Below are positions 1-64,000 of a DNA stretch of 64,000 nt, one piece after another. The notes under the pieces are model-generated. The model saw only the letters and a program-made list of their open reading frames with translations, was not told the origin of the DNA and made no database searches. Source of the DNA: Anaerostipes sp. MSJ-23 (GTDB taxonomy: Bacteria; Bacillota; Clostridia; Lachnospirales; Lachnospiraceae); contig NZ_JAHLPY010000009.1 of NCBI RefSeq assembly GCF_018918155.1, positions 1 to 64,000 on the forward strand, in the 5' to 3' direction. The stretch's first letter is position 1. Each line of letters opens with the position of its first letter. The position numbers and the translations under genes are program-made.

Positions 1-1161
1 GATGATAAGATCAGAAAACATACAGACAGCAAAAATGCGATCCAGAAGATCTACCAGCTGATCGCTGGATATTTTCAGGATGATGATGCAGATGAACTGA
101 CATCCGATCCAGTCTTTACAACGATCCTTGATAAAAGTTCTCTTGCATCACAGCCGACCATGTCTCGTTTTATCAACCGCTGTGATGAGATCTGCCGGTA
201 TTAGTTTGAGCTCATTCATCAGAAGTTAAGAGAGCGGATCTATTCATGGAAAAGACCGGATCATCTTTTGATCGATATCGATTCTACCCTGTTCACAACT
301 TTTGGAACACAGGAAGGAAACTCTTTTAACTCACATTACAGAGATTAAGGATATCATCCTCTGGTTGCCTATGATGGACTGACAGGTGATCTGCTAAGTG
401 CCTGCCTTCGGCCGGGAAGCAGTTATACTTCGAAAAATACAGTTGATTTTCTGAAACCTCTTTTGGACGAATTTAACAGATATTATCCGGATATTCCTCT
501 GTACCTCCGAGGTGACAGTGGGTTCGCTGACATTATGATCTACGAAGCTCTGGAATCCAATGGGGTATCCTATGCGATCCGTATGAAAGAAAACAGACGG
601 TTACATAGTGCTGCATCTTTTATAGAAGATGAACTGTTTACAAAAACAAAAGATAACCAGATCAATCATGCCGTCAGTTATGGCGAGTTCTTCTATAAAG
701 CCGACAGCTGGCTTTATCCAAGAAGGATCGTCTGCAAGATAGAAAAGCCAGAAGGTCAGATGAACTTTTTGTATACTTTTATCGTGACAAACATGGATGG
801 CCGTCCAGAGGATCTGATCTGTTTTTACTGGAAACGAGGCCTAATGGAAACATTTATCCGCGAATCAAAACACGGATTTCACATGGATGCCATGAGCAGT
901 CACAGCATGACGGTCAATGCGAATAAACTGCAGATCAGTATGCTGGCATATAACTTATTTAATTGGTTTCGACGACTGGTACTTCCAAGAAGCATTCAAA
1001 AACTACAGGTTGATACAATTCGTTTCAAACGATTAAAAATAGCAGCAAAACTTGTTCGTTCTGCAAGATATCTGACATTTAAGCTGTGCAGTCATTGTCC
1101 ATATAAAAATGAATTCTATGAAATTTTAGAACACATTTGTGGATTAAAGCAACTGGAATAA
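1..1161 (+). pseudogene. Decayed IS1380-family transposase, 5' end outside window
   Basis: The frame starting at base 1 reads as an IS1380-like DDE transposase but contains two in-frame stops, TAG at 202-204 and TAA at 346-348. The catalytic blocks remain visible: an IDIDSTLFTTFGTQEG block before the second stop, GDSGFA near 511, and a late YWKRGLMETFIRESKHG block near 826 carrying the Glu. A 232-residue open part remains from 463. Both stops could arise from Gln codons by C-to-T change. The start lies beyond the window edge. No terminal inverted repeat could be assigned. The element is very probably inactive by itself. Confidence 0.85.
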
Positions 1162-1288
1162 CAAAATCTTTGTACCTTGACAGTTTCAAAATGTTCTTTA
1201 TAAATTGATAGGATAAGTCTGCCTTTTTTTAGACTGTATTGGGGTAAAACAGAACGTATTTGAAATAGATACAAAAGCAATGATAGAC

Positions 1289-1312
1289 CATGAGCAACTT
1301 TAGTTGCTCATG
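1289..1312. repeat. 10-bp inverted repeat with 4-nt loop downstream of the transposase relic
   Basis: CATGAGCAAC and GTTGCTCATG form a perfect 10-bp stem around TTTA. It lies between the IS1380-like remnant and an orphan gene fragment. No U-tract follows it on either strand, so a terminator is unlikely. It may belong to the right end of the insertion element or to other mobile debris. Confidence 0.5.
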
Positions 1313-1330
1313 AATAATTCAGGTTAATGA

Positions 1331-1576
1331 CAGTCTTATATTTTAAAAGAAAAGGAAGCAAAAGGCTATCAAGCCGTTGCCAATGTTTCACCAAAGACTG
1401 TAAGCACTACAAATATTTATTACGGCGGTTACAAATCCTCTGGAAAACTAAAAACATACACAACATATACTGCCATTCCTAATAAACGAGTATATAAAAC
1501 AACCGACGTAAATGTAACTCTTTATCAATCAAAAATTTTAGATATACATACTTATACTAGTGAAAAATCTATATAA
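1331..1576 (+). pseudogene. Orphan 3' gene fragment upstream of the lipoprotein
   Basis: An 81-codon open stretch follows a TGA at 1328-1330 and ends with TAA at 1574-1576. It has no start codon or ribosome site and begins QSYILKEKEAKGY. The composition (many Tyr, Thr, Lys) looks like a secreted or surface protein tail rather than noise. It is probably the C-terminal remainder of a gene cut by the neighbouring insertion element. I do not recognise the family. The lipoprotein follows after 25 nt. Confidence 0.4.
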
Positions 1577-1601
1577 TAATTATTAGTCTAAGGAGGTTTA
1601 C

Positions 1602-2156
1602 ATGAAAAAAAAGATTCTTATCTCCATTATTTTTGTTCTGAGCACAATAACATTGTTTGCCTGTAAAAAGACTTCTTCTGAAAGTAAATCAAAGAAAACA
1701 AATGCTTATCAGATCTTTCAACAAGACTACAAAAATATTGTGAAAAATTATAAACCTGATGGATTTACATCTATCAAAGACGGGGAGCATTCCTATTCAT
1801 CTACGTCTTTTCCTGAAAATGATTATTTCAATGAAAAAAATGATATGGTAAATGATGATGCATTCAAACCATGCAAACGAAATTTATATTATATTAATAA
1901 AAAGAATCATGTTGTATTATATATTACCCATATGTATGTAAAGACTGCCATGAAAAAACAATGGCTAACCTATGATGTTCCAGCACAAGAATGTTCTGGA
2001 GAAAACATCCCATACTTTACCGAAGATTTTATGACATACCGTCACACTATGGTTAGTTTCAAAACAATTTATACTGGGAAGGATAAAAAATTCAAAAAAG
2101 AAACCCAGAACATTGCATCAAAAGCCATTCAACAATATATCAAATGTTTAAAATAA
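1602..2156 (+). CDS. Small putative lipoprotein of unknown function
   Basis: The 184-residue product begins with a lipoprotein signal: MKKK, a hydrophobic stretch, then a lipobox LFAC with Cys at residue 21. The mature part starts with a Ser/Lys-rich linker (KKTSSESKSKK) and then a compact Tyr-rich domain without cysteines. It is therefore likely anchored to the outer face of the membrane by lipid modification. A good AGGAGG site lies 8 nt before the ATG. The gene follows IS debris and an orphan fragment, so it may belong to an accessory region. I recognise no family beyond lipoprotein. Confidence 0.8.
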   Translation: MKKKILISIIFVLSTITLFACKKTSSESKSKKTNAYQIFQQDYKNIVKNYKPDGFTSIKDGEHSYSSTSFPENDYFNEKNDMVNDDAFKPCKRNLYYINKKNHVVLYITHMYVKTAMKKQWLTYDVPAQECSGENIPYFTEDFMTYRHTMVSFKTIYTGKDKKFKKETQNIASKAIQQYIKCLK

Positions 2157-2196
2157 GGATGTTGTCAATCCCTACACTCAATAACATAAGCGCACA

Positions 2197-2231
2197 AAAA
2201 GCCCCAGCAGATGCTAACTACTGAGGCTTTT
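2197..2231. terminator. Bidirectional terminator between lipoprotein and trmL
   Basis: AAAAGCCCCAG (2197-2207) pairs with CTGAGGCTTTT (2221-2231) with one mismatch, and T-rich sequence follows on both strands. It sits between two convergent genes. A hairpin of similar sequence, ending ACTACTGAGG plus T's, recurs at 16937-16973. Confidence 0.75.
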
Positions 2232-2254
2232 GCTTATTTTTATACGGTGAAACA

Positions 2255-2752
2255 TCACCACTTGTAATGATGTAGCTGTCCTTCCATTTGAAACGCCTGA
2301 AATCCCTGATGTCTTAATACTTCATATGCTACAATGGCTACAGAATTTGATAAATTCAGAGATCGAATATGTGGCAACATCGGAATTCGAATAGCCGTTT
2401 CTTCATAATCAAGAAGAATTTCTTCTGGAATTCCAGCACTTTCCTTTCCAAACATAACATAAACATCTTCATCATTCTCATAGGTTGGATCTGAATAAAC
2501 ATGTTTTGCTTTTGTTGTTGCCATATAGATTTTTGGATGATTATTTTTTTCCAGAAAATCTTCAAAATTAATATAAGTACGTACATCAAGCTTATCCCAA
2601 TAATCAAGCCCGGCACGTTTAATCATTCTTTCATTTAAACGAAAACCAAGTGGTTCAATCAAATGCAGCACTGCTCCGCAGGCTACGCATGTTCTTCCAA
2701 TATTTCCTGTATTAGCCGGCATTTCCGGCTCATGTAATACTATGTGAAGCAT
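2255..2752 (-). CDS. trmL: tRNA (cytidine(34)-2'-O)-methyltransferase TrmL
   Basis: This 165-residue SPOUT methyltransferase matches TrmL length and motifs. It has an N-terminal HEPEMPANTGNIGRTC block, a middle FGKESAGIPEE block, and a C-terminal RIPM...IRSLNLSNSVAIVAYE knot that binds SAM. TrmL methylates the wobble ribose of tRNA-Leu isoacceptors. It is the last gene of the nth-to-trmL operon and starts directly after the aminotransferase stop. The terminator at 2197-2231 lies downstream. Confidence 0.93.
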   Translation of the reverse strand: MLHIVLHEPEMPANTGNIGRTCVACGAVLHLIEPLGFRLNERMIKRAGLDYWDKLDVRTYINFEDFLEKNNHPKIYMATTKAKHVYSDPTYENDEDVYVMFGKESAGIPEEILLDYEETAIRIPMLPHIRSLNLSNSVAIVAYEVLRHQGFQAFQMEGQLHHYKW

Positions 2753-3916
2753 CTATTTCTCCAATCTTTTGATAAATCTTTCCAGTCTTCCAAGTGCCTC
2801 TTTTAATTCTTCAATGGAATAAGCATAAGAAACTCTCAGGTAACCTTCTCCACATTTTCCAAATGCAGATCCTGGAACGATCGCTACTTTTTCTTCCTTT
2901 AAAAGTTGTGTTGCAAACTGTTCTGATGTCATACCAAACTTTTTAATCGATGGGAAAATATAAAAGGCGCCTTCTGGTTCAAAGCAATCCAATCCCATTC
3001 TCTTAAATTCGTGAATTAGGAATCTTCTTCTTTGGTTATATGCTGTACGCATTTCTGCTACTTCATCATCACATGAACGCATTGCCTCAATTGCCGCATA
3101 CTGACTAGTCGTTGGTGCAGCCATAATACAAAATTGATGTACTTTGATCATCTGCTTCATAATCTCTCTTGGAGCTGCAACATAACCAAGTCTCCATCCC
3201 GTCATAGCAAACGCCTTAGAAAATCCATTAATCACAATCGAACGATCTTTCATTTCTGGCAAAGCTGCAATACTAAAATGTTCATGCCCATAAGTAAGTT
3301 CCGAATAAATTTCATCTGAAATAACCATCAAATCATGTTCATGTGCAAAATCTGCAATCGGCTCCAACTCTTCTTTTGTCATAACCGCACCCGTTGGATT
3401 GTTCGGGAAAGAGATGATAATTGCCTTTGTTTTATCTGTGACAGCCGCTTCTAGCTGTTCCTTTTTTAATTTAAACTTGTCTTCTTCCTTAAGACTTACG
3501 GTAACTGGAACTCCTCCCGCCATAATGACGCAAGCAACATAAGAAACAAAACAAGGCTGCACGATAATTACTTCGTCTCCTGGATTTAATATCGTACGCA
3601 TGGCAACATCAATTCCTTCACTTCCACCAACAGTTACAAGAATCTCATGGCATGGATGATAAACAAGCTGATATTTTCTTTCTAAGTATTCACTGATCTC
3701 ATATCTGAGTTCTTTTAATCCTGCATTTGATGTATAAAAAGTCTTTCCTCTTTCCAGAGAATAAATTCCTTCTTCGCGAATTCTCCATGGGGTATCAAAA
3801 TCTGGTTCCCCAACACCAAGAGAAATGGCATCTGGCATCTCACTAACAATATCAAAAAACTTTCGAATCCCAGATGGCTCTAATCCCACAACTCTTTCTG
3901 ATAAAAAATTTCTCAT
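2753..3916 (-). CDS. PLP-dependent aminotransferase class I/II
   Basis: The 387-residue protein is a full-length fold-type I aminotransferase. It shows LGVGEPDFDTP near the N terminus, SFPNNPTGAV around residue 170, SDEIYSEL near 200, and NGFSKAFAMTGWRLGY near 230, where the Lys of SKAFAM would form the PLP Schiff base. The late Arg in GYLRVSYA would bind the substrate carboxylate. It resembles aspartate/aromatic aminotransferases of the PatA type, but the amino acid substrate cannot be read. Its start overlaps the stop of the Lrp-type regulator by one base (TAATG), indicating coupling and a likely joint role in amino acid metabolism. Confidence 0.9.
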   Translation of the reverse strand: MRNFLSERVVGLEPSGIRKFFDIVSEMPDAISLGVGEPDFDTPWRIREEGIYSLERGKTFYTSNAGLKELRYEISEYLERKYQLVYHPCHEILVTVGGSEGIDVAMRTILNPGDEVIIVQPCFVSYVACVIMAGGVPVTVSLKEEDKFKLKKEQLEAAVTDKTKAIIISFPNNPTGAVMTKEELEPIADFAHEHDLMVISDEIYSELTYGHEHFSIAALPEMKDRSIVINGFSKAFAMTGWRLGYVAAPREIMKQMIKVHQFCIMAAPTTSQYAAIEAMRSCDDEVAEMRTAYNQRRRFLIHEFKRMGLDCFEPEGAFYIFPSIKKFGMTSEQFATQLLKEEKVAIVPGSAFGKCGEGYLRVSYAYSIEELKEALGRLERFIKRLEK

Positions 3917-4410
3917 TATGGAGTCACCGCCTGTCTTTCATCTACCTTTTTTGCTTCCAGCACAGTTCCATGATCTTTATATTTTTTCAATACAAAATGA
4001 GTCACTGTACTGACAACAGATTCAAGCGGCGCAAGTTTTGATGATGTAAATAGAGAAATTTCTTTCATCGTCTTACCTTCCAGCATAACCATGAAATCAT
4101 ATCCTCCAGACATTAGATATACTGCCTTTACTTCAGGGAAATTATAAATACGTTCTGCAATTCTGTCGAATCCCTGTCCTCTCTGAGGTGTTACTTTTAC
4201 CTCAATCATCGCCGTCAGCTGATCTTTACTTGTATTATCCCAGTTAATCAACGTGTGATAACCACAGATAATATGTTCCTTCTCCATATCTGCGATCTCA
4301 TTGGCGACCTCTTCTTCTGACACATCCAGCATTACTGCGAGATCATGAAGTTCCAGACGACTGTTCTTTTCAATCAGCTTTAAAATCAATTCCCTAAGTT
4401 CTGTGTTCAT
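3916..4410 (-). CDS. Lrp/AsnC-family transcriptional regulator
   Basis: I place the start at 4410 rather than the longer open frame start at 4458, because GGAGG (4416-4420) lies at normal distance before this ATG. The 164-residue product begins MNTELRELILKLIEKN. It has an N-terminal helix-turn-helix (LHDLAVMLDVSEEEVANEIADME) and a C-terminal RAM-type ligand domain (AVYLMSGGYDFMVMLEGKTM). Lrp/AsnC proteins sense amino acids and often control adjacent metabolism. The one-base overlap with the aminotransferase makes that gene the first candidate target. It may also regulate its own operon. Confidence 0.9.
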   Translation of the reverse strand: MNTELRELILKLIEKNSRLELHDLAVMLDVSEEEVANEIADMEKEHIICGYHTLINWDNTSKDQLTAMIEVKVTPQRGQGFDRIAERIYNFPEVKAVYLMSGGYDFMVMLEGKTMKEISLFTSSKLAPLESVVSTVTHFVLKKYKDHGTVLEAKKVDERQAVTP

Positions 4411-4432
4411 AACATCCTCCATTTCCATATAA

Positions 4433-5053
4433 CTAACAAATCTTATATAGCTCATCATATCTTGAAGCTTCCAGATTTCCTACTTTTCCCTGGCGATAGA
4501 TCAGTTTTTCTCTGGATGCCGTTGTATGACCGATAATTCTTGCCTGAATCTCTCTTCTTTGTAAAGTATCTGCCAGCTTTCTTCCCTGATTTGTTGCAAT
4601 TAAAATGCATCCTCCTGATAAAAGTTGGTATGGATTCAGATCATATTTTTCGCATAATTCAATTGTTGGTTGTTTTATAACAATATCTTCGATTGAAATT
4701 TCCAGTCCAATACCTGCTTTTTTTGCGAGTTCCCACAAAGCTCTATAAATTCCACCTTCTAGAACAATCTGTACCGCAGAAACATCACATCCTGCAGTAA
4801 TATCTTCTGGTATAAAACGTGACATTTCCAAACACTGATACGCTTCTTCCAGAAAAGGTTTTGAAAACCACTGTTTAAGCTCGTCTTCCTTTACCTGTGC
4901 AAGAATTCCTGTCCCTGCAAGTCCTGGAAAACCAACCAGGACAAGGTCCTGGTCCGGCTTTGCAAATAACTCCTGCCATACAGGATTCTCCACCTTCCAC
5001 TGTGTGGCTATCATTTTTTGGAGGGAAACTCTTGATAACTGTTCTGTTTTCAT
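4433..5053 (-). CDS. AIR-synthase-related protein, C-terminal domain only
   Basis: The 206-residue protein resembles the C-terminal half (AIRS_C) of HypE/PurM-type ATP-binding proteins. It has a glycine segment VLEGGIYRALWELAKKAGIG, then IEDIVIKQPTIELCEKYDLNPYQL, LSGGCILIAT, and a late IIGHTT strand. The N-terminal AIRS domain that completes the ATP site in that superfamily is missing; it is replaced by about 35 residues around VGFPGLAGTGI. It may work as a partner subunit or a non-catalytic binding protein. No hydrogenase genes are nearby. It lies 21 nt after vanW-like and 22 nt before the Lrp gene, so it is surely co-transcribed. Confidence 0.7.
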   Translation of the reverse strand: MKTEQLSRVSLQKMIATQWKVENPVWQELFAKPDQDLVLVGFPGLAGTGILAQVKEDELKQWFSKPFLEEAYQCLEMSRFIPEDITAGCDVSAVQIVLEGGIYRALWELAKKAGIGLEISIEDIVIKQPTIELCEKYDLNPYQLLSGGCILIATNQGRKLADTLQRREIQARIIGHTTASREKLIYRQGKVGNLEASRYDELYKIC

Positions 5054-5074
5054 TTATTCACCTGTTTTCCCTAA

Positions 5075-6598
5075 TTATTCATTTGTTTGAGCTGCAGTTG
5101 TTCTCTGCGTAGATCTTGCGGTTGTGGCTCTTTGTGTACTTCTTGCAGTTGTCGATCTTGCTGTCGTTGATCTTGTCGAACTTGTTGCATATGTGGATCT
5201 TGCAGTTGTGGCACTGCTTTCCGAAGTACTCATTGTACTTTCTGAAGACTGTGTTGATTCTGTAGCAGCTTCTTTTGTACCTACACGATACGTTGGTGCA
5301 ATTGCCATATACGTAGATTCATTAAACACTTTCTTTGATTTTTGTTTTCCATTAATTTTTACAATTTTCCACAGACGTGCAGTATAACCTGTTTGTCCTC
5401 CACGTTCCAAAATCTTTGTCCCAACTGGCAATGTTGGATCACTGATTTGCTTTTCACCAGTACTTTGTTTCGTCGAAGTTGTCTCCGAAACAAATTCTAC
5501 GGTTCGATTCGGATCTTTTTTAACTCCATAAACAGTAAATGTGATAGACGCCCCATCTGCCTTTCCTTCAATATAAATTGGGAAATCATTATTATTTTTA
5601 AATTTCATATCCTTCGATGTTCCAGCAATAGCTGCATCGGCAGAACGTGGAACATAATGTACCGTCATAGAATGTGGATGTCTTTCCTTAATCTCAAGTT
5701 CAGCACGAATCACTGCATTATAAAGCGTTGTGGATACCTGACAGATTCCTCCTCCATAAGTCTGAACCGTTTGTCCATTTTCATAAGACCCAGCCAGCTC
5801 ATATCCGTTTTTCTTTGTAAATGGAGAAACTGCTTTATAAACAGAGAATGTTTCTCCTGGATAAACAACAGTCCCATTAATCTTCTTAGCACCATTGGCT
5901 ACATTGGCTTTTCTTCCATATGGAGAAGAACTATAGTCTGTTGAAAATTTACCCATAACATCTTTAATCTTTTCTACATCTTTTGTTGTATACTTAGCTT
6001 TTTCACGAATGGCATCAATTTTACATTCATTTTTACCATCATCAACTGCCTTTTTAAAATTGTCAAATGTCTCATCAATCTTTAGATCATAGCCGGCTCT
6101 TTCTTTTACCACAATAAATTTTCCATTTTTTCTTTTTACTGTTGCATTTTGAGGCTCTGCTACTAATTTTTCTGCTGATTTTCGAATCTGCTTTTCGAAT
6201 TTCTTTTTATCATATTTACAGTAAACTGCTACTTTTACATTTTTATTTTTTACTGCTGCATATTTCTTAAAAATACCACCAGTTCTTCCGACATCATAAG
6301 CTTCCTGTGCTGTCTTTTGAGCATTTGGCGCTGCTCCGAGAGACTCAATAGATGTCTTAATTTTTTCATCATCTGTAGTTATTGTAATCTTTCCTTTATG
6401 AAGATCTGCAACACGAGCCTGAATTGCTTTTTCAGCTTCCTCTTTTGTCATTCCTCCAAGATGAATTCCACTACATGTTACCCCATCAAGAATACGATCA
6501 CTTTTCACTGCACCACTAACGGTCATATTCAGATGCAAGATTACCGCAAGAACTGCAATGATAATAACACCTGCTCCAATTCCTAAAGTCTTTTTCAT
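5075..6598 (-). CDS. VanW-family cell-envelope protein with Thr/Arg-rich tail
   Basis: The 507-residue protein has an N-terminal membrane anchor (residues 5-25), then about 180 residues like the YoaR/PG_binding_4 domain. A VanW domain follows around 215-350, with NGTVVYPGETFSVY and TYGGGICQVSTTLYNA. The last 60 residues are Ser/Thr/Arg-rich with four TTARST units, a low-complexity tail suited to crossing peptidoglycan. It should sit on the outer face of the membrane, anchored by its N terminus. VanW domain function is unknown. An AAGGG ribosome site precedes the ATG. It sits mid-operon, between the 30-residue peptide and the AIRS-like gene. Confidence 0.88.
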   Translation of the reverse strand: MKKTLGIGAGVIIIAVLAVILHLNMTVSGAVKSDRILDGVTCSGIHLGGMTKEEAEKAIQARVADLHKGKITITTDDEKIKTSIESLGAAPNAQKTAQEAYDVGRTGGIFKKYAAVKNKNVKVAVYCKYDKKKFEKQIRKSAEKLVAEPQNATVKRKNGKFIVVKERAGYDLKIDETFDNFKKAVDDGKNECKIDAIREKAKYTTKDVEKIKDVMGKFSTDYSSSPYGRKANVANGAKKINGTVVYPGETFSVYKAVSPFTKKNGYELAGSYENGQTVQTYGGGICQVSTTLYNAVIRAELEIKERHPHSMTVHYVPRSADAAIAGTSKDMKFKNNNDFPIYIEGKADGASITFTVYGVKKDPNRTVEFVSETTSTKQSTGEKQISDPTLPVGTKILERGGQTGYTARLWKIVKINGKQKSKKVFNESTYMAIAPTYRVGTKEAATESTQSSESTMSTSESSATTARSTYATSSTRSTTARSTTARSTQRATTARSTQRTTAAQTNE

Positions 6599-6624
6599 AT
6601 CTTTTACCCTTCATTTCCTTTTTG

Positions 6625-6717
6625 TTACATCATTAGATAACCGGCTACCATCGTACCTACCATGACAATAACCAGCACAATGGCTACAATTGTTACAAAA
6701 ATTCTTTGTTTGTTCAT
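6625..6717 (-). CDS. 30-residue single-pass membrane peptide
   Basis: A 31-codon frame starts with ATG at 6717-6715 and ends with TAA at 6627-6625. The product begins MNKQRIF, followed by one strongly hydrophobic helix (VTIVAIVLVIVMVGTMVAG) and ends YLMM. Its ATG overlaps the TGA of the exonuclease gene as ATGA, the same junction used between nth and the exonuclease. The vanW-like gene follows after 26 nt. Coupled start, ideal transmembrane composition and an operon slot support a real gene. Tiny membrane proteins of this type occur in Firmicutes, but I cannot assign a family or function. Confidence 0.7.
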   Translation of the reverse strand: MNKQRIFVTIVAIVLVIVMVGTMVAGYLMM

Positions 6718-7421
6718 TTCTTCATCACCCCATAATTTAAAATAATGCGGTCAATTTCTTTCGACGCTTCTCTTTGCGTCATCCCATCAACCTTTGCGCT
6801 ATCTTTTATTTTATGATATTTTACTAGTTCCTTCAAGTAGCGTATCTGCTTTTGCGTTGCCGGGCGTTGCTTTTTTACGCGATACTGAAGCTGCTTTGGT
6901 TCAAAGAGTTCTTTTTCCTGCGGAAATTCCTTCTTCATCTGCTCAAATACAACAGCAGTCGCCAATGCATCATCATAAGCTCGATGCGCTGCTTCATTAA
7001 CATAATGATAATAAGAACAAAGAGTTCCTAGCTTCTTATTTTCCAGTCCCTTTAAGAGTTTTCTCGCAAGTACAAGCGTATCTACTCCTTTTTTTTCAAA
7101 CGATCTGGAAACTGATTTTGCTGCAATTTTCATAAAACTATAATCAAACATAATATTGTGTCCAAGAACTGGAAACCCTTCACTAAAATCAAGGAATCCT
7201 TCTACTCCATCTTTTAATGGGATTCCTTTTGAAAGCATCTCTCTTGAAATTCCTGTTAGCTCTACAACGAAATTGCTCACAGGAACCTCCGGATAGATAA
7301 TACAATTATACTTTCCAATAATTTTTTCATTCCGAATCTTTACAGCACCAATTTCAATCATCTGATCATTTTCTGGTGAAAGTCCGGTTGTTTCAAGGTC
7401 AAATGCTACATATTCTTTCAT
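6714..7421 (-). CDS. DEDDh 3'-5' exonuclease (PolC/DnaQ epsilon-like)
   Basis: The 235-residue protein has ExoI motif AFDLETTGLSPENDQMIEIGAV at the N terminus (metal-binding Asp8 and Glu10), ExoII around LGHNIMFDYSFM, and ExoIII-epsilon AHRAYDDALAT with the catalytic His and Asp. The C-terminal 65 residues (ATQKQIRYLKELVKYH...) form an extra helical domain seen in standalone members. It likely trims DNA 3' ends in repair. It overlaps nth by four bases (ATGA), which supports a repair pairing. Exact substrate is not evident, and it is not the replicative polymerase subunit. Confidence 0.88.
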   Translation of the reverse strand: MKEYVAFDLETTGLSPENDQMIEIGAVKIRNEKIIGKYNCIIYPEVPVSNFVVELTGISREMLSKGIPLKDGVEGFLDFSEGFPVLGHNIMFDYSFMKIAAKSVSRSFEKKGVDTLVLARKLLKGLENKKLGTLCSYYHYVNEAAHRAYDDALATAVVFEQMKKEFPQEKELFEPKQLQYRVKKQRPATQKQIRYLKELVKYHKIKDSAKVDGMTQREASKEIDRIILNYGVMKK

Positions 7422-8074
7422 TGATCTACCTCACAGGATGGACATACAGATTGCAGTGTACATTCTAAACATTTTGGTCTCCTGGCAATACAAATCTTAC
7501 GTCCATGGGTAATGATCTGTATATTATAAAGGATCCATTGTTCTTTCGGAAGAATTTTCATAAGGTCTTGCTCAATTTTTACCGGGTCATCATTTTTTGT
7601 AAGATACAAAAGTTTTGAAATTCTCTTCACATGAGTATCCACAACAATGCTTGGCTCATGATAAATATTTCCACGAATCACATTGGCTGTTTTTCTTCCA
7701 ACTCCGGCTAAAGCGACAAGATCTTCTATTTTTTCCGGTACAATCCCCTGATGTCTCTCCAGCAACTGATTTGCGCATAAAATGATATTTTTTGCCTTAT
7801 TTTTATAAAAGCCCGTTGAATAAATATCCTGTTCCATTTCTTTTCTATCTGCATTTGCAAATGCTTCCAGTGTTGGATATTTTACGAACAGATTCGCTGT
7901 TACTTTATTGACCCGCTCATCTGTACACTGGGCACTAAGCATGGTTGCAAATAAAAGCTGCCATGGTGTCTCATAATTTAAATAACATTTATATTCCGTA
8001 GAGTATGTTTCATTCAAAATGTCACAAATCTTTTGTACACGCTCTTTGGTAATTCTTTTCGATACTTTCGACAT
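7418..8074 (-). CDS. nth: Endonuclease III, DNA glycosylase/AP lyase
   Basis: The 218-residue product matches Nth in length and all key sites. The helix-hairpin-helix is LVALAGVGRKTANVI with catalytic Lys128; catalytic Asp146 is in VVDTHVKR. The [4Fe-4S] loop is Cys195-x6-Cys202-x2-Cys205-x5-Cys211. It removes oxidised pyrimidines and nicks the abasic site. It is the first gene of the operon that runs to trmL, with a promoter at 8104-8132. The downstream exonuclease starts inside its stop codon. Confidence 0.95.
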   Translation of the reverse strand: MSKVSKRITKERVQKICDILNETYSTEYKCYLNYETPWQLLFATMLSAQCTDERVNKVTANLFVKYPTLEAFANADRKEMEQDIYSTGFYKNKAKNIILCANQLLERHQGIVPEKIEDLVALAGVGRKTANVIRGNIYHEPSIVVDTHVKRISKLLYLTKNDDPVKIEQDLMKILPKEQWILYNIQIITHGRKICIARRPKCLECTLQSVCPSCEVDQ

Positions 8075-8103
8075 CTACTCATCTCCCACTAAGTTATCTT
8101 ATC

Positions 8104-8132
8104 ATTGTACACAAATGATCCTTCTCTTTCAA
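8104..8132 (-). promoter_or_regulatory. Sigma-A type promoter of the nth-trmL operon
   Basis: On the minus strand TTGAAA (8132-8127) and TACAAT (8109-8104) are separated by exactly 17 nt. They lie about 30 nt upstream of the nth start codon. Both hexamers are close to consensus. Confidence 0.7.
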
Positions 8133-8199
8133 GCAACTTTTTCTATATTTTCACTGACATTTATGCTACGATAAATATACAAAATAAAAGGAGGGAATT

Positions 8200-9072
8200 A
8201 TGATTAAATTTATCGTTTCTGATCTGGATGGAACACTTCTGGACAGCAGACAACAACTAACAAAACGAACAGCTCTAGCAATCCAAAAATTGCAAAAAAA
8301 AGGGGTACGTTTTCTTTTAAATACAGAACGCGAATATTTTGATGCCAAGCATCTGATAAAACAGGCCGGTATTGAATGTGATATGATCTGCTCCGGGGGT
8401 GCCTGTATCGTTGATCAAAAAGGACAAAATCAACGTGCCTCCTATATTCCGCAAGATCAAATTGCTCCAATGCTACGTCTTTTTGGAAAACATCGAACCT
8501 TTTATGAAATTTATAGCACAAAAGGACGTTGTATTCTTGGTACAAAAAAAGCCTATGAAACTTATCTTACAACAGAAGTAATCCCATCCCTTCTCTTACA
8601 GGATAAAAATTTCAGTCTAACGCAAAAAGCTTTTGATCAGCGCATCAATGAAACTCTTTTTTATGATAGTGCCAATGCTCTTTTGAAAGAAAATCCAAAA
8701 ATTTTAAAAATTACAACCAGCTCTAATGATACATGGAAACTTGAAAACTTAAAAAGAGAAATTCAAGAACAAGTCCATCAGCTGGTTGTATCAGATGATT
8801 CCATCTATCGTCTGGAAATTACCGCAATCGAAGCTTTAAAAGGTGTTGCACTGAAAGAATACATGGAAGATCACAATCTTTCTCTAAAGCATACATTGGT
8901 CATCGGTGATGGCGAAAATGATTACTCTATGCTGGCTCTTCCTTATATTTATAGTGTTGCGATGGAAAATGCTACTCCATTAATCCAGAATATCTGCGAA
9001 TATCAGACAAAGAGCAATGATGAAAACGGCGCTGCACTTGTTTTTGAAAATATTTTACATCAGCATACTTAA
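8200..9072 (+). CDS. Cof-type HAD-superfamily phosphatase (first of tandem trio)
   Basis: The 290-residue protein has HAD motif I DLDGTLLDSR at residues 8-17, a C2-type cap domain in the middle, and motif IV GDGENDYSML near 247. This fits the Cof/YkrA-like sugar-phosphate phosphatase group, acting in the cytosol. Motif II differs from its two tandem relatives, reading NTERE instead of NTGRE. A GGAGGG ribosome site precedes the ATG. Three paralogues lie head to tail at 8200-11041, so the cluster arose by duplication. The substrate cannot be read from the sequence. Confidence 0.9.
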   Translation: MIKFIVSDLDGTLLDSRQQLTKRTALAIQKLQKKGVRFLLNTEREYFDAKHLIKQAGIECDMICSGGACIVDQKGQNQRASYIPQDQIAPMLRLFGKHRTFYEIYSTKGRCILGTKKAYETYLTTEVIPSLLLQDKNFSLTQKAFDQRINETLFYDSANALLKENPKILKITTSSNDTWKLENLKREIQEQVHQLVVSDDSIYRLEITAIEALKGVALKEYMEDHNLSLKHTLVIGDGENDYSMLALPYIYSVAMENATPLIQNICEYQTKSNDENGAALVFENILHQHT

Positions 9073-9158
9073 TTTTTCATGATTTTAACACACATAACAT
9101 CATAACTTTTTATTCCGGTGCTAGCATAAAAATAGACTAAAAAAAGGAGAAAAAGTAT

Positions 9159-10064
9159 ATGATTCGTTTATTTGCATCTGATATGGATGGAACTTTATTA
9201 AATAATAATGGCTATATTTCCCGCTACACAGCTGATACAATTCGTAAATTACAAAAATGCGGAATTGAATTTATTGTAAATACCGGCCGCGAGTACCGCA
9301 GCGCAAAAAAAGAATTAGATGCAGCAAATATTTCCTGTGATCTTATTTGCTGCAGCGGTGCTTGCACCTATGATCGATTTGGAAATCCTTATAATATCTT
9401 TTCTATTCCCAAAAGTACCGTAAAGAAAATTCTTGCAATTTTTAAAAGACACGGTGCCTTCGCCGATATATCCACAGAACTTGGAAAATGTTCTATTGAA
9501 AATCCACAGACTTTGTTGTCTTATTACTATAACGAAGTTTTTCCTGCAGTAAAACTTGAAAATAAGATTTATTTTAAGAATGAACAAGATTTTAAACAAA
9601 TGACAGATAGTGTTCACTACTTTGAACACGCAGACAGTCTTCTTAGAAGCGATGTTCCAATCTATAAAATTTCCACAACTTTTTTTGATTCCAAAAAGAC
9701 TTCTGCTCTTCGTTCTGAAATTGAAGAAATCCCAGGGCTTCACATTGCTTCCACAGCCTCCACGGATCTCGAAATTAGCGACGAAAAAGCACAAAAAGGG
9801 TATGCCTTACTTCGTTATGCCCATCAAAAATCCGTCGATCCTTCCGAAATTCTCGCTATTGGGGACAGCGAAAACGATGCTTCCATGCTTTCCCTAAATC
9901 TTGGAAAAACCGTTGCTATGGCAAATGCAGATCCAAAGATTATCAAAATGTGTTCTGCTCAGACTTTATCCAATGCAGAAGACGGTGTTGCTGTCTTAAT
10001 GGAAGGTCTCATCATGGAACGATATTTCTATGAAATGGACCGTCATTACGCATTTGGAATATAG
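9159..10064 (+). CDS. Cof-type HAD-superfamily phosphatase (second of trio)
   Basis: The 301-residue product has motif I DMDGTLLNNN, motif II VNTGREYRSA, the Lys of motif III in KISTTF, and motif IV GDSENDASML. The cap carries a Cys-rich SCDLICCSGACTYD stretch that the first copy shares in part (CDMICSGGAC). It is 86 nt downstream of the first copy and has its own AAAAGGAG site, so it may be co-transcribed. The C terminus is about ten residues longer than its relatives, ending ERYFYEMDRHYAFGI. It is likely a sugar-phosphate or nucleotide phosphatase. Confidence 0.9.
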   Translation: MIRLFASDMDGTLLNNNGYISRYTADTIRKLQKCGIEFIVNTGREYRSAKKELDAANISCDLICCSGACTYDRFGNPYNIFSIPKSTVKKILAIFKRHGAFADISTELGKCSIENPQTLLSYYYNEVFPAVKLENKIYFKNEQDFKQMTDSVHYFEHADSLLRSDVPIYKISTTFFDSKKTSALRSEIEEIPGLHIASTASTDLEISDEKAQKGYALLRYAHQKSVDPSEILAIGDSENDASMLSLNLGKTVAMANADPKIIKMCSAQTLSNAEDGVAVLMEGLIMERYFYEMDRHYAFGI

Positions 10065-10156
10065 TTTCTATTTTTTCCTCTTTGTGATAACATGATGATT
10101 AGGTAAAAGTACATAAGCTTCAACCAATTTATCGGATTTTAAGGAGGAAAAATAAC

Positions 10157-11041
10157 ATGATACGCTTAGTCGCATCCGATCTTGACGGAACTTTGCTTGA
10201 CAGTTACCGCAGGATTACGGAAACAAACAGAGAAGCTATCCGAAAGCTTCAGGAAAATGGCATTGAATTTATTATCAATACCGGACGTGAGTACCAAAAT
10301 GCTATTGAAATCGCGAAAGAAGCCAATCTGACCTGTGGCTTTATATGCAGCAATGGTGCCAGTGGATATGATGAAAAAGGGAATCTTTTATTTGAGCATT
10401 TTATTCCACCAGAAAATGTAAAAAAAATCCTTTCCGTTTTCCATGAAATGGGATTTACACCCAATATCTTCACCAACAAAGGACGTCTTTCCCTTTTGTC
10501 TCCAGAAGAATTAAAAGTATATACAAAAGAGGTTATGATTCCATCAATGCAAGTTAGCCACCCTGACTTTAACTACTCAGAAAAAGATTTTCAACAGTTA
10601 CTAAAAAATGTAATTTTTATTGATGGAGAAGAATCCCTTTATAATGGAGAACATCAAATTTTGAAAATCATTTCCCAAAATCCAGATCCAGAGAAACTTC
10701 CAGTTCTCGCAAATGCCCTAAAGAAAATTCCTGGTCTCTCGATTGCTAATACATCAACAACGGACATTGAAATTACTTCCAGTGAAGCACAAAAAGGGCT
10801 GGGACTAATGGACTATGCAAAACGGCGCGGATATACTGCAGACGAGATCGTAGCCATTGGGGACAGTGGAAATGATTATTCTATGCTTTCCCTTCCTGGC
10901 ATTCACTCCGTTGCAATGGCAAATGCAACAGAAGAAATTCAAAATATTTGTGTCTATCGAACGAGAGATAATAAAAATGATGGTATCGCCTATATTATTA
11001 AATGCATTCTTACAGACCGAAATAATTTTGAATTGCGTTAA
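10157..11041 (+). CDS. Cof-type HAD-superfamily phosphatase (third of trio)
   Basis: The 294-residue protein shows motif I DLDGTLLDSY, motif II INTGREYQNA, and motif IV GDSGNDYSML, with a C2 cap between. The first Asp of motif I forms the phospho-aspartate, and motif IV binds Mg2+. AAGGAGG lies at the right distance from the ATG. It is the most canonical member of the tandem set. A strong terminator at 11051-11106 closes the cluster. The substrate is unknown; the family acts on sugar phosphates, flavin or PLP-type phosphates. Confidence 0.9.
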   Translation: MIRLVASDLDGTLLDSYRRITETNREAIRKLQENGIEFIINTGREYQNAIEIAKEANLTCGFICSNGASGYDEKGNLLFEHFIPPENVKKILSVFHEMGFTPNIFTNKGRLSLLSPEELKVYTKEVMIPSMQVSHPDFNYSEKDFQQLLKNVIFIDGEESLYNGEHQILKIISQNPDPEKLPVLANALKKIPGLSIANTSTTDIEITSSEAQKGLGLMDYAKRRGYTADEIVAIGDSGNDYSMLSLPGIHSVAMANATEEIQNICVYRTRDNKNDGIAYIIKCILTDRNNFELR

Positions 11042-11050
11042 ATAAAATCT

Positions 11051-11106
11051 AAAAAACAACCATTGGGCAGCACATTGTGTAATATGTACTTCCATGGTTG
11101 TTTTTT
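11051..11106. terminator. Bidirectional terminator between HAD trio and pyruvate-kinase-like gene
   Basis: AAAAAACAACCAT (11051-11063) pairs perfectly with ATGGTTGTTTTTT (11094-11106). The loop is about 30 nt. The arm carries its own A/T tract, so the element can end transcription from both sides of this convergent junction. Confidence 0.8.
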
Positions 11107-11117
11107 ATTTCGTATTT

Positions 11118-12113
11118 TTAACTTTCCAGCTCTTTTAAATAATCTTCCGCCTCTTTTCCTGTGTCAACAAGCATCTTTATCGCTTCTGCCGGATATTTTC
11201 CAGCAGCTGTCTCCCCTGTCAACATTACAGCATCTGCTCCCTGCTCAATTGCATGAAAGATATCATTTACCTCTGCTCTTGTTGGATATGGATGCTCTAT
11301 CATAGAATGAAGCATTTGTGTAACCACCATAAATTTTCTTCCATATTTCTGACACCTTCTTGCAATTTCAGCCTGAAGCCGTGGAAGTTTATGATAAGGA
11401 ACTGCATTTCCAAGATCTCCCCTTGCAATAACGATATAATCACAAAATGGAAGAATTTCCTGCAAATGTTCCACCCCTTGCATATTTTCGATCTTAGCAA
11501 AAATCCGAATATTTTTATAACCATTTTGATCCAATGCCGTTCGAAGATCTAAGAGATCCTCCTTTCCACGTACAAACGGAAGCATTACATCTGTTACTCC
11601 ATATTCTTCTGCAAAATTCAAATTCTCAAGATCCTTTTGTGTCAATGTTGGACGTTCTACTTGACACCCCGGCAGCGTAATTCCCTTTCTGGATGACAAA
11701 GGACCACCACACAAAACCCTACAGCGGCATTTTCCATCTTTTTGCTCTTCTGTAACTTCCAATTCCAATTTTCCATCATCAATGAGAATTTCCTGTCCTT
11801 TTTTGAAATATGGCAAAATTTCTTTCTGCACCGGAATCTGCCCGTCTCCAACGGTAACTTCTTGTCCCTTCTTTAATACCATCATCCCAGACATAGCTCC
11901 AACGCGAATCTCCGGTCCCATTAAATCAATCATAAAATCAGGATATATTTCGCATTCTTTTGCTGCCTTAAAATAAGTCTTAATCAAACTTTCACTTTCT
12001 CTTAAAGAACGATGTGATAAATTTAAACGAACGCCTGTCATTCCTGCTTTTATCATTTGTTTTAAGGTCTCCACATGCGCACATGCAGGACCCAATGTTC
12101 CAAAATACTCCAT
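11118..12113 (-). CDS. Pyruvate-kinase-like protein lacking the C-terminal domain
   Basis: At 331 residues this is far shorter than normal pyruvate kinases (about 470 or more). It keeps the barrel and B domain: VRLNLSH near 30, MGPEIRVG near 70, FAKIEN near 205, IVIARGDLG near 230 and VVTQMLHSM near 265. It ends just after LTGETAAGKYPAEAI, where the regulatory C domain would begin. Catalytic Lys (AKIEN), metal ligands Glu and Asp, and Thr (VTQM) are kept. The usual LDTKGPE is IDLMGPE, losing the Thr and Lys associated with K+ and phosphoryl transfer. Activity as a glycolytic enzyme is doubtful; it may be a divergent single-domain enzyme. Confidence 0.75.
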   Translation of the reverse strand: MEYFGTLGPACAHVETLKQMIKAGMTGVRLNLSHRSLRESESLIKTYFKAAKECEIYPDFMIDLMGPEIRVGAMSGMMVLKKGQEVTVGDGQIPVQKEILPYFKKGQEILIDDGKLELEVTEEQKDGKCRCRVLCGGPLSSRKGITLPGCQVERPTLTQKDLENLNFAEEYGVTDVMLPFVRGKEDLLDLRTALDQNGYKNIRIFAKIENMQGVEHLQEILPFCDYIVIARGDLGNAVPYHKLPRLQAEIARRCQKYGRKFMVVTQMLHSMIEHPYPTRAEVNDIFHAIEQGADAVMLTGETAAGKYPAEAIKMLVDTGKEAEDYLKELES

Positions 12114-12155
12114 AAAAAAAGAAGCCTCCTTTACTTCTTTTTATTTTACCATATT

Positions 12156-12195
12156 TAAAAAAAACTGAAAGCCTATAGTCAAACCACAGGCCTTC
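12156..12195 (-). terminator. Terminator after the fourth HAD gene
   Basis: On the minus strand GAAGGCCT (12195-12188) pairs with AGGCTTTC (12174-12167) with one G-U pair. A run of T's follows at 12163-12156. It lies between the HAD gene and the pyruvate-kinase-like gene and would separate their transcripts. Confidence 0.7.
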
Positions 12196-12221
12196 AATAT
12201 TGATGGATTGCTTTTCTTCTC

Positions 12222-13070
12222 TTAATCTCTGCTTACCATCGTCTGTATTGCATATGCTACACCATCTTCATCGTTGCTTTTTGTTATAAAATCTGAAATT
12301 TCCTTCACTTCCGGCAATGCATTTCCCATTGCAACAGCTGTTCCGACTGCAGATAACATATTCAGATCATTGCCGCTATCTCCAATTGCCATGGTCTCTT
12401 CCTGCTTGATTCCAAGAAGATCTGCCAGTTTCAACAATGTTTTTCCTTTTTGAGCTTCTTTTGAAACAATTTCCAAATTTTCCGGCACCGCACTTGTAAT
12501 ATCCCACCAGTCTTTCCAACGAAATTCTTCAATCACCTGCTTCTTTACTTCAGGATCTTCAAAAAATAAATTAAGTTTTTCAATTGGAAAAGGATCCTTA
12601 TGAAAACGTTGATATAAATCTTTCAAAAAAATCGTCCTGCCCATCATCATTTTAAGATTCGGATATTTCTCCAATATTCTTTTTGAACTTGCCTTTGCAG
12701 ATTCATCACAATAAACATTTCCATCATAGAAAAACTCTAAATGAAGATTCTTTGTTTTTAGAATATCTACTGTTTCTGAAAGATGCTCTATTTCCATTAA
12801 TGCTTCATAGACTGGTTTCTCCGTTTTCAAGTCCGTAATGGATGCCCCATTTGAGGTCAAAATATAACGAATCCCTTCTATATTAAACAGTTGCTCTGGG
12901 ATTAATGCTTTTGGCCTTCCTGTCGCTGGAACAACAACAACACCTTTTTCTATAATATTAGAAATAACCTCACACGTATGTGAGGTTATTTCTTTTTGAC
13001 TATTAAATGTTGTTCCATCCAGGTCAAGCGCAATCAATTTTATATCTTTTTTGATTTCTCTTCCTGTCAA
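12222..13070 (-). CDS. Cof-type HAD-superfamily phosphatase (fourth copy)
   Basis: I choose a TTG start at 13070 because AAGGAGG (13079-13085) lies 8 nt upstream; a longer frame to 13127 would run into the previous gene. The 282-residue product has motif I DLDGTTFNSQ, motif II PATGRP, the Lys of motif III in SKEAQKGK, and motif IV GDSGNDLNML. The final residues GVAYAIQTMV are typical of the family. It differs clearly from the tandem trio and is likely an older paralogue. It is co-transcribed with the membrane-protein gene upstream, whose stop codon overlaps the ribosome site. A perfect 14-bp inverted repeat lies inside its 5' coding part. Confidence 0.88.
   Translation of the reverse strand: MTGREIKKDIKLIALDLDGTTFNSQKEITSHTCEVISNIIEKGVVVVPATGRPKALIPEQLFNIEGIRYILTSNGASITDLKTEKPVYEALMEIEHLSETVDILKTKNLHLEFFYDGNVYCDESAKASSKRILEKYPNLKMMMGRTIFLKDLYQRFHKDPFPIEKLNLFFEDPEVKKQVIEEFRWKDWWDITSAVPENLEIVSKEAQKGKTLLKLADLLGIKQEETMAIGDSGNDLNMLSAVGTAVAMGNALPEVKEISDFITKSNDEDGVAYAIQTMVSRD
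12961..12992. repeat. Perfect 14-bp inverted repeat inside a coding region
   Basis: GAAATAACCTCACA (12961-12974) and TGTGAGGTTATTTC (12979-12992) are exact reverse complements around CGTA. They lie in codons of the HAD gene that encode KEITSHTCEVIS. Such a long perfect stem is unusual in a coding sequence. It could fold in mRNA, or it could be a protein-binding palindrome containing TCACA-N4-TGTGA. Confidence 0.85.
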
Positions 13071-13084
13071 AACTTTTTCCTCCT

Positions 13085-13588
13085 TTAAATTCCAACTTGT
13101 CCAATTTGAATCATTGCAAACAAACAAATAGCTGCAAAGATTAAAACAACAATACTTCCTGAAATATCACGGAGAAAATGATTTTTAAAAGTTTTCTGAA
13201 CCGAATCTTTCACTGATATCTTGTATGTTTTAATACACTGATAGGTAAGGAAAGCAAGAACTAATACATAGATAAGGTTTTGGAGCATTAATTCAGCTAT
13301 TATCATCAGCCCAAGATTTATCATCGCATATCCATAATCACCATCATCTAAATGCTCTTTTAGATAACCAAGTAGATAAGCAATAAACGGATTGATCATG
13401 GCAACAAGAAACATGACCGTAAACTTAGGGTTGGACTGGAGGATGCTCTGAAGAGATCCTCCATATTTTGCAGTATCCACAGATAAATATGTCAATGCCA
13501 TAAATGGGCTGAGTGCGAGCAATATACGGATAATCGTAAAGATACGATCTACAGTATTTGTCTGAACTTTGTTTGTCATCAGTTTCAT
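13085..13588 (-). CDS. Integral membrane protein of unknown function
   Basis: The 167-residue protein has about four hydrophobic segments: residues 18-36, 57-75, 88-112 and 145-163. Between them lie short charged loops (LKEHLDDGDYG and KTYKISVKDSVQ). No family motif is recognised. Its stop codon overlaps the ribosome site of the HAD gene, so the two form a transcription unit. GH4 copy A lies 35 nt upstream on the same strand without a visible terminator, so read-through from the sugar promoter is possible. Confidence 0.75.
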   Translation of the reverse strand: MKLMTNKVQTNTVDRIFTIIRILLALSPFMALTYLSVDTAKYGGSLQSILQSNPKFTVMFLVAMINPFIAYLLGYLKEHLDDGDYGYAMINLGLMIIAELMLQNLIYVLVLAFLTYQCIKTYKISVKDSVQKTFKNHFLRDISGSIVVLIFAAICLFAMIQIGQVGI

Positions 13589-13622
13589 GTCTTGCTCTCC
13601 TTCCTTTTCTTTGGTTTTTTCC

Positions 13623-14960
<1,338 letters not shown>

Positions 14961-14998
14961 TCATTCCTCCTGAATGCTTATTTTTCTTTGTTGAACTC

Positions 14999-15027
14999 AT
15001 CATACTATCGTATGGATTTTTATACAA
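14999..15027 (-). promoter_or_regulatory. Promoter of GH4 copy A
   Basis: On the minus strand TTGTAT (15027-15022) and TATGAT (15004-14999) are 17 nt apart. The GH4 start codon lies about 40 nt downstream. The PTS operon promoter at 21262-21290 has the same -10 and spacing. Confidence 0.65.
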
Positions 15028-15071
15028 TAGTTTGAAACCATTCAGGAACTTCTCATTCATGTTGTAGTATT

Positions 15072-15095
15072 TCACAAAAGGTGTGATTTTTCACA
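15072..15095. promoter_or_regulatory. Composite operator TCACA-N5-TGTGA-N4-TCACA (copy 1)
   Basis: TCACA 15072-15076, TGTGA 15082-15086 and TCACA 15091-15095 form overlapping inverted repeats. The same arrangement with identical spacers occurs at 21336-21359. Here it ends 45 nt upstream of the -35 of GH4 copy A, a position typical for an activator. The neighbouring RpiR proteins are candidate binders. Confidence 0.6.
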
Positions 15096-15136
15096 AACCA
15101 CGTATTTTCGTGCTTTACAGACATTTTTGCTAAAAA

Positions 15137-15907
15137 TCATGCTTGTTTTCTCGTCTGATATTCCATATATTTTAATGTCAAAAATTCATTGACAATATGA
15201 AAATGAAGCGTCGGATAATAAACATATCCATAGCCAACAGTCCGGATTTCTTCTACATGAAATGTCAAAGTCTCATCTGCCAAATCATAAAGTTCTCCTT
15301 TTCCTTCCATGGCAATCAATAAAATTTTTGCCCCTTTTTCTTTTACCTCTTTTGCTTTTTTTATCTGTTTTTCATTCTTCCCTGACAGACTGATAAAAAT
15401 CACAAGATCTTTTGATGTCAAATTTTCCTGAATCAATTCAAATTCAACACCACCTTCTACTGTATTAATAAAAACTCCTTGATACAAAAATTTTTCTTTT
15501 AATTCCTTTGCAGCTATTTTCTGAATTGATCCAGAACCCTGTGTATAAATTCGTTCCGCATCTTCAATCATTTGGCAAACCGAATCCATATTCTTATCTT
15601 CCAACCGACGAATCGATGAAACAAAGCTATTCGCATTGCGATCCATATCTTTTTCTTCATACAAAATTTCCGCCTTATCTTCCCATTTTAGAAAAGACCT
15701 CATTTCACTATAACCAGAAAAACCAAGTTTTTTAGCAAACCGTAAAATCGTTGTATGAGATACATGACAAAAAACTGCCAGCTGCTGAATAGAAATTTTC
15801 TTACATATATCTTTATGAGAAACAATATATGCCCAGATTTGCATATCACTTTCATTTAAACTATCAAATTTTTTCTGGATTAATTCCTCCATACTTCTAG
15901 CTCTCAT
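15137..15907 (-). CDS. RpiR/MurR-family regulator (second of pair)
   Basis: The 256-residue protein has an N-terminal HTH_6 domain (ISIQQLAVFCHVSHTTILRFAKKLGFSG split around residues 38-65). A C-terminal SIS sugar-phosphate domain follows, with GSGSIQKIAAKELKEKF near 120 and DLVIFISLSGKNEKQ near 170. SIS domains bind phosphosugars, so it likely senses a sugar phosphate released by the PTS. Its start overlaps the stop of the previous RpiR gene by one base (TGATG). In Bacillus subtilis an RpiR-type protein, MalR/GlvR, activates the equivalent malA-malP operon; that analogy is an inference here. Confidence 0.9.
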   Translation of the reverse strand: MRARSMEELIQKKFDSLNESDMQIWAYIVSHKDICKKISIQQLAVFCHVSHTTILRFAKKLGFSGYSEMRSFLKWEDKAEILYEEKDMDRNANSFVSSIRRLEDKNMDSVCQMIEDAERIYTQGSGSIQKIAAKELKEKFLYQGVFINTVEGGVEFELIQENLTSKDLVIFISLSGKNEKQIKKAKEVKEKGAKILLIAMEGKGELYDLADETLTFHVEEIRTVGYGYVYYPTLHFHIVNEFLTLKYMEYQTRKQA

Positions 15908-16674
15908 CAGACTTCCTCCCCACTCTTTTCTTCTACATACTCAAGGTAACGTAAAAACAGCATTTCTGACAAAATAAAATAGGAAGTCATGGATTCATAA
16001 CGCCCTTTGTATATGTTTTGTTCTACCGTTGTTGTCGAAATATAAAGATTATAACTACTGAGCTCCGCCAACGAATTTTTTTTCTGTTTTGTGATCGAGA
16101 TAATTGGAACACCTTTAATTTTTGCCCGCTTTGCAAAATCAATCGTATGCACTCCTTCACCTGAAACAGAAATAATCAATAGCAGATCCTCATTATTCAT
16201 ATAGCTCAAAACTGTTTCATACTCTGTAATTCCATCAAAATCATAGAAATTCTTATTTACAAAGTAAAACAAGCGTTTAAATTCTTTTGCAACGGTTCTC
16301 TGTACCATTCCAGTTCCAAAAACAAAAATTCGTCTTGCCTGATAAATTAGTTTTATGATTTCATGAAAATCCTGTTGTACAATGTCCTGCATCATTTCCT
16401 CATAGGCAAGACAAACTTTAACTGCTTTGCTTGTTTCTTTTTTATTATCATCATTCTCCATCTTTAGATGAACTTTAAATTCTCCGAATCCTTTTAAAGA
16501 TAACTTCTTTGTAAACCGTAAAATCGTTGTCCTAGATACATTACATTTCCCTGCCAGCTGCTCGATTGTCATATTTTCACATTGTTTCTTATGATTTTCC
16601 ACGTAGTTCCATATATACAGATCGTTTTCACTAAGCCGGTCACTGTATTGATTCATTAATTCTTCTAGCCTCAT
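15907..16674 (-). CDS. RpiR/MurR-family regulator (first of pair)
   Basis: I place the start at 16674 (MRLEELMNQYSDRLSEND), because GAGAAGG precedes it and the longer frame runs into a pseudogene relic. The 255-residue product has an HTH_6 domain (MTIEQLAGKCNVSRTTILRF) and a SIS domain with GTGMVQRTVAKEFKRLF and LLLIISVSGEGVHT. It is a clear but diverged paralogue of the next gene, suggesting two effectors or a heteromer. Both lie between the two GH4 copies, directly adjoining the operator at 15072-15095. No promoter was confidently placed for the pair. Confidence 0.88.
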   Translation of the reverse strand: MRLEELMNQYSDRLSENDLYIWNYVENHKKQCENMTIEQLAGKCNVSRTTILRFTKKLSLKGFGEFKVHLKMENDDNKKETSKAVKVCLAYEEMMQDIVQQDFHEIIKLIYQARRIFVFGTGMVQRTVAKEFKRLFYFVNKNFYDFDGITEYETVLSYMNNEDLLLIISVSGEGVHTIDFAKRAKIKGVPIISITKQKKNSLAELSSYNLYISTTTVEQNIYKGRYESMTSYFILSEMLFLRYLEYVEEKSGEEV

Positions 16675-16686
16675 ATTTTCCTTCTC

Positions 16687-16832
16687 TCTTATGATACAGT
16701 TATAGTTCCGACACATGCTTATTAAAAAAATGCCAAGTAAACCGGTACTAACTGCTATGATTAAGGTTCCTGTTTTTTAATTTCCTCTAAATATTAAAGC
16801 TATTATAACATAGATTAATTGTACTCCTACAG
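16687..16832 (-). pseudogene. Relic of a YczE-family gene (3' end)
   Basis: About 145 bp align by eye with 17030-17182, the 3' part of the intact YczE-family gene. Shared stretches include ACATGC, CCGGT, AACTGCT and TTTCCTC with AATATTAA. Translated, GTLIIAVSTGLL matches GTLITAVGTGPL of the intact protein, but an in-frame stop and substitutions break it. The rest of the 16675-16997 interval is A/T-rich and holds only the terminator at 16937. The relic shows that a larger block of this locus was once duplicated. Confidence 0.65.
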
Positions 16833-16936
16833 ATTTTAATTTAAATATGATATATTTCTCTAAAAATACTGTCTAAAAAACATATCACATAATGCCAATA
16901 ATTAAAACTTTGTTCGTATCAAGTTGACACAAAAAG

Positions 16937-16973
16937 AAAAACCTCCAGTAGGCTGCAACTACTGAGGTTTTTT
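16937..16973. terminator. Terminator downstream of the PTS/YczE operon
   Basis: AAAAACCTCCAGTAG pairs with CTACTGAGGTTTTT with one bulged base. T-rich sequence follows on both strands. It closes the operon EIIBC-GH4-EIIA-YczE and resembles the hairpin at 2197-2231. Confidence 0.75.
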
Positions 16974-16997
16974 ACTTTTTCAAAGAGAAAATATTTT

Positions 16998-17651
16998 TCA
17001 TCTACAGAAGGAAAACATTTTTTTAAATTTCCTATGATATAGCCATGGTTTTGATACATGCTCATTAAAAAACTGTACAAGTGGGCCGGTGCCAACTGCT
17101 GTAATCAAAGTACCAATTCCTACATTTCCTCCAAATATTAAGGCTGTTACAACACAGACGATGTCTGTTGTAATCCTGCATACTCTAAACGGAATCTTAC
17201 TCTTTTCATGAATCTGTACCCCTAAAGCATCATATGGAGCACTCCCAAGATCTGGTGTCATATAAATAGAACATCCAAGACAAATACCTAGAATGGCTAT
17301 AATAAGAAATACGATACGCAATACGATTCCATGTGGATTTTCAAAAAACATATGGTATCTACTCGTAAAAAAATCTACCAGCAGACCACACCCTGTCATA
17401 TTCCATAATGTTCCAAATCCAAACACTGCTTCTATTTTCTTTTTTTCTTTTAACACATGTAAGAAAAGCCCTATGAGAATCGCTGCATTTACAAAAATCT
17501 GCCATATACCATAAGAAACCGGAAGATGTGCGCTCACTGACATATTCATACAACTAAATGGATCCACTCCAAATCCAGACAAGTTTAACACTGCTACGCT
17601 AAGTCCTATCAATATAACTCCGATAAATGCCATCCAGTATCTTTTTATCAT
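16998..17651 (-). CDS. YczE/YitT-like integral membrane protein
   Basis: The 217-residue protein has five to six membrane segments and the family pattern: an early GVDPFSCMNMSVSAH loop and a second-half repeat SDLGSAP-type loop (TPDLGSAPYDALGV), then GTLITAVGTGPLVQFF. These internally repeated loops are typical of YczE/YitT-like proteins, whose transport role is not established. It is the last gene of the PTS operon. A second, distinct member lies at 24218-24868, and a relic lies at 16687-16832. Location suggests a role in sugar or product transport, but that is inference. Confidence 0.8.
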   Translation of the reverse strand: MIKRYWMAFIGVILIGLSVAVLNLSGFGVDPFSCMNMSVSAHLPVSYGIWQIFVNAAILIGLFLHVLKEKKKIEAVFGFGTLWNMTGCGLLVDFFTSRYHMFFENPHGIVLRIVFLIIAILGICLGCSIYMTPDLGSAPYDALGVQIHEKSKIPFRVCRITTDIVCVVTALIFGGNVGIGTLITAVGTGPLVQFFNEHVSKPWLYHRKFKKMFSFCR

Positions 17652-17678
17652 TTTTCTTTTTTCCTTTCACCACAAATA

Positions 17679-17705
17679 GGGAACCTTGCTTTCGCAAAGT
17701 TCCCC
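17679..17705. other. Hairpin between EIIA and YczE-family gene
   Basis: GGGAAC and GTTCCC, with inner TTGC/GCAA, form a stem around TTTC. On the plus strand it is followed by CTCTTTTTT, but on the minus strand, which carries the operon, no U-run follows. It may act as an mRNA stability element or weak attenuator between the two genes. Confidence 0.45.
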
Positions 17706-17726
17706 TCTTTTTTAGATTCCACTTTT

Positions 17727-18212
17727 TTATTTACAAATTTTAAATAAAACGTCTCCAACATTTACAGGTCCTTCTGTTTTTACAAATTCGATCTTATATT
17801 CATCCATTGCAGTTAAAACAATTGGTGTCACGATCTCTTTTCCCTGCGATTTTACAAAATCAAGATCAATCGTTCCCATCAATTCTCCTGCATGAACTTC
17901 ATCCCCTACGGAAATATCAAGATCAAATCCTTCACCGTTTAATTCAACGGTATCCATTCCAATGTGCATCAGAAGCTCCGCTCCATTGTCCAATACAAAA
18001 CCAATTGCATGTTTTGTATCAAATATAGAAGCAACTTTTCCATCTACAGGAGCGTATAAATTTCCATTTACTGGATCAATTGCTACGCCATCTCCCATAA
18101 CTTTATCAGAAAACATAGGGTCATTCACTTTTTCTAGAGGAAGCGCATTTCCTTCAAAAAACGCCTTTATTTCAACTGCACTATCTTTCTTTTTCTTCTT
18201 AAAAAATAACAT
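17727..18212 (-). CDS. PTS system glucose-type EIIA component
   Basis: I place the start at 18212 (MLFFKKKKKD), preceded by AAAGGTGG; the longer frame to 18239 lacks a site. The 161-residue product is a Crr-like EIIA. It has MGDGVAIDP, YAPVDGKVASIF, HAIGFVLDNGAELLMHIGMDTV with the phosphorylated His in LLMHIG, and VGDEVHAGELMG. It passes phosphate from HPr to the EIIB domain. The EIIBC gene in this operon lacks an EIIA domain, so this gene completes the transporter. It lies between GH4 copy B and the YczE-family gene. Confidence 0.93.
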   Translation of the reverse strand: MLFFKKKKKDSAVEIKAFFEGNALPLEKVNDPMFSDKVMGDGVAIDPVNGNLYAPVDGKVASIFDTKHAIGFVLDNGAELLMHIGMDTVELNGEGFDLDISVGDEVHAGELMGTIDLDFVKSQGKEIVTPIVLTAMDEYKIEFVKTEGPVNVGDVLFKICK

Positions 18213-18254
18213 GTTATCCACCTTTCTTCTCATGCACATTGACGGGAAATTTTC

Positions 18255-19607
<1,353 letters not shown>

Positions 19608-19619
19608 TTATACTATTGA

Positions 19620-21188
19620 TTATAATAATGTTTCAAATACTTCTCTGATACTAGGAACTTTTAATCCAACGATAACCTGGTATGCTTTTCCATTGATAGA
19701 ACATCCATGTGTTCCGATTGCTTTGAAATAAGGATCGTCTTTACATAATGTTTCATCTTTTACGTTGACACGTAATCTGGTTGCACAGTTTGTTACATCA
19801 ACGATATTGTCTTTTCCTCCGAGTCCTTCAAGGATCAGTTCGCATAACTCAAGCTTAGGATCTCCTGCTTTTCCGCCTTTTTCTGCCTGTTTGTTTCTGA
19901 ATTTTTCTTTTGATCCAAATTCGATCTCTGCTTCATCTTCACGTCCTGGTGTTTTGAAATCAAATTTTAAGATCAGGAATCTGAATACTACAAACCAGAT
20001 AGCTGTAAAAATCAGACCAATAACCAATTCTAATAAATACTGCTGCCAGTGGTTTCTCATTAATGGGATCAAGTTCAGTGATGCGATCTCGATCAATCCA
20101 CCTGAATTGATACCAACGATTCCGGCAAGCCACATTGTTGTTGCAAGTGCTGCTGCAAGTAATGCATGAACTACAAATAATCCTGGTGCTACGAATAAGA
20201 ATGTAAATTCAATTGGCTCTGTAACACCACAAACAATTGCTGTCAGTGTAATTGGTAATAATAAAGCAAATACTTTTTTCTTCTTTTCTGGTTTTGCTGT
20301 ACTGTAGAATGCTAATGCTGCACCAAGACATCCGAACATTTTTGCAAATCCACTTGCTGTAAATCCTGCTTCTGGACAGAAAGATTTTAAAGATGCTGTT
20401 GATGCTGCAATCTTTGGTAACAGTTTTGCCCAGTAAGCATATAATCCGCCCGGTACAACAACATTATCATAATAAAATGGTGAGTATAATAAGTGATGTA
20501 AACCAAATGGAATCAGTGCTCTTTCAAGGAAGTTAAATACGAAGATTCCGACCGCTCCTGCACTCTTTACAAATCCCTGGAATGCTGTAATTCCTAACTG
20601 AACTTTTGGCCAGCAGAAACATGCAATAACTGCAACTGGAATCATTACAAAAAATCCAATCATAAATACGAACGTTGATCCTGTGAAAGATCCAAGCCAT
20701 TCTGGAAGTTCTGTATCAAAGAAACGGTTATGTAAATAAATAACAATTCCAGATACTGCTAAAGCTCCGATCATACCCATATCCAATGTCTTAATACTTG
20801 CGATCATTGCAAGTCCGCTTGTTCCTCCAACTTCTGCGGACATATCAACTCCGAATACTCCGCCCCACTGTGTAAGCATTGTATTTACAAAATAATGGAA
20901 TGTTAAATATAATACCAACGCTTCCATACAACATCTTGCATTTTGCTTCTTTGCCATTCCGATTGGCAATGATACGGCGAACAATAATGGAAGCTGATTA
21001 AATACGGTCCAGCCACCCTGTAAAAATACATTCCAGCATTTATACCACATGCTTGTTGGTGCTGCCAGACTACCCATGATTGCCTGTGTTGTGAATAGAG
21101 TACCTATTCCAACAGAGATACCTGCAAAGGCAAACAGAAGTACCGGTGTAAACATGGCACCTCCAAATTTTTGAATCTTCTGCATCAT
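19620..21188 (-). CDS. PTS alpha-glucoside-type EIIBC component
   Basis: The 522-residue protein has an EIIC domain (residues 1-400) with about ten membrane segments and the conserved GVTEPIEFTFLF motif near 320. A charged linker follows (residues 405-440), then an EIIB domain with the phosphorylated Cys in VDVTNCATRLRVNV near 470. Domain order C then B fits GlvC/MalP-type transporters of maltose and related alpha-glucosides. It imports and phosphorylates the sugar, using the EIIA encoded at 17727-18212. It is the first gene of the operon, with promoter at 21262-21290. The exact sugar cannot be read. Confidence 0.92.
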   Translation of the reverse strand: MMQKIQKFGGAMFTPVLLFAFAGISVGIGTLFTTQAIMGSLAAPTSMWYKCWNVFLQGGWTVFNQLPLLFAVSLPIGMAKKQNARCCMEALVLYLTFHYFVNTMLTQWGGVFGVDMSAEVGGTSGLAMIASIKTLDMGMIGALAVSGIVIYLHNRFFDTELPEWLGSFTGSTFVFMIGFFVMIPVAVIACFCWPKVQLGITAFQGFVKSAGAVGIFVFNFLERALIPFGLHHLLYSPFYYDNVVVPGGLYAYWAKLLPKIAASTASLKSFCPEAGFTASGFAKMFGCLGAALAFYSTAKPEKKKKVFALLLPITLTAIVCGVTEPIEFTFLFVAPGLFVVHALLAAALATTMWLAGIVGINSGGLIEIASLNLIPLMRNHWQQYLLELVIGLIFTAIWFVVFRFLILKFDFKTPGREDEAEIEFGSKEKFRNKQAEKGGKAGDPKLELCELILEGLGGKDNIVDVTNCATRLRVNVKDETLCKDDPYFKAIGTHGCSINGKAYQVIVGLKVPSIREVFETLL

Positions 21189-21261
21189 TTTTCAAATCAC
21201 TCCTTCTCTTTTTATTTCTCTTGTAACGTTTTAAATACCGGCATTTCTTAAGTACGAATCA

Positions 21262-21290
21262 ATCATAACAAACCCGGTATTTTTTCTCAA
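21262..21290 (-). promoter_or_regulatory. Promoter of the PTS operon
   Basis: On the minus strand TTGAGA (21290-21285) and TATGAT (21267-21262) are 17 nt apart. Further downstream, TTTAAAACGTTACAA (21236-21222) resembles a cre box with about two mismatches, the place where CcpA could repress. An ATACCGG/CCGGTAT inverted pair flanks the transcription start (21236-21242 and 21272-21278). Confidence 0.65.
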
Positions 21291-21335
21291 TAGATTGTAC
21301 ATGTTTAGAAACATCGCATGATACTTTATGATTTT

Positions 21336-21359
21336 TCACATTTTGTGTGATTTGTCACA
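21336..21359. promoter_or_regulatory. Composite operator TCACA-N5-TGTGA-N4-TCACA (copy 2)
   Basis: TCACA 21336-21340, TGTGA 21346-21350 and TCACA 21355-21359 reproduce the 15072-15095 site with the same spacers. It ends 46 nt upstream of the PTS -35, against 45 nt for copy 1. The flanks differ, so the match is not simply a copied block. Confidence 0.6.
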
Positions 21360-21456
21360 CGTTCTTTGAAAACCTCGGATTTAAGCCATTTTCTTTACAA
21401 AAATGGTATTTTGTGATATGAAAAGATAGATACATTTGTTACTGAAAGGAGTCATT

Positions 21457-23160
21457 ATGAAACCATCATCTTCTCTAAGAAGTTTATTAAAAAATATTGA
21501 TCAGAAAGGATATCCAGCCTATAAAAGCTTGAAAGGTCTCTATGATTTTCATGATTATAAATTAAATATTCACCATGTACAAGGAGATCCTTTTGCATCT
21601 CCTTCCCATGTCAATATTGAAATTGACGGGAAAATTGCTGAATTCCCAAGAGAATATTATGATACATCCTGGCGCAAAATTGCGCTGGAAGATTATCTTC
21701 TGCGCCTTCTTTCCAAAAATGTGGAAAAATATAATTTTCAAGCAAAAGGATCCGGAAAAAGTGGTCTGATTGGCACAAGCCGATGCGGCCAGGAAATTTT
21801 AGAACGAACAGCCTTACATATAGATTCAAAAAGCGGAGCCGTTATTGCCTGTCTGGAAATTGGTTTTCCTGCCAACGGACGTCGCGTCCAGGCTAGAGAA
21901 CTTGAAAAAATCTTATTTGATTTTATTCCAAAATTCACACAATCTGCTTTATTTTATAAAAATATGAACAAAAAAGCTCTGAAAAACTGCATTGATCTAT
22001 CCGATGATCAGTACTTTATTCGCCAGGAACTAGTCAAACGAAATCTTACTGCCTTTGTAAATAATGGTGCAATCCTGCCACGAGAAAGCGGTATCTCCCA
22101 AAAGCCATTAAAAAGTGCCATTCCTTTCCAATCTCCAACAGCTTTTGAAATTACAATGCATCTCCCACACTATGGGACAATTCGTGGAATGGGAATTCCA
22201 AAAGGAGTTACACTCATCGTTGGCGGAGGTTATCATGGAAAATCAACCTTACTAAAAGCTTTGGAATTAGGTGTTTATAATCATATTTACGGAGATGGAA
22301 GAGAATATGTCATTACCGATTCCTCTGCAGTAAAACTCCGCGCAGAAGATGGACGAAGCATTAAAAATACCGACATTTCCCTATTTATCAATCACCTTCC
22401 AAATGGAAAAGACACCTTTTCTTTTTGTACAGATGATGCCAGTGGAAGTACTTCGCAAGCTGCCAATACAATAGAAGCGATGGAATCAAATACTTCGTTA
22501 TTTCTAATCGATGAAGATACAAGTGCAACAAACTTTATGATTCGTGATGAATTGATGCAGAAAGTCGTTTTAAGAAATCAAGAACCAATTACTCCTTTTA
22601 TTGAGCGGATTCGCTATCTTTATACAAACTGTGGAATTTCTTCCATTTTGGTTGCCGGAAGCTGCGGTTCTTATTTCCATATGGCAGATCAGATCATTCA
22701 GATGGAAAATTATATTCCAAAAGATATTACAAAAATGGCAAAACAAATAGCTTGTGAATTTCCTTCTATCTCCATACCAAAAGAACAACCAAAAATTCCT
22801 GCTTTCCATCGTTGTTTTTATCCAGATCCATCTTTGCAAAAAGATCGACGAATAAAATTAAAGGTTACAGGAAAAGATTCTTTTTCAATCAATAAAGAAA
22901 TAGTAGATTTAAGATACGTAGAACAGCTGGCTGATCGTGAACAAACCGCAGCTCTTGCCCATATTCTTCTTTATGCACAAACACATTTGATGGACGGAAA
23001 AAAAGATCTCCAACAGATCGTACAGGAAATGCTTAACCTACTCAACATAAAAGGTCTTGGCTTTCTGCAAAATGGAAAAGATTTAAAAAATGGACTCGCT
23101 ATGCCACGAAAACAAGAAATCTTTTTCTGTTTTAATCGATATCGTAAGCTACAATTTTAA
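21457..23160 (+). CDS. ABC-class ATPase (PF09818-type) of unknown function
   Basis: I start at 21457 (MKPSSSLRSLL), where AAAGGAG is well placed. The 567-residue protein has an N-terminal family domain, then a Walker A GGGYHGKSTLLKAL near residue 255, a SGSTSQAANTIEA signature-like stretch near 330, and Walker B SLFLIDEDTSATNFM near 345. A conserved VAGSCGSYFHMAD follows. There are no membrane segments, so it is not a transporter subunit by itself. The family is widespread and uncharacterised. It is divergent from the PTS operon and convergent with the LysR gene, overlapping its end by four bases. Confidence 0.85.
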   Translation: MKPSSSLRSLLKNIDQKGYPAYKSLKGLYDFHDYKLNIHHVQGDPFASPSHVNIEIDGKIAEFPREYYDTSWRKIALEDYLLRLLSKNVEKYNFQAKGSGKSGLIGTSRCGQEILERTALHIDSKSGAVIACLEIGFPANGRRVQARELEKILFDFIPKFTQSALFYKNMNKKALKNCIDLSDDQYFIRQELVKRNLTAFVNNGAILPRESGISQKPLKSAIPFQSPTAFEITMHLPHYGTIRGMGIPKGVTLIVGGGYHGKSTLLKALELGVYNHIYGDGREYVITDSSAVKLRAEDGRSIKNTDISLFINHLPNGKDTFSFCTDDASGSTSQAANTIEAMESNTSLFLIDEDTSATNFMIRDELMQKVVLRNQEPITPFIERIRYLYTNCGISSILVAGSCGSYFHMADQIIQMENYIPKDITKMAKQIACEFPSISIPKEQPKIPAFHRCFYPDPSLQKDRRIKLKVTGKDSFSINKEIVDLRYVEQLADREQTAALAHILLYAQTHLMDGKKDLQQIVQEMLNLLNIKGLGFLQNGKDLKNGLAMPRKQEIFFCFNRYRKLQF

Positions 23161-24026
23161 CTACACTGAACATACTTTCTGATAAATTCAAGAAAAACCC
23201 TCTGAGCATAGTCAAGGGATTGATTTTTTCTATAAATAATGGAAATTGGATAGTGGAATTCGTCTTGAAGCGGAATCATACAGATTCCAGTGCATTTTGC
23301 TTCTTCATATACTTTTGGAAATGTAATCGTCACCCCAACCTGTTCACTAATAAAACTCATAATCGTATTTGCTTGTGGAAACTCAAAAGCAATCTTTGGG
23401 GTGAATCCTGCTTTTTCACAGCTTTTATAAAACATTTCATAACTTCCGCTTCCCTGAACTGGGAAAATAAAGGGTTCACCTGCAAGTTCTTTCAGGTGAA
23501 TCCTTTTTCTATTTGCAAGCGGATGTTTATCATAAACAACCGCACATAAACGTTCATCATATAATGGATAAAAACGATATTTTTTTCCATCTTTAATCGT
23601 CGATTCCCGTAAAATCATAAAATCATAAGATTCTGCATGATTCATAATATCTCTTGCCTTTTTTTCTTCCAGTACAAGCGTAATATCTGGATATTTTTCA
23701 TGAAAATCTGCAACAACCGCTGCAAAATGATATGGAGCCAGAACCGGCATACATCCAATTCTTATTTCTCGATTTTTCTGCACCTTTTGAAGCATATCCT
23801 CATAAACCTCTGTCATTTTTCTCGCATACTCCAGAAATATTTCTCCTTCTCTGGACAGTTCAAAATGTCTTGTATTACGACGAATTAGCGTAGTCCCAAG
23901 TTCATTTTCTAATTTCCTAATCTGTTTTGACAAAGCACCTTGCGTCATATTGCAGGCATAGCCAGCTTCTGTAAAATTTTTCTGTTTACATAACTCCATA
24001 TAATAATATAATTGTTGTATTTCCAT
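23157..24026 (-). CDS. LysR-family transcriptional regulator
   Basis: I place the start at 24026 (MEIQQLYYYMELCKQKN), with GAGG upstream; the longer frame is intergenic. The 289-residue protein has the LysR winged helix (FTEAGYACNMTQGALSKQIRKLE) and an effector domain from about residue 90 (IRIGCMPVLAPYHF). It is divergently placed to the YczE-family gene at 24218, which is the likely target, as LysR proteins usually control the adjacent divergent gene. The intergenic 190 bp is very A/T-rich; I saw no unambiguous T-N11-A palindrome. The effector is unknown. Confidence 0.88.
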   Translation of the reverse strand: MEIQQLYYYMELCKQKNFTEAGYACNMTQGALSKQIRKLENELGTTLIRRNTRHFELSREGEIFLEYARKMTEVYEDMLQKVQKNREIRIGCMPVLAPYHFAAVVADFHEKYPDITLVLEEKKARDIMNHAESYDFMILRESTIKDGKKYRFYPLYDERLCAVVYDKHPLANRKRIHLKELAGEPFIFPVQGSGSYEMFYKSCEKAGFTPKIAFEFPQANTIMSFISEQVGVTITFPKVYEEAKCTGICMIPLQDEFHYPISIIYRKNQSLDYAQRVFLEFIRKYVQCS

Positions 24027-24217
24027 TTCTTTTTTCCTCTTTTGTTTCTTCCTACAGTATAAAGTGGATTTTTTCTCTTGGCAAGAATATATTCCCATAT
24101 AGAATATATAAGAATAAAAGTGGAATTGTCTTTCTTTCTGTCCCTTCCTATAATAAAAATCACAAAGAAAAAAAGATACGATCATTTATAAAAAATATTA
24201 GAAAGGAGAGATCGCAT

Positions 24218-24868
24218 ATGAAAAAAAATACTTTCTTTTATCACCGAATTTTATTTTATATTGCTGGCCTATTCATTATGTCTATAGGTTCGAATCTGTT
24301 TCTAAAAGCCGCACTTGGAGTTGCTCCAAGCTGCACAATGGCTCTGACTTTGACTTATTTAAGTCCATTTCACAGCTATGCTCTATTTAACTTCCTGATA
24401 AATACAAGCTTTTTGATTTTAGAAGCAATGATTCTCCAACAATTTGGAAAAATGCAGATCATTCAATTGTGCCTTACTTTTTCATATTCTTTATTTATTG
24501 AATTTACATCATATGGGTTATTTTTTATTGAACCCCACAGCATGATAGCAAAAATTTTTCTTTCCATTTTTGCCTGCGCGATTCTTTCCATCGGAGTATC
24601 CTTTACAATTAGTTCCGGTTTTGCCGTAATGCCAATGGAAGGTCTTGTAAAAAGCATTGCAGCAAAATGTGATTGTAGTTTTGGCTCTGTCAGAGTCTGT
24701 CTGGAAGTCTTATTTACCGCTGGTTCTGCCTTAGCATCCTTTTTCCTTCTTCCTGGAATGCCATCTGTTGGAATTGGAACCGTAATCGCTGCTTTTCTAA
24801 GCGGCAATATTACAAATATATTTTCTTCGGTCTTCCATAAAAAAATCAATGCTTATCTTGGTTTTTAA
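24218..24868 (+). CDS. YczE/YitT-like integral membrane protein
   Basis: The 216-residue protein has five to six membrane segments and the same two-loop pattern as the 16998-17651 product: an early AALGVAPSCTMALTL and a later SGFAVMPMEGLVKS, then VGIGTVIAAFLSGN. Sequence similarity outside these is low, so the two are distant paralogues. The ATG follows AGAAAGGAGAG. Its divergent LysR neighbour suggests ligand-dependent control. The function of the family is not established. Confidence 0.8.
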   Translation: MKKNTFFYHRILFYIAGLFIMSIGSNLFLKAALGVAPSCTMALTLTYLSPFHSYALFNFLINTSFLILEAMILQQFGKMQIIQLCLTFSYSLFIEFTSYGLFFIEPHSMIAKIFLSIFACAILSIGVSFTISSGFAVMPMEGLVKSIAAKCDCSFGSVRVCLEVLFTAGSALASFFLLPGMPSVGIGTVIAAFLSGNITNIFSSVFHKKINAYLGF

Positions 24869-24889
24869 TGAAAAAAGTTCTCATTTAAA

Positions 24890-24918
24890 TTGTTTCTCGA
24901 CACATTTTGAACTATAAT
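24890..24918 (+). promoter_or_regulatory. Promoter of the ABC exporter gene
   Basis: TTGTTT (24890-24895) and TATAAT (24913-24918) are separated by 17 nt, with the ATG at 24952 preceded by ATAGGAG. The -10 is perfect. Confidence 0.65.
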
Positions 24919-24951
24919 GTAAAAAGAAAATTTAGATAGGAGTTTTATTTT

Positions 24952-26685
24952 ATGAGTATATTTCAAAAATTTATTCGTTACTATCGACCCTATAAAAAGG
25001 TCTTTTTCTTTGATCTTTTTTGTGCTGCTTTTATCAGCCTTGTAGACCTCGCCTATCCACAAATCTTAAGGAGTCTGGCGAAAACCTTATTTCACAGAAA
25101 TTCTAACGTTATTCTGCATTCTTTAGTTTTTATCAGTATTATTTTATTCGTCTGCTATGTATTGCAAGCATTATGTAAATATTATGTTAGCTGTCAGGGA
25201 CATATCATGGGCGCTCAGATGGAACGCGATATGCGAAAAGAATTGTTTGAACATTATGAAAAACTTTCTTTTTCATATTATGATAAAAATAATACCGGTC
25301 AAATGATGAGCCGCTTAGTATCTGATTTATTTGATATTTCCGAATTTGCTCACCATGGACCGGAAAACTTATTTATTTCAGTTGTCAAAATTGTTGGTTC
25401 CTTTGTCTTCCTTTTTATCATTCAATGGCGTCTGGCTCTCATTCTTGGTATTGTCGTAATCATTATGATTTTATTTAGTGCTCGCCAAAATCAAAGAATG
25501 CAAGCAACCTTTCTAGATAATCGCCGAAAGATTGGTGCAGTAAATGCCACCCTTCAAGACTCACTGGCTGGAATCCGTATTGTCCAATCTTTTGCAAATG
25601 AAGATATTGAACGTCGAAAATTTCATAAGGGAAATGAAGCGTTTCTCGTTTCAAAAAAAGATAACTACCATGCCATGGGCACTTTTCAAGGTGGCAATAC
25701 TTTCTTTCAAGGAATGATGTATCTTGTAACTTTAACTGCTGGCGGTATTTTTATCGCCCTTGGCCAAATGACTCCCGAAGATCTTACCATGTATGCCCTG
25801 TATATTGGTATTTTTATCAGTCCTATTCAAATTCTTGTAGAACTGACAGAAATGATGCAAAAGGGATTATCTGGTTTCCGCCGTTTCCTTGATATTATCG
25901 AAACAGAACCTGAAATTCAAAATTCCAAACATGCTGTTTCCATCAAAAACCCTTGCGGTGATATTGATTACCACGATGTTTCTTTCAGTTATGAAGGCAA
26001 CGAAATCGTATTAAATCATATTAATTTTACGATTCCTTCCGGAAAATCTATCGCTCTTGTTGGACCATCTGGTGGAGGAAAAACAACCATTTGTTCTTTG
26101 CTTCCAAGATTTTATGATCTCACAGGAGGTACCATTACTATTGGCGGTCAGAATATCAAAGATATTCGTTTGGAAAGCCTCAGAGATTCTATTGGAATTG
26201 TTCAACAAGACGTTTATCTCTTTGGCGGTACAATCAAAGAAAATATTGCTTACGGAAAACCTAACGCCTCCATGGAAGAGATTATTTCTGCTGCAAAAAA
26301 GGCAAATATCCACGACTTTATCATGGAACTTCCAGATGGATATGATAGCTTTGTCGGAGAGCGTGGAACAAGATTATCCGGAGGGCAAAAGCAACGTATT
26401 TCCATTGCCAGGGTCTTCTTAAAAAATCCACCTATCCTGATTCTTGATGAAGCAACCAGTGCTCTTGACAATGAAAGCGAACGCTACATCCAAAAGAGCC
26501 TAGAAGCATTGTCCGAAAATCGTACAACGATTACCATTGCACACAGACTATCAACCATACAAAATGCGGATGAAATTCTTGTTATTGATAACCATACCAT
26601 TCAGGAGCGTGGCACTCATGAACAACTGATTCAACAAAATGGCATTTATGCCCGTTATTATCAGATGAGTTCCAAAAATTTCTGA
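24952..26685 (+). CDS. ABC exporter, fused permease and ATPase (half-transporter)
   Basis: The 577-residue protein has an exporter membrane domain with six segments (residues 1-310) and a nucleotide-binding domain after about 335. The latter has Walker A VGPSGGGKTT, Q-loop IVQQDVYLF, signature LSGGQKQR, Walker B ILILDEATSALD and the switch His in IAHRLST. Half-transporters of this type form homodimers or pair with a second half; only one is encoded here, so a homodimer is likely. Substrate may be a lipid, peptide or drug. It ends 25 bases inside the convergent pdxT gene. Confidence 0.92.
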   Translation: MSIFQKFIRYYRPYKKVFFFDLFCAAFISLVDLAYPQILRSLAKTLFHRNSNVILHSLVFISIILFVCYVLQALCKYYVSCQGHIMGAQMERDMRKELFEHYEKLSFSYYDKNNTGQMMSRLVSDLFDISEFAHHGPENLFISVVKIVGSFVFLFIIQWRLALILGIVVIIMILFSARQNQRMQATFLDNRRKIGAVNATLQDSLAGIRIVQSFANEDIERRKFHKGNEAFLVSKKDNYHAMGTFQGGNTFFQGMMYLVTLTAGGIFIALGQMTPEDLTMYALYIGIFISPIQILVELTEMMQKGLSGFRRFLDIIETEPEIQNSKHAVSIKNPCGDIDYHDVSFSYEGNEIVLNHINFTIPSGKSIALVGPSGGGKTTICSLLPRFYDLTGGTITIGGQNIKDIRLESLRDSIGIVQQDVYLFGGTIKENIAYGKPNASMEEIISAAKKANIHDFIMELPDGYDSFVGERGTRLSGGQKQRISIARVFLKNPPILILDEATSALDNESERYIQKSLEALSENRTTITIAHRLSTIQNADEILVIDNHTIQERGTHEQLIQQNGIYARYYQMSSKNF

Positions 26686-27224
26686 TGAATCGCCTTATCA
26701 TTATCCAATTCCGGATGAAATGCAAATGCTAGCTGTTTTTTGTACTGGACACCGACGATTTTCCCTTCAACTTCCGCTAGCACCTTGACACCTTCTCCGA
26801 CATAATCCACATAAGGTGCACGGATGAAGGTCATTGGAACCTCTCCAATTCCTTTCACATGATCTGTTGTATGGAAACTTCCAAGTTGTCTTCCATAAGC
26901 ATTTCTTTTTACACACATTGGAATAGTTCCGAAATATTGCTGGCTCTGATTTTCAATATCAGATGCCAGCAAAATCATTCCAGCACAGGTACCAAGTACT
27001 GGTGTTCCATTTTCAATCCGTTCTTTTAATTCCTGATCCATTTCAAGTTCTTTTAATAATTTCCCCTGCACAGTACTTTCCCCTCCAGGAAGGACAAGCC
27101 CGTCAAGATCCTGCTTTAAATCTTCTTTATTTCTAAGTTCTACACAAGAAGCCCCAAGTTTTTCAAGCATTTTTTCATGTTCAATAAATGCTCCTTGCAA
27201 TGCCAGAACGCCAATTTTTTTCAT
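26661..27224 (-). CDS. pdxT: Pyridoxal 5'-phosphate synthase glutaminase subunit
   Basis: The 187-residue class I glutaminase has LPGGEST near residue 47, the nucleophile Cys in VLGTCAGMILLA near 80, and the His/Glu pair in AFHPELDND near the C terminus. It supplies ammonia to PdxS for PLP synthesis. It starts one base after the pdxS stop region, so the two subunits are made together. The 3' end overlaps the convergent ABC exporter gene by 25 bp. Confidence 0.97.
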   Translation of the reverse strand: MKKIGVLALQGAFIEHEKMLEKLGASCVELRNKEDLKQDLDGLVLPGGESTVQGKLLKELEMDQELKERIENGTPVLGTCAGMILLASDIENQSQQYFGTIPMCVKRNAYGRQLGSFHTTDHVKGIGEVPMTFIRAPYVDYVGEGVKVLAEVEGKIVGVQYKKQLAFAFHPELDNDKAIHQKFLELI

Positions 27225-27225
27225 C

Positions 27226-28098
27226 TTATTTTCCTCTTTCTGCCATTAAAAGTTCAATTTCTTGTTCATTAATTCCAACCATAGCTTCTCCAAGATCTTC
27301 TGACAGTTTTGCAATTCTCTTTGCATCTGTATAATTTGTTACTGCCTGTACAATTGCAGAAGCTCTCTTCTTTGGATTTCCTGATTTGAAAATACCAGAT
27401 CCAACAAAAACACCTTCCGCTCCAAGCTGCATCATCAAAGCTGCATCTGCAGGTGTTGCAACTCCTCCTGCTGCAAAATTAACAACTGGAAGTTTTCCAT
27501 TTTCATGCACATATACAACAAGATCATATGGAACTCTTAATTGTTTTGCAGCTTCAAATAATTCATCTTCTCTCATGCTTTTTAATTCTGCGATTTCATG
27601 ATTCATTTTTCTCATATGACGAACAGCTTGCACAATATCGCCAGTTCCTGGTTCTCCTTTGGTACGAATCATAGATGCACCTTCATTAATTCTTCTTAAC
27701 GCTTCTCCAAGATCTTTTGCTCCACATACAAACGGAACTTTAAAATTTCTTTTATTGATATGATACACATCATCCGCTGGTGATAATACTTCACTCTCAT
27801 CAATGTAATCAATCTCGATTGCTTCTAATACCTGCGCCTCTGCAAAATGTCCAATTCTACATTTGGCCATTACTGGAATAGATACTGCCTCTTGAATTCC
27901 TTTGATCATTTTCGGGTCACTCATACGAGAAACACCACCTGCTGCACGAATATCTGCTGGAATTCTTTCCAATGCCATAACTGCACATGCTCCTGCTTCC
28001 TGTGCAATCTCTGCCTGTTCTGGTGTTGTAACATCCATAATAACTCCACCTTTTAACATCTGTGCCAGCTCTTTGTTTAACTCATATCTTTCTGTCAT
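27226..28098 (-). CDS. pdxS: Pyridoxal 5'-phosphate synthase lyase subunit
   Basis: The 290-residue protein matches PdxS throughout. It has [12 protein letters not shown] with the Lys that binds ribose 5-phosphate, then [41 protein letters not shown] with the second Lys, and [20 protein letters not shown]. It makes PLP from ribose 5-phosphate, glyceraldehyde 3-phosphate and ammonia. pdxT follows at once. A PdxR-type regulator is divergent, and the promoters appear to overlap at 28140-28189. Confidence 0.97.
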
Positions 28099-28139
28099 TT
28101 ATCTAATTCCTCCATTGGTTTTTCTTTTGTATTCATTAC

Positions 28140-28189
28140 TTTACATATGTTATGCCAATGATTATAATGATTCCGTGACCTTTCTAAAA
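28140..28189. promoter_or_regulatory. Overlapping divergent promoters of pdxR and pdxST
   Basis: For pdxR, TTTACA (28140-28145) and TATAAT (28163-28168) are 17 nt apart. For pdxS, TTTTAG (28189-28184) and TATAAT (28166-28161) on the minus strand are also 17 nt apart, so both use the palindrome ATTATAAT. TGACCTT (28176-28182) and AAGGTCA (28213-28219) are inverted half-sites that could bind PdxR. Confidence 0.5.
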
Positions 28190-28221
28190 TCCTCAAAATA
28201 AATATATTCAGTAAGGTCAGA

Positions 28222-29643
28222 TTGGAGAAAAAACAAACATTGCTAACTTATAATTTTACAAAAAAAGGGTCAGATTCCCTTTATGAATACCTTTACAAAT
28301 GTATCAAAAATGACATTTTACATGGAACAATCCAAATTGGAGAAAAACTTCCATCAAAACGAACTTTTGCAAAAAATCTGGGTATAAGCGTTATTACTGT
28401 TGAAAATGCTTATGAACAACTGATGGCAGAAGGTTTTATTTATTCTATTCCCAAACGTGGATTTTACGTATCCGATCTGAAAGACATCGATTTTTCGGAA
28501 AAGGCCGTCCAAAAGGATCATCTGATACTGACTGGCGGAACTACTTCTTATCTTGCTGATTTTACAAGCAATCAAACAGACAGCCAGATCTTTCCCTTTA
28601 CAATCTGGGCGAGAACTATGCGTGAAATTTTAAATGAAAACCAAACACAGCTGATGATCAACCCACCCTGTGGCGGCGTTATGGAATTGCGCGAAAGTAT
28701 TGCAAACTATTTACATGACTTTCGCGGTATGATTATAAAACCAGAACAAATTATCATTGGTGCCGGAACCGAATATTTATATGGTCTCCTCATTCAACTT
28801 CTTGGAAATGATAAAATATATGGAGTAGAAAATCCAGGATATCCAAAGATCGCAAGAATTTATGATAGTATGAAAATTTCTTATAAAATTATTGATATTG
28901 ATGAAGATGGAGTCCCAATAAATTCTCTGGAACAAGAACATGTTGATATTATCCATCTATCGCCTTCACACCATTTTCCAACTGGAATCGTCACTCCTGT
29001 CAGTCGTAGATATGAACTGCTTGGATGGGCCTGTAAAAACGAAAATCGGTATATTATTGAAGATGACTATGACAGTGAACTACGCCTTAGCGGGAAACCG
29101 ATACCAACATTGCAGAGCATTGATGTATCCGATAAAATCATTTATATGAATACTTTCACAAAGACTTTATCCTCTACTGTCCGTATTAGCTATATGGTTT
29201 TGCCAAATGCACTAACCGAACGATTTTATGAAAGACTTTCCTTCTATTCCTGTACAGTATCAAACTTTGAACAATATGCCCTTGCTCGTTTTATGGAAAG
29301 CGGCAGTTTTGAAAAACATATTAACCGGCTGCGCAATTATTACCAACACAAACGAGATGCAATTTTATCTATTTTCCGTCAAAACCCACTAGGAAAATAT
29401 ATTACCATTCGTGAAGAAGAAGCAGGCGTTCATTTTCTGATTCATATCCGAACAAAAAAATCAGAAGAAGAAATCATATCGAATGCGAAATCAAATGGAA
29501 TCAAATTGGCTCCTCTATCTAAATATAATATGAAAGAACAAAAACAGCAGCAATTTAATAATACCTATGTGATCAACTATTCTTCTATTGATCTAAGCCA
29601 ATTAGACAAAATTGCTGCTGCTTTATACAAAATTATTTTATAA
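28222..29643 (+). CDS. MocR/PdxR-family regulator (GntR HTH plus aminotransferase-like domain)
   Basis: The 473-residue protein has an N-terminal GntR winged helix (LPSKRTFAKNLGISVITVENAYEQL near residues 44-68) and an aminotransferase-like domain. That domain has EDDYDSELR near 280 and NTFTKTLSSTVRISYM near 310, whose Lys would bind PLP. MocR proteins next to pdxST act as PLP-responsive activators. The divergent position makes pdxST the expected target. The start read here is TTG at 28222, preceded only by a weak TAAGG; no better start is visible before the HTH. Confidence 0.9.
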   Translation: MEKKQTLLTYNFTKKGSDSLYEYLYKCIKNDILHGTIQIGEKLPSKRTFAKNLGISVITVENAYEQLMAEGFIYSIPKRGFYVSDLKDIDFSEKAVQKDHLILTGGTTSYLADFTSNQTDSQIFPFTIWARTMREILNENQTQLMINPPCGGVMELRESIANYLHDFRGMIIKPEQIIIGAGTEYLYGLLIQLLGNDKIYGVENPGYPKIARIYDSMKISYKIIDIDEDGVPINSLEQEHVDIIHLSPSHHFPTGIVTPVSRRYELLGWACKNENRYIIEDDYDSELRLSGKPIPTLQSIDVSDKIIYMNTFTKTLSSTVRISYMVLPNALTERFYERLSFYSCTVSNFEQYALARFMESGSFEKHINRLRNYYQHKRDAILSIFRQNPLGKYITIREEEAGVHFLIHIRTKKSEEEIISNAKSNGIKLAPLSKYNMKEQKQQQFNNTYVINYSSIDLSQLDKIAAALYKIIL

Positions 29644-31314
29644 TGATTCTTCCAAAACCACGGCCTCATACGGTTTTAAAATTAGTTTCTTTCCTTGCAT
29701 TGTTGTTTGTTCATAATTAACAAATACAACATTTTCATAATTCTCTTTTAACTCGACCTCTGAAGGCTGGCAGCTGAAATTGCAGATCAGAGCCAGCCTT
29801 TTCTTTTCGTTGATACGTTCATAAGCAAAAATATGATCCTGCGTCTCATAAATAGGATGAAATTTTCCATAAGTTAATACTTCTCGATATTCTTCTGACT
29901 TACGAAATGCAATCAGACGTCGGTAAAAATTAAGAATAGAACCATATTCTTTTTCTTCATCTTCTACATTCACCGTTCTATAATTCTCATTAACTGGCAT
30001 CCATGGTGTCCCATCACTAAATCCAGCATTCATTTCATGACTCCATTGCATCGGAGTTCTGGCATTATCTCTACTGTGATGCCCTACGATCGAAAGTGCA
30101 TTTTCTTCACTGATTCCGGATTTTACCGCAATCTCATATTGATTTAATGTTTCCAAATCATTAAATTCATCAAGCTTCCATTTTCGATTAGACATACCAA
30201 TTTCCTGTCCTTGATATAAAAATGGAAGACCTCTCTGGCAGATCATAATCATCGCAAGTGCCGATACACTATAAAATCCATAATCTTCTTCTGGAATAAA
30301 TAAACTAGCTCCTCTTGGCTGATCATGATTTTCTATAATATTCGCCTCAAACCCTGTACTTTCAATTAACTTCTGATTGTGGAAAGTTTCTTTTCTCCAG
30401 TCATCAAATGGTTGCGGCCAAAGATACTCCTTATAATTCTTTCCCTTACGGTACGCATGACACGGTTCAAAAGCAAAGATCGTTGAAAAATATCCGTCAT
30501 CTCCAATAAAATTTTTTAAAATATCTTCTTTTACAAACATTGCCTCTCCGATTGCAAGCCCATCGTATGGATCAAAACAACGATGTTTCATTTCCATCAA
30601 AAAATCTCCAATGCCCGTTACTTTTCCAGTTATTTTATAAACATCTGCAAGCCCATCTGGCCCATCTGCTGGAAGATCTGACCAAGTGAGATCCTTCTTT
30701 ATATTCATAATTGCATCAATACGAAAACCACCAAGACCTTTTTCCATCCACCAGCAAATCATTTCATAAATCTTTTCTCGAACTTCTTTATTTTCCCAGT
30801 TCAAATCTGGTTGCTCTTTTGCAAAAGAATGTAAATAAAATTTATTATCATAACCAGGTACTTTTTCCCAGACACTTCCACCAAAATATGATCTCCAGTT
30901 TGTCGGTGCCTTTCCATTCTTTCCATCTTTTATATAAAAATAAGAACCATATGGCCCATCCGGATCTTTCATTGCTTCACGAAACCATGGATGTTCACTC
31001 GAGCAATGATTTACAACCAAATCCATTAAAATAGAAATTCCTCTTTCCTTTGCTTGTACAATCAATTGATCCATATCCTCCATTGTTCCAAACATCGGAT
31101 CAATTGCATAGTAATCAGAAATATCATATCCATTATCCACCATTGGAGACCGAAACATTGGTGATATCCACAAAATATCAATCCCAAGCTTTTGAAGATA
31201 TGGGAGCTTTTTTATAATACCTTTAATATCACCAATTCCATCTCCATTTGTATCATAAAAACTCTTTGGATAAATCTGATATGCTATCTTGTCATGCCAC
31301 CATTGTTTCTTCAT
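29638..31314 (-). CDS. GH13 alpha-glucosidase / oligo-1,6-glucosidase
   Basis: I start at 31314 (MKKQWWHDKIAYQIYPKSF), directly after AGGAGGG. The 558-residue protein is a GH13 subfamily 31-type enzyme with DLVVNH near 98, GFRIDAI near 195 (nucleophile Asp), IGEAM near 250 (acid Glu) and IENHDQPR near 322 (third Asp). There is no signal peptide, so it works in the cytosol on short alpha-glucans or imported isomaltose-type sugars. It cannot be separated from trehalose-6-phosphate hydrolase or dextran glucosidase by eye. Its end overlaps the convergent pdxR gene by six bases. Confidence 0.88.
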   Translation of the reverse strand: MKKQWWHDKIAYQIYPKSFYDTNGDGIGDIKGIIKKLPYLQKLGIDILWISPMFRSPMVDNGYDISDYYAIDPMFGTMEDMDQLIVQAKERGISILMDLVVNHCSSEHPWFREAMKDPDGPYGSYFYIKDGKNGKAPTNWRSYFGGSVWEKVPGYDNKFYLHSFAKEQPDLNWENKEVREKIYEMICWWMEKGLGGFRIDAIMNIKKDLTWSDLPADGPDGLADVYKITGKVTGIGDFLMEMKHRCFDPYDGLAIGEAMFVKEDILKNFIGDDGYFSTIFAFEPCHAYRKGKNYKEYLWPQPFDDWRKETFHNQKLIESTGFEANIIENHDQPRGASLFIPEEDYGFYSVSALAMIMICQRGLPFLYQGQEIGMSNRKWKLDEFNDLETLNQYEIAVKSGISEENALSIVGHHSRDNARTPMQWSHEMNAGFSDGTPWMPVNENYRTVNVEDEEKEYGSILNFYRRLIAFRKSEEYREVLTYGKFHPIYETQDHIFAYERINEKKRLALICNFSCQPSEVELKENYENVVFVNYEQTTMQGKKLILKPYEAVVLEESL

Positions 31315-31469
31315 AAAATTCCCTCCTGAACTCAAATTCATCTTGACTATCTGCCGTAAACTGTATTTGGAAATATTATACTATATTTTATATGCTTAAG
31401 AAAGAATCATGTTTTACAGGATTCTCCTCCTGCAGCAGGTCGCTTTAATGACAATTTTCTATGAAATAA

Positions 31470-31498
31470 AAAAAGAATCGCTTTCTGCGATTCTTTTT
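31470..31498. terminator. Bidirectional terminator downstream of the polysaccharide deacetylase gene
   Basis: AAAAAGAATCGC (31470-31481) pairs perfectly with GCGATTCTTTTT (31487-31498) around TTTCT. It closes the minus-strand operon 34674-31509. The remaining upstream sequence to 31341 holds the GH13 promoter region, with a TATAAT on the minus strand near 31380. Confidence 0.85.
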
Positions 31499-31508
31499 AT
31501 GTATATCT

Positions 31509-32384
31509 CTATTTATGAGTATCATGAATAATATCTGTTGCACTAAATACTTTATCACCCTTTTTAACTTTTACACCTTTGGCTTCTAAAAGCTCTGATA
31601 CCGTGCAAACTTCAAATCCTTCTTTCTTTAATTTTGGAAGAACTTTTTCTACCGCTGCAACTGTTGGTGCATGAATATCATGCATTAAAATAATGTCTCC
31701 ATCCTTTGCATTTTTAAGGATTGCATTTACCGTTGCATTTGTATTTAATGTTTTCCAATCCAGTGTATCAACACTCCATAAGATCAGTGGCTTATCAACA
31801 ACCTGTTTTACATTTTCATTTACTGCTCCATATGGTGGACGGAAAGAAGCTGCTTTACTCTTACAAGCTGCATAAATTGCCTGGTTCATGCGATCATACT
31901 GATCTTTAATCTGTGCTTTCGTCAATTTCGTCAACTGTGGATGATTCCATGAATGGCCAGATACTTCATTCCCAGATTTATAAACTTTCTTTACTGTATC
32001 TGGATATAATTTTGCATTTTGTCCAAGCATAAAAAATGTTGCACGGAAATTATATTTATCAAGTGCTGCCAAAATTCTTTCTGTATTTCCTTTTCTCGGA
32101 CCGTCATCAAAAGTAAATGCAATCAATTTCTTTGATTTATCAAGCTTTCTTGGAACATACAAATTCTTTTTAAACTGCTTTCCTGTATTTTCATCAAGAA
32201 GCCCTTCATTCGCTTTCACTACATACTGTCCAAGACCTTTATTTACAGATTCATATTTTGTATTTCCAGCTCTTACAAATACAAATGCAGCAATGATAAT
32301 CACCGCTAAGATCGCGATCAGACCGCATACTCTTCCCTTTCTCCATTTTCTTCTTCTGCGATAATTGTTTCTTCTTCTACGCAT
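31509..32384 (-). CDS. Membrane-anchored polysaccharide deacetylase (NodB-like)
   Basis: The 291-residue protein has a highly basic N terminus (RRRRNNYRRRRKWRKGR), one membrane segment (residues 20-38), then an external NodB domain. Motifs are TFDDGPRKGN near 92 (catalytic Asp), HSWNHPQL near 145 (metal His), RPPYGA near 183, LWSVDTLDW near 200 and LMHDIH near 232 (catalytic His). It would remove acetyl groups from peptidoglycan or another wall polymer. It starts two bases after the adenine deaminase stop, so it is co-transcribed with genes of unrelated apparent function. Confidence 0.9.
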   Translation of the reverse strand: MRRRRNNYRRRRKWRKGRVCGLIAILAVIIIAAFVFVRAGNTKYESVNKGLGQYVVKANEGLLDENTGKQFKKNLYVPRKLDKSKKLIAFTFDDGPRKGNTERILAALDKYNFRATFFMLGQNAKLYPDTVKKVYKSGNEVSGHSWNHPQLTKLTKAQIKDQYDRMNQAIYAACKSKAASFRPPYGAVNENVKQVVDKPLILWSVDTLDWKTLNTNATVNAILKNAKDGDIILMHDIHAPTVAAVEKVLPKLKKEGFEVCTVSELLEAKGVKVKKGDKVFSATDIIHDTHK

Positions 32385-32386
32385 CC

Positions 32387-34048
32387 TTACCCTTCCTTTT
32401 TCCTTAATAATTCAAATTTTGTTACGTCAACAAGGCCAAGATCTGTTAGTCGTAATTCTGGTATTACCGGCAATGCCATAAAAGATAATGTAATAAACGG
32501 GTCAATATTCTTGGAAATTCCCATCTCCCATGCTTTCTTTAACATAAGATCAATATTTTTTTGAAGCTTATCGGATGGTTCCATGCTTAAAAGGCCTGCA
32601 ACCGGCAATGGAAGCTTGCCTTTTATTTTTCCTCCCGAGACTAATACATAGCCTCCCTGCATCTCCTCAATTGCTTTGGCTGCACAAAGAATATCCTCGT
32701 CATTGTCTCCTGCTGCAATAATATTATGAGAATCGTGGGCTACTGATGTTGCGATAGCTCCTCCTGTGATTCCATAACCTCGAATTGGAGCTGCTGCTGC
32801 ATTTCCTGTATTCCTGTGACGTTCAAACACACATAGTTTCGAGTACGTCTCATTCGGAATAAAAAATCCATCTTTAGATGGTACCTCTTCTGTAAGAAAT
32901 TGTGTCACAATCTGTCCTGGAATCATCCCAATCACCGGAATCTTTCCCTTGACTTTCACCTGAATTTTTTCTTCTGACAAATCTTTTAGAATAACCGTAT
33001 GAAGCATAGATTCTTTTACCGGACGTACGGGAATATCAAACATTTCACTGCATACCTTTTTTCCTTTTTTATAGACGGCAAAAACGTCCACATTTTCTAG
33101 AGAATCCAGTACCACAATATCTGCATCTCTTCCCTCTTCCAGAATACCAGCCTTGTCAAGTCCATAAGTATCTGCCGCATGACAAGTTGCCATCGCAATA
33201 GCCTGTATCGGTTCCATTCCAAGAGAAATACTCTTCTTTACATTGTAACGAATATGCCCTTCATTTTCAATAGTATCCAGATGTTTATCATCCGTACAAA
33301 ACATATAGTTTTTCATATCTTGCGGATCATGAATCAAACCTGGTACAATATTTTCAACATTTCTTGCCGCACTTCCTTCACGAATTAAAATCTTCATCCC
33401 TGCGTGACATTTTTCTTTTGCCTCTTCATAAGTTGTACATTCATGCTCCGTCATAACCCCTGCTTCTACATAAGATTTCAATTCATCACCAGTCAAACCT
33501 GGCGCATGTCCATCAATCACCATATCTTTACATAAAGCAATTTTATCCATAATTGCCGGATCTCTAGCAAGGACTGCTGGATAACACATAACTTCTCCAA
33601 GCCCAAGAACTCTTTTATGATCTTTCCACTGTTTCATATCTTGAGCTGTAAAATCAGCACCATTTGTCTCAAACGGTGTTGCCGGAATCGAAGACGGCAT
33701 CATAACATAAACACTGAGCGGAATATCCTCTGTTGCATCCAGAATATATTCCATTGCCTCATTTCCTTTTACATTTACAAGTTCATGGGGATCTGCAATC
33801 ACCGTTGTTGTTCCCCACGGCATAACCGCTTTTGCAAATTCTAGTGGAACTGCCATACTGGATTCTATATGAACATGGGCATCAATAAAACCAGGGCAAA
33901 GATACTTTCCTGTACAATCTATTTCATTTTCACCAGAAAAAGTACCAATTCCTGCAATTTTACCATCTTCTATAAGAAGATCTGCACGAACCAACGTCTC
34001 TCTTCTTACATCTACAATCGTTCCATTTTTAAAAATTAATGATTCCAT
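32387..34048 (-). CDS. ade: Adenine deaminase
   Basis: The 553-residue protein matches bacterial adenine deaminase (Ade) in length and domains. It is an amidohydrolase with the metal motif GFIDAHVHIESS near residue 55, then TTTVIADPHELVNV near 85, VIDGHAPGL near 180 and FCTDDKHLD near 250. The C-terminal half has the typical AVAHDSHN-like SVAHDSHNIIAAG segment. It converts adenine to hypoxanthine and ammonia in purine salvage. It lies between a papain-like protein gene (14 nt upstream) and a polysaccharide deacetylase gene (2 nt downstream). Confidence 0.95.
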   Translation of the reverse strand: MESLIFKNGTIVDVRRETLVRADLLIEDGKIAGIGTFSGENEIDCTGKYLCPGFIDAHVHIESSMAVPLEFAKAVMPWGTTTVIADPHELVNVKGNEAMEYILDATEDIPLSVYVMMPSSIPATPFETNGADFTAQDMKQWKDHKRVLGLGEVMCYPAVLARDPAIMDKIALCKDMVIDGHAPGLTGDELKSYVEAGVMTEHECTTYEEAKEKCHAGMKILIREGSAARNVENIVPGLIHDPQDMKNYMFCTDDKHLDTIENEGHIRYNVKKSISLGMEPIQAIAMATCHAADTYGLDKAGILEEGRDADIVVLDSLENVDVFAVYKKGKKVCSEMFDIPVRPVKESMLHTVILKDLSEEKIQVKVKGKIPVIGMIPGQIVTQFLTEEVPSKDGFFIPNETYSKLCVFERHRNTGNAAAAPIRGYGITGGAIATSVAHDSHNIIAAGDNDEDILCAAKAIEEMQGGYVLVSGGKIKGKLPLPVAGLLSMEPSDKLQKNIDLMLKKAWEMGISKNIDPFITLSFMALPVIPELRLTDLGLVDVTKFELLRKKEG

Positions 34049-34062
34049 AAACCTTCATCTCC

Positions 34063-34674
34063 CTAGATACGCGTAAAACAAACCATTCCTACATAATATT
34101 TTACATTCGAGTCAAATAATAGATTCCAGTCAATTTCTTCCCTTTCTCCACAATTCGACCAGATCAACTGATGTTTCTCTTCATCATAACCTGTGATCGT
34201 TACCCAGTGCCAATTATCCTCACGAAATTCTTTTGCTGGATGTCGTAAAATAAGAAAAGCAACCGGATGATTATGATTAATACTTTCAAGAATAAATTCC
34301 AGGGATTCTCCCTTTTCTTTTGGCAAAAATAATCGTTTATCCTTTAATAAAATTCCACGGTCCTTCGCATATTTACAAAAATCTTTTGCAAAACGCCGAA
34401 TCAGTGGATATCCCATAAATCCAGGTCTCATATAATGATACATTGTTTCCATCAATTTTAAATATTGCCCATACTCCCAAGCATCACCATCTGGATCATA
34501 AAGAGCCCCCATTGTTTCATCCATAGCAGCATAAATTGCTGCCATATTGCTGCCAGTCACACTTCCACAGCCTGCCAATCTTTGAAATTCACCAGGAAAC
34601 CATTCCTGATTTCCACCATAACCAATGATAATCCCGTCCTTTAAAATATGTGGGCAGACAAGTTCTTTTCGCAT
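34063..34674 (-). CDS. Papain-like (C39-type fold) protein of unknown function
   Basis: The 203-residue protein shows a likely Cys-His-Asn triad: Cys36 in LAGCGSVTGSNMAA, His156 in DNWHWVTITGYDE, and Asn174 in LIWSNCGE. This order and spacing fit C39-like peptidases or related bacterial papain folds. No signal peptide or membrane segment is seen, so it should be cytosolic, which is unusual for this fold in cell-wall or bacteriocin work. It is the first gene of the operon with adenine deaminase and the deacetylase. A role as amidase or deubiquitinase-like enzyme cannot be judged by eye. Confidence 0.65.
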   Translation of the reverse strand: MRKELVCPHILKDGIIIGYGGNQEWFPGEFQRLAGCGSVTGSNMAAIYAAMDETMGALYDPDGDAWEYGQYLKLMETMYHYMRPGFMGYPLIRRFAKDFCKYAKDRGILLKDKRLFLPKEKGESLEFILESINHNHPVAFLILRHPAKEFREDNWHWVTITGYDEEKHQLIWSNCGEREEIDWNLLFDSNVKYYVGMVCFTRI

Positions 34675-34763
34675 AGTTTTCCCTTCCCTCGATCTTTATT
34701 ATCCTTTATACTATTTCATACAGACAAGCCCCGTATCTTAATTTCAAAAGAAAGGACATGCCA

Positions 34764-35390
34764 ATGAAACAAATTATTGCAGCTATTTTCTTAACTATTT
34801 TTATTTTAACGTTTTCAGTTGTCTTTACACTGAACTTCCGCCCTTTATATTACCATGATATTACTACTTTGAAAATAGAACACACCTCCGGATTCTCAAA
34901 AAAACAAATCCTTGAAAATTACAATACACTCATTGATTATAATTGTATTTTCCATCAAAATCCATTAAAACTGACTCTTCCGATGTCAAAAGAAGGGCGC
35001 CTGCACTTTGAAGAAGTAAAACATATTTTTGATTTTCTTCAGTTACTTTGCCTGATATCTGCTGTTGGACTATTGCTTTTATGCAAAAATGCAATCTCCA
35101 AACATAACTATAAATTTTTCATACTTTCCTCCATCTGTACATTTTTTGTGCCTACAGCTTTTGCAATTATTTTTGCTATCAATGGTTGGGAAAACACCTT
35201 TACATTTTTTCATAAAATATTATTTCAAAATGATTACTGGCTATTTGATGAATTTACAGATCCTATTATTAAAATTCTTCCTGATGTCTTTTTCTTTCAT
35301 TGTACGATTATGATTCTATGCCTTGTTCTTACAGGAATTTTTATAAATTTTCTTTTATATCTGTTCTTTAGAAAAAAGAAATCCTTATAA
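34764..35390 (+). CDS. DUF1461/TIGR01906-type integral membrane protein
   Basis: I prefer the second ATG at 34764, since AAAGGA lies 7 nt upstream of it and only one base before the first ATG. The 208-residue protein has an N-terminal membrane helix, an outer segment with FSKKQILENYNTLIDYN and RLHFEEVKHIFDFLQ, and three more helices. The late pattern FHKILFQNDYWLFDEFTDPIIKILP (positions about 150-175) is the hallmark of this family. Its function is unknown. It is divergent from the papain-like gene and 90 nt upstream of the GDPD-like gene. Confidence 0.72.
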   Translation: MKQIIAAIFLTIFILTFSVVFTLNFRPLYYHDITTLKIEHTSGFSKKQILENYNTLIDYNCIFHQNPLKLTLPMSKEGRLHFEEVKHIFDFLQLLCLISAVGLLLLCKNAISKHNYKFFILSSICTFFVPTAFAIIFAINGWENTFTFFHKILFQNDYWLFDEFTDPIIKILPDVFFFHCTIMILCLVLTGIFINFLLYLFFRKKKSL

Positions 35391-35479
35391 CAGGTGCTGT
35401 TTTGTATGTATTTACGCTCTATGTTATAATACCATCAGTGGCATTTAATCAGACAACATATTACAAGAAGGTACTTCAT

Positions 35480-36514
35480 ATGTCTTACAAAAATTTAATC
35501 AAACAAATCTCAATGAAACAAAAAATATTTTTTCGTTTCCTTTTTAGTATCCTCATCATTCTTATCCTGACAGGTCTTACTTTGCACCATAAGAATGAAG
35601 TACGTCAGAAAAGAATTCAAAAACAGCGGGAAGCTACTGCCGCAGCCAAAAGAGATCTTGCTCAAATTCGAAAGGAAAATCAAATAGATTCGTCTTTAAA
35701 ACCTTGGTATTCTTATCACGGCATTGCACATGCTCTTGGCGGCGTTGACGAAAAAAAATATCTAAATTCCGTTGATGGATTTTATGAAGCCTATCGTAAA
35801 GGATATCATATTTTCGAAATGGACATGCTACTCACAACTGATCGCGTCGTAATCGGAAAACATAAGTGGGGATCCAATCTTGCAGATCCTCTGACAAAGA
35901 AGGGAAAACCTGTAAGCAGTCAACGATTCCTGAATACAAAAATTTATGGAAAATATAAACCTACAACACTCTCCGATGTGTTAAAACTTATGGAAAAATA
36001 TCCTGATTTTTATCTGATGACAGATTCCAAAGACGATAAGCCAGGTAAAGTTCAGCAGGATTTTACGACCATTGTAGATACTGTAAAAAAAGCTGGTAAG
36101 GAATCTCTCCTTGATCGCTTTATTGTCCAAGTCTACAATGAAGAAATGTATCAAACAATTGAAAAAATATACCCATTTAAGCATGTACTTTATACAACTT
36201 ATAAACAACCAGATGCATCTTTCTATAAAATGATACAGTTTTGCAAAGCAAACCATATTGAAGGAGTCACCAACCCACAAGATGATATCAATGATTACCG
36301 AATGGATTTACTAAAAAAAGCAGGTCTTGTTTCATATACACATTCCGTCAATGATTCTTATCAGGCAAAAGAATATATGGCACTTGGTGTTTATGGCATC
36401 TATTCAGATTTCCTTATTCCTGCAAAAATTGACTATGCATGGGTGCGAGCAAACTTTTCTCCATTTGCTAAAGAATTTATCCAATATACAGTACCGGCCT
36501 ACAGAAATCTGTAG
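35480..36514 (+). CDS. Membrane-anchored glycerophosphodiester phosphodiesterase-like protein
   Basis: I start at 35480 (MSYKNLIKQISMKQK), with AGAAGG upstream. The 344-residue product has one N-terminal membrane segment, a basic coiled stretch (HHKNEVRQKRIQKQREA), then a GDPD/PI-PLC barrel outside the membrane. The motif HGIAHALGG replaces the usual HRG, while FEMDMLLTTDRVVIGKH keeps the acidic metal ligands and a His. SYTHSVNDSYQAKEYMALGVYGIYSD forms the C-terminal end. It may cleave glycerophosphodiesters or wall/teichoic acid polymers. The altered first His-Arg pair leaves activity uncertain. Confidence 0.75.
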   Translation: MSYKNLIKQISMKQKIFFRFLFSILIILILTGLTLHHKNEVRQKRIQKQREATAAAKRDLAQIRKENQIDSSLKPWYSYHGIAHALGGVDEKKYLNSVDGFYEAYRKGYHIFEMDMLLTTDRVVIGKHKWGSNLADPLTKKGKPVSSQRFLNTKIYGKYKPTTLSDVLKLMEKYPDFYLMTDSKDDKPGKVQQDFTTIVDTVKKAGKESLLDRFIVQVYNEEMYQTIEKIYPFKHVLYTTYKQPDASFYKMIQFCKANHIEGVTNPQDDINDYRMDLLKKAGLVSYTHSVNDSYQAKEYMALGVYGIYSDFLIPAKIDYAWVRANFSPFAKEFIQYTVPAYRNL

Positions 36515-36518
36515 GCCG
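36495..36518. terminator. Terminator overlapping the stop codon of the GDPD-like gene
   Basis: CGGCCTACAG (36495-36504) pairs perfectly with CTGTAGGCCG (36509-36518). The TAG stop at 36512-36514 lies in the second arm. A T-rich run follows after 36528 on the plus strand. It would serve both convergent genes. Confidence 0.65.
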
Positions 36519-36533
36519 TATTACTAATATTTT

Positions 36534-37499
36534 TTATTTACGTGTTCCTGTCTCTTTATCAACAATATTATTCAAAGTTTCTTCTGAAAAATATCGTCTC
36601 AAATTTTCCGCTGCAATTTCAATAATTCTTGGTAAAGTTGCCGGATGATGGAAATCACCTGCAATATGCGGAGTAATAACAAGATTTGGCATATTCCATA
36701 ATTTGTGCTGACTCTGTAACGGTTCTGGATCTGTAACGTCAATACCCGCTCCTCGAATTTTACCTTGAATCAATGCCTGACATAAGTCTTCCGTATTCAC
36801 AGCTGTTCCTCTTCCCGCATTTAAAAGAACGGCACTTTTTTTCATTTTTTCAAATGTATCCAAATTAAAAATATTTCTCGTATTTTTAGAATCTGGAAGA
36901 ACAGAAAATACAACATCTGCTTTCGGTAGCAATTCATCAAGATCTTCCAATGTATGAACTTCATCAATTCCCTCTGGAACTTCTCCAATTCTTCTCTTAA
37001 CTCCAATGACATGATAATCAAACTTTTTCATCAGGCGGGCAAAATACATACCAATATCTCCAAGTCCTAGAACAAGAAGTGTTCCTCCTTGAAGTGAAAA
37101 AATATTTCCTTCATCTTGCCATCGACATTGATTTTGGTTATCTCTGTATAAATACAATTTTTTCTGGATAGAAAATAGCACAGATAACATATGCTCTGCC
37201 ACACTCTGTCCATAAGCACCTGTCGCATTTGTCAACAAGACATTATCTTTTAAAACACCTTCTTTTACATACGGATCAGCACCTGCTGAGTTTAACTGAA
37301 GCCATTCCAACTGATCTGCATAATTCAAGAAAAATGGATCTACGTTTCCAATAATCACATTTGCCTGTTCCACCATATCTTTTGAAACTTTATCATAAGA
37401 GGTATATGTGAATGTATTTCCTTCTCCTTGTTTCTCTAAAAGTTGTTTCTGTTCTTCATTTACTGGCATCACTACTAAAATATTTTTCCCTGTAACCAT
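36534..37499 (-). CDS. D-isomer-specific 2-hydroxyacid dehydrogenase
   Basis: The 321-residue protein has a flavodoxin-like catalytic half (residues 1-95 and the C terminus) and an NAD domain with VLGLGDIGMYFARLM near 146. VFSVLPDSKNTRNIFN near 200 and ALLNAGRGTAVNTEDL-type residues (VLLNAGRGTAVNTEDL) near 230 carry the Arg; PHIAGDFHHP near 285 carries the catalytic His. It reduces a 2-oxoacid to a D-2-hydroxyacid or the reverse in the cytosol. The substrate is not evident. It stands alone between two terminators. Confidence 0.9.
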   Translation of the reverse strand: MVTGKNILVVMPVNEEQKQLLEKQGEGNTFTYTSYDKVSKDMVEQANVIIGNVDPFFLNYADQLEWLQLNSAGADPYVKEGVLKDNVLLTNATGAYGQSVAEHMLSVLFSIQKKLYLYRDNQNQCRWQDEGNIFSLQGGTLLVLGLGDIGMYFARLMKKFDYHVIGVKRRIGEVPEGIDEVHTLEDLDELLPKADVVFSVLPDSKNTRNIFNLDTFEKMKKSAVLLNAGRGTAVNTEDLCQALIQGKIRGAGIDVTDPEPLQSQHKLWNMPNLVITPHIAGDFHHPATLPRIIEIAAENLRRYFSEETLNNIVDKETGTRK

Positions 37500-37608
37500 A
37501 ATAATAAAAATCTCCTTATTAAAATATGTTATTTTTTGTTTTCAATATAAAGTTTTACTCACATTTTATTTGATAACTTAACAATGAATCCTTTATGTGA
37601 TAAAAAGC

Positions 37609-37632
37609 CGGCAAGAGAAATCTCTCTTGCCG
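37609..37632 (-). terminator. Terminator of the iron alcohol dehydrogenase gene
   Basis: CGGCAAGAGA (37609-37618) pairs perfectly with TCTCTTGCCG (37623-37632). On the minus strand the stem is followed by GCTTTTTA. It lies about 120 nt after the dehydrogenase stop. Confidence 0.8.
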
Positions 37633-37754
37633 ACACTTTCATACTTTTCATGATCTTATTGTAACCTATTTAGGAAACTCCGTCCAGTCAATCTGAAAAC
37701 TCAAATAATCCAATATATGGAATCATATTTTAATATACATACAAAAGATACCAT

Positions 37755-38903
37755 TTACAGCAATGATTGATACAATTTAATAATATCTTCTACACTTGCA
37801 TCTTTTGGATTTCCTGGTGCACATGCATCTGCATATGCGGATTCTGCTAAAAATTGCAAATCTTCTTCCTTTACAATTTCTTTTAAGTCTGATGGAATTC
37901 CAACATCTGAAGATAATTTTTTCACTGCATCTACTGCTGCTTTTCTATATTCTTCCTGGCTCATATCTTCAACGCCTTCAACTCCCATTGCTTTTGCAAT
38001 ATATTTATATTTATCTCCTGTTGCATCTGCATTATATTCCATAACTGTTGGCAACAAAATAGCATTTGCCACACCATGTGGTGTATCATAAACAGCTCCA
38101 AGAGCATGTGCCATCGAATGAACAATTCCAAGTCCTACATTAGAAAATCCCATTCCGGCAATATACTGTCCCATTGCCATTCCTTCTCTTCCTTCTGCTG
38201 TATTTTCAACCGCTCCTCTTAAGTTGTCAGAAATAAGCTCGATTGCCTTTAAGTGGAACATATCTGTCATTTCCCATGCTGCTTTTGTTATATAGCCCTC
38301 AATCGCATGAGTTAAAGCATCCATACCGGTTGCAGCGGTCAGCCCTTTTGGCATAGAAGACATCATCTCGGGATCAATCACTGCAATTACAGGAATATCA
38401 TGAGGATCAACACAAACAAATTTACGCTTCTTTTCCACATCCGTAATCACATAGTTAATTGTAACCTCTGCTGCAGTTCCTGCCGTTGTTGGAACAGCAA
38501 TAATCGGTACACTTGGTTTTTTAGTATCCGCAACACCTTCCAGACTTCTGACATCCTCAAATTCTGGATTGTTAATAATAATTCCAATCGCCTTTGCTGT
38601 ATCCATAGAAGATCCCCCTCCAATTGCAATGAGGTAATCTGCTTCAGCTTTCTTAAACGCAGCTACTCCTGTTTGAACATTTTCAATCGTAGGATTTGGT
38701 TTAATTTCAGAATACACTTCATATGCAAGCTTTGCTTCATCCAAAACATCTGTCACTTTTTTTGTTACTCCAAATTTTACAAGATCTGGGTCTGAACAGA
38801 CAAATGCTTTTTTAAATCCTCTTTTTGCTGCTTCTGTTGCAATTTCTTTAATTGCTCCTGCTCCATGATAAGATGTTTCATTTAATACTATACGATTTAC
38901 CAT
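37755..38903 (-). CDS. fucO: Iron-containing alcohol dehydrogenase, lactaldehyde reductase-like
   Basis: The 382-residue protein is a full-length group III dehydrogenase. It has the NAD motif IAIGGGSSMDTAKA near residue 93 and PTTAGTAAEVT near 138. The metal site is formed by Asp in PEMMSSMPKGLTAATGMDA, then DALTHAIEGY near 194, HSMAHALGA near 260 and TPHGVANA near 275. The overall sequence is closest to FucO (lactaldehyde/1,2-propanediol oxidoreductase), though related 1,3-propanediol dehydrogenases share these motifs. No fucose or rhamnose genes are here. A TetR-type regulator lies upstream on the same strand. Confidence 0.85.
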   Translation of the reverse strand: MVNRIVLNETSYHGAGAIKEIATEAAKRGFKKAFVCSDPDLVKFGVTKKVTDVLDEAKLAYEVYSEIKPNPTIENVQTGVAAFKKAEADYLIAIGGGSSMDTAKAIGIIINNPEFEDVRSLEGVADTKKPSVPIIAVPTTAGTAAEVTINYVITDVEKKRKFVCVDPHDIPVIAVIDPEMMSSMPKGLTAATGMDALTHAIEGYITKAAWEMTDMFHLKAIELISDNLRGAVENTAEGREGMAMGQYIAGMGFSNVGLGIVHSMAHALGAVYDTPHGVANAILLPTVMEYNADATGDKYKYIAKAMGVEGVEDMSQEEYRKAAVDAVKKLSSDVGIPSDLKEIVKEEDLQFLAESAYADACAPGNPKDASVEDIIKLYQSLL

Positions 38904-39003
38904 AACTGTAACTCCTTTTATTCCTTGATATTTTTTTAACTATTTTTATTATAAAATTGTACAAAAGCTAATACAAGTTACAGATGAAACGAAATGTAAA
39001 AAA

Positions 39004-39029
39004 TGTTACACTTCATCCAAAGTGTAACA
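39004..39029. terminator. Inverted repeat after the TetR gene, terminator or operator
   Basis: TGTTACACTT (39004-39013) and AAGTGTAACA (39020-39029) form a perfect 10-bp stem with a 6-nt loop. On the minus strand TTTTTT follows, right after the TetR stop at 39040. It also lies about 100 bp upstream of the alcohol dehydrogenase start, so the palindrome could equally serve as a TetR operator. Confidence 0.6.
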
Positions 39030-39039
39030 TAAAAAAAAT

Positions 39040-39588
39040 TTATATATTTTTAAATAATTCATATAACCTCGGAGGAAGCGCTTCAATTAACCGATCTGCA
39101 AGTTGTTGAGGCGATAATTTCATTCCTTTTGTTGCCCATTCTACTGTCATAGCAATCGATCCTCGACAATACATTCTTAAAAGGAATTCTAATTCCTCTG
39201 AAATTTTTTCGATTCCTTGTTTGTGAATAATTTCACAATAAAATTGATAAATACACTCATAATCGTATTCCATCAGACAATTCTGACTCTCACTAGAAAA
39301 GGCTGCTGCAAAAAATTTTCCTTCTCCTTTAATAAATTCAAACTTTCTAACAAGACCCTCTCTCAACGTAAGACTAATTCCCATCTGCTTAAAAGATTTT
39401 TGTGCTAGTCTGTCGAAATACCAGTTGATCAGATCATATTTATCTTTAAAATGCCGATAAAATGTTGGACGCGTAACTCCACATTGATCCACAATTTGCT
39501 TAACCGTAATCTTGTCAACCACTTCATGCTCCAGCAATTCCTTCATTGCATCCGCCAATCGGTATTTCATTTTTTCCGATGCATCCAT
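39040..39588 (-). CDS. TetR/AcrR-family regulator, DhaS-like
   Basis: I start at 39588 (MDASEKMKYRLADAMKELL), with AGGAAAGAAG before it. The 182-residue protein has a TetR HTH (ITVKQIVDQCGVTRPTFYRHFKDKYDLINWYF split over residues 26-57). The C-terminal part resembles TetR_C_8 proteins such as DhaS, with EYDYECIYQFYCEIIHKQG near 100. It precedes the iron alcohol dehydrogenase by 137 nt on the same strand and may regulate it; the palindrome at 39004-39029 would be the candidate site. DhaS itself is an activator of dihydroxyacetone kinase, so direction of control is open. Confidence 0.85.
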   Translation of the reverse strand: MDASEKMKYRLADAMKELLEHEVVDKITVKQIVDQCGVTRPTFYRHFKDKYDLINWYFDRLAQKSFKQMGISLTLREGLVRKFEFIKGEGKFFAAAFSSESQNCLMEYDYECIYQFYCEIIHKQGIEKISEELEFLLRMYCRGSIAMTVEWATKGMKLSPQQLADRLIEALPPRLYELFKNI

Positions 39589-39803
39589 ATCTTCTTTCCT
39601 GCCTTTCATTTTCTTTTGTTCCAGGCCTGAAATACATATTCTTTTCCAAAGACAGCCCAAATGAAAATAATAACTCTATATATGATATATTTTATCTCAA
39701 TCTTTGATTTTTTTCCAGAACAAAGCAGTACAAATCACACACCCTCTTGACATGGTGTGATCTTTAAATACAAAAAATAAAATTCCTAGATAATATAAAA
39801 AAT

Positions 39804-39856
39804 GCGATTGATATTAACCTGAAGATCAGTGGAAAAGCTCAGGTGAATTCAATCGC
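39804..39856 (-). terminator. Long stem-loop downstream of the LysR gene
   Basis: GCGATTGA (39804-39811) pairs with TCAATCGC (39849-39856), and inside it CCTGA pairs with TCAGG. On the minus strand ATTTTTTA follows. This suits a terminator for the LysR gene. The rest of 39661-39894 is A/T-rich; it holds only an ATCACAC/GTGTGAT inverted pair (39734-39740, 39755-39761) upstream of the TetR gene. Confidence 0.55.
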
Positions 39857-39894
39857 TATAAACTATATATGGCATACATGAAAACAAATTTATT

Positions 39895-40803
39895 TTATAA
39901 TACGTTTTTTTCAAATTTTTTCAATTCTAAAATATATTTTTCTCCTAAACGGCTTAGCGGCATTCCTTTTTTCTTAAGATATCCAATGTACATTTTTTCA
40001 TCAGTATGAAGTGGGATCGCCACATATTCATTTCCATTTAGATTATTACAGATAATCCCAGAACATAAGGTATAACCATGCAATCCAATCATTAGATTTA
40101 ACATTGTAGCCCTATCATTTACCTTGATAATCTGTTTATATTCATAGGTACTAAAAACCTCTTCTGCAAAGTAAAAAGAATTTTCTTCACCCTGTTCAAA
40201 TGAAAGACATGGATAATCTTTTAAATCTTCAAATTCTATTAGTTTTTTCTGTGCCAGTGGACTTCCTTTCCACAAAAATACATAAATGCTGCACGGAAAC
40301 AGTTCAATAAACTCTACAGAATTCTCATGAAAAATCTTTTCCATAACTTTCCGATTAAAATCATTTAAATATAAAATTCCAACTTCACTTTTCTGGTTTT
40401 TTACATTTTCAATGACCTCATAGGTCTTGGTTTCATGAACAGCAAACTCATAATCTTCCATTCCAAAGTCTTTTGCCATCTCAATAAATGCTTGTACCGC
40501 AAATGTATAATGCTGCATGGAAACACTAAATTTTTGTTTCGATTCTTTCTTCTCTACAAATTTTTCCTCCATGAGCTGATACTGCTGCAAAATTTGCCTG
40601 GCATATCCTAAAAAGTCTTCTCCTTCTGCCGTCATGGTAATTCCACGGTTAGACCTGATAAAAATCTTCATGCCAAGCTCTTCCTCCAGATCCTTAATAG
40701 ATCCGGAGAGACTTGGCTGTGAGATAAACAGCTCTGCTGCTGCTTTGTTCATAGATTTATGTTCTGCTGTACAAACCGCATATTTTAACTGCTGTAATGT
40801 CAT
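39895..40803 (-). CDS. LysR-family regulator, CysL/CysB-like position
   Basis: The 302-residue protein has the LysR HTH (MNKAAAELFISQPSLSGSIKDLEEEL near residues 18-43) and a LysR effector domain. Unlike many, the second half includes YEFAVHETKTYEVIENVKNQKSEVGILYL (about residues 118-146), a pattern of ligand-binding lobe one. It lies 44 nt downstream of the MetY-type gene on the same strand, and is likely co-transcribed. A sulfur or methionine signal is a fair guess. The gene ends before a strong stem-loop at 39804-39856. Confidence 0.85.
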   Translation of the reverse strand: MTLQQLKYAVCTAEHKSMNKAAAELFISQPSLSGSIKDLEEELGMKIFIRSNRGITMTAEGEDFLGYARQILQQYQLMEEKFVEKKESKQKFSVSMQHYTFAVQAFIEMAKDFGMEDYEFAVHETKTYEVIENVKNQKSEVGILYLNDFNRKVMEKIFHENSVEFIELFPCSIYVFLWKGSPLAQKKLIEFEDLKDYPCLSFEQGEENSFYFAEEVFSTYEYKQIIKVNDRATMLNLMIGLHGYTLCSGIICNNLNGNEYVAIPLHTDEKMYIGYLKKKGMPLSRLGEKYILELKKFEKNVL

Positions 40804-40847
40804 AATTTTTTTCTCCTGACATTTTTTGTACTACAGTCCGACATTAT

Positions 40848-42155
40848 TTACTGTACTGCTTTAAATGCTTCATCTAAATCTTCAATAATGTCATCAATAT
40901 TTTCTGTTCCGATAGATAAACGGATTGTATTTGGTTTGATTCCTGAACCTAACAGCTCTTCTTCTGTCATCTGAGAATGTGTTGTAGATGCTGGATGGAT
41001 AACAAGAGATTTTACGTCGGCTACATTTGCAAGTAATGAGAATAACTCTAACTGATCAATGAAATCTTTTGCTTTCTGTGCATCTCCCTTAATTTCAAAT
41101 GTAAAGATAGATCCTCCTCCATTTGGGAAGTATTTTTTGTATAATCTCTGCTGTTCTGGATCATCAGATACAGATGGATGATGTACTTTTTCTACTAATG
41201 GATGATTTTTCAGATAATCTACTACTTTTAATGCATTTTCCACATGACGTTCTACTCTTAATGACAGAGTTTCTAATCCCTGAAGGAAGATAAATGCATG
41301 TACTGGAGAAAGTGTTGCTCCTGTATCACGAAGTAATAATGCTCTGATCTTTGTAACGAAAGCTGCTGCTCCTACATCTTTTGTAAAGCTTACACCATGA
41401 TAGCTTGGGTTTGGTTCTACTAAAGATGGGAATTTTCCAGCTGCTTCCCAGTCAAACTTACCACCATCAACGATAACACCACCGATGGTTGTTCCGTGAC
41501 CACCAATGAATTTTGTTGCAGAATGTACAACGATATCTGCACCATGTTCAATTGGTCTTACAAGGTAAGGTGTTGCAAATGTATTATCTACAATCAATGG
41601 AATATTATGTTCATGTGCAATTGCTGCTGCTTTTTCAATATCTACAACATCAGAGTTTGGATTTCCTAATGTTTCAATGAATAACAGCTTTGTGTTATCC
41701 TGGATAGCATTTCTTACTTCATCTTCATTAAAGATATCAACGAATGTTGTTGTAATTCCGAATTCTGGTAATGTATGTTCTAAGAAGTTATATGTACCAC
41801 CATAGATATTCTTTGCTGCTACAACATGATCTCCTGCTTTTGTAATATTTTCAATTGCATATGTGATTGCTGCCGCTCCAGATGCTACTGCTAATGCTGC
41901 AACTCCACCTTCCAATGCTGCAATTCTCTGTTCGAAAATATCTTCTGTTGGGTTTGTTAATCTTCCGTAAATATTACCTGCATCTGCAAGCCCAAAACGA
42001 GCAGCTGCATGATCGCAGTTTTTAAACACATAAGATGATGTCTGATAAATTGGTACTGCTCTTGCATCAGTAACTGGATCTGCCTGTTCCTGTCCTACGT
42101 GAAGCTGTAATGTTTCAAATTTTAAATTTCTTTCTGCTCTTGTTTTCTTTGCCAT
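40848..42155 (-). CDS. O-acetylhomoserine sulfhydrylase (MetY-type)
   Basis: I start at 42155 (MAKKTRAERNLKFETLQLH), after GGAGG. The 435-residue protein belongs to the Cys/Met metabolism PLP family at MetY length. It has YGRLTNPTEDIFEQRIAALEGG near 65-85, ASGAAAITYAI near 90, and HSATKFIGGHGTTIGG near 205 with the PLP Lys. SLLANVADVKSLVIHPASTTHSQM near 365 is the family signature end. It makes homocysteine from O-acetylhomoserine and sulfide. The 5' region shows a promoter but no T-box or SAM riboswitch that I can see. Confidence 0.92.
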   Translation of the reverse strand: MAKKTRAERNLKFETLQLHVGQEQADPVTDARAVPIYQTSSYVFKNCDHAAARFGLADAGNIYGRLTNPTEDIFEQRIAALEGGVAALAVASGAAAITYAIENITKAGDHVVAAKNIYGGTYNFLEHTLPEFGITTTFVDIFNEDEVRNAIQDNTKLLFIETLGNPNSDVVDIEKAAAIAHEHNIPLIVDNTFATPYLVRPIEHGADIVVHSATKFIGGHGTTIGGVIVDGGKFDWEAAGKFPSLVEPNPSYHGVSFTKDVGAAAFVTKIRALLLRDTGATLSPVHAFIFLQGLETLSLRVERHVENALKVVDYLKNHPLVEKVHHPSVSDDPEQQRLYKKYFPNGGGSIFTFEIKGDAQKAKDFIDQLELFSLLANVADVKSLVIHPASTTHSQMTEEELLGSGIKPNTIRLSIGTENIDDIIEDLDEAFKAVQ

Positions 42156-42226
42156 TGTTTCATCCTCCAATAAATTCTATGTAATAATCTCTGTTATTTT
42201 CTTTGTTGTTTTCCTTTGATGAATTT

Positions 42227-42256
42227 ATCATACCAAATCAGTATGAAAATGTCCAA
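42227..42256 (-). promoter_or_regulatory. Promoter of the MetY-type gene
   Basis: On the minus strand TTGGAC (42256-42251) and TATGAT (42232-42227) are 18 nt apart. Just upstream the palindromes ATACGTAT and CATATG (42256-42275) could bind the LysR regulator encoded downstream. Confidence 0.6.
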
Positions 42257-42334
42257 TACGTATACCATATGACTCGTTATAGTTTTTTCCTATAATAAGA
42301 TTTTAGTATAATCAAAACAATCGTTCAAAAAAAG

Positions 42335-42367
42335 AAACACAGATTGCATCAATTACAATCTGTGTTT
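42335..42367 (-). terminator. Terminator of the hsp20-dnaJ operon
   Basis: AAACACAGATTG (42335-42346) pairs perfectly with CAATCTGTGTTT (42356-42367). On the minus strand CTTTTTTTG follows. It lies 39 nt after the DnaJ-type gene. Confidence 0.85.
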
Positions 42368-42405
42368 CTTCTATCTTATTATATATTAAAACGATTTTAT
42401 TCTGT

Positions 42406-43428
42406 TCATGCGGCATGACCATTGCCATGTCGTTTTGTTAAAGCTTCAAATTCTTTTAACTTTCTCTGTGCTTCCGGTGTCAGATTTCTCGGAACCTCAA
42501 TTTGTACCGATACATACTGATTTCCCTTTACAGAAGTATTTTTCATCGACGGAATACCTTTTCCACGCAGTCGGATTTTAGTTCCTGATTGGGTACCTGG
42601 CTGAATCTTACACATAACATTTCCATAAAGTGTCTTTACAAGTGCTTCTCCTCCAAAAACAGCTGTTGTAAATGGAATTTGAACCGTTGTATAAACATCC
42701 ATGCCTTTTCGTTCAAATCCAGGCTTTGTTCCTACATGAACCTTTAAGAGCAGATCACCATTTTCACCGCCCCCAAATCCAGGCATTCCCTTTCCACGCA
42801 GTCTCAAACTCTTTCCATCTTCCATTCCTGCTGGAATCTTAACCTGCAAAGATTGCACTTTTCCATCAGATTCCTGAAGATGTACAATTTTTTCACATCC
42901 AGAAACTGCCTCGTCAAAGGTAACAGAAACTTCTCCTGTAACATCGGAACCTTTTTGTGCAAAATGACTCTGGTGGAATCCGCCATTTCCAAATCCATGA
43001 CTTTGGTGGAACCCATGAAATCCACTGCCTCCATTTGATCCGTGGAATTCATAATGAGCAGAACCTCCCTTATTTCCTCCGTGAAACATGTCACCGAAAA
43101 TATCTCCAAAAATATCATCCATAGAACCATCGTTTTCAAAATGGAATTCATGATAACCTGCATTTGGACCTGCACCGTTCTGGAAACCAGATGCACTGCC
43201 ATCAAAAGCAGCATGGCCAAACTGATCATACATTTTCTTTTTCTCTGGATCACTTAAGACCTCATAGGCTTCTGTTACTTCCTTAAACATCTGCTCTGCA
43301 TGAGCATCACCGGGATTTGTATCCGGGTGGTATTTTTTGGCAAGTTTCCGATATGCTTTTTTAATCTGTGATTCTGTTGCATTTCTTGAAACACCAAGTA
43401 CCTCATAATAATCCCTTTTCGCTGCCAA
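42406..43428 (-). CDS. DnaJ-class chaperone without zinc finger (CbpA-like)
   Basis: I choose TTG at 43428 as start ([13 protein letters not shown]), because the GTG at 43437 lies inside the ribosome site AGGAGGTG. The 340-residue protein has a J domain with HPD ([11 protein letters not shown] near 35), then a long Gly/Phe/His-rich region (residues 80-165). C-terminal beta domains follow, with [20 protein letters not shown] and [19 protein letters not shown]. The four CxxCxGxG zinc repeats of DnaJ are missing, so this is a type II co-chaperone. It is co-transcribed with hsp20 under CIRCE. No DnaK is encoded here. Confidence 0.88.
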
Positions 43429-43467
43429 TATTCTCACCTCCTCATGTTTTCACACAATGAAAGACAT

Positions 43468-43487
43468 CCCCGGAAAAATTTCCGGGG
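43468..43487. other. Hairpin between hsp20 and dnaJ-type genes
   Basis: CCCCGGAA and TTCCGGGG form a strong stem with a small AAAT loop. No U-run follows on the minus strand. It may protect the upstream hsp20 message or reduce read-through into the J-protein gene. Confidence 0.6.
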
Positions 43488-43502
43488 AGTATCTTTTAAT
43501 TT

Positions 43503-43937
43503 TTATCCTTCAATCGTTACATATTTCTTTTCTTCTTTTTTCGCTTCTTTCTTTGGAATGTCAAGCATTAAGATTCCATTTTCAAATTTCGCATGAATAT
43601 CTTCTTCTGTCACATTCTTTCCTACATAAAAGCTTCGGCTCATATCTCCGCTATAACGTTCGCGGCAAATATATTTTCCATCTTTATCTTTTTCGTCTTT
43701 ATCTAGTCCTTTTGCAGCACTAATTGTCAGATAACCATCTTTCAGTTCTGCTTTTACTTCATCTTTCTTAAATCCAGGAAGATCAATTGCAACTTCATAT
43801 CCATTATCTTTCTCTTTTACATCCGTTTTCATTATATGTGCTGCACGTTTTCCATACAGTTTCTTATCAATATCAGGGAAGGAAAAATCCATCCAGTCAT
43901 TCAATAAATTTTCTCCAAAAATACTAGGCATCATCAT
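43503..43937 (-). CDS. Small heat-shock protein, Hsp20/alpha-crystallin family
   Basis: The 144-residue protein has the alpha-crystallin domain from about residue 36: TDVKEKDNGYEVAIDLPGF, then VKAELKDGYLTISA, SRSFYVGKNV, and the family signature ENGILMLDIPKKE. The N terminus MMMPSIFGENLLNDW is typical of Clostridia members. It holds unfolding proteins during heat stress. It is first in the CIRCE-controlled operon, with the DnaJ-type gene downstream. Its start codon lies in a possible temperature-sensitive hairpin (43933-43958). Confidence 0.93.
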   Translation of the reverse strand: MMMPSIFGENLLNDWMDFSFPDIDKKLYGKRAAHIMKTDVKEKDNGYEVAIDLPGFKKDEVKAELKDGYLTISAAKGLDKDEKDKDGKYICRERYSGDMSRSFYVGKNVTEEDIHAKFENGILMLDIPKKEAKKEEKKYVTIEG

Positions 43938-43958
43938 AACTCATCTCTCCTTTATGAT
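43933..43958 (-). promoter_or_regulatory. Hairpin over the hsp20 start codon, possible RNA thermometer
   Basis: In the mRNA, ATCATAA (43958-43952) can pair with TTATGAT (43939-43933), which includes the ATG. The ribosome site AGGAG lies in the 12-nt loop. The 7-bp A/U-rich stem would be weak and could melt on heating. The 5' leader also carries AACAT-CCCGG (43973-43982) against CCGGG-A-ATGTT (43988-43998) and a GGTTCC/GGAACC stem near 44029-44044. Confidence 0.4.
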
Positions 43959-44067
43959 TTTTTATTTATGTGAACATCCCGGTAAGTCCGGGAATGTTAT
44001 TTTGATAAAGCTTTAAAACATCGGTTCTTTGGTTCCCTCTGGAACCCTTCTCCTTTGTTCTATATGT

Positions 44068-44096
44068 AATATAACACCTATTATTAGCACTGTCAA
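44068..44096 (-). promoter_or_regulatory. Sigma-A promoter of the hsp20-dnaJ operon
   Basis: On the minus strand TTGACA (44096-44091) and TATATT (44073-44068) are 17 nt apart. The CIRCE element overlaps the -35 and spacer. The leader to the hsp20 ATG is about 125 nt. The 43938-44290 interval otherwise holds only leader hairpins and the A/T-rich upstream region of hcp. Confidence 0.8.
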
Positions 44097-44110
44097 GAGG
44101 TGAGTGCTAA
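44084..44110. promoter_or_regulatory. CIRCE operator (HrcA site)
   Basis: TTAGCACTG (44084-44092), 9 nt, then GAGTGCTAA (44102-44110) match the CIRCE consensus with one mismatch. It overlaps the promoter of hsp20-dnaJ, so HrcA would block it when unstressed. HrcA is not encoded in this window. Confidence 0.93.
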
Positions 44111-44290
44111 TTTTTTTAATTTTTTTATAGATCCAAGAGATATGATAATAAAATGCTTAAACTATTATATTTTGAGTCCCTCAATCATAAAAGAAATCAA
44201 GAGCATGAATACCAAATTTTTGTATAAAGCCTTTCTTTCTGTACAAACTATAACAAGAAACTATCATTTTAAATTCAGAAAGGAATGCTC

Positions 44291-45853
44291 ATGAAAGACA
44301 TGTTTTGTTTTCAATGTCAGCAGACAGCTCATAATACTGGCTGTGAAGGGAAGGCTGGTGTTTGTGGGAAAAAATCAGATACCGCAAATTTTCAAGATGA
44401 ACTAACTGGTGCTCTTATTGGGCTCTCTCGAGCTGTAAAATCCGCCAAAGCAACCGAAGCATCAAATAAACTGATGCTCAAAGGATTATTTACAACAATT
44501 ACAAATGTGAATTTTTATAATGATACGATCATAAAACTGATAAAAGAAGTCCAAAATGAAAAAGAATCCATTGCACCTGAAACAAAGGATTATGACATGG
44601 CGAAAATATGGGAAGCTGACGAAGATATTCGTTCCCTCAAATCACTGATCCTTTTTGGTCTTCGCGGCATGGCCGCCTATGCCTATCATGCTTATGCCCT
44701 TGGATACAGGAATGAAAAAGTCTTATCATTCTTTTATGAAGGTCTCACTGCAATCAGCGAAGAAGGTTCCATCGATACTCTGCTTCCAATGGTTTTAAAA
44801 ACTGGTGAAATCAACTTTCAATGTATGGAACTACTTGATCATGCAAACTCTGGTTCTTATGGAACTCCTATTCCGACAACTGTTCCACTTACCATTGAAA
44901 AAGGTCCTTTTATTGTCGTCAGCGGCCATGACCTTCATGATCTAAAACTTCTTCTGGAACAAACAAAGGATAAAGGAATTAATATTTATACACATTGCGA
45001 AATGCTTCCTGCACATGGATATCCAGAATTGAAGAAATACCCACATCTAAAGGGAAATTTTGGTACTGCATGGCAAAGCCAACAATCAGAATTTCATAAT
45101 ATTCCTGCCCCAATCCTTTTCACAACAAACTGCCTAATGCCTGTTCGCCAAAGTTACTGTGATCGTGTCTTTACGACTTCTATTGTATCTTATCCAGAAC
45201 TGACACATATCGGAGAAGATAAAGACTTCACTCCAGTCATTGAAAAGGCTCTAGAATGCGGTGGATACCCAGAAGATCATCCAATGACTGGTATTAATGG
45301 CGGTTCTATCGTAACAACCGGTTTTGCTCATGAAAGTGTCCTTTCACAGGCTGCAAAAATCATTGATCTCGTAAAAAAAGGAAAAATCAGACATTTCTTT
45401 TTGATTGGAGGTTGTGATGGTGCAGCTCCTGGACGAAGCTACTACACAGAGTTTGCTAAACAACTGCCTATGGACACAATTATTTTAACCCTTGCCTGTG
45501 GAAAATACCGACTAAACGATTTAGATCTTGGAAATATCGAAGGTATCCCAAGAATTCTTGACATGGGACAATGCAACGATGCTTACAGTGCTATACGCGT
45601 TGCTCTGGCTTTAGCGGATGCTTTTACCTGTGATGTGAATGAACTTCCATTAACACTTGTTTTATCCTGGTATGAACAAAAAGCCGTTTGTATTTTATTG
45701 ACTCTTCTTCATCTCGGTGTAAAAAACATTCTTCTGGGACCAACACTCCCTGCTTTTATCTCACCAAATGTGTGGAATATATTATCCAAAGAATATAAGC
45801 TTTCAAAAATTACAACGGCAAAAGAAGATATTAAAAAGATTCTTGGAAATTAA
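44291..45853 (+). CDS. hcp: Hydroxylamine reductase / hybrid-cluster protein
   Basis: I start at the second ATG, 44291 (MKDMFCFQCQQT), since AGAAAGGA adjoins the first one too closely. The 520-residue protein has N-terminal cysteines Cys6-x2-Cys9-x8-Cys18-x6-Cys25 for the first Fe-S cluster. Hybrid-cluster ligands follow in GHDLHDL near 215, TTNCLMP near 280, LIGGCDGAAPGRSY near 375 and ILTLACGKYR near 405. The protein reduces hydroxylamine or nitric oxide in nitrosative stress defence. Length is near the normal 540. It is monocistronic, with a terminator at 45902-45926. Confidence 0.95.
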   Translation: MKDMFCFQCQQTAHNTGCEGKAGVCGKKSDTANFQDELTGALIGLSRAVKSAKATEASNKLMLKGLFTTITNVNFYNDTIIKLIKEVQNEKESIAPETKDYDMAKIWEADEDIRSLKSLILFGLRGMAAYAYHAYALGYRNEKVLSFFYEGLTAISEEGSIDTLLPMVLKTGEINFQCMELLDHANSGSYGTPIPTTVPLTIEKGPFIVVSGHDLHDLKLLLEQTKDKGINIYTHCEMLPAHGYPELKKYPHLKGNFGTAWQSQQSEFHNIPAPILFTTNCLMPVRQSYCDRVFTTSIVSYPELTHIGEDKDFTPVIEKALECGGYPEDHPMTGINGGSIVTTGFAHESVLSQAAKIIDLVKKGKIRHFFLIGGCDGAAPGRSYYTEFAKQLPMDTIILTLACGKYRLNDLDLGNIEGIPRILDMGQCNDAYSAIRVALALADAFTCDVNELPLTLVLSWYEQKAVCILLTLLHLGVKNILLGPTLPAFISPNVWNILSKEYKLSKITTAKEDIKKILGN

Positions 45854-45901
45854 AAAAACAGTCATTTAACCATTGACTTTTACATTAATATAACAAAAAA
45901 T

Positions 45902-45926
45902 GGGCCATCGCATGAAGCGGTGGCCC
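45902..45926 (+). terminator. Terminator of hcp
   Basis: GGGCCATCGC pairs with GCGGTGGCCC, allowing one G-U pair, around ATGAA. TTGTGTTTT follows on the plus strand. It also separates hcp from the convergent GNAT gene. Confidence 0.8.
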
Positions 45927-45940
45927 TTGTGTTTTATGGG

Positions 45941-46351
45941 TTAATGTTTATTGGAAAAATTACATAACTGCATAGCAACTCCATCTTCCATGATCTGAAA
46001 ACCATGATTTTCATAAAAAGCAGCGTTTTTGCTTTCTTCTGGCATAAGTTCAATGTACAGATAGTCTTTATATTTTTCCTTCATTTTTTCAATCAAAATG
46101 CCTGCGATTCCCTGTCCCTGATAATCTGGATGAACAAGCGCATAATGAAGAAATGCAACTAACTCACTGTCATCTAGTGTGCGTACAAGTCCGACTAGTT
46201 TTTTACCATCCCACGCAGAATAAACGGTAGATGAATTCATCAATGCCTTATAAAGACGCTCAGGATATTCTCCTGAAATCCAATCAACAGATAAAAACAA
46301 TTCCCTGACCTGCTCTTTTGTAAATATTTTTTCTTCTGTATAAATGATCAT
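45941..46351 (-). CDS. GNAT-family N-acetyltransferase
   Basis: The 136-residue protein has the GNAT acetyl-CoA motif HPDYQGQGIAGILIEKM near residues 75-92, preceded by the strand LVAFLHYALV. The late NAAFYENHGFQIMEDGVAMQ matches the last strand of this fold. The acceptor is unknown. It follows the HxlR gene by 15 nt on the same strand, so the two are co-transcribed and the acetyltransferase may be under HxlR control. It could modify a small amine or antibiotic. Confidence 0.88.
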   Translation of the reverse strand: MIIYTEEKIFTKEQVRELFLSVDWISGEYPERLYKALMNSSTVYSAWDGKKLVGLVRTLDDSELVAFLHYALVHPDYQGQGIAGILIEKMKEKYKDYLYIELMPEESKNAAFYENHGFQIMEDGVAMQLCNFSNKH

Positions 46352-46366
46352 TTTTTCTGTTCTTTC

Positions 46367-46753
46367 CTATAACGGGTTGCCATGATAGTCGCATTTTTGG
46401 CATTGCGCCATTGTATTTTTATTGTCTTCTTTATGATAAGCACCAGACCACTGACAAATATGCTGTAAAATTGGAACAACCGACTTTTCCTTTTCTGTCA
46501 GACTATATTCAACTCTTGGTGGAATTTGATCATATTGCTTCCTTGCAATCATATCATCTTTCATTAACTCCTTTAATGTGGATGAAAGAACTGCATCTGT
46601 AATATTAGTCATTTGCGTTCTCAGCTGACTATATCGCAGCGTCTGTTTATCCGCTAATACACAGATAATTCTTGATTTCCATTTTCCTCCAAATACATCC
46701 AGTCCATATTCCAGAGGACATCGAATATCTTTTTCCAGTTTTGGATGATACAT
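46367..46753 (-). CDS. HxlR-family transcriptional regulator
   Basis: The 128-residue protein has the HxlR winged helix: CPLEYGLDVFGGKWKSRII, then YSQLRTQMTNITDAVLSSTLKEL and ARKQYDQIPPRVEYSLTEKEK. Cys12 lies at the position used for thiol sensing in redox-active members such as YodB and HypR, and further Cys pairs occur at the C terminus (QCQKCDYHG). Such proteins respond to electrophiles or redox stress. Two AAGTTACTAT copies lie upstream at 46817-46845 and a palindrome lies at 47326-47347, which suggests autoregulation. Confidence 0.9.
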   Translation of the reverse strand: MYHPKLEKDIRCPLEYGLDVFGGKWKSRIICVLADKQTLRYSQLRTQMTNITDAVLSSTLKELMKDDMIARKQYDQIPPRVEYSLTEKEKSVVPILQHICQWSGAYHKEDNKNTMAQCQKCDYHGNPL

Positions 46754-46816
46754 ATAAATGCTCCTTGCTCATAGAATTTTTTTTCTTTCATTATAAGAAT
46801 CAAACAGAGGAAAAAC

Positions 46817-46845
46817 AAGTTACTATAGAATTTATAAGTTACTAT
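46817..46845. promoter_or_regulatory. Direct repeats AAGTTACTAT upstream of the HxlR gene
   Basis: AAGTTACTAT occurs at 46817-46826 and 46836-46845, a 19-bp period. They lie 64-92 bp upstream of the HxlR start and right after the PNPOx-like gene. A related TTACTAT palindrome is at 47326-47347. They are candidate HxlR binding sites. Confidence 0.45.
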
Positions 46846-46848
46846 TTT

Positions 46849-47241
46849 TTATAAAGGTAATTCTTTTTTATTATCTGCACCCGGTGTTGTCACAATCACT
46901 TTTTCAGGTGTAATAATCAAAGCGCCTTTTGCTGTTGCACCTCCATGGAACATATCAGATACTAGTTTTTTAAATGTATCAACAATTGGACCTTCTGTAA
47001 TATATTCTGCACTTTCTTTAATCTGATAACCTTCCAATGTCTCTCCATTGCTGGCAGAAACGGCAATCTTTCCATTTTCCTTTAAGTTATTTAATGTTGT
47101 CTCAAGGAAAACATCTCCTACCAACAATTTTCCATCATCTGTTACATCTTTAAATGCAACTGGAACAGCATTTGGTTCCTCCACATAGGTTGCCAGATAC
47201 CACATCTATTCTTTTAATAAAGTTCTTACTTGTTCGTTCAT
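46849..47241 (-). pseudogene. PNPOx-like flavin protein gene with a nonsense codon
   Basis: Translation from ATG at 47241, which follows GGAGG, reads MNEQVRTLLKE and then TAG at 47206-47208. The frame reopens at once with MWYLATYVEEPNAVPVAFKD and runs 118 residues to 46849. That part resembles the pyridoxamine-phosphate-oxidase-like FMN-binding fold, where a short helix normally precedes WYLAT. So codon 12 was probably changed to a stop. A restart at ATG 47205 could still give a protein lacking the first helix, but no ribosome site precedes it. Function was likely redox or detoxification. Confidence 0.6.
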
Positions 47242-47318
47242 TACTTGACCTCCACTTCTTTTTCGTTTACATCTACATCATAAGAAATCGGCTCTTCACT
47301 TACAAGATATGTGTGAAT
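47241..47318 (-). pseudogene. 3' fragment of a lost gene upstream of the PNPOx-like gene
   Basis: A 25-codon stretch, HTYLVSEEPISYDVDVNEKE and so on, ends with TAA that overlaps the ATG of the next gene as TAATG. Such coupling is normal between adjacent genes, so this looks like the last part of a former operon partner. An in-frame TAA at 47319 ends it upstream, and an HxlR-type palindrome follows. Confidence 0.35.
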
Positions 47319-47325
47319 TTATGAG

Positions 47326-47347
47326 TTACTATTTATTTTCATAGTAA
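47326..47347. promoter_or_regulatory. TTACTAT-N8-ATAGTAA palindrome, putative HxlR operator
   Basis: TTACTAT (47326-47332) and ATAGTAA (47341-47347) form a perfect inverted repeat with an 8-nt spacer. Its half-site matches the repeats upstream of the HxlR gene. It lies between the lactonase gene and the broken PNPOx-like gene and could control either. Confidence 0.5.
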
Positions 47348-47428
47348 GTCTAGTCCTTTTTTTTGCATCTTTCTATTTTTCTTTTTATAATATAATAAAT
47401 GTAAAAATTTAAAAGGGAGGACAGCATT

Positions 47429-48361
47429 ATGAAACATACGATCTATGCTGGAACTTATACATCGAAAACAAGTCAGGGAATTTATACCTTTGACTTTCAA
47501 AACGGAAAGCTTTCCAATCCACAACTTTTTTATTCCATAAAAAACCCAAAATATTTATGTGTTAATCAAAATAATATTGTTTCTACGGTTGATTTTGATG
47601 AAGGATCCGGTGTAATTCTTATGGACCATCAGAGAAATGTTCTAGATAAATTTGTGTTCGAACATTGCACTTCATGCTATATCACTCAAAAAGGAAATCG
47701 ACTTTACACTGCCAATTACCATGAAGGAACTTTTTCTGTTTTGGAAATAAAAGACAACCACCTAACATATCTTCAAACAGTCCATATAAAAGAACATGCT
47801 GGTTGCCATCAAGTTTTGTTCTGGAAAGATCTAATTTTAATTCCATGTCTCTTTTTAGATCAAGTGCTTTTCTTTGACCGTGATCTCCATCCGGCCGGAA
47901 GCATTGACTTTAAAAAAGGAACTGGACCACGCCACGGCATTTTTACAAAGGATCAGAATTATTTATATCTTGTATCAGAACTTAGCAATGAATTATTTGT
48001 TATTTCTACTACAGATTGGGAAATCGTCTCTTCTATTTCCATTCTGCCAGATGGACAAACTCATAAAAACGATACCGCTGCCATTCGTATGAACAAAGAA
48101 GAAACAAGGCTTTATATATCCACAAGAACAATGGATATCCTGTCGGTTATCAACATCGAAGATGAACAGCCACAATTGATTCAGACAATAGATTGCGGTG
48201 GAAAGCACCCTCGTGATTTTATTTTAATAGAAGATTATCTTTTATGTGCCAATCGCTTATCTGATTCTGTTTGTAGTTTTGAAATAAAAAAAGACGGCAC
48301 TGTTGGAAATCTCGTTAGCGAGATTACAGTGCCGGAATGTGTATGCCTTGATACACCTTAA
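47429..48361 (+). CDS. Lactonase-family beta-propeller protein (6-phosphogluconolactonase-like)
   Basis: The 310-residue protein has the seven-bladed propeller pattern of YbhE-type lactonases. It starts YAGTYTSKTSQGIYTFDF, with AGCHQVLFW near 123, GTGPRHGIFTKDQNYLYLVSEL near 160 and GGKHPRDFIL near 268. The PRH motif is a family hallmark. It is shorter than the usual 330-350 residues. It may hydrolyse 6-phosphogluconolactone or another cyclic ester in the cytosol. AAGGGAGG precedes the ATG. A nested inverted repeat (48295-48334) lies in its last codons. Confidence 0.85.
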   Translation: MKHTIYAGTYTSKTSQGIYTFDFQNGKLSNPQLFYSIKNPKYLCVNQNNIVSTVDFDEGSGVILMDHQRNVLDKFVFEHCTSCYITQKGNRLYTANYHEGTFSVLEIKDNHLTYLQTVHIKEHAGCHQVLFWKDLILIPCLFLDQVLFFDRDLHPAGSIDFKKGTGPRHGIFTKDQNYLYLVSELSNELFVISTTDWEIVSSISILPDGQTHKNDTAAIRMNKEETRLYISTRTMDILSVINIEDEQPQLIQTIDCGGKHPRDFILIEDYLLCANRLSDSVCSFEIKKDGTVGNLVSEITVPECVCLDTP

Positions 48362-48365
48362 AATT

Positions 48366-49742
48366 TTAATAAATTTTTGATAATAAACAGACGCTTTCTA
48401 CATGAGAGCTATGACTAAACTGATCGACAACGCTGACTTTTTCTACCTGATATCCATTTTCTCCAAGGATTTTCAGATCTCTGGCCAGTGTTGCCGGATC
48501 ACAGCTGACATAAACAATTCTCTTCGGTGCCATCTTCACCATCGTATCAAGAAGCTTTGCATCGCATCCCTTTCTTGGAGGATCAACAACAATGACATCT
48601 GCATAAACACCATTCTTTTCATATTCTCTTGGAAGTACTTCTTCTGCTTTTCCTACAAAAAACTTGGCATTATCAAATCCATTCATCTGAGCATTAAATT
48701 TTGCATCATCAATCGCTTCTTTTACAATTTCTACACCATAGACTTCTTTTGCTTTTTGTGCAAGGAACAGAGAAATTGTTCCAATTCCACAATAAAGATC
48801 CCATACCGTCTCTTGTCCGTGAAGATTCGCATACTCCATTGCCTTTTCATAAAGAACTTTTGTCTGTTTTGGATTTACTTGGAAAAAGGATAATGGTCCA
48901 ATCTGGTATTTTACATCTCCAATGTAGTCATAAATATAAGCTGGTCCATAAACTGTCTCTATTTTATTCCCAAGAATCTTATTTGTTTTTTCTTTATTTA
49001 TATTAACACAAATGCTTGTCATTCCATCAATTTCTTTTAAAGAATCAACCAACTGATAAAGATTTCTAAGATCTTTTTTCTTTCCATTGATTACAAGACA
49101 AACCATGATCTCTTCGGTCACAAATCCAACTCTTGTCATAATATGTCTAACCAACCCATGGTTTGTTTTCTCATCATATGCAGAAATCTTATTTTTCTTC
49201 ATATAATCTAATACCTTTAACAAAATACTTTCATTCACTGGATGCTGAATGACGCAATGAGTACAATCAATAATATGATGTGTTCTTCCTGCATAAAAAC
49301 CTGTAACCAGATTTCCTTCTTTATCTGTTCCTACTGGAAACTGTGCTTTATTTCTATAATAAAATGGCTCATCCATTCCATAAATTGGTTCCATTTTTTC
49401 TTCAATTCCCTGAAGTCCACCAATACGTTCCAGACAATTCTTTACCTTTTGAAATTTATATTCCAACTGTTTTTTATAAGATAAATGCTGAAGAGTACAT
49501 CCTCCACAAGCTCTTGCCTTCGGACATTTTGGTTCTACGCGGTCTTTCGATGGCTCAAGAACCTCCTCTACCCTGGCAAATCCATAATTTTTCTTTGTTT
49601 TTATAATTCTGGCACGAACTTTATCTCCGATCACTGCATCCTTTAAAAAAAGGGCATAGCCATCAATATGGCCGATGCCCTCTCCTTCATTTCCAATATC
49701 ATCAATATACAGTTCTACCATTTGATTTTTTTTAAATTCCAT
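48366..49742 (-). CDS. rlmD: 23S rRNA (uracil-5-)-methyltransferase RumA/RlmD family
   Basis: I start at 49742 (MEFKKNQMVELYIDDIGNEG), 8 nt after the yhaM stop, with GAGG before it. The 458-residue protein has an N-terminal TRAM domain, a Fe-S cluster cysteine set (CPKARACGGCTLQHL near 70-85) and a SAM methyltransferase domain. Motifs include FFQVNPKQTKVLY, VWDLYCGIGTISLFLA near 315, and VSCDPATLARDL near 410 with the catalytic Cys. It forms m5U in 23S rRNA. Some Firmicutes have two such genes (RlmCD type), so the exact site is uncertain. Confidence 0.9.
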   Translation of the reverse strand: MEFKKNQMVELYIDDIGNEGEGIGHIDGYALFLKDAVIGDKVRARIIKTKKNYGFARVEEVLEPSKDRVEPKCPKARACGGCTLQHLSYKKQLEYKFQKVKNCLERIGGLQGIEEKMEPIYGMDEPFYYRNKAQFPVGTDKEGNLVTGFYAGRTHHIIDCTHCVIQHPVNESILLKVLDYMKKNKISAYDEKTNHGLVRHIMTRVGFVTEEIMVCLVINGKKKDLRNLYQLVDSLKEIDGMTSICVNINKEKTNKILGNKIETVYGPAYIYDYIGDVKYQIGPLSFFQVNPKQTKVLYEKAMEYANLHGQETVWDLYCGIGTISLFLAQKAKEVYGVEIVKEAIDDAKFNAQMNGFDNAKFFVGKAEEVLPREYEKNGVYADVIVVDPPRKGCDAKLLDTMVKMAPKRIVYVSCDPATLARDLKILGENGYQVEKVSVVDQFSHSSHVESVCLLSKIY

Positions 49743-49750
49743 ACTTACCT

Positions 49751-50692
49751 CTAAATTGATGTTTTTCGGATTCTTGTATCTAGAAGACGCTGGAATCCTG
49801 ACCATTCCTGATCTTCTTTCTGTTTTTCAATAATTTCTGCAAATGTTTCCATCCTAGCATCCAGGTTATCTGCCTGACTCAATGCAATGGCTTCCAGAAG
49901 TGCTGGTTTCTTTGGAGATCCAAATTCCAGCTCGCCATGATGTGCCAGCATACAATGCTTCACTTCATTTGCAAGTTTCGGAGGAAAACCTGGAATCTGG
50001 CGAATCAAACGATCTAATTTGATAGCTCCCATCACAATATGTCCAACCAGCTGTCCTTCATCTGTATAATCATTTTCAGGGAAATTTGAGAGTTCTTCCA
50101 CTTTTCCCATATCATGCCACAATGCACACATAACAATCAAATCACGATTTATCTGTGGATACAAAGCAGCATAACTTTCACATAATTTTGCTACTGATAA
50201 ACTATGTTCCAGCAAACCACCAATATAACCATGATGTACACTTTTGGCTGCTGAATGCACTTTAAATTCTCTTGCAAAATCCTTATCTTCCACAAAGATC
50301 ATTTCTGCCAGCTTTTTCAGATGCGGTTCCTTTGTCTTCTGAATCATTGCAAGCAATTCCTCAAACATTCCATCAATGTCTTTCTTCGTGCTTGGCATAT
50401 AATCAGCCATCTGATATTCACCTTCCTGAGCTTTTCTAATTTGTTGAATATTTAACTGATTAGATCCCTGGTAACTGGTAACCTGACCTCTTACAAGAAT
50501 ATAATCCATTGCTTCAAAATGTCCAATCGCATTGGTTAGCTCCCAGACCTTTCCATCGATGACACCTGTCTTATCCTGCAAAGTTAAAGAATAATAAGAT
50601 TTTCCATATTTTGAAGTTCCTGGAGATTTTGTCTTGCACAAATAAATCTCGGAAACTCGATCCCCTTCCTGCAGGTCACTAATATATCTCAT
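49751..50692 (-). CDS. yhaM: 3'-5' exoribonuclease YhaM-type (OB fold plus HD domain)
   Basis: The 313-residue protein begins with an OB-fold (residues 10-90: VSEIYLCKTKSPGTSKYGK, LQDKTGVIDGKVW). An HD phosphohydrolase domain follows, with H in SVHHGYIGGLLEHSLSVA near 155 and CALWHDMGKVEEL near 190. YhaM trims RNA 3' ends in Firmicutes. It precedes rlmD by 8 nt, making an RNA-processing pair. Upstream to 50879 there is only A/T-rich sequence and the ppk terminator. Confidence 0.9.
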   Translation of the reverse strand: MRYISDLQEGDRVSEIYLCKTKSPGTSKYGKSYYSLTLQDKTGVIDGKVWELTNAIGHFEAMDYILVRGQVTSYQGSNQLNIQQIRKAQEGEYQMADYMPSTKKDIDGMFEELLAMIQKTKEPHLKKLAEMIFVEDKDFAREFKVHSAAKSVHHGYIGGLLEHSLSVAKLCESYAALYPQINRDLIVMCALWHDMGKVEELSNFPENDYTDEGQLVGHIVMGAIKLDRLIRQIPGFPPKLANEVKHCMLAHHGELEFGSPKKPALLEAIALSQADNLDARMETFAEIIEKQKEDQEWSGFQRLLDTRIRKTSI

Positions 50693-50789
50693 AATATTGC
50701 CTCTCTAAACTAAAAAAATTCCTGATAGTGCTTGTTTACACATACCATTTTATTATGCCATAGTTTATTTGTAAAATCTATATGAAATT

Positions 50790-50873
50790 AAAAAACAACT
50801 ATGAAACAATGATATAAGTATTTCAGTATTGTATAAATTAATGCAAAAATACACTGCCAAATAGTTGTTTTTT
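50790..50873. terminator. Long-loop terminator between yhaM and ppk
   Basis: AAAAAACAACTAT (50790-50802) pairs with ATAGTTGTTTTTT (50861-50873). The loop is about 58 nt. On the minus strand, T-rich sequence follows the stem, so it ends ppk transcripts right after the stop codon. Confidence 0.6.
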
Positions 50874-50879
50874 CACTTT

Positions 50880-52925
50880 TTATGCGTTTTTATATGCCTG
50901 TTCATAGAAGAATTCCTGAGAATTCAATGGAGTTTCCTGATTTTTTGGGATTTTATAATTACCCTTATTGTCTTCTTCTCTAGCCTTCTGATTATCACTT
51001 AACATCGTAATGAACATTTCAATTAACTGCATTTTGATTTCTGGATCATAGACAGGCGCTGCTACTTCCACTCTTCGTAAGGTATTTCTCGTCATAAAAT
51101 CTGCAGACGCAATATAAACTCTTTCTCTGCCCCGACTTCCGAAAATATAAATACGAGAGTGCTCTAAAAATCTTCCGACAATACTTCTTACATGAATATT
51201 CTCTGTTTTTCCTTTGACTCCTGGGATCAAACAACAGATTCCTCGAATAATCATATCAATTTTTACACCTGCACAAGAAGCTTCTATCAATTTTTCCATA
51301 ATCTTTTTATCTGTTAAAGAATTCATCTTCAACCCAATATAGGCATCTTCTCCTGATTTTGCATGTGCAATTTCTTCATCAATCATATGAAGAATACGAT
51401 TTTGCAAACAATGTGGTGCAACAAGCAGATGATTAACATTTTCTACGGTTTCTCCCATAGACAGAGATTGGAAAACATCCGCGGCTTCCATTGCAATATC
51501 TACATTGGCCGTCATCAATGATAGATCTGTGTAAAGCCGGCTTGTTTTTTCATTATAATTTCCAGTTCCAATCTGCGTAATATATCCGACATGTCCTTTG
51601 ATTTTTCTCGTAATCAAGCATAACTTCGAATGAACTTTATATCCATCCAATCCATAGATAACACGACAGCCTGCATCTTCTAACAATCTGGACCATTCAA
51701 TGTTATTTTCTTCATCAAAACGAGCCTTCAGTTCTACAAGAATTGTAACATCTTTTCCGTTTTCTGCTGCCTCAATCAAAGATTCGACGATTTTGCTCTG
51801 TTTGGCAACACGATACAATGTCATTTTAATAGAAATGACATCTTTATCATTTGCTGCTTCTTGTAACAGATTTAAAAACGGTTTCATACTTTCATATGGA
51901 TAAGATAACAGTTTATCTTTCTTTGCAATCTGATCTATAATAGATTCTTCATCGTTAAACTGCGGCGATTTTTGAGGAACCCTTCTTTCAAAAAACAGTT
52001 CTGATTCTTTTCTTAAAATATCCTGAATAGAAAAGACAAACGAAAGATCAAGTGGCGTCTGACTCTGGAATACATATTCCGGATCAAGTTCTAAGTATCC
52101 ACATAAGGTATCTATAATCTCTCCATCCATTTCTTTCGAAAGTTCGAGACGTACTGGCGCAAGCTTCTTTCTCTTTTTGATAACTTGCACCATAAAATCA
52201 CGATAATCAAGATCCTCATCATACATGGCATCTGCATCGATATCTGCATTTCTTGTCACACGAATTAAAGATTTTGCCTTTACATGATATCCCTTAAAGA
52301 TTCTTGGTACATAATGAAGGATCATTTCCTCTGATAATATATAAGCATCTTTTTCCGGAATTTTGATTAATCTTTGGAATACTTCATTCCCACATGGGAT
52401 AATCGCAAGTTTTTCTTTTCCATTTTTTGTTTCTAATACTGCCACAACATACAATTCCTTATTTTTCAAAAAAGGAAATGGCTGTCGTTTTCCAATAATC
52501 GTTGGGGAGATTAATGGTGCGATTTCTGTTTGAAAATAAGCTCTTAAATATTCGCTTTCTTTCTTGGAAATCTTCTGGAATTTTACCAATTTGATACCAT
52601 AATCTTCGATCTGTTCCATAATTTCTTCATAAACAGCATCTTTTCTGCGATTAAGTTTTTGCACCTGAGGCATAATTGCCTCAAGCTGCTCCTTTGGTGT
52701 CATTTTTGTTTTATTTTCTTTCATATTTTTATCAATCAACATCTGATCAATCAAAGACCCGACACGGACCATGAAAAATTCATCCAAATTGCTCTGATAG
52801 ATCGATGCAAATGTCAATCTTTCACATAAAGGAACTTCTCGATTTTCTGCTTCTTCCAGTACTCTTTCATTAAATTTCAGCCATGAAAGTTCCCTATTCA
52901 TAAAAACTTTTTGTTCTATTTTCAT
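50880..52925 (-). CDS. ppk: Polyphosphate kinase 1
   Basis: The 681-residue protein matches PPK1 with all four domains. It has an N domain (MNRELSWLKFNERVLEEA), a head domain (YQSNLDEFFMVRVGSL), and two PLD-like catalytic domains. The phosphorylated His is in DGYKVHSKLCLI near 434, and a second His is in FLEHSRIYIFG near 590. It makes polyphosphate from ATP. The gene stands alone, with terminator downstream. Its 5' region carries three TTWACA-type hexamers suited to phosphate control (52963-53016). Confidence 0.95.
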   Translation of the reverse strand: MKIEQKVFMNRELSWLKFNERVLEEAENREVPLCERLTFASIYQSNLDEFFMVRVGSLIDQMLIDKNMKENKTKMTPKEQLEAIMPQVQKLNRRKDAVYEEIMEQIEDYGIKLVKFQKISKKESEYLRAYFQTEIAPLISPTIIGKRQPFPFLKNKELYVVAVLETKNGKEKLAIIPCGNEVFQRLIKIPEKDAYILSEEMILHYVPRIFKGYHVKAKSLIRVTRNADIDADAMYDEDLDYRDFMVQVIKKRKKLAPVRLELSKEMDGEIIDTLCGYLELDPEYVFQSQTPLDLSFVFSIQDILRKESELFFERRVPQKSPQFNDEESIIDQIAKKDKLLSYPYESMKPFLNLLQEAANDKDVISIKMTLYRVAKQSKIVESLIEAAENGKDVTILVELKARFDEENNIEWSRLLEDAGCRVIYGLDGYKVHSKLCLITRKIKGHVGYITQIGTGNYNEKTSRLYTDLSLMTANVDIAMEAADVFQSLSMGETVENVNHLLVAPHCLQNRILHMIDEEIAHAKSGEDAYIGLKMNSLTDKKIMEKLIEASCAGVKIDMIIRGICCLIPGVKGKTENIHVRSIVGRFLEHSRIYIFGSRGRERVYIASADFMTRNTLRRVEVAAPVYDPEIKMQLIEMFITMLSDNQKAREEDNKGNYKIPKNQETPLNSQEFFYEQAYKNA

Positions 52926-52962
52926 TCTTTATCCTCCAAATATATTTGAGACTCCAATTTTT

Positions 52963-53016
52963 ATTCTACTATTTCTTTGTTAAGTTCCCCATCGTCTTTT
53001 GTTAAGTTCCTGTAAA
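52963..53016 (-). promoter_or_regulatory. Pho-box-like array and -10 of ppk
   Basis: On the minus strand TTTACA (53016-53011), TTAACA (53005-53000) and TTAACA (52983-52978) lie at relative positions 0, 11 and 33, all in the same helical phase. The -10 TAGAAT (52968-52963) follows 9 nt later. GGAACTTAACAAA is repeated exactly, with a 22-bp period. The hexamers fit the Bacillus PhoP pattern TT(A/T/C)A(C/T)A as I recall it. Confidence 0.45.
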
Positions 53017-53056
53017 GTCCAACTATATTTTTACATTTTTCGCCTATTTCCATCCG

Positions 53057-53085
53057 TTTACACCATAACTGATCTATGTTACACT
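53057..53085 (+). promoter_or_regulatory. Promoter of mutS2
   Basis: TTTACA (53057-53062) and TACACT (53080-53085) are 17 nt apart, with a TG two bases before the -10 as in extended promoters. The mutS2 ATG is at 53146. Confidence 0.6.
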
Positions 53086-53145
53086 CATAGTATCTATAAT
53101 AATGAAGAAATTTTTCATTGTCATTTTAGAAAAGGAAATAGAAAT

Positions 53146-55554
53146 ATGAATCATAAAGTATTACAAACTCTTGAATTTGATAAAATTATAAATATTTTAA
53201 CCGGCTATGCCACAACAGAACTTGGAAAAGAACGATGTGCTGCATTAACACCTATGGAAGATGAATCTTCTATTTTAAATGCACAAGACCAAACACAAGA
53301 TGCATTAACTCGCATTTACAAACGAGGAAATGTGTCTTTTTTAGGTGTCTCCGATTTGAAACCATCTCTGATGAGACTTCGTATGAAAGGAACACTTGGA
53401 GCAGGAGAACTTTTGAGAATTGCTGCTCTTTTGGAAACCGTAAAAAATGCCGTTGATTATGGAGTTCGCCCAGAAGAAGAACTGGAACTTGGCATCGACT
53501 CTCTAGATGAAATGTTTGAAAGTTTGATTCCTCTCCCAGATCTTCTGCATGAAATCCGCCGCTGTATTGTTTCAGAAGAAGAATTTAATGACGACGCTTC
53601 TCCAACATTAAAAAGTATCCGCCGTTCCATCAGACAGACCAATCAAAAAATTCACACTCAACTGACGGCAATGATCAGTTCTTCTTCCAACCAAGAGAAA
53701 CTTCAGGATGCTATCGTTACAATGCGAAACGGCCGCTACTGTATTCCGGTAAAACAAGAATATAGAAGTTCTTTCCAGGGAATGATCCACGATCAGTCCG
53801 CTTCCGGCAATACATTATTTATTGAACCAATGGCTGTTGTTACCTTAAACAATGAATTAAAAGAATTGGAAGGAAAAGAACAATCTGAGATTGAACGCAT
53901 TCTTTCCGTTTTAAGTGAACAGGCTGCTTTTGGTGTTGATGATTTAGCTCATAATCAGGAAGTTCTGATCTGTCTTGATTTCATTTTTGCAAAAGCGAAA
54001 TATGCCAAAGATCTAGATGCTTCCAAACCAATTTTCCGTGAAGACGGAGTGATCAATATCAAACAAGGAAGACATCCTTTGCTTGACCAGAAAAAAGTTG
54101 TACCAATTAATGTATCTCTTGGGAAAGATTTCTCTATGCTGATCGTCACTGGTCCAAACACTGGTGGTAAAACAGTATCTTTAAAAACGGTTGGTCTTTT
54201 AACTTTGATGGGACAATCCGGTCTCCATATTCCGGCATTTCAGGGATCTTCTTTAGGTATTTTCCGTGAAGTTTTCGCTGACATTGGAGATGAACAGAGT
54301 ATTGAACAAAACTTAAGTACCTTCTCCTCTCATATGACAAATATCGTTTCTATTATCCAGCAAGCACACAAAGACTCTTTGGTGCTTCTAGATGAGCTTT
54401 GCGGAGGAACCGATCCAATTGAAGGTGCTGCTCTGGCGATTTCTATCCTAAATGATCTTCATGACCGTGGAGTTAAGACAATGGCAACCACACATTACAG
54501 TGAACTTAAAATGTTTGCACTCTCCACCGATGATATTGAAAATGCTTCTTGTGAATTTGATGTAGAAACACTTTCACCAACCTACCGTCTAATGATTGGT
54601 ATTCCAGGAAAGAGTAATGCGTTTGCCATTTCCAAAAAGCTTGGACTCGATAACCATATCATTGAAAACGCATCAGAACAGATTGATGAATCCGTCAAAG
54701 ATTTTGAGAGCATTCTAGCTGATTTGGAACAAAGCAAACAGACAATTGAACAGGAGCAAGAGGAGATCTTTGAATACCGTAAAGAAATCGAATCTCTGCG
54801 TAAAAGTCTTAAAAATAAACAAGACAATCTTACGGAGAAACGCGAAAAAATGCTTCGCGATGCGCGTGAAGAAGCTCATAATATTATTTCTGAGGCAAAA
54901 GAAATCGCTGATTCTACGATCCGTGAATATAATAAACTAAAGAAACAGAAAAATAATCAGAATGCAAATAAGAAAATGGAGCATATGCGAAGTGATCTGC
55001 GCGGACGCATGAATAAATTAGAAAATCAGATGGCCTATAAATCCAAAAAGAAGGTCAACAAGCGGCACGATGCTTCTGATTTCCAGATTGGTGATCAAGT
55101 TTATGTTTCAAGCCTTTCTCTTGCTGGAACAGTTCAGACACTGCCAAATGCCAAAGGAGATCTGTATGTACAAATGGGTATGATGCGTTCCCTTGTAAAT
55201 ATTAAAGATCTTGAAATCACAAAGACTGTTAAGGAAGTTAAAAAGGAAAATCAACGCAACGAAAGCCGTAATCGCGGACGCACTGCAATCAATAAATCTT
55301 CTTCTATCAAGCCAGAAATTAATGTAATGGGTATGACCGTTGATGAAGCAATCGCACAACTTGATAAATATATTGACGATGCCTGTCTCGCCAATTTAAA
55401 TCAAATCACCGTTGTCCATGGAAAAGGAACCGGTGCTTTAAGAAAGGGACTACACACATACTTTAAACAGCTGAAAAAACAAAAACGAATTTCTGGATAT
55501 CGTGATGGGGAATACGGTGAAGGTGATCTTGGTGTTACTGTTGTTATGCTTTAA
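53146..55554 (+). CDS. mutS2: MutS2 family ATPase/endonuclease
   Basis: I start at 53146 (MNHKVLQTLEFDKIINILTGYA), after AAAAGGAAA. The 802-residue protein has the MutS core and lever (residues 1-300) and a Walker A VTGPNTGGKTVSLKTVG near 330. Walker B SLVLLDELCGGTDP near 408 and THYSELK near 450 follow. A long coiled coil spans 520-650, a KOW-like segment FQIGDQVYVSSL lies near 650, and a C-terminal Smr nuclease domain starts near 725 (INVMGMTVDEA, VHGKGTGALR). Family members suppress recombination or split collided ribosomes. A DUF3783 gene follows 18 nt later. Confidence 0.95.
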   Translation: MNHKVLQTLEFDKIINILTGYATTELGKERCAALTPMEDESSILNAQDQTQDALTRIYKRGNVSFLGVSDLKPSLMRLRMKGTLGAGELLRIAALLETVKNAVDYGVRPEEELELGIDSLDEMFESLIPLPDLLHEIRRCIVSEEEFNDDASPTLKSIRRSIRQTNQKIHTQLTAMISSSSNQEKLQDAIVTMRNGRYCIPVKQEYRSSFQGMIHDQSASGNTLFIEPMAVVTLNNELKELEGKEQSEIERILSVLSEQAAFGVDDLAHNQEVLICLDFIFAKAKYAKDLDASKPIFREDGVINIKQGRHPLLDQKKVVPINVSLGKDFSMLIVTGPNTGGKTVSLKTVGLLTLMGQSGLHIPAFQGSSLGIFREVFADIGDEQSIEQNLSTFSSHMTNIVSIIQQAHKDSLVLLDELCGGTDPIEGAALAISILNDLHDRGVKTMATTHYSELKMFALSTDDIENASCEFDVETLSPTYRLMIGIPGKSNAFAISKKLGLDNHIIENASEQIDESVKDFESILADLEQSKQTIEQEQEEIFEYRKEIESLRKSLKNKQDNLTEKREKMLRDAREEAHNIISEAKEIADSTIREYNKLKKQKNNQNANKKMEHMRSDLRGRMNKLENQMAYKSKKKVNKRHDASDFQIGDQVYVSSLSLAGTVQTLPNAKGDLYVQMGMMRSLVNIKDLEITKTVKEVKKENQRNESRNRGRTAINKSSSIKPEINVMGMTVDEAIAQLDKYIDDACLANLNQITVVHGKGTGALRKGLHTYFKQLKKQKRISGYRDGEYGEGDLGVTVVML

Positions 55555-55572
55555 AACAGAAAGGAACGTTCA

Positions 55573-55947
55573 ATGAAAAAACAAGTCTTATTATATAATA
55601 TCAAAGATAAAAAACGTGCACTAAATATCCGTAAAGTTTTGATGCCATTAAAAGTCCCTGTCAAAATGATATCTTCCAAAGATTTTGCACACCCTATTGG
55701 ATACCTTGCTGGACAAAAAGAATATCAACCATCCAGCCAATCCCCATCCGATTGTCAATTTGATGAAGAGATGATGGTTATGGCAGGCTTTACCAGCTAT
55801 GACATTGATCAGGTGATTCGTGGATTCCATAAAAAAAGAATTAAGGGAATTCCATTAAAAGCAATCTTAACACCACATAATCAAGATTGGAATTCCTACC
55901 AGCTCTATCAAAATTTAAAAGAAGAACATAAAAAAATGACACAATAA
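55573..55947 (+). CDS. DUF3783 family protein
   Basis: The 124-residue protein resembles the DUF3783 family: an N-terminal strand KQVLLYNIKDKKRALNI, a central EEMMVMAGFTSYDIDQVI segment, and IPLKAILTPHNQDWN near residue 95. The last 20 residues are a charged helix. The function is unknown. It lies 18 nt after mutS2 with AGAAAGGA before its ATG, so it is co-transcribed. A hairpin at 55964-55990 ends the unit. Confidence 0.8.
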   Translation: MKKQVLLYNIKDKKRALNIRKVLMPLKVPVKMISSKDFAHPIGYLAGQKEYQPSSQSPSDCQFDEEMMVMAGFTSYDIDQVIRGFHKKRIKGIPLKAILTPHNQDWNSYQLYQNLKEEHKKMTQ

Positions 55948-55963
55948 ATGTGTAGAAATACAA

Positions 55964-55990
55964 AACAGCAGATGATGGGCATCTGCTGTT
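55964..55990 (+). terminator. Terminator after mutS2-DUF3783
   Basis: AACAGCAGATG (55964-55974) pairs perfectly with CATCTGCTGTT (55980-55990) around ATGGG. A short TTTG run follows. It also faces the convergent pilus operon, which ends at 56104. Confidence 0.7.
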
Positions 55991-56103
55991 TGTTCGTTGT
56001 AAGGGGTAATATAAAAAAGTTCTTACTAAAACTTTTTTTATGATCATACTATAGCACCAATAGCGTGACTGAATCGTGACTCATTCCAAAACTAACAATA
56101 TTT

Positions 56104-56697
56104 TTATTGTTGTATCCATTTGCAACGAATAGCCATACGATTTTTTCCTCCATAGGTACAGGTAAATAATGTCATATCCCACTCACCTTTTTTCTTCATG
56201 GCTTTTACATCTGTTCCTGGAATCACTTCCATGTCTATAATTCGATACCAAAAAATATTACCATCCATATCCGTAAACTTAATCTTATTTCCGATATTCA
56301 ATGTCTTCAAACGACTAAAATGTGCACGAAAATTATGACCTGCAATAATAATATTCTTCTTATATACGCTTCCACGATAACGGCATGGTGCAATCTTTAA
56401 TCCAGCATAACTCCACTTGCTTAATACTGGAAGTTTTAACTTTAAATCCGGTACATAAAGCACTCCAATATAGTCTCTTCCATTGATTGTTTTTACTGGC
56501 ATTTTCATATCTGGATAAAGTTTATATAATGGACTTATTTGTGCTTTTGGAATCTCTGATTCTAACTGATTTAGTACTTCACTGGAAAACTTTTTTGCTC
56601 GAGAATCTTCCCATCGATTATAAATGGTCAATACAAGTGCCGCTGATATCAACAACATTCCGATTACCATCCATATGGTTCCCTTTTTACTTTTCAT
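56104..56697 (-). CDS. Sortase, second in the pilus operon
   Basis: The 197-residue protein has one N-terminal membrane segment (residues 8-25) and a sortase barrel. Catalytic residues are His121 in IIAGHNFRAHFSRLK, Cys180 in TLFTCTYGG, and Arg187 in KNRMAIR. It lacks the C-terminal membrane helix of pilus class C sortases and looks closer to class B/D/E-type. It may anchor the finished pilus or the minor pilin to the wall. Its start overlaps the minor pilin gene by 11 bases, so the two are tightly coupled. Class assignment is uncertain. Confidence 0.85.
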   Translation of the reverse strand: MKSKKGTIWMVIGMLLISAALVLTIYNRWEDSRAKKFSSEVLNQLESEIPKAQISPLYKLYPDMKMPVKTINGRDYIGVLYVPDLKLKLPVLSKWSYAGLKIAPCRYRGSVYKKNIIIAGHNFRAHFSRLKTLNIGNKIKFTDMDGNIFWYRIIDMEVIPGTDVKAMKKKGEWDMTLFTCTYGGKNRMAIRCKWIQQ

Positions 56698-57703
56698 CTT
56701 CGCTATCTCTCCGTCTTACCATTCCAATCAAAATACATAAAATTCCGCTGACTGTAAGAACCGGTACCGGCCACCATAACTGTCCTGTCTGCGGCAATTT
56801 TTTTCTCGTCGTATTCTGACGTTTATACTCTGCCGTTGTACGGGCTGTTGTTGTTTTTATTCCCCTTGATGTCGTTGTTATTGTATTCGTAGACGTTGTC
56901 GGCTTATTTATGTGTTGGTTTTTATAAGTATTAGTTATGATAAAAGACGTCCCTTCTTTTGCAACACTGACCGTATAAGCTCCTCTGACTTCTTCTGTCA
57001 CTTCCCATTCATTCTTTTCGGAAAGATCTTTCCATGTATGCTGCCAATTATTTTTTTCATTTAATGTAACTTCATCATAGATTTCCCCATCTTTTAAAAG
57101 CTGTACAACAATTGTTTTGGGACGATTTTTTCCATGGCCTTCATCTTTCCATATCTTTGTCACTTGATAATCGCTTTTCTTTTCTATCTCTGGTTTTTTT
57201 TCATATTTTGGAACTGCTTTGATTGTATATGTAATTTGACCATTTTCATCTCTTGCCGGAATCTCTGCAAAAAATGGCATTGCTGTATAAATATTACCTT
57301 TTTTCTTATGTTCTTCTCCGATCACTAAATACAAACCCCGTTTCAAGTCAGAAAATGTTAAATTTCCCTGTTTATCGGTTGTTCCGTGACAATAGGAAGC
57401 AAGTTGATCTCTGCAAACATAAGCAGCCAAAGTTTCTGCAGCGTCTCTCATAGCATCTTTATCTTTCCCATTCAATTCTACTTGATACTTGGAAAACTCA
57501 TCTGTTGTAATATAACTTCCGTTACCTGAAATATCTGCAACTCTATAAACACGAAATGTTGTATCCGAACATATGTAAGAAATTTGCAAATTTCCTGTTT
57601 TCTCTTGTGATATTTCTTGTGCAAATATATGAACCGGCATACTTACACAAACAATCAAAAATAGAATTATCATACTTTGTATTTTTTTCATTACATTCTC
57701 CAT
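56687..57703 (-). CDS. Minor pilin with Cna_B-like domain and LPQTG anchor
   Basis: The 338-residue protein has a signal peptide (cleavage probably after HIFAQ), an N-terminal pilin domain, and a Cna_B-like domain around residues 175-255 (YQVTKIWKDEGHGKNRPKT, VTEEVRGAYTVSV). A Thr-rich linker with TTTARTTA precedes the LPQTG motif, membrane helix and a charged tail RRRDSEDEK. It is probably the pilus base or an accessory pilin. The annotated start at 57703 lies 3 nt after the sortase stop; ATG at 57691, with GGAG upstream, is an equal alternative. Confidence 0.85.
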   Translation of the reverse strand: MENVMKKIQSMIILFLIVCVSMPVHIFAQEISQEKTGNLQISYICSDTTFRVYRVADISGNGSYITTDEFSKYQVELNGKDKDAMRDAAETLAAYVCRDQLASYCHGTTDKQGNLTFSDLKRGLYLVIGEEHKKKGNIYTAMPFFAEIPARDENGQITYTIKAVPKYEKKPEIEKKSDYQVTKIWKDEGHGKNRPKTIVVQLLKDGEIYDEVTLNEKNNWQHTWKDLSEKNEWEVTEEVRGAYTVSVAKEGTSFIITNTYKNQHINKPTTSTNTITTTSRGIKTTTARTTAEYKRQNTTRKKLPQTGQLWWPVPVLTVSGILCILIGMVRRRDSEDEK

Positions 57704-57706
57704 TTT

Positions 57707-58543
57707 TTAATCACCTTTTCCTCTTCGACTTTTCCTTGTTCGGATAAAAACTCCAATAATCAACAGAATACATACCGGAACTCCCATTGCAGTCGCCACT
57801 AAAAATGGATCAATCTGCAAAGCATCAGAAGCACCAACGTCTCTTGCGTTCACATTTGCAATTCTATGCCCACGAACTAACAGTCTGTGTGAATTCACTC
57901 CATACGGCGTACAGGTTACAAGGGTACACAAATCTTTCCCTTGTTCTATATCCAGATACTCCATATTGTCTGGCTTTACAATACGGATCTGATCAACCTG
58001 ATAAGTCAGAGTCTTATCTAATACTTGAAGCATAAATATATCCCCTTCTTCCATCTGATCCAGATTCGTAAATAATTTTGCAGATGGCAATCCACGATGT
58101 CCTGACAAAACACAATGGGTATTTTTCCCACCCGTTGGAAGAGAAGACCCTGCAATATGTCCGATTGCAATCTGAAGTACCCCTTCATCAACTCCATGAT
58201 AAATAGGAAGAGATACTTTGATCTTTGGAATCTCAATATAACCAATAATGCCATTCTTTCCGACATCCAAAAGTTTGTTATATACTTTCCAATCTTTTTT
58301 TGTCAGATGCCATCGATCTGGCTTTGTAATCAAAGTTTTATTATATTCCTGAGCTTCCTTCCATAGGCGCTGATAATCTTCCTTATCCAGTTTTTGCACT
58401 GCATCCACATAATTAGCAACGGCTCTTGTTTGGTAGAATGAATTCCAATAATCGCTCACCGTTGGATACAGCAATAAGCAAAGACCTACCACAAGAAACA
58501 AAATCACGATGATGGTTGATAAATGTTTTCTTATAAATTTCAT
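57707..58543 (-). CDS. Class C sortase (pilin polymerase)
   Basis: The 278-residue protein has N- and C-terminal membrane helices (residues 8-27 and 250-268), as pilus class C sortases do. Catalytic His149 is in VLSGHRGLPSAKLF, Cys211 in TLVTCTPYGVNSHR, and Arg220 follows. The segment KPDRW near 75 occupies the place of the lid motif. It should link pilin subunits through their LPXTG Thr and a pilin Lys. It lies directly between the backbone and minor pilin genes. Confidence 0.93.
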   Translation of the reverse strand: MKFIRKHLSTIIVILFLVVGLCLLLYPTVSDYWNSFYQTRAVANYVDAVQKLDKEDYQRLWKEAQEYNKTLITKPDRWHLTKKDWKVYNKLLDVGKNGIIGYIEIPKIKVSLPIYHGVDEGVLQIAIGHIAGSSLPTGGKNTHCVLSGHRGLPSAKLFTNLDQMEEGDIFMLQVLDKTLTYQVDQIRIVKPDNMEYLDIEQGKDLCTLVTCTPYGVNSHRLLVRGHRIANVNARDVGASDALQIDPFLVATAMGVPVCILLIIGVFIRTRKSRRGKGD

Positions 58544-58633
58544 AAGACTCTCCTTGCTGCTGTATTAGGGATTCCTACCAGGAGGAATTAGCATTTCCTC
58601 CCGAATATTTTCTCCCTTTTGAAAAATTTCTTT

Positions 58634-60151
58634 TTATTTTCTTGTACTCATACGTCTTTTTGTAATCAAAATAATTGCTGCACCAATAACAAAGATTGCG
58701 CCAACAACATAAAAGATTTTCGTACCAATTCCACCAGTTTCAGGCAATAAGGCGCCAGAGCCATTGATAACTTTTGTTGTGATAGATCCATTTTTTATAT
58801 CTGTCTCAAATACACGATCAACACTTCCTCCACCAAGGTTAGTTCCTTTCAAAGTAAGTAATTTTGGATCATCTGAAGATACATCATGTGTTGCCGTAAT
58901 TTCAAAATAAATATCATCAATTGAATTATATCCATCTGGAGTCTGTGTCTCTTTTAATCGATATTGCCCATCATCCAAACCTTTAAAAGTAAAAGTTGTG
59001 GTTGTTGAATCGTTTACCTCTACATACTCTCCAACGCTTTTCCATGTATCTTCAGCACTTCCTTCACCTTTTATTTTTTTCTCCAAAGTAAATTTAGCAC
59101 CTTTTAATGGTTTGTTATTTTGATCTACTTTATTAATCACAGTTTCATATGTAAAAGCGATAACTTTATCTACTGGAGTCTTACCAGTTTCTGGTTTTTT
59201 ATCTGAATCTTGATTTGGATTATTAGAAAATTCTAGATACATTTCATTTGGATTTCCTGCTTCTCCAATTTTCGCCTTATCATTTAATAGAGATTTATAA
59301 TCTACTTTAATCATACTATTATTTTGGACTTGCGGAATATTTTTTAAATCATCAAATACAATATCAAAAGTATCGTTATCATCAGTATTGGTAACAACTT
59401 CATATCCACTTGTAATCAATTGATCATCTACATATACTTTTACTGATTGGCTATCAAATGTTAACCCTTCTGATTCTTTATCATGAAAAACAAAACGATA
59501 TTTTCCTGCATAGGATTTCATATTATCTGCTACTCGTCCTTCTAACTGAAATGAAATTTTATCTCCAATATCGTAATCTGCAGAATCCTGCCAATCCGTT
59601 GTATTTCCCGTTGTATCATTGTGATCTTTGATTTTTTTCTTTGAGTTAGGAATAGATGCTTTAGGTTGTACATTAATATCCTTTACCACACGGAAAATAT
59701 ATTCTGTATAGGCATCATTTTGTTCTGTTAATGTATCATTTGCATCTTTGATCATATAATAACCTGCTGGCACTGTTGCCGATCCACCGCCTGTAATTGT
59801 CGCATAAGGTTTTGTCATATCAACATATTTATTAATTGCCTTACGTTTTTCAGCATCAGTTTTTGTAGATACATTTTGAATTTCCTGCAAAATATCATTT
59901 GATACTTTATCGCCTTCTTTTCCACCTTTCCCATTTTGTCCCCATTTAATTTCTCCAAGAACACCGCTATCACTTACCGTACCAGTAAATACCTGATAAA
60001 TCTCATAAGTATGACCAGTAGTACCAGATCCATCCATTTTAATTGTAAAATTAGCTGCCGAAACCTTTCTTGATGGTGCTATGACTATCGTCATTGCAAC
60101 TGCTAGTACCATGGTCAGCATGATACCAAGTATCTTTTTCATCTGTTTCAT
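58634..60151 (-). CDS. Backbone pilin with LPETG anchor
   Basis: I start at 60151 (MKQMKKILGIMLT), because AGGAGG lies at good distance from it and too near the first ATG. The 505-residue protein has a signal peptide ending SAA, an N-terminal pilin domain, and a VQPKASIPN motif near 164 whose Lys is the likely polymerisation site. A middle Ig-like domain and a Cna_B domain follow (INKVDQNNKPLKGAKFTLEK, E-box LKETQTPDGY). It ends LLPETGG, a membrane helix and KRRMSTRK. It should form the pilus shaft with the adjacent class C sortase. Confidence 0.92.
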   Translation of the reverse strand: MKQMKKILGIMLTMVLAVAMTIVIAPSRKVSAANFTIKMDGSGTTGHTYEIYQVFTGTVSDSGVLGEIKWGQNGKGGKEGDKVSNDILQEIQNVSTKTDAEKRKAINKYVDMTKPYATITGGGSATVPAGYYMIKDANDTLTEQNDAYTEYIFRVVKDINVQPKASIPNSKKKIKDHNDTTGNTTDWQDSADYDIGDKISFQLEGRVADNMKSYAGKYRFVFHDKESEGLTFDSQSVKVYVDDQLITSGYEVVTNTDDNDTFDIVFDDLKNIPQVQNNSMIKVDYKSLLNDKAKIGEAGNPNEMYLEFSNNPNQDSDKKPETGKTPVDKVIAFTYETVINKVDQNNKPLKGAKFTLEKKIKGEGSAEDTWKSVGEYVEVNDSTTTTFTFKGLDDGQYRLKETQTPDGYNSIDDIYFEITATHDVSSDDPKLLTLKGTNLGGGSVDRVFETDIKNGSITTKVINGSGALLPETGGIGTKIFYVVGAIFVIGAAIILITKRRMSTRK

Positions 60152-60218
60152 AAACATTCCTCCTTGTGTGTTTAAAATTAAAATTTACATTTATGAAAAT
60201 CAAGTTTTTAATAGGGCT

Positions 60219-63200
60219 TTAATCCTCCCTCATTCCCTGATATTTCCTTTTATAAAATATGACTATAAAAGCCGCTGCTATAAACAAAACTCCTGCTGCA
60301 ATATACCATTTAGTTCCCGAACCTCCTGTCTCCGGCAAAACATAAGATGCTACTTTGTTTGTAATCGAAATCTCACCACTTGAAATTCCATCATTATTAA
60401 CATACGTTACTTGAATTCCAGATGCGACATCTACTTCCTCAACTGTATAGAAATATGGTTTTCCTTCCGCATCCTTCTTATCAAGATTATCCCAAGAAGC
60501 AGTCCATTGATTACTACTATTTAACTCTTTTACATCTCCAACTTTTTCTTTATTTCCAACTGGCGTATAACTAGAAGCTGTTGCTGATTTAATTGTAGGA
60601 TTTTCAAAATAATCTCCTGATGTACAAGTGATAGTAACTGTTGTATCTTTCGTTACCGACGGAATTACATACGTCATTTCTGCTTTTCCATCAGAATTTG
60701 CACTTTCCTTTTTCCCATCATATTCAACAGTATATTTCTGATTCCATGCTGGCACTATAATTGTTGCCGAACTATTCTTATTAACTATCGTTGAAGTACT
60801 TTTAAAGAGACTACCATTCCCTTTTACATTGACCGTTAATGTATAACCATCCACTTTTGTTTTTTGCCGATATAATTGTACTTTTACATTTTTTTCTGTT
60901 GGTGATGTTGTTTTTCCCTCTTGATCTACCCAAAATTTCTTCACACTAACCTTTGTATAATCATTTGGTACATAAAGGCTTCCACCATCTGCTCCAAAGA
61001 AAAGGATTTTTGATTGATCAATTCCAGAACTTGAGGCCTGCGCTTTATTAAACGCTTCATTATTTTCTAAAATTTTTCCATTTTCCTTTGCCTTAAAAAT
61101 AAAATAATACGGCTGTTCTGCTTTAGAATAACCGCTTGGCGGCATCGTTTCTGTCATACGATACAAACGATAAGGCTCTAGCGCATCTTCTCCATCATGT
61201 TCTGCATTTAATTCTATTTGTCCATTACTATCTGTTACAAGTTGTTGTGCCTGTGTTTTCCATTTGCTTCCATCCCAATATTCCAACTGAAATTTAGCTC
61301 CTGGTAACAACTTTTTATTGTTTTCACTATCAACTTTATAAATTGTCAATTTTCCTTTTCGTACAATAGAAGAAGAAGTAATCTTCTCTAATTTTGCATC
61401 TGTTTTTTTCTCATATTCTCCGATCAAATTAACCATATTGCTTAGCTGTGGTTGATCATGATTTCCAGCATCTATCGTATAACGGTATACAAGCATACAC
61501 GACAATTCATCTGGTAGTTTCAATGTCATTTTATGACTGGTCTGATCATAAGACATCTGATAACGACTAGAATCTATCTCCTTTCCAAGATTATTTTGTT
61601 GTGATTCATCATAAAAATAAAGTTTTACATTAGTCAAATCTAAATAAGCATCAACTCCATTTGGAACACTCAATGTATCTGTCAATGTCAGAACATCTCC
61701 ATTTGGTAATAAATCTCTTCCGCCTGGATTAATTAGTACTTTGTACTCTACTACATTTGTTGCTTTTCCATCACTATCTTTTAACTGTTGTACAGATTTT
61801 TCTATATTATCTATCTGCCGATTCACAGTTGTATTTTGTTCTATATGGTTATTATTCCATTGTGCATTGTTAGAGTACACTTTATTATCTTTTGTCTTAT
61901 CCTGCCAATAAGGATCATTCTTCACTGATACAGCATAGGTAATAGAAATAATATTTCCATCCTCAGAATCGCCATTTAATTGTCCGCAGCTATTGTAGCC
62001 TTTTGCAATTTTCATCGTTATTTTCTGTCCATCTTGTGAATATGTTACTTTATTATTTCCATTAAAATTATAATTTCCCCATTGATCCGTACTCCAATAA
62101 TCATTTCCATAGAAATGTCCTTTAACAGAGTCTGCTACTAACGTTGCTCCATCTGGCAGCGTATCTGTAACTGTAATTTCTCCATCCTCATTTTTTTGTG
62201 TTCGAAGAAGAAGTCTGTAATATAAAATGCCCTCAGATGCATCATAATCTATCTTGGCACTTCCATCATGGTATGAAATATTATTGCCATCCTTAATACC
62301 GATCTGTTTGTCAAATACTTTTGGTCTTGTATAACTATGATCAGCAGTTACCGTATGGTTAGGAATAAAAGATTCATTTTTAAACTTCCATGTATCCCCA
62401 GTATTCATTGCCTCAATGTTTACAATCGTAGAATAATCTAATTGCATCTTTGTTCCTACAATATCTTTATGTCCATCTTTCGGTATAACATCCACAGTAA
62501 ATTTCTGAACTTTCGATGTAGTATCCGATGCTTGAATCTCTTTTCCATCCTTGTCATAATATTTTACTTGGAAGGAAACATAATCATTGTTATAGCCGCA
62601 CTCTGTATCTTTATCATTGATTTTTAACGTAATTTTGATTTTATCTTCGATCTGTTTCTGCAATTCAGATGCGATCGCATAATGACTGTTTTCTGTAGGA
62701 GTACTTGTACCTCCTTCGGTTGTTGCCTGTTTGATCGTATCTGTATACTGGAACGTTCCCATCGCACCATTTGGTAATGTAATAATTGATTGCCAATGAT
62801 AGTAATGTTTATCATTTTTTGTTTCTTCGCCATTCCATTGCTTTGAAAGATTCCATGAACGATGATTCACTCCAATTTCTTTTTCAGAATTATAGTCTTT
62901 CCCATCTTTTCCGATATTTGCTGTATTTTTTACATTACTATTTCCATCAGGTGCTTTTGTTTGGTATTCAATCGTGTACGTATCTTTTGATCCCTCTCCA
63001 AAGGTATAAGATAAATCTTTCTGATTTGCAGAGATCTTTCCAATTTCTTTGCCTGAACTATCTTTAATAATGGCATCTCCTACCATATCTTCCGGCAATG
63101 TATCAGTAAATTTATATCCACTAATATCTTTCTTCGATTGATTTACTGTAACTTTCCATTGAATTAGACCCGTATTTTGATCATAGTATCCATCTTTAAA

Positions 63201-64000
63201 AATCATCGATTTAGAAATTTCCACACTATTCCATGCCCAATCATTATGATTTCCGCTTTGTGCACCAGCACTGTTCGCAAGAGTACCTGCTCCATCTTTT
63301 CCTGTTGTCTCTGCTTCTGCTGTATAACTTACAACATACTGTTCTCCTGTTTTTAATGCCGGAAGATTGGAAATTTCAAATTTCTGTGCAGAATTTTCTG
63401 TCGTAATCGATGGTGTATATCCATTTACTTCTGTCTTATTTCCATTGGCATCTATTTTATAAATTTTAAAACTATCTTTATTATAAGTTCCAGTCGCATT
63501 TCCATTTTGGAATGCATCTTTAATCGTTACATTGCCTTCTGTACCATTTTTAGTAGAAACCGTTACTGAATATTCAATTGTTTTTCCATCTTCTTTCAAA
63601 GTTGCTGTTTTCTTCGTATTAATGTCATATTCTTCTTTTTGTTTTTTTACTGTAATACTTCCAGCATCTCCACCAAACTTAATTTTTCCATCTTCTCCAA
63701 CACCATCTCTTGAGAGAGTTCCTTCAAATTGAATTTCTCCACTGAATGCATCTCCATTAGCAAACTCTTTATTAAACCGAATTTCAATTAAGCCATTTGT
63801 ATCGATAATATAAGTACCAACATTTCGAATTCCTTGATAGACAATACCGGTTTCCTTCTTGCTGAGCTGAATACCACTTGGTAACTGATAATAGATTATT
63901 GTTTGATTATCTGGCACTTTTCCGGCAGGCAATTGATATTGTAAATTTAGACGAACCTGATCACCTTCCGTAAACTCTGTAGATTCCTTCCATTGTCCAT
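60219..64000 (-). CDS. Large LPETG-anchored adhesin/tip pilin, 5' end outside window
   Basis: The frame is open from the stop at 60219 through the window edge, at least 1259 codons, so the start is missing. The visible part has repeated beta-rich segments like collagen-binding adhesin domains (VSTKNGTEGNVTIKDAF, VTVNQSKKDISGYKFTDTLP). A Cna_B-like domain lies near 61320 on the map (LTIYKVDSENNKKLLPGAKF, E-box TETMPPSGY), and a second such segment is close to the C terminus. It ends SYVLPETGG, a membrane helix and KRKYQGMRED. As first gene in the pilus operon it is the likely tip adhesin. The host ligand is unknown. Confidence 0.9.
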   Translation of the reverse strand, partial: GQWKESTEFTEGDQVRLNLQYQLPAGKVPDNQTIIYYQLPSGIQLSKKETGIVYQGIRNVGTYIIDTNGLIEIRFNKEFANGDAFSGEIQFEGTLSRDGVGEDGKIKFGGDAGSITVKKQKEEYDINTKKTATLKEDGKTIEYSVTVSTKNGTEGNVTIKDAFQNGNATGTYNKDSFKIYKIDANGNKTEVNGYTPSITTENSAQKFEISNLPALKTGEQYVVSYTAEAETTGKDGAGTLANSAGAQSGNHNDWAWNSVEISKSMIFKDGYYDQNTGLIQWKVTVNQSKKDISGYKFTDTLPEDMVGDAIIKDSSGKEIGKISANQKDLSYTFGEGSKDTYTIEYQTKAPDGNSNVKNTANIGKDGKDYNSEKEIGVNHRSWNLSKQWNGEETKNDKHYYHWQSIITLPNGAMGTFQYTDTIKQATTEGGTSTPTENSHYAIASELQKQIEDKIKITLKINDKDTECGYNNDYVSFQVKYYDKDGKEIQASDTTSKVQKFTVDVIPKDGHKDIVGTKMQLDYSTIVNIEAMNTGDTWKFKNESFIPNHTVTADHSYTRPKVFDKQIGIKDGNNISYHDGSAKIDYDASEGILYYRLLLRTQKNEDGEITVTDTLPDGATLVADSVKGHFYGNDYWSTDQWGNYNFNGNNKVTYSQDGQKITMKIAKGYNSCGQLNGDSEDGNIISITYAVSVKNDPYWQDKTKDNKVYSNNAQWNNNHIEQNTTVNRQIDNIEKSVQQLKDSDGKATNVVEYKVLINPGGRDLLPNGDVLTLTDTLSVPNGVDAYLDLTNVKLYFYDESQQNNLGKEIDSSRYQMSYDQTSHKMTLKLPDELSCMLVYRYTIDAGNHDQPQLSNMVNLIGEYEKKTDAKLEKITSSSIVRKGKLTIYKVDSENNKKLLPGAKFQLEYWDGSKWKTQAQQLVTDSNGQIELNAEHDGEDALEPYRLYRMTETMPPSGYSKAEQPYYFIFKAKENGKILENNEAFNKAQASSSGIDQSKILFFGADGGSLYVPNDYTKVSVKKFWVDQEGKTTSPTEKNVKVQLYRQKTKVDGYTLTVNVKGNGSLFKSTSTIVNKNSSATIIVPAWNQKYTVEYDGKKESANSDGKAEMTYVIPSVTKDTTVTITCTSGDYFENPTIKSATASSYTPVGNKEKVGDVKELNSSNQWTASWDNLDKKDAEGKPYFYTVEEVDVASGIQVTYVNNDGISSGEISITNKVASYVLPETGGSGTKWYIAAGVLFIAAAFIVIFYKRKYQGMRED

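Follow-up and report, generated by a model that had tools for sequence, protein, structure and literature searches.

In the pili described in PMC8244301 growth is ended by addition of the basal pilin, and this basal subunit is joined to the peptidoglycan by a class A sortase encoded elsewhere. In Lactobacillus rhamnosus a GxG sequence following LPXTG is given as the mark of class C substrates (PMC5536039). The SpaCBA pilus of L. rhamnosus GG (with SpaB and SrtC1), as far as it is covered in PMC5536039 and PMC8244301, resembles the island analysed here in having a class C sortase, a backbone, an adhesin and a basal pilin with an LPQTG signal lacking GxG. It differs in that the anchoring class A sortase (SrtA) is located elsewhere in the genome, whereas the sortase proposed here to perform the anchoring lies within the operon. 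The sorting signals also differ, since that of SpaB continues as DTVAAW and that of the minor pilin here as QLWWP.

The streptococcal FCT and PI-2 regions are similar in having a relative of signal peptidase I (SipA/LepA) in the pilus operon (PMC7900414). In the account given there SipA/LepA lack the catalytic residues, whereas the corresponding protein of the present island passes the cut-off for signal peptidase I. In the streptococcal systems SrtA performs the anchoring. Folds of the present island also match those of the Clostridium perfringens pilus, namely its backbone pilin (CppA) and its class C enzyme (SrtC; 6ixz, Z = 16.1). A tail-less sortase of Filifactor alocis, FA1364, is labelled class C and works as an anchoring sortase according to the description in PMC13257024; unlike SrtX, as we term the second sortase of the present island, it has the motif ILLSC and its gene does not share an operon with those of the substrates.

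The pilus island itself is of a known kind. The new part would be an operon-borne, unclassified second sortase with its own extended sorting signal and natural fusions. We found no description of such a pairing with substrate fusions in the open-licence literature of PubMed Central, this being the scope of the search.

Organization and distribution of the pilus island

The window, i.e. the whole stretch of 64,000 nt that was analysed, is part of contig C9 of a genome of 2.52 Mb that is rated 99.4% complete. Five open reading frames on the minus strand at 56104–64000, each supported by Pfam and NCBIfam, form a sortase pilus island (Table 1). The gene order is that of the original prediction (adhesin, backbone pilin, class C sortase, minor pilin and second sortase), and the family searches give good support to the view that this is a pilus island with two different sortases. 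The adhesin does exceed 1250 residues, with part of it located beyond the edge of the window. All five genes are real, but the extent of five genes was too short, because the island continues upstream of the adhesin on the contig with genes for signal peptidase I, a coiled-coil-like protein and a two-component system (response regulator and histidine kinase). The distinct sorting signal of the minor pilin had not been noted; it reads LPQTG and not LPETG.

Table 1. Features of the sortase pilus island in window coordinates
Feature	Position	Strand	Description
SrtX (second sortase)	56104..56697	-	197 aa; N-terminal membrane helix only; LFTC; H121, C180, R187
Minor pilin (proposed basal)	56687..57703	-	338 aa; 3′ end shares 11 bases with the start of SrtX
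Minor pilin sorting signal LPQTGQLWWP	56768..56797	-	Strict DNA pattern match 56769-56796
Lys166 codon, AVPK motif, proposed shaft acceptor	57206..57208	-	At least 90% conserved in 52 minor pilins
Class C sortase (pilus-polymerising type)	57707..58543	-	278 aa; NF033745 284 bits, cut-off 160
Backbone pilin	58634..60157	-	507 aa; PF16569, SpaA, Gram_pos_anchor; signal LPETGGIG
Adhesin	60219..64000, runs past window edge	-	1573 aa on the contig; signal LPETGGSG

The adhesin has matches to SpaA, Cna_B, Collagen_bind and an LPXTG anchor (Pfam and NCBIfam). The Collagen_bind match is marginal, with 27.6 bits against a cut-off of 27.5 (27.2 on scanning the full-length protein), and is the sole hint of a possible binding to mucus or host. 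Near the N-terminus of the adhesin, just outside the window (L008:14304-14767, contig C9 ~64303-64766), there are six repeats of the type HxHTxxCY with a spacing of ~24 residues. These are rich in cysteine and histidine and resemble a metal site, and have no Pfam match; frames with two or more such repeats are present in 25 of the 52 SrtX loci with full flanks. The signal peptidase I of the island scores 120.6 bits against a cut-off of 47, and presumably retains the Ser and Lys residues. It is preceded by the coiled-coil-like protein of 174 aa (L008:15586-16110), which has neither a Pfam nor an NCBIfam match.

Scanning named genomes gave 99 relatives of SrtX, of which the best 79 loci were analysed. 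Among these best 79 of 99 the hosts are mostly gut Clostridia, in agreement with the gut Clostridium host that had been suggested; carriers include Kandleria vitulina, Faecalicatena contorta, Faecalibacterium prausnitzii, Peptostreptococcus russellii and Peptoniphilus stercorisuis. Among the 52 loci with ~9 kb of sequence upstream, 44 have a relative of the minor pilin and 43 one of the class C sortase; for the backbone the count is 38, for the signal peptidase 35 and for the coiled-coil protein 30, and the histidine kinase has a relative in a single locus. Of 196 genomes sampled across the class 15, counting this one, match SrtX at E = 1e-25 or better.

The minor pilin

The minor pilin matches Cna_B with 57.7 bits. 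In an alignment of 52 minor pilins, relatives that are 21–41% identical to that of the window, T306, G307 and G320 are invariant, and Lys166 (within a YDVxAxPK motif), P304, W311, P312 and G327 are at least 90% conserved. A loose xPK pattern is found in only 45 of 71 minor pilins; the conservation of K166 at 90% or more is that of the 52 aligned rows. The predicted structure (pLDDT 88.9) has two beta-rich domains, a weak stretch from 261 to 310 and a terminal helix. Foldseek matches it to CnaB repeats (5.6e-9), the basal pilin EbpB (3.7e-7) and GBS52 (8.4e-6), and also to CppA, all with low TM-scores of 0.2–0.3. Three features of a basal pilin are found in the protein: a lysine within the motif, an LPXTG-type signal without GxG and a CnaB-type domain. 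From its sequence, the minor pilin has both working parts of a basal pilin, a putative acceptor lysine and an anchor signal.

Insertion of the island and the sortases of the genome

The island is an insertion. It is flanked by a 124-aa frame beside mutS2 and by an isochorismatase-like gene, with 13.2 kb between them here. The same flanking genes are separated by 0.8 kb in the congener G010, by 1.1 kb in G005 and by 5.2 kb, with other genes between, in a third (G001). The remaining seven of ten congeners are uninformative; three are missing the small flanking gene, and in four the flanks are on different contigs or far apart. None of the ten congeners has a close relative of SrtX, one giving a 31% match that derives from an element-like locus.

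Of the seven sortase-domain matches of the genome three belong to class C and two to class B, and the other two are SrtX, so that no candidate for a class A sortase is left among them. The genome thus seems to lack a housekeeping sortase A. The second SrtX belongs to a paralogous island on contig C2, which adjoins an integrase-like frame and has the same order from the coiled-coil protein to the second sortase. Both copies of SrtX are situated in an island and beside an LPQTGxxxWP protein. A third pilus locus, on contig C24, consists of adhesin, pilin and class C sortase only, with neither SrtX nor the WP signal. The adhesin of the paralogous island (L009:2704-5559) has His/Cys repeats of the same type together with a CHAP domain (28.2 bits, cut-off 26), and looks as if it might be able to cut peptidoglycan. 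In a further locus (L012:3153-5621) a class B sortase is accompanied by a signal peptidase-like frame and by a pilin-like protein that matches streptococcal pilus models weakly.

Classification and fold of SrtX

SrtX belongs to the sortase superfamily (C60), with a PF04203 score of 60.3 bits against a cut-off of 26.6, and the catalytic H121, C180 and R187 are invariant in an alignment of 71 rows. Among the sortase classes scored no NCBIfam class model is over its cut-off. Assignment to class C was rejected with scores for NF033745 of 39.7 bits (49.1 for the paralogue; 44.0, 42.1 and 45.1 for three relatives) against a cut-off of 160. Class B was rejected, TIGR03064 not being listed at E = 0.001 (nor at 0.01 for the paralogue); two class B genes of the same genome score 213.6 and 177.9 with this model. 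Class D (NF033746, 35.1 bits, cut-off 165) and class E (NF033747, 31.7 bits, cut-off 160) were likewise rejected, and the SrtD and GN models give 43.4 against 140 and 34.1 against 158. There is no class A model among the NCBIfam matches of SrtX. With the general sortase model SrtX falls just below the cut-off of 39.35 (38.7 bits) and the paralogue passes it (41.9 bits).

The predicted structure of SrtX (pLDDT 93.8) begins with a helix from residue 4 to 48 and ends with a strand from 186 to 194, with no C-terminal helix. The membrane tail of class C enzymes is therefore truly missing, as was originally proposed. The core fold is nearest to class C structures (3g66, Z = 16.6, RMSD = 2.8, 152 residues aligned), followed by the class D structure 4d70 (Z = 15.6); among class A entries 5hu4 scores highest (Z = 13.7).

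In a tree of 98 sortases a branch supported at 100/99 separates SrtX and its 70 relatives (71 rows) from class C and the other sequences. In a first tree SrtX required two changes, because a short and wrongly cut frame (D_L197) fell inside the group, and two class B rows were placed beside SrtX on a long branch with support 81. The tree of 98 sortases, the second one, was built after removal of the class B rows and of frames lacking the sortase motif, with class C represented by 14 sequences instead of 22; its bootstrap had not settled. The rows other than SrtX were these 14 class C sequences, 11 loose relatives of classes D and E and two element-borne sortases, with no class A or B. The D/E rows are loose relatives only, since no sequence was over the class D or class E cut-off in 56 and 81 genomes respectively. 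Three sortases with the motif TLFTC (L035:8661-9281, L036:7822-8430 and L037:2748-3371) adjoin frames of >1900 aa that resemble parts of mobile elements. The two of them that were included in the tree are placed next to SrtX, with support 86/88.

Two sorting signals and their linkage to SrtX

Within the best 79 of the 99 SrtX loci a frame with a sorting signal lies directly before SrtX in 66, and in one further locus (L054) the signal is in the same frame. Of these 67 SrtX-adjacent signals 61 have WP at positions +4/+5 after TG, four have one of W and P, and two have neither; of these two L108 is an artefact of register, reading LEQTGQLNWP. The non-adjacent signals of the same loci are different, with no WP in 113 of 119 and G directly after TG in 96 of 119. 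The remaining six WP signals are all in SrtX loci, five of which have no signal frame adjoining SrtX, the sixth being a second signal in L045. The frame before SrtX in L101 carries an ordinary LPSTGG, and a WP signal was not seen in the examined flank of seven loci (L038, L039, L043, L044, L051, L076 and L088).

The linkage was examined across the order in 392 genomes, using a strict DNA pattern for LPQTGxxxWP and an SrtX profile derived from sequence likeness and not from the sorting signal, SrtX being counted at 101 bits or more. Three of these genomes (G000, G022 and G046) had contributed to discovery of the motif. SrtX is present in at least 60 genomes and the strict pattern in 41, with both in 39. 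The pattern occurs without an SrtX match in two of 332 genomes, and SrtX without the strict pattern in 21 of the at least 60; SrtX may be undercounted, because at most eight candidates were scored per genome. Of 47 matches to the pattern 44 lie no more than 5 kb from SrtX, and for 41 the distance is at most 510 bases. Two of the distant matches (G138 and G162) were rejected as chance frames of 17 codons without a surface protein; the third is in G137:C16. The reversed pattern gave three matches in the 392 genomes. Because related genomes are counted as independent, the Fisher p of 6e-36 for the co-occurrence should not be read literally.

The linkage fits equally well a role for SrtX in building the minor pilin into the shaft. 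On this view SrtX would be a second sortase of pilus assembly, acting on the minor pilin in the manner of an accessory class C enzyme, and another enzyme would perform the anchoring. The proximity of its core fold to class C rather than class A, its position adjoining the minor pilin in the operon, and the occurrence of two class C genes plus SrtX in one island (L045) are consistent with this. Yet SrtX lacks the C-terminal helix and both copies score far below the class C cut-off, the signal beside it has none of the GxG of class C substrates, and no class A sortase was found in the genome that could do the anchoring. We regard this alternative as unlikely, while giving it more weight than the two considered below.

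A smaller chance is allotted to the possibility that WP has no relevance to the choice of sortase, and is a membrane-entry feature inherited with basal pilins and tied to SrtX by shared descent of the island. The island genes do travel together, and the tree shows only about three joint changes of sortase and signal state, a number that does not suffice for a test. Against this, the W and P are at least 90% conserved in minor pilins that have diverged to 21–41% identity with that of the window, and the WP signal is kept in displaced minor pilins (L042 and L066) and in a very large protein of 4255 residues. The latter frame (L031:3174-15941) lies directly before SrtX and ends in LPQTGSLWWP, so the substrate of SrtX need not be a small pilin.

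Enzymes with the motif LYTC in place of an LFTC-type motif are accompanied by signals that lack the proline at the second position (e.g. LIQTGQLNWP) in 10 of 10 cases, and this is found in none of 61 other loci. On the tree there are about three changes of each, always together; these amount to two independent pairs, with which the coupling cannot reach significance, and it is suggestive only.

Fusions of surface proteins with SrtX

In five genomes (G022, L054, G265, G393 and G398) a surface protein and SrtX are encoded in a single frame. That of G022 (contig 20) is a frame of 437 aa that passes from a signal peptide and a pilin-like part into FPQTG, a hydrophobic stretch and a basic tail, and then into a second helix and the SrtX domain; Pfam detects only the sortase. 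The L054 frame comprises Cna_B, LPQTGQLWWP and a sortase domain, but this is a metagenome bin, and a stop codon could have been lost by an error of assembly. In the other three, which are of one genus, a frame of ~1035 aa ends with LPEAG, a helix and a sortase domain, and in the case examined (L178) its neighbour is a sortase of class C type. The LPEAG of these proteins is possibly a dead signal; a signal LPLAG is reported as a substrate of SrtA in PMC7900414. L052 and L100 were rejected as fusions, a separate minor pilin frame being present upstream in both.

That SrtX is an ordinary class A-like housekeeping sortase, present in the island by chance and serving all the LPXTG proteins of the cell, is very improbable, for while it has the single N-terminal helix of class A, and the tail-less Filifactor sortase labelled class C is described in PMC13257024 as acting as a housekeeping sortase, the two copies of SrtX are each in an island beside an LPQTGxxxWP protein, this signal is nearly confined to SrtX genomes, and in some genomes SrtX is fused to one surface protein.

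DISCUSSION

We consider it probable that the island makes a covalent pilus and brings its own wall-anchoring sortase, with SrtX fixing the minor pilin as the base. From the two types of sortase, the two types of signal, their genome-wide linkage, the conserved lysine and the fusions we infer the following chemical steps and their order. The class C sortase would join the backbone subunits and the adhesin via their LPETGG signals to lysines of the PK type, and lastly would attach the shaft to the minor pilin at Lys166. The cut by SrtX would fall between T and G of the signal LPQTGQLWWP in the minor pilin, and the enzyme would join this protein to peptidoglycan; the minor pilin would therefore be the base of the pilus. 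The two sorting signals would hold shaft building and anchoring apart, and SrtX would anchor in place of a housekeeping sortase A.

A more extended proposal, which we put forward tentatively and as slightly less than an even prospect, is that SrtX is a sortase class of its own that reads past the cleavage site into a membrane-proximal QLxWP, and that the LYTC sub-clade could for this reason lose the standard proline (LIQTGQLNWP). This would let a mobile island anchor its pilus in hosts that lack sortase A, and in some genomes the enzyme would have become fused to its substrate, giving a surface protein with its own anchoring enzyme.

In model Gram-positive bacteria pilus assembly depends on a housekeeping sortase whose gene lies elsewhere. 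Should SrtX anchor the base, the pilus kits of gut Clostridia would be mobile and self-sufficient, and the enzyme for each subunit could be predicted from its sorting signal alone. A single operon supplies two enzymes and two peptides for a direct test of sortase choice. SrtX and its signal would also mark a class of gut surface pili for which NCBIfam 20.0 has no family model.
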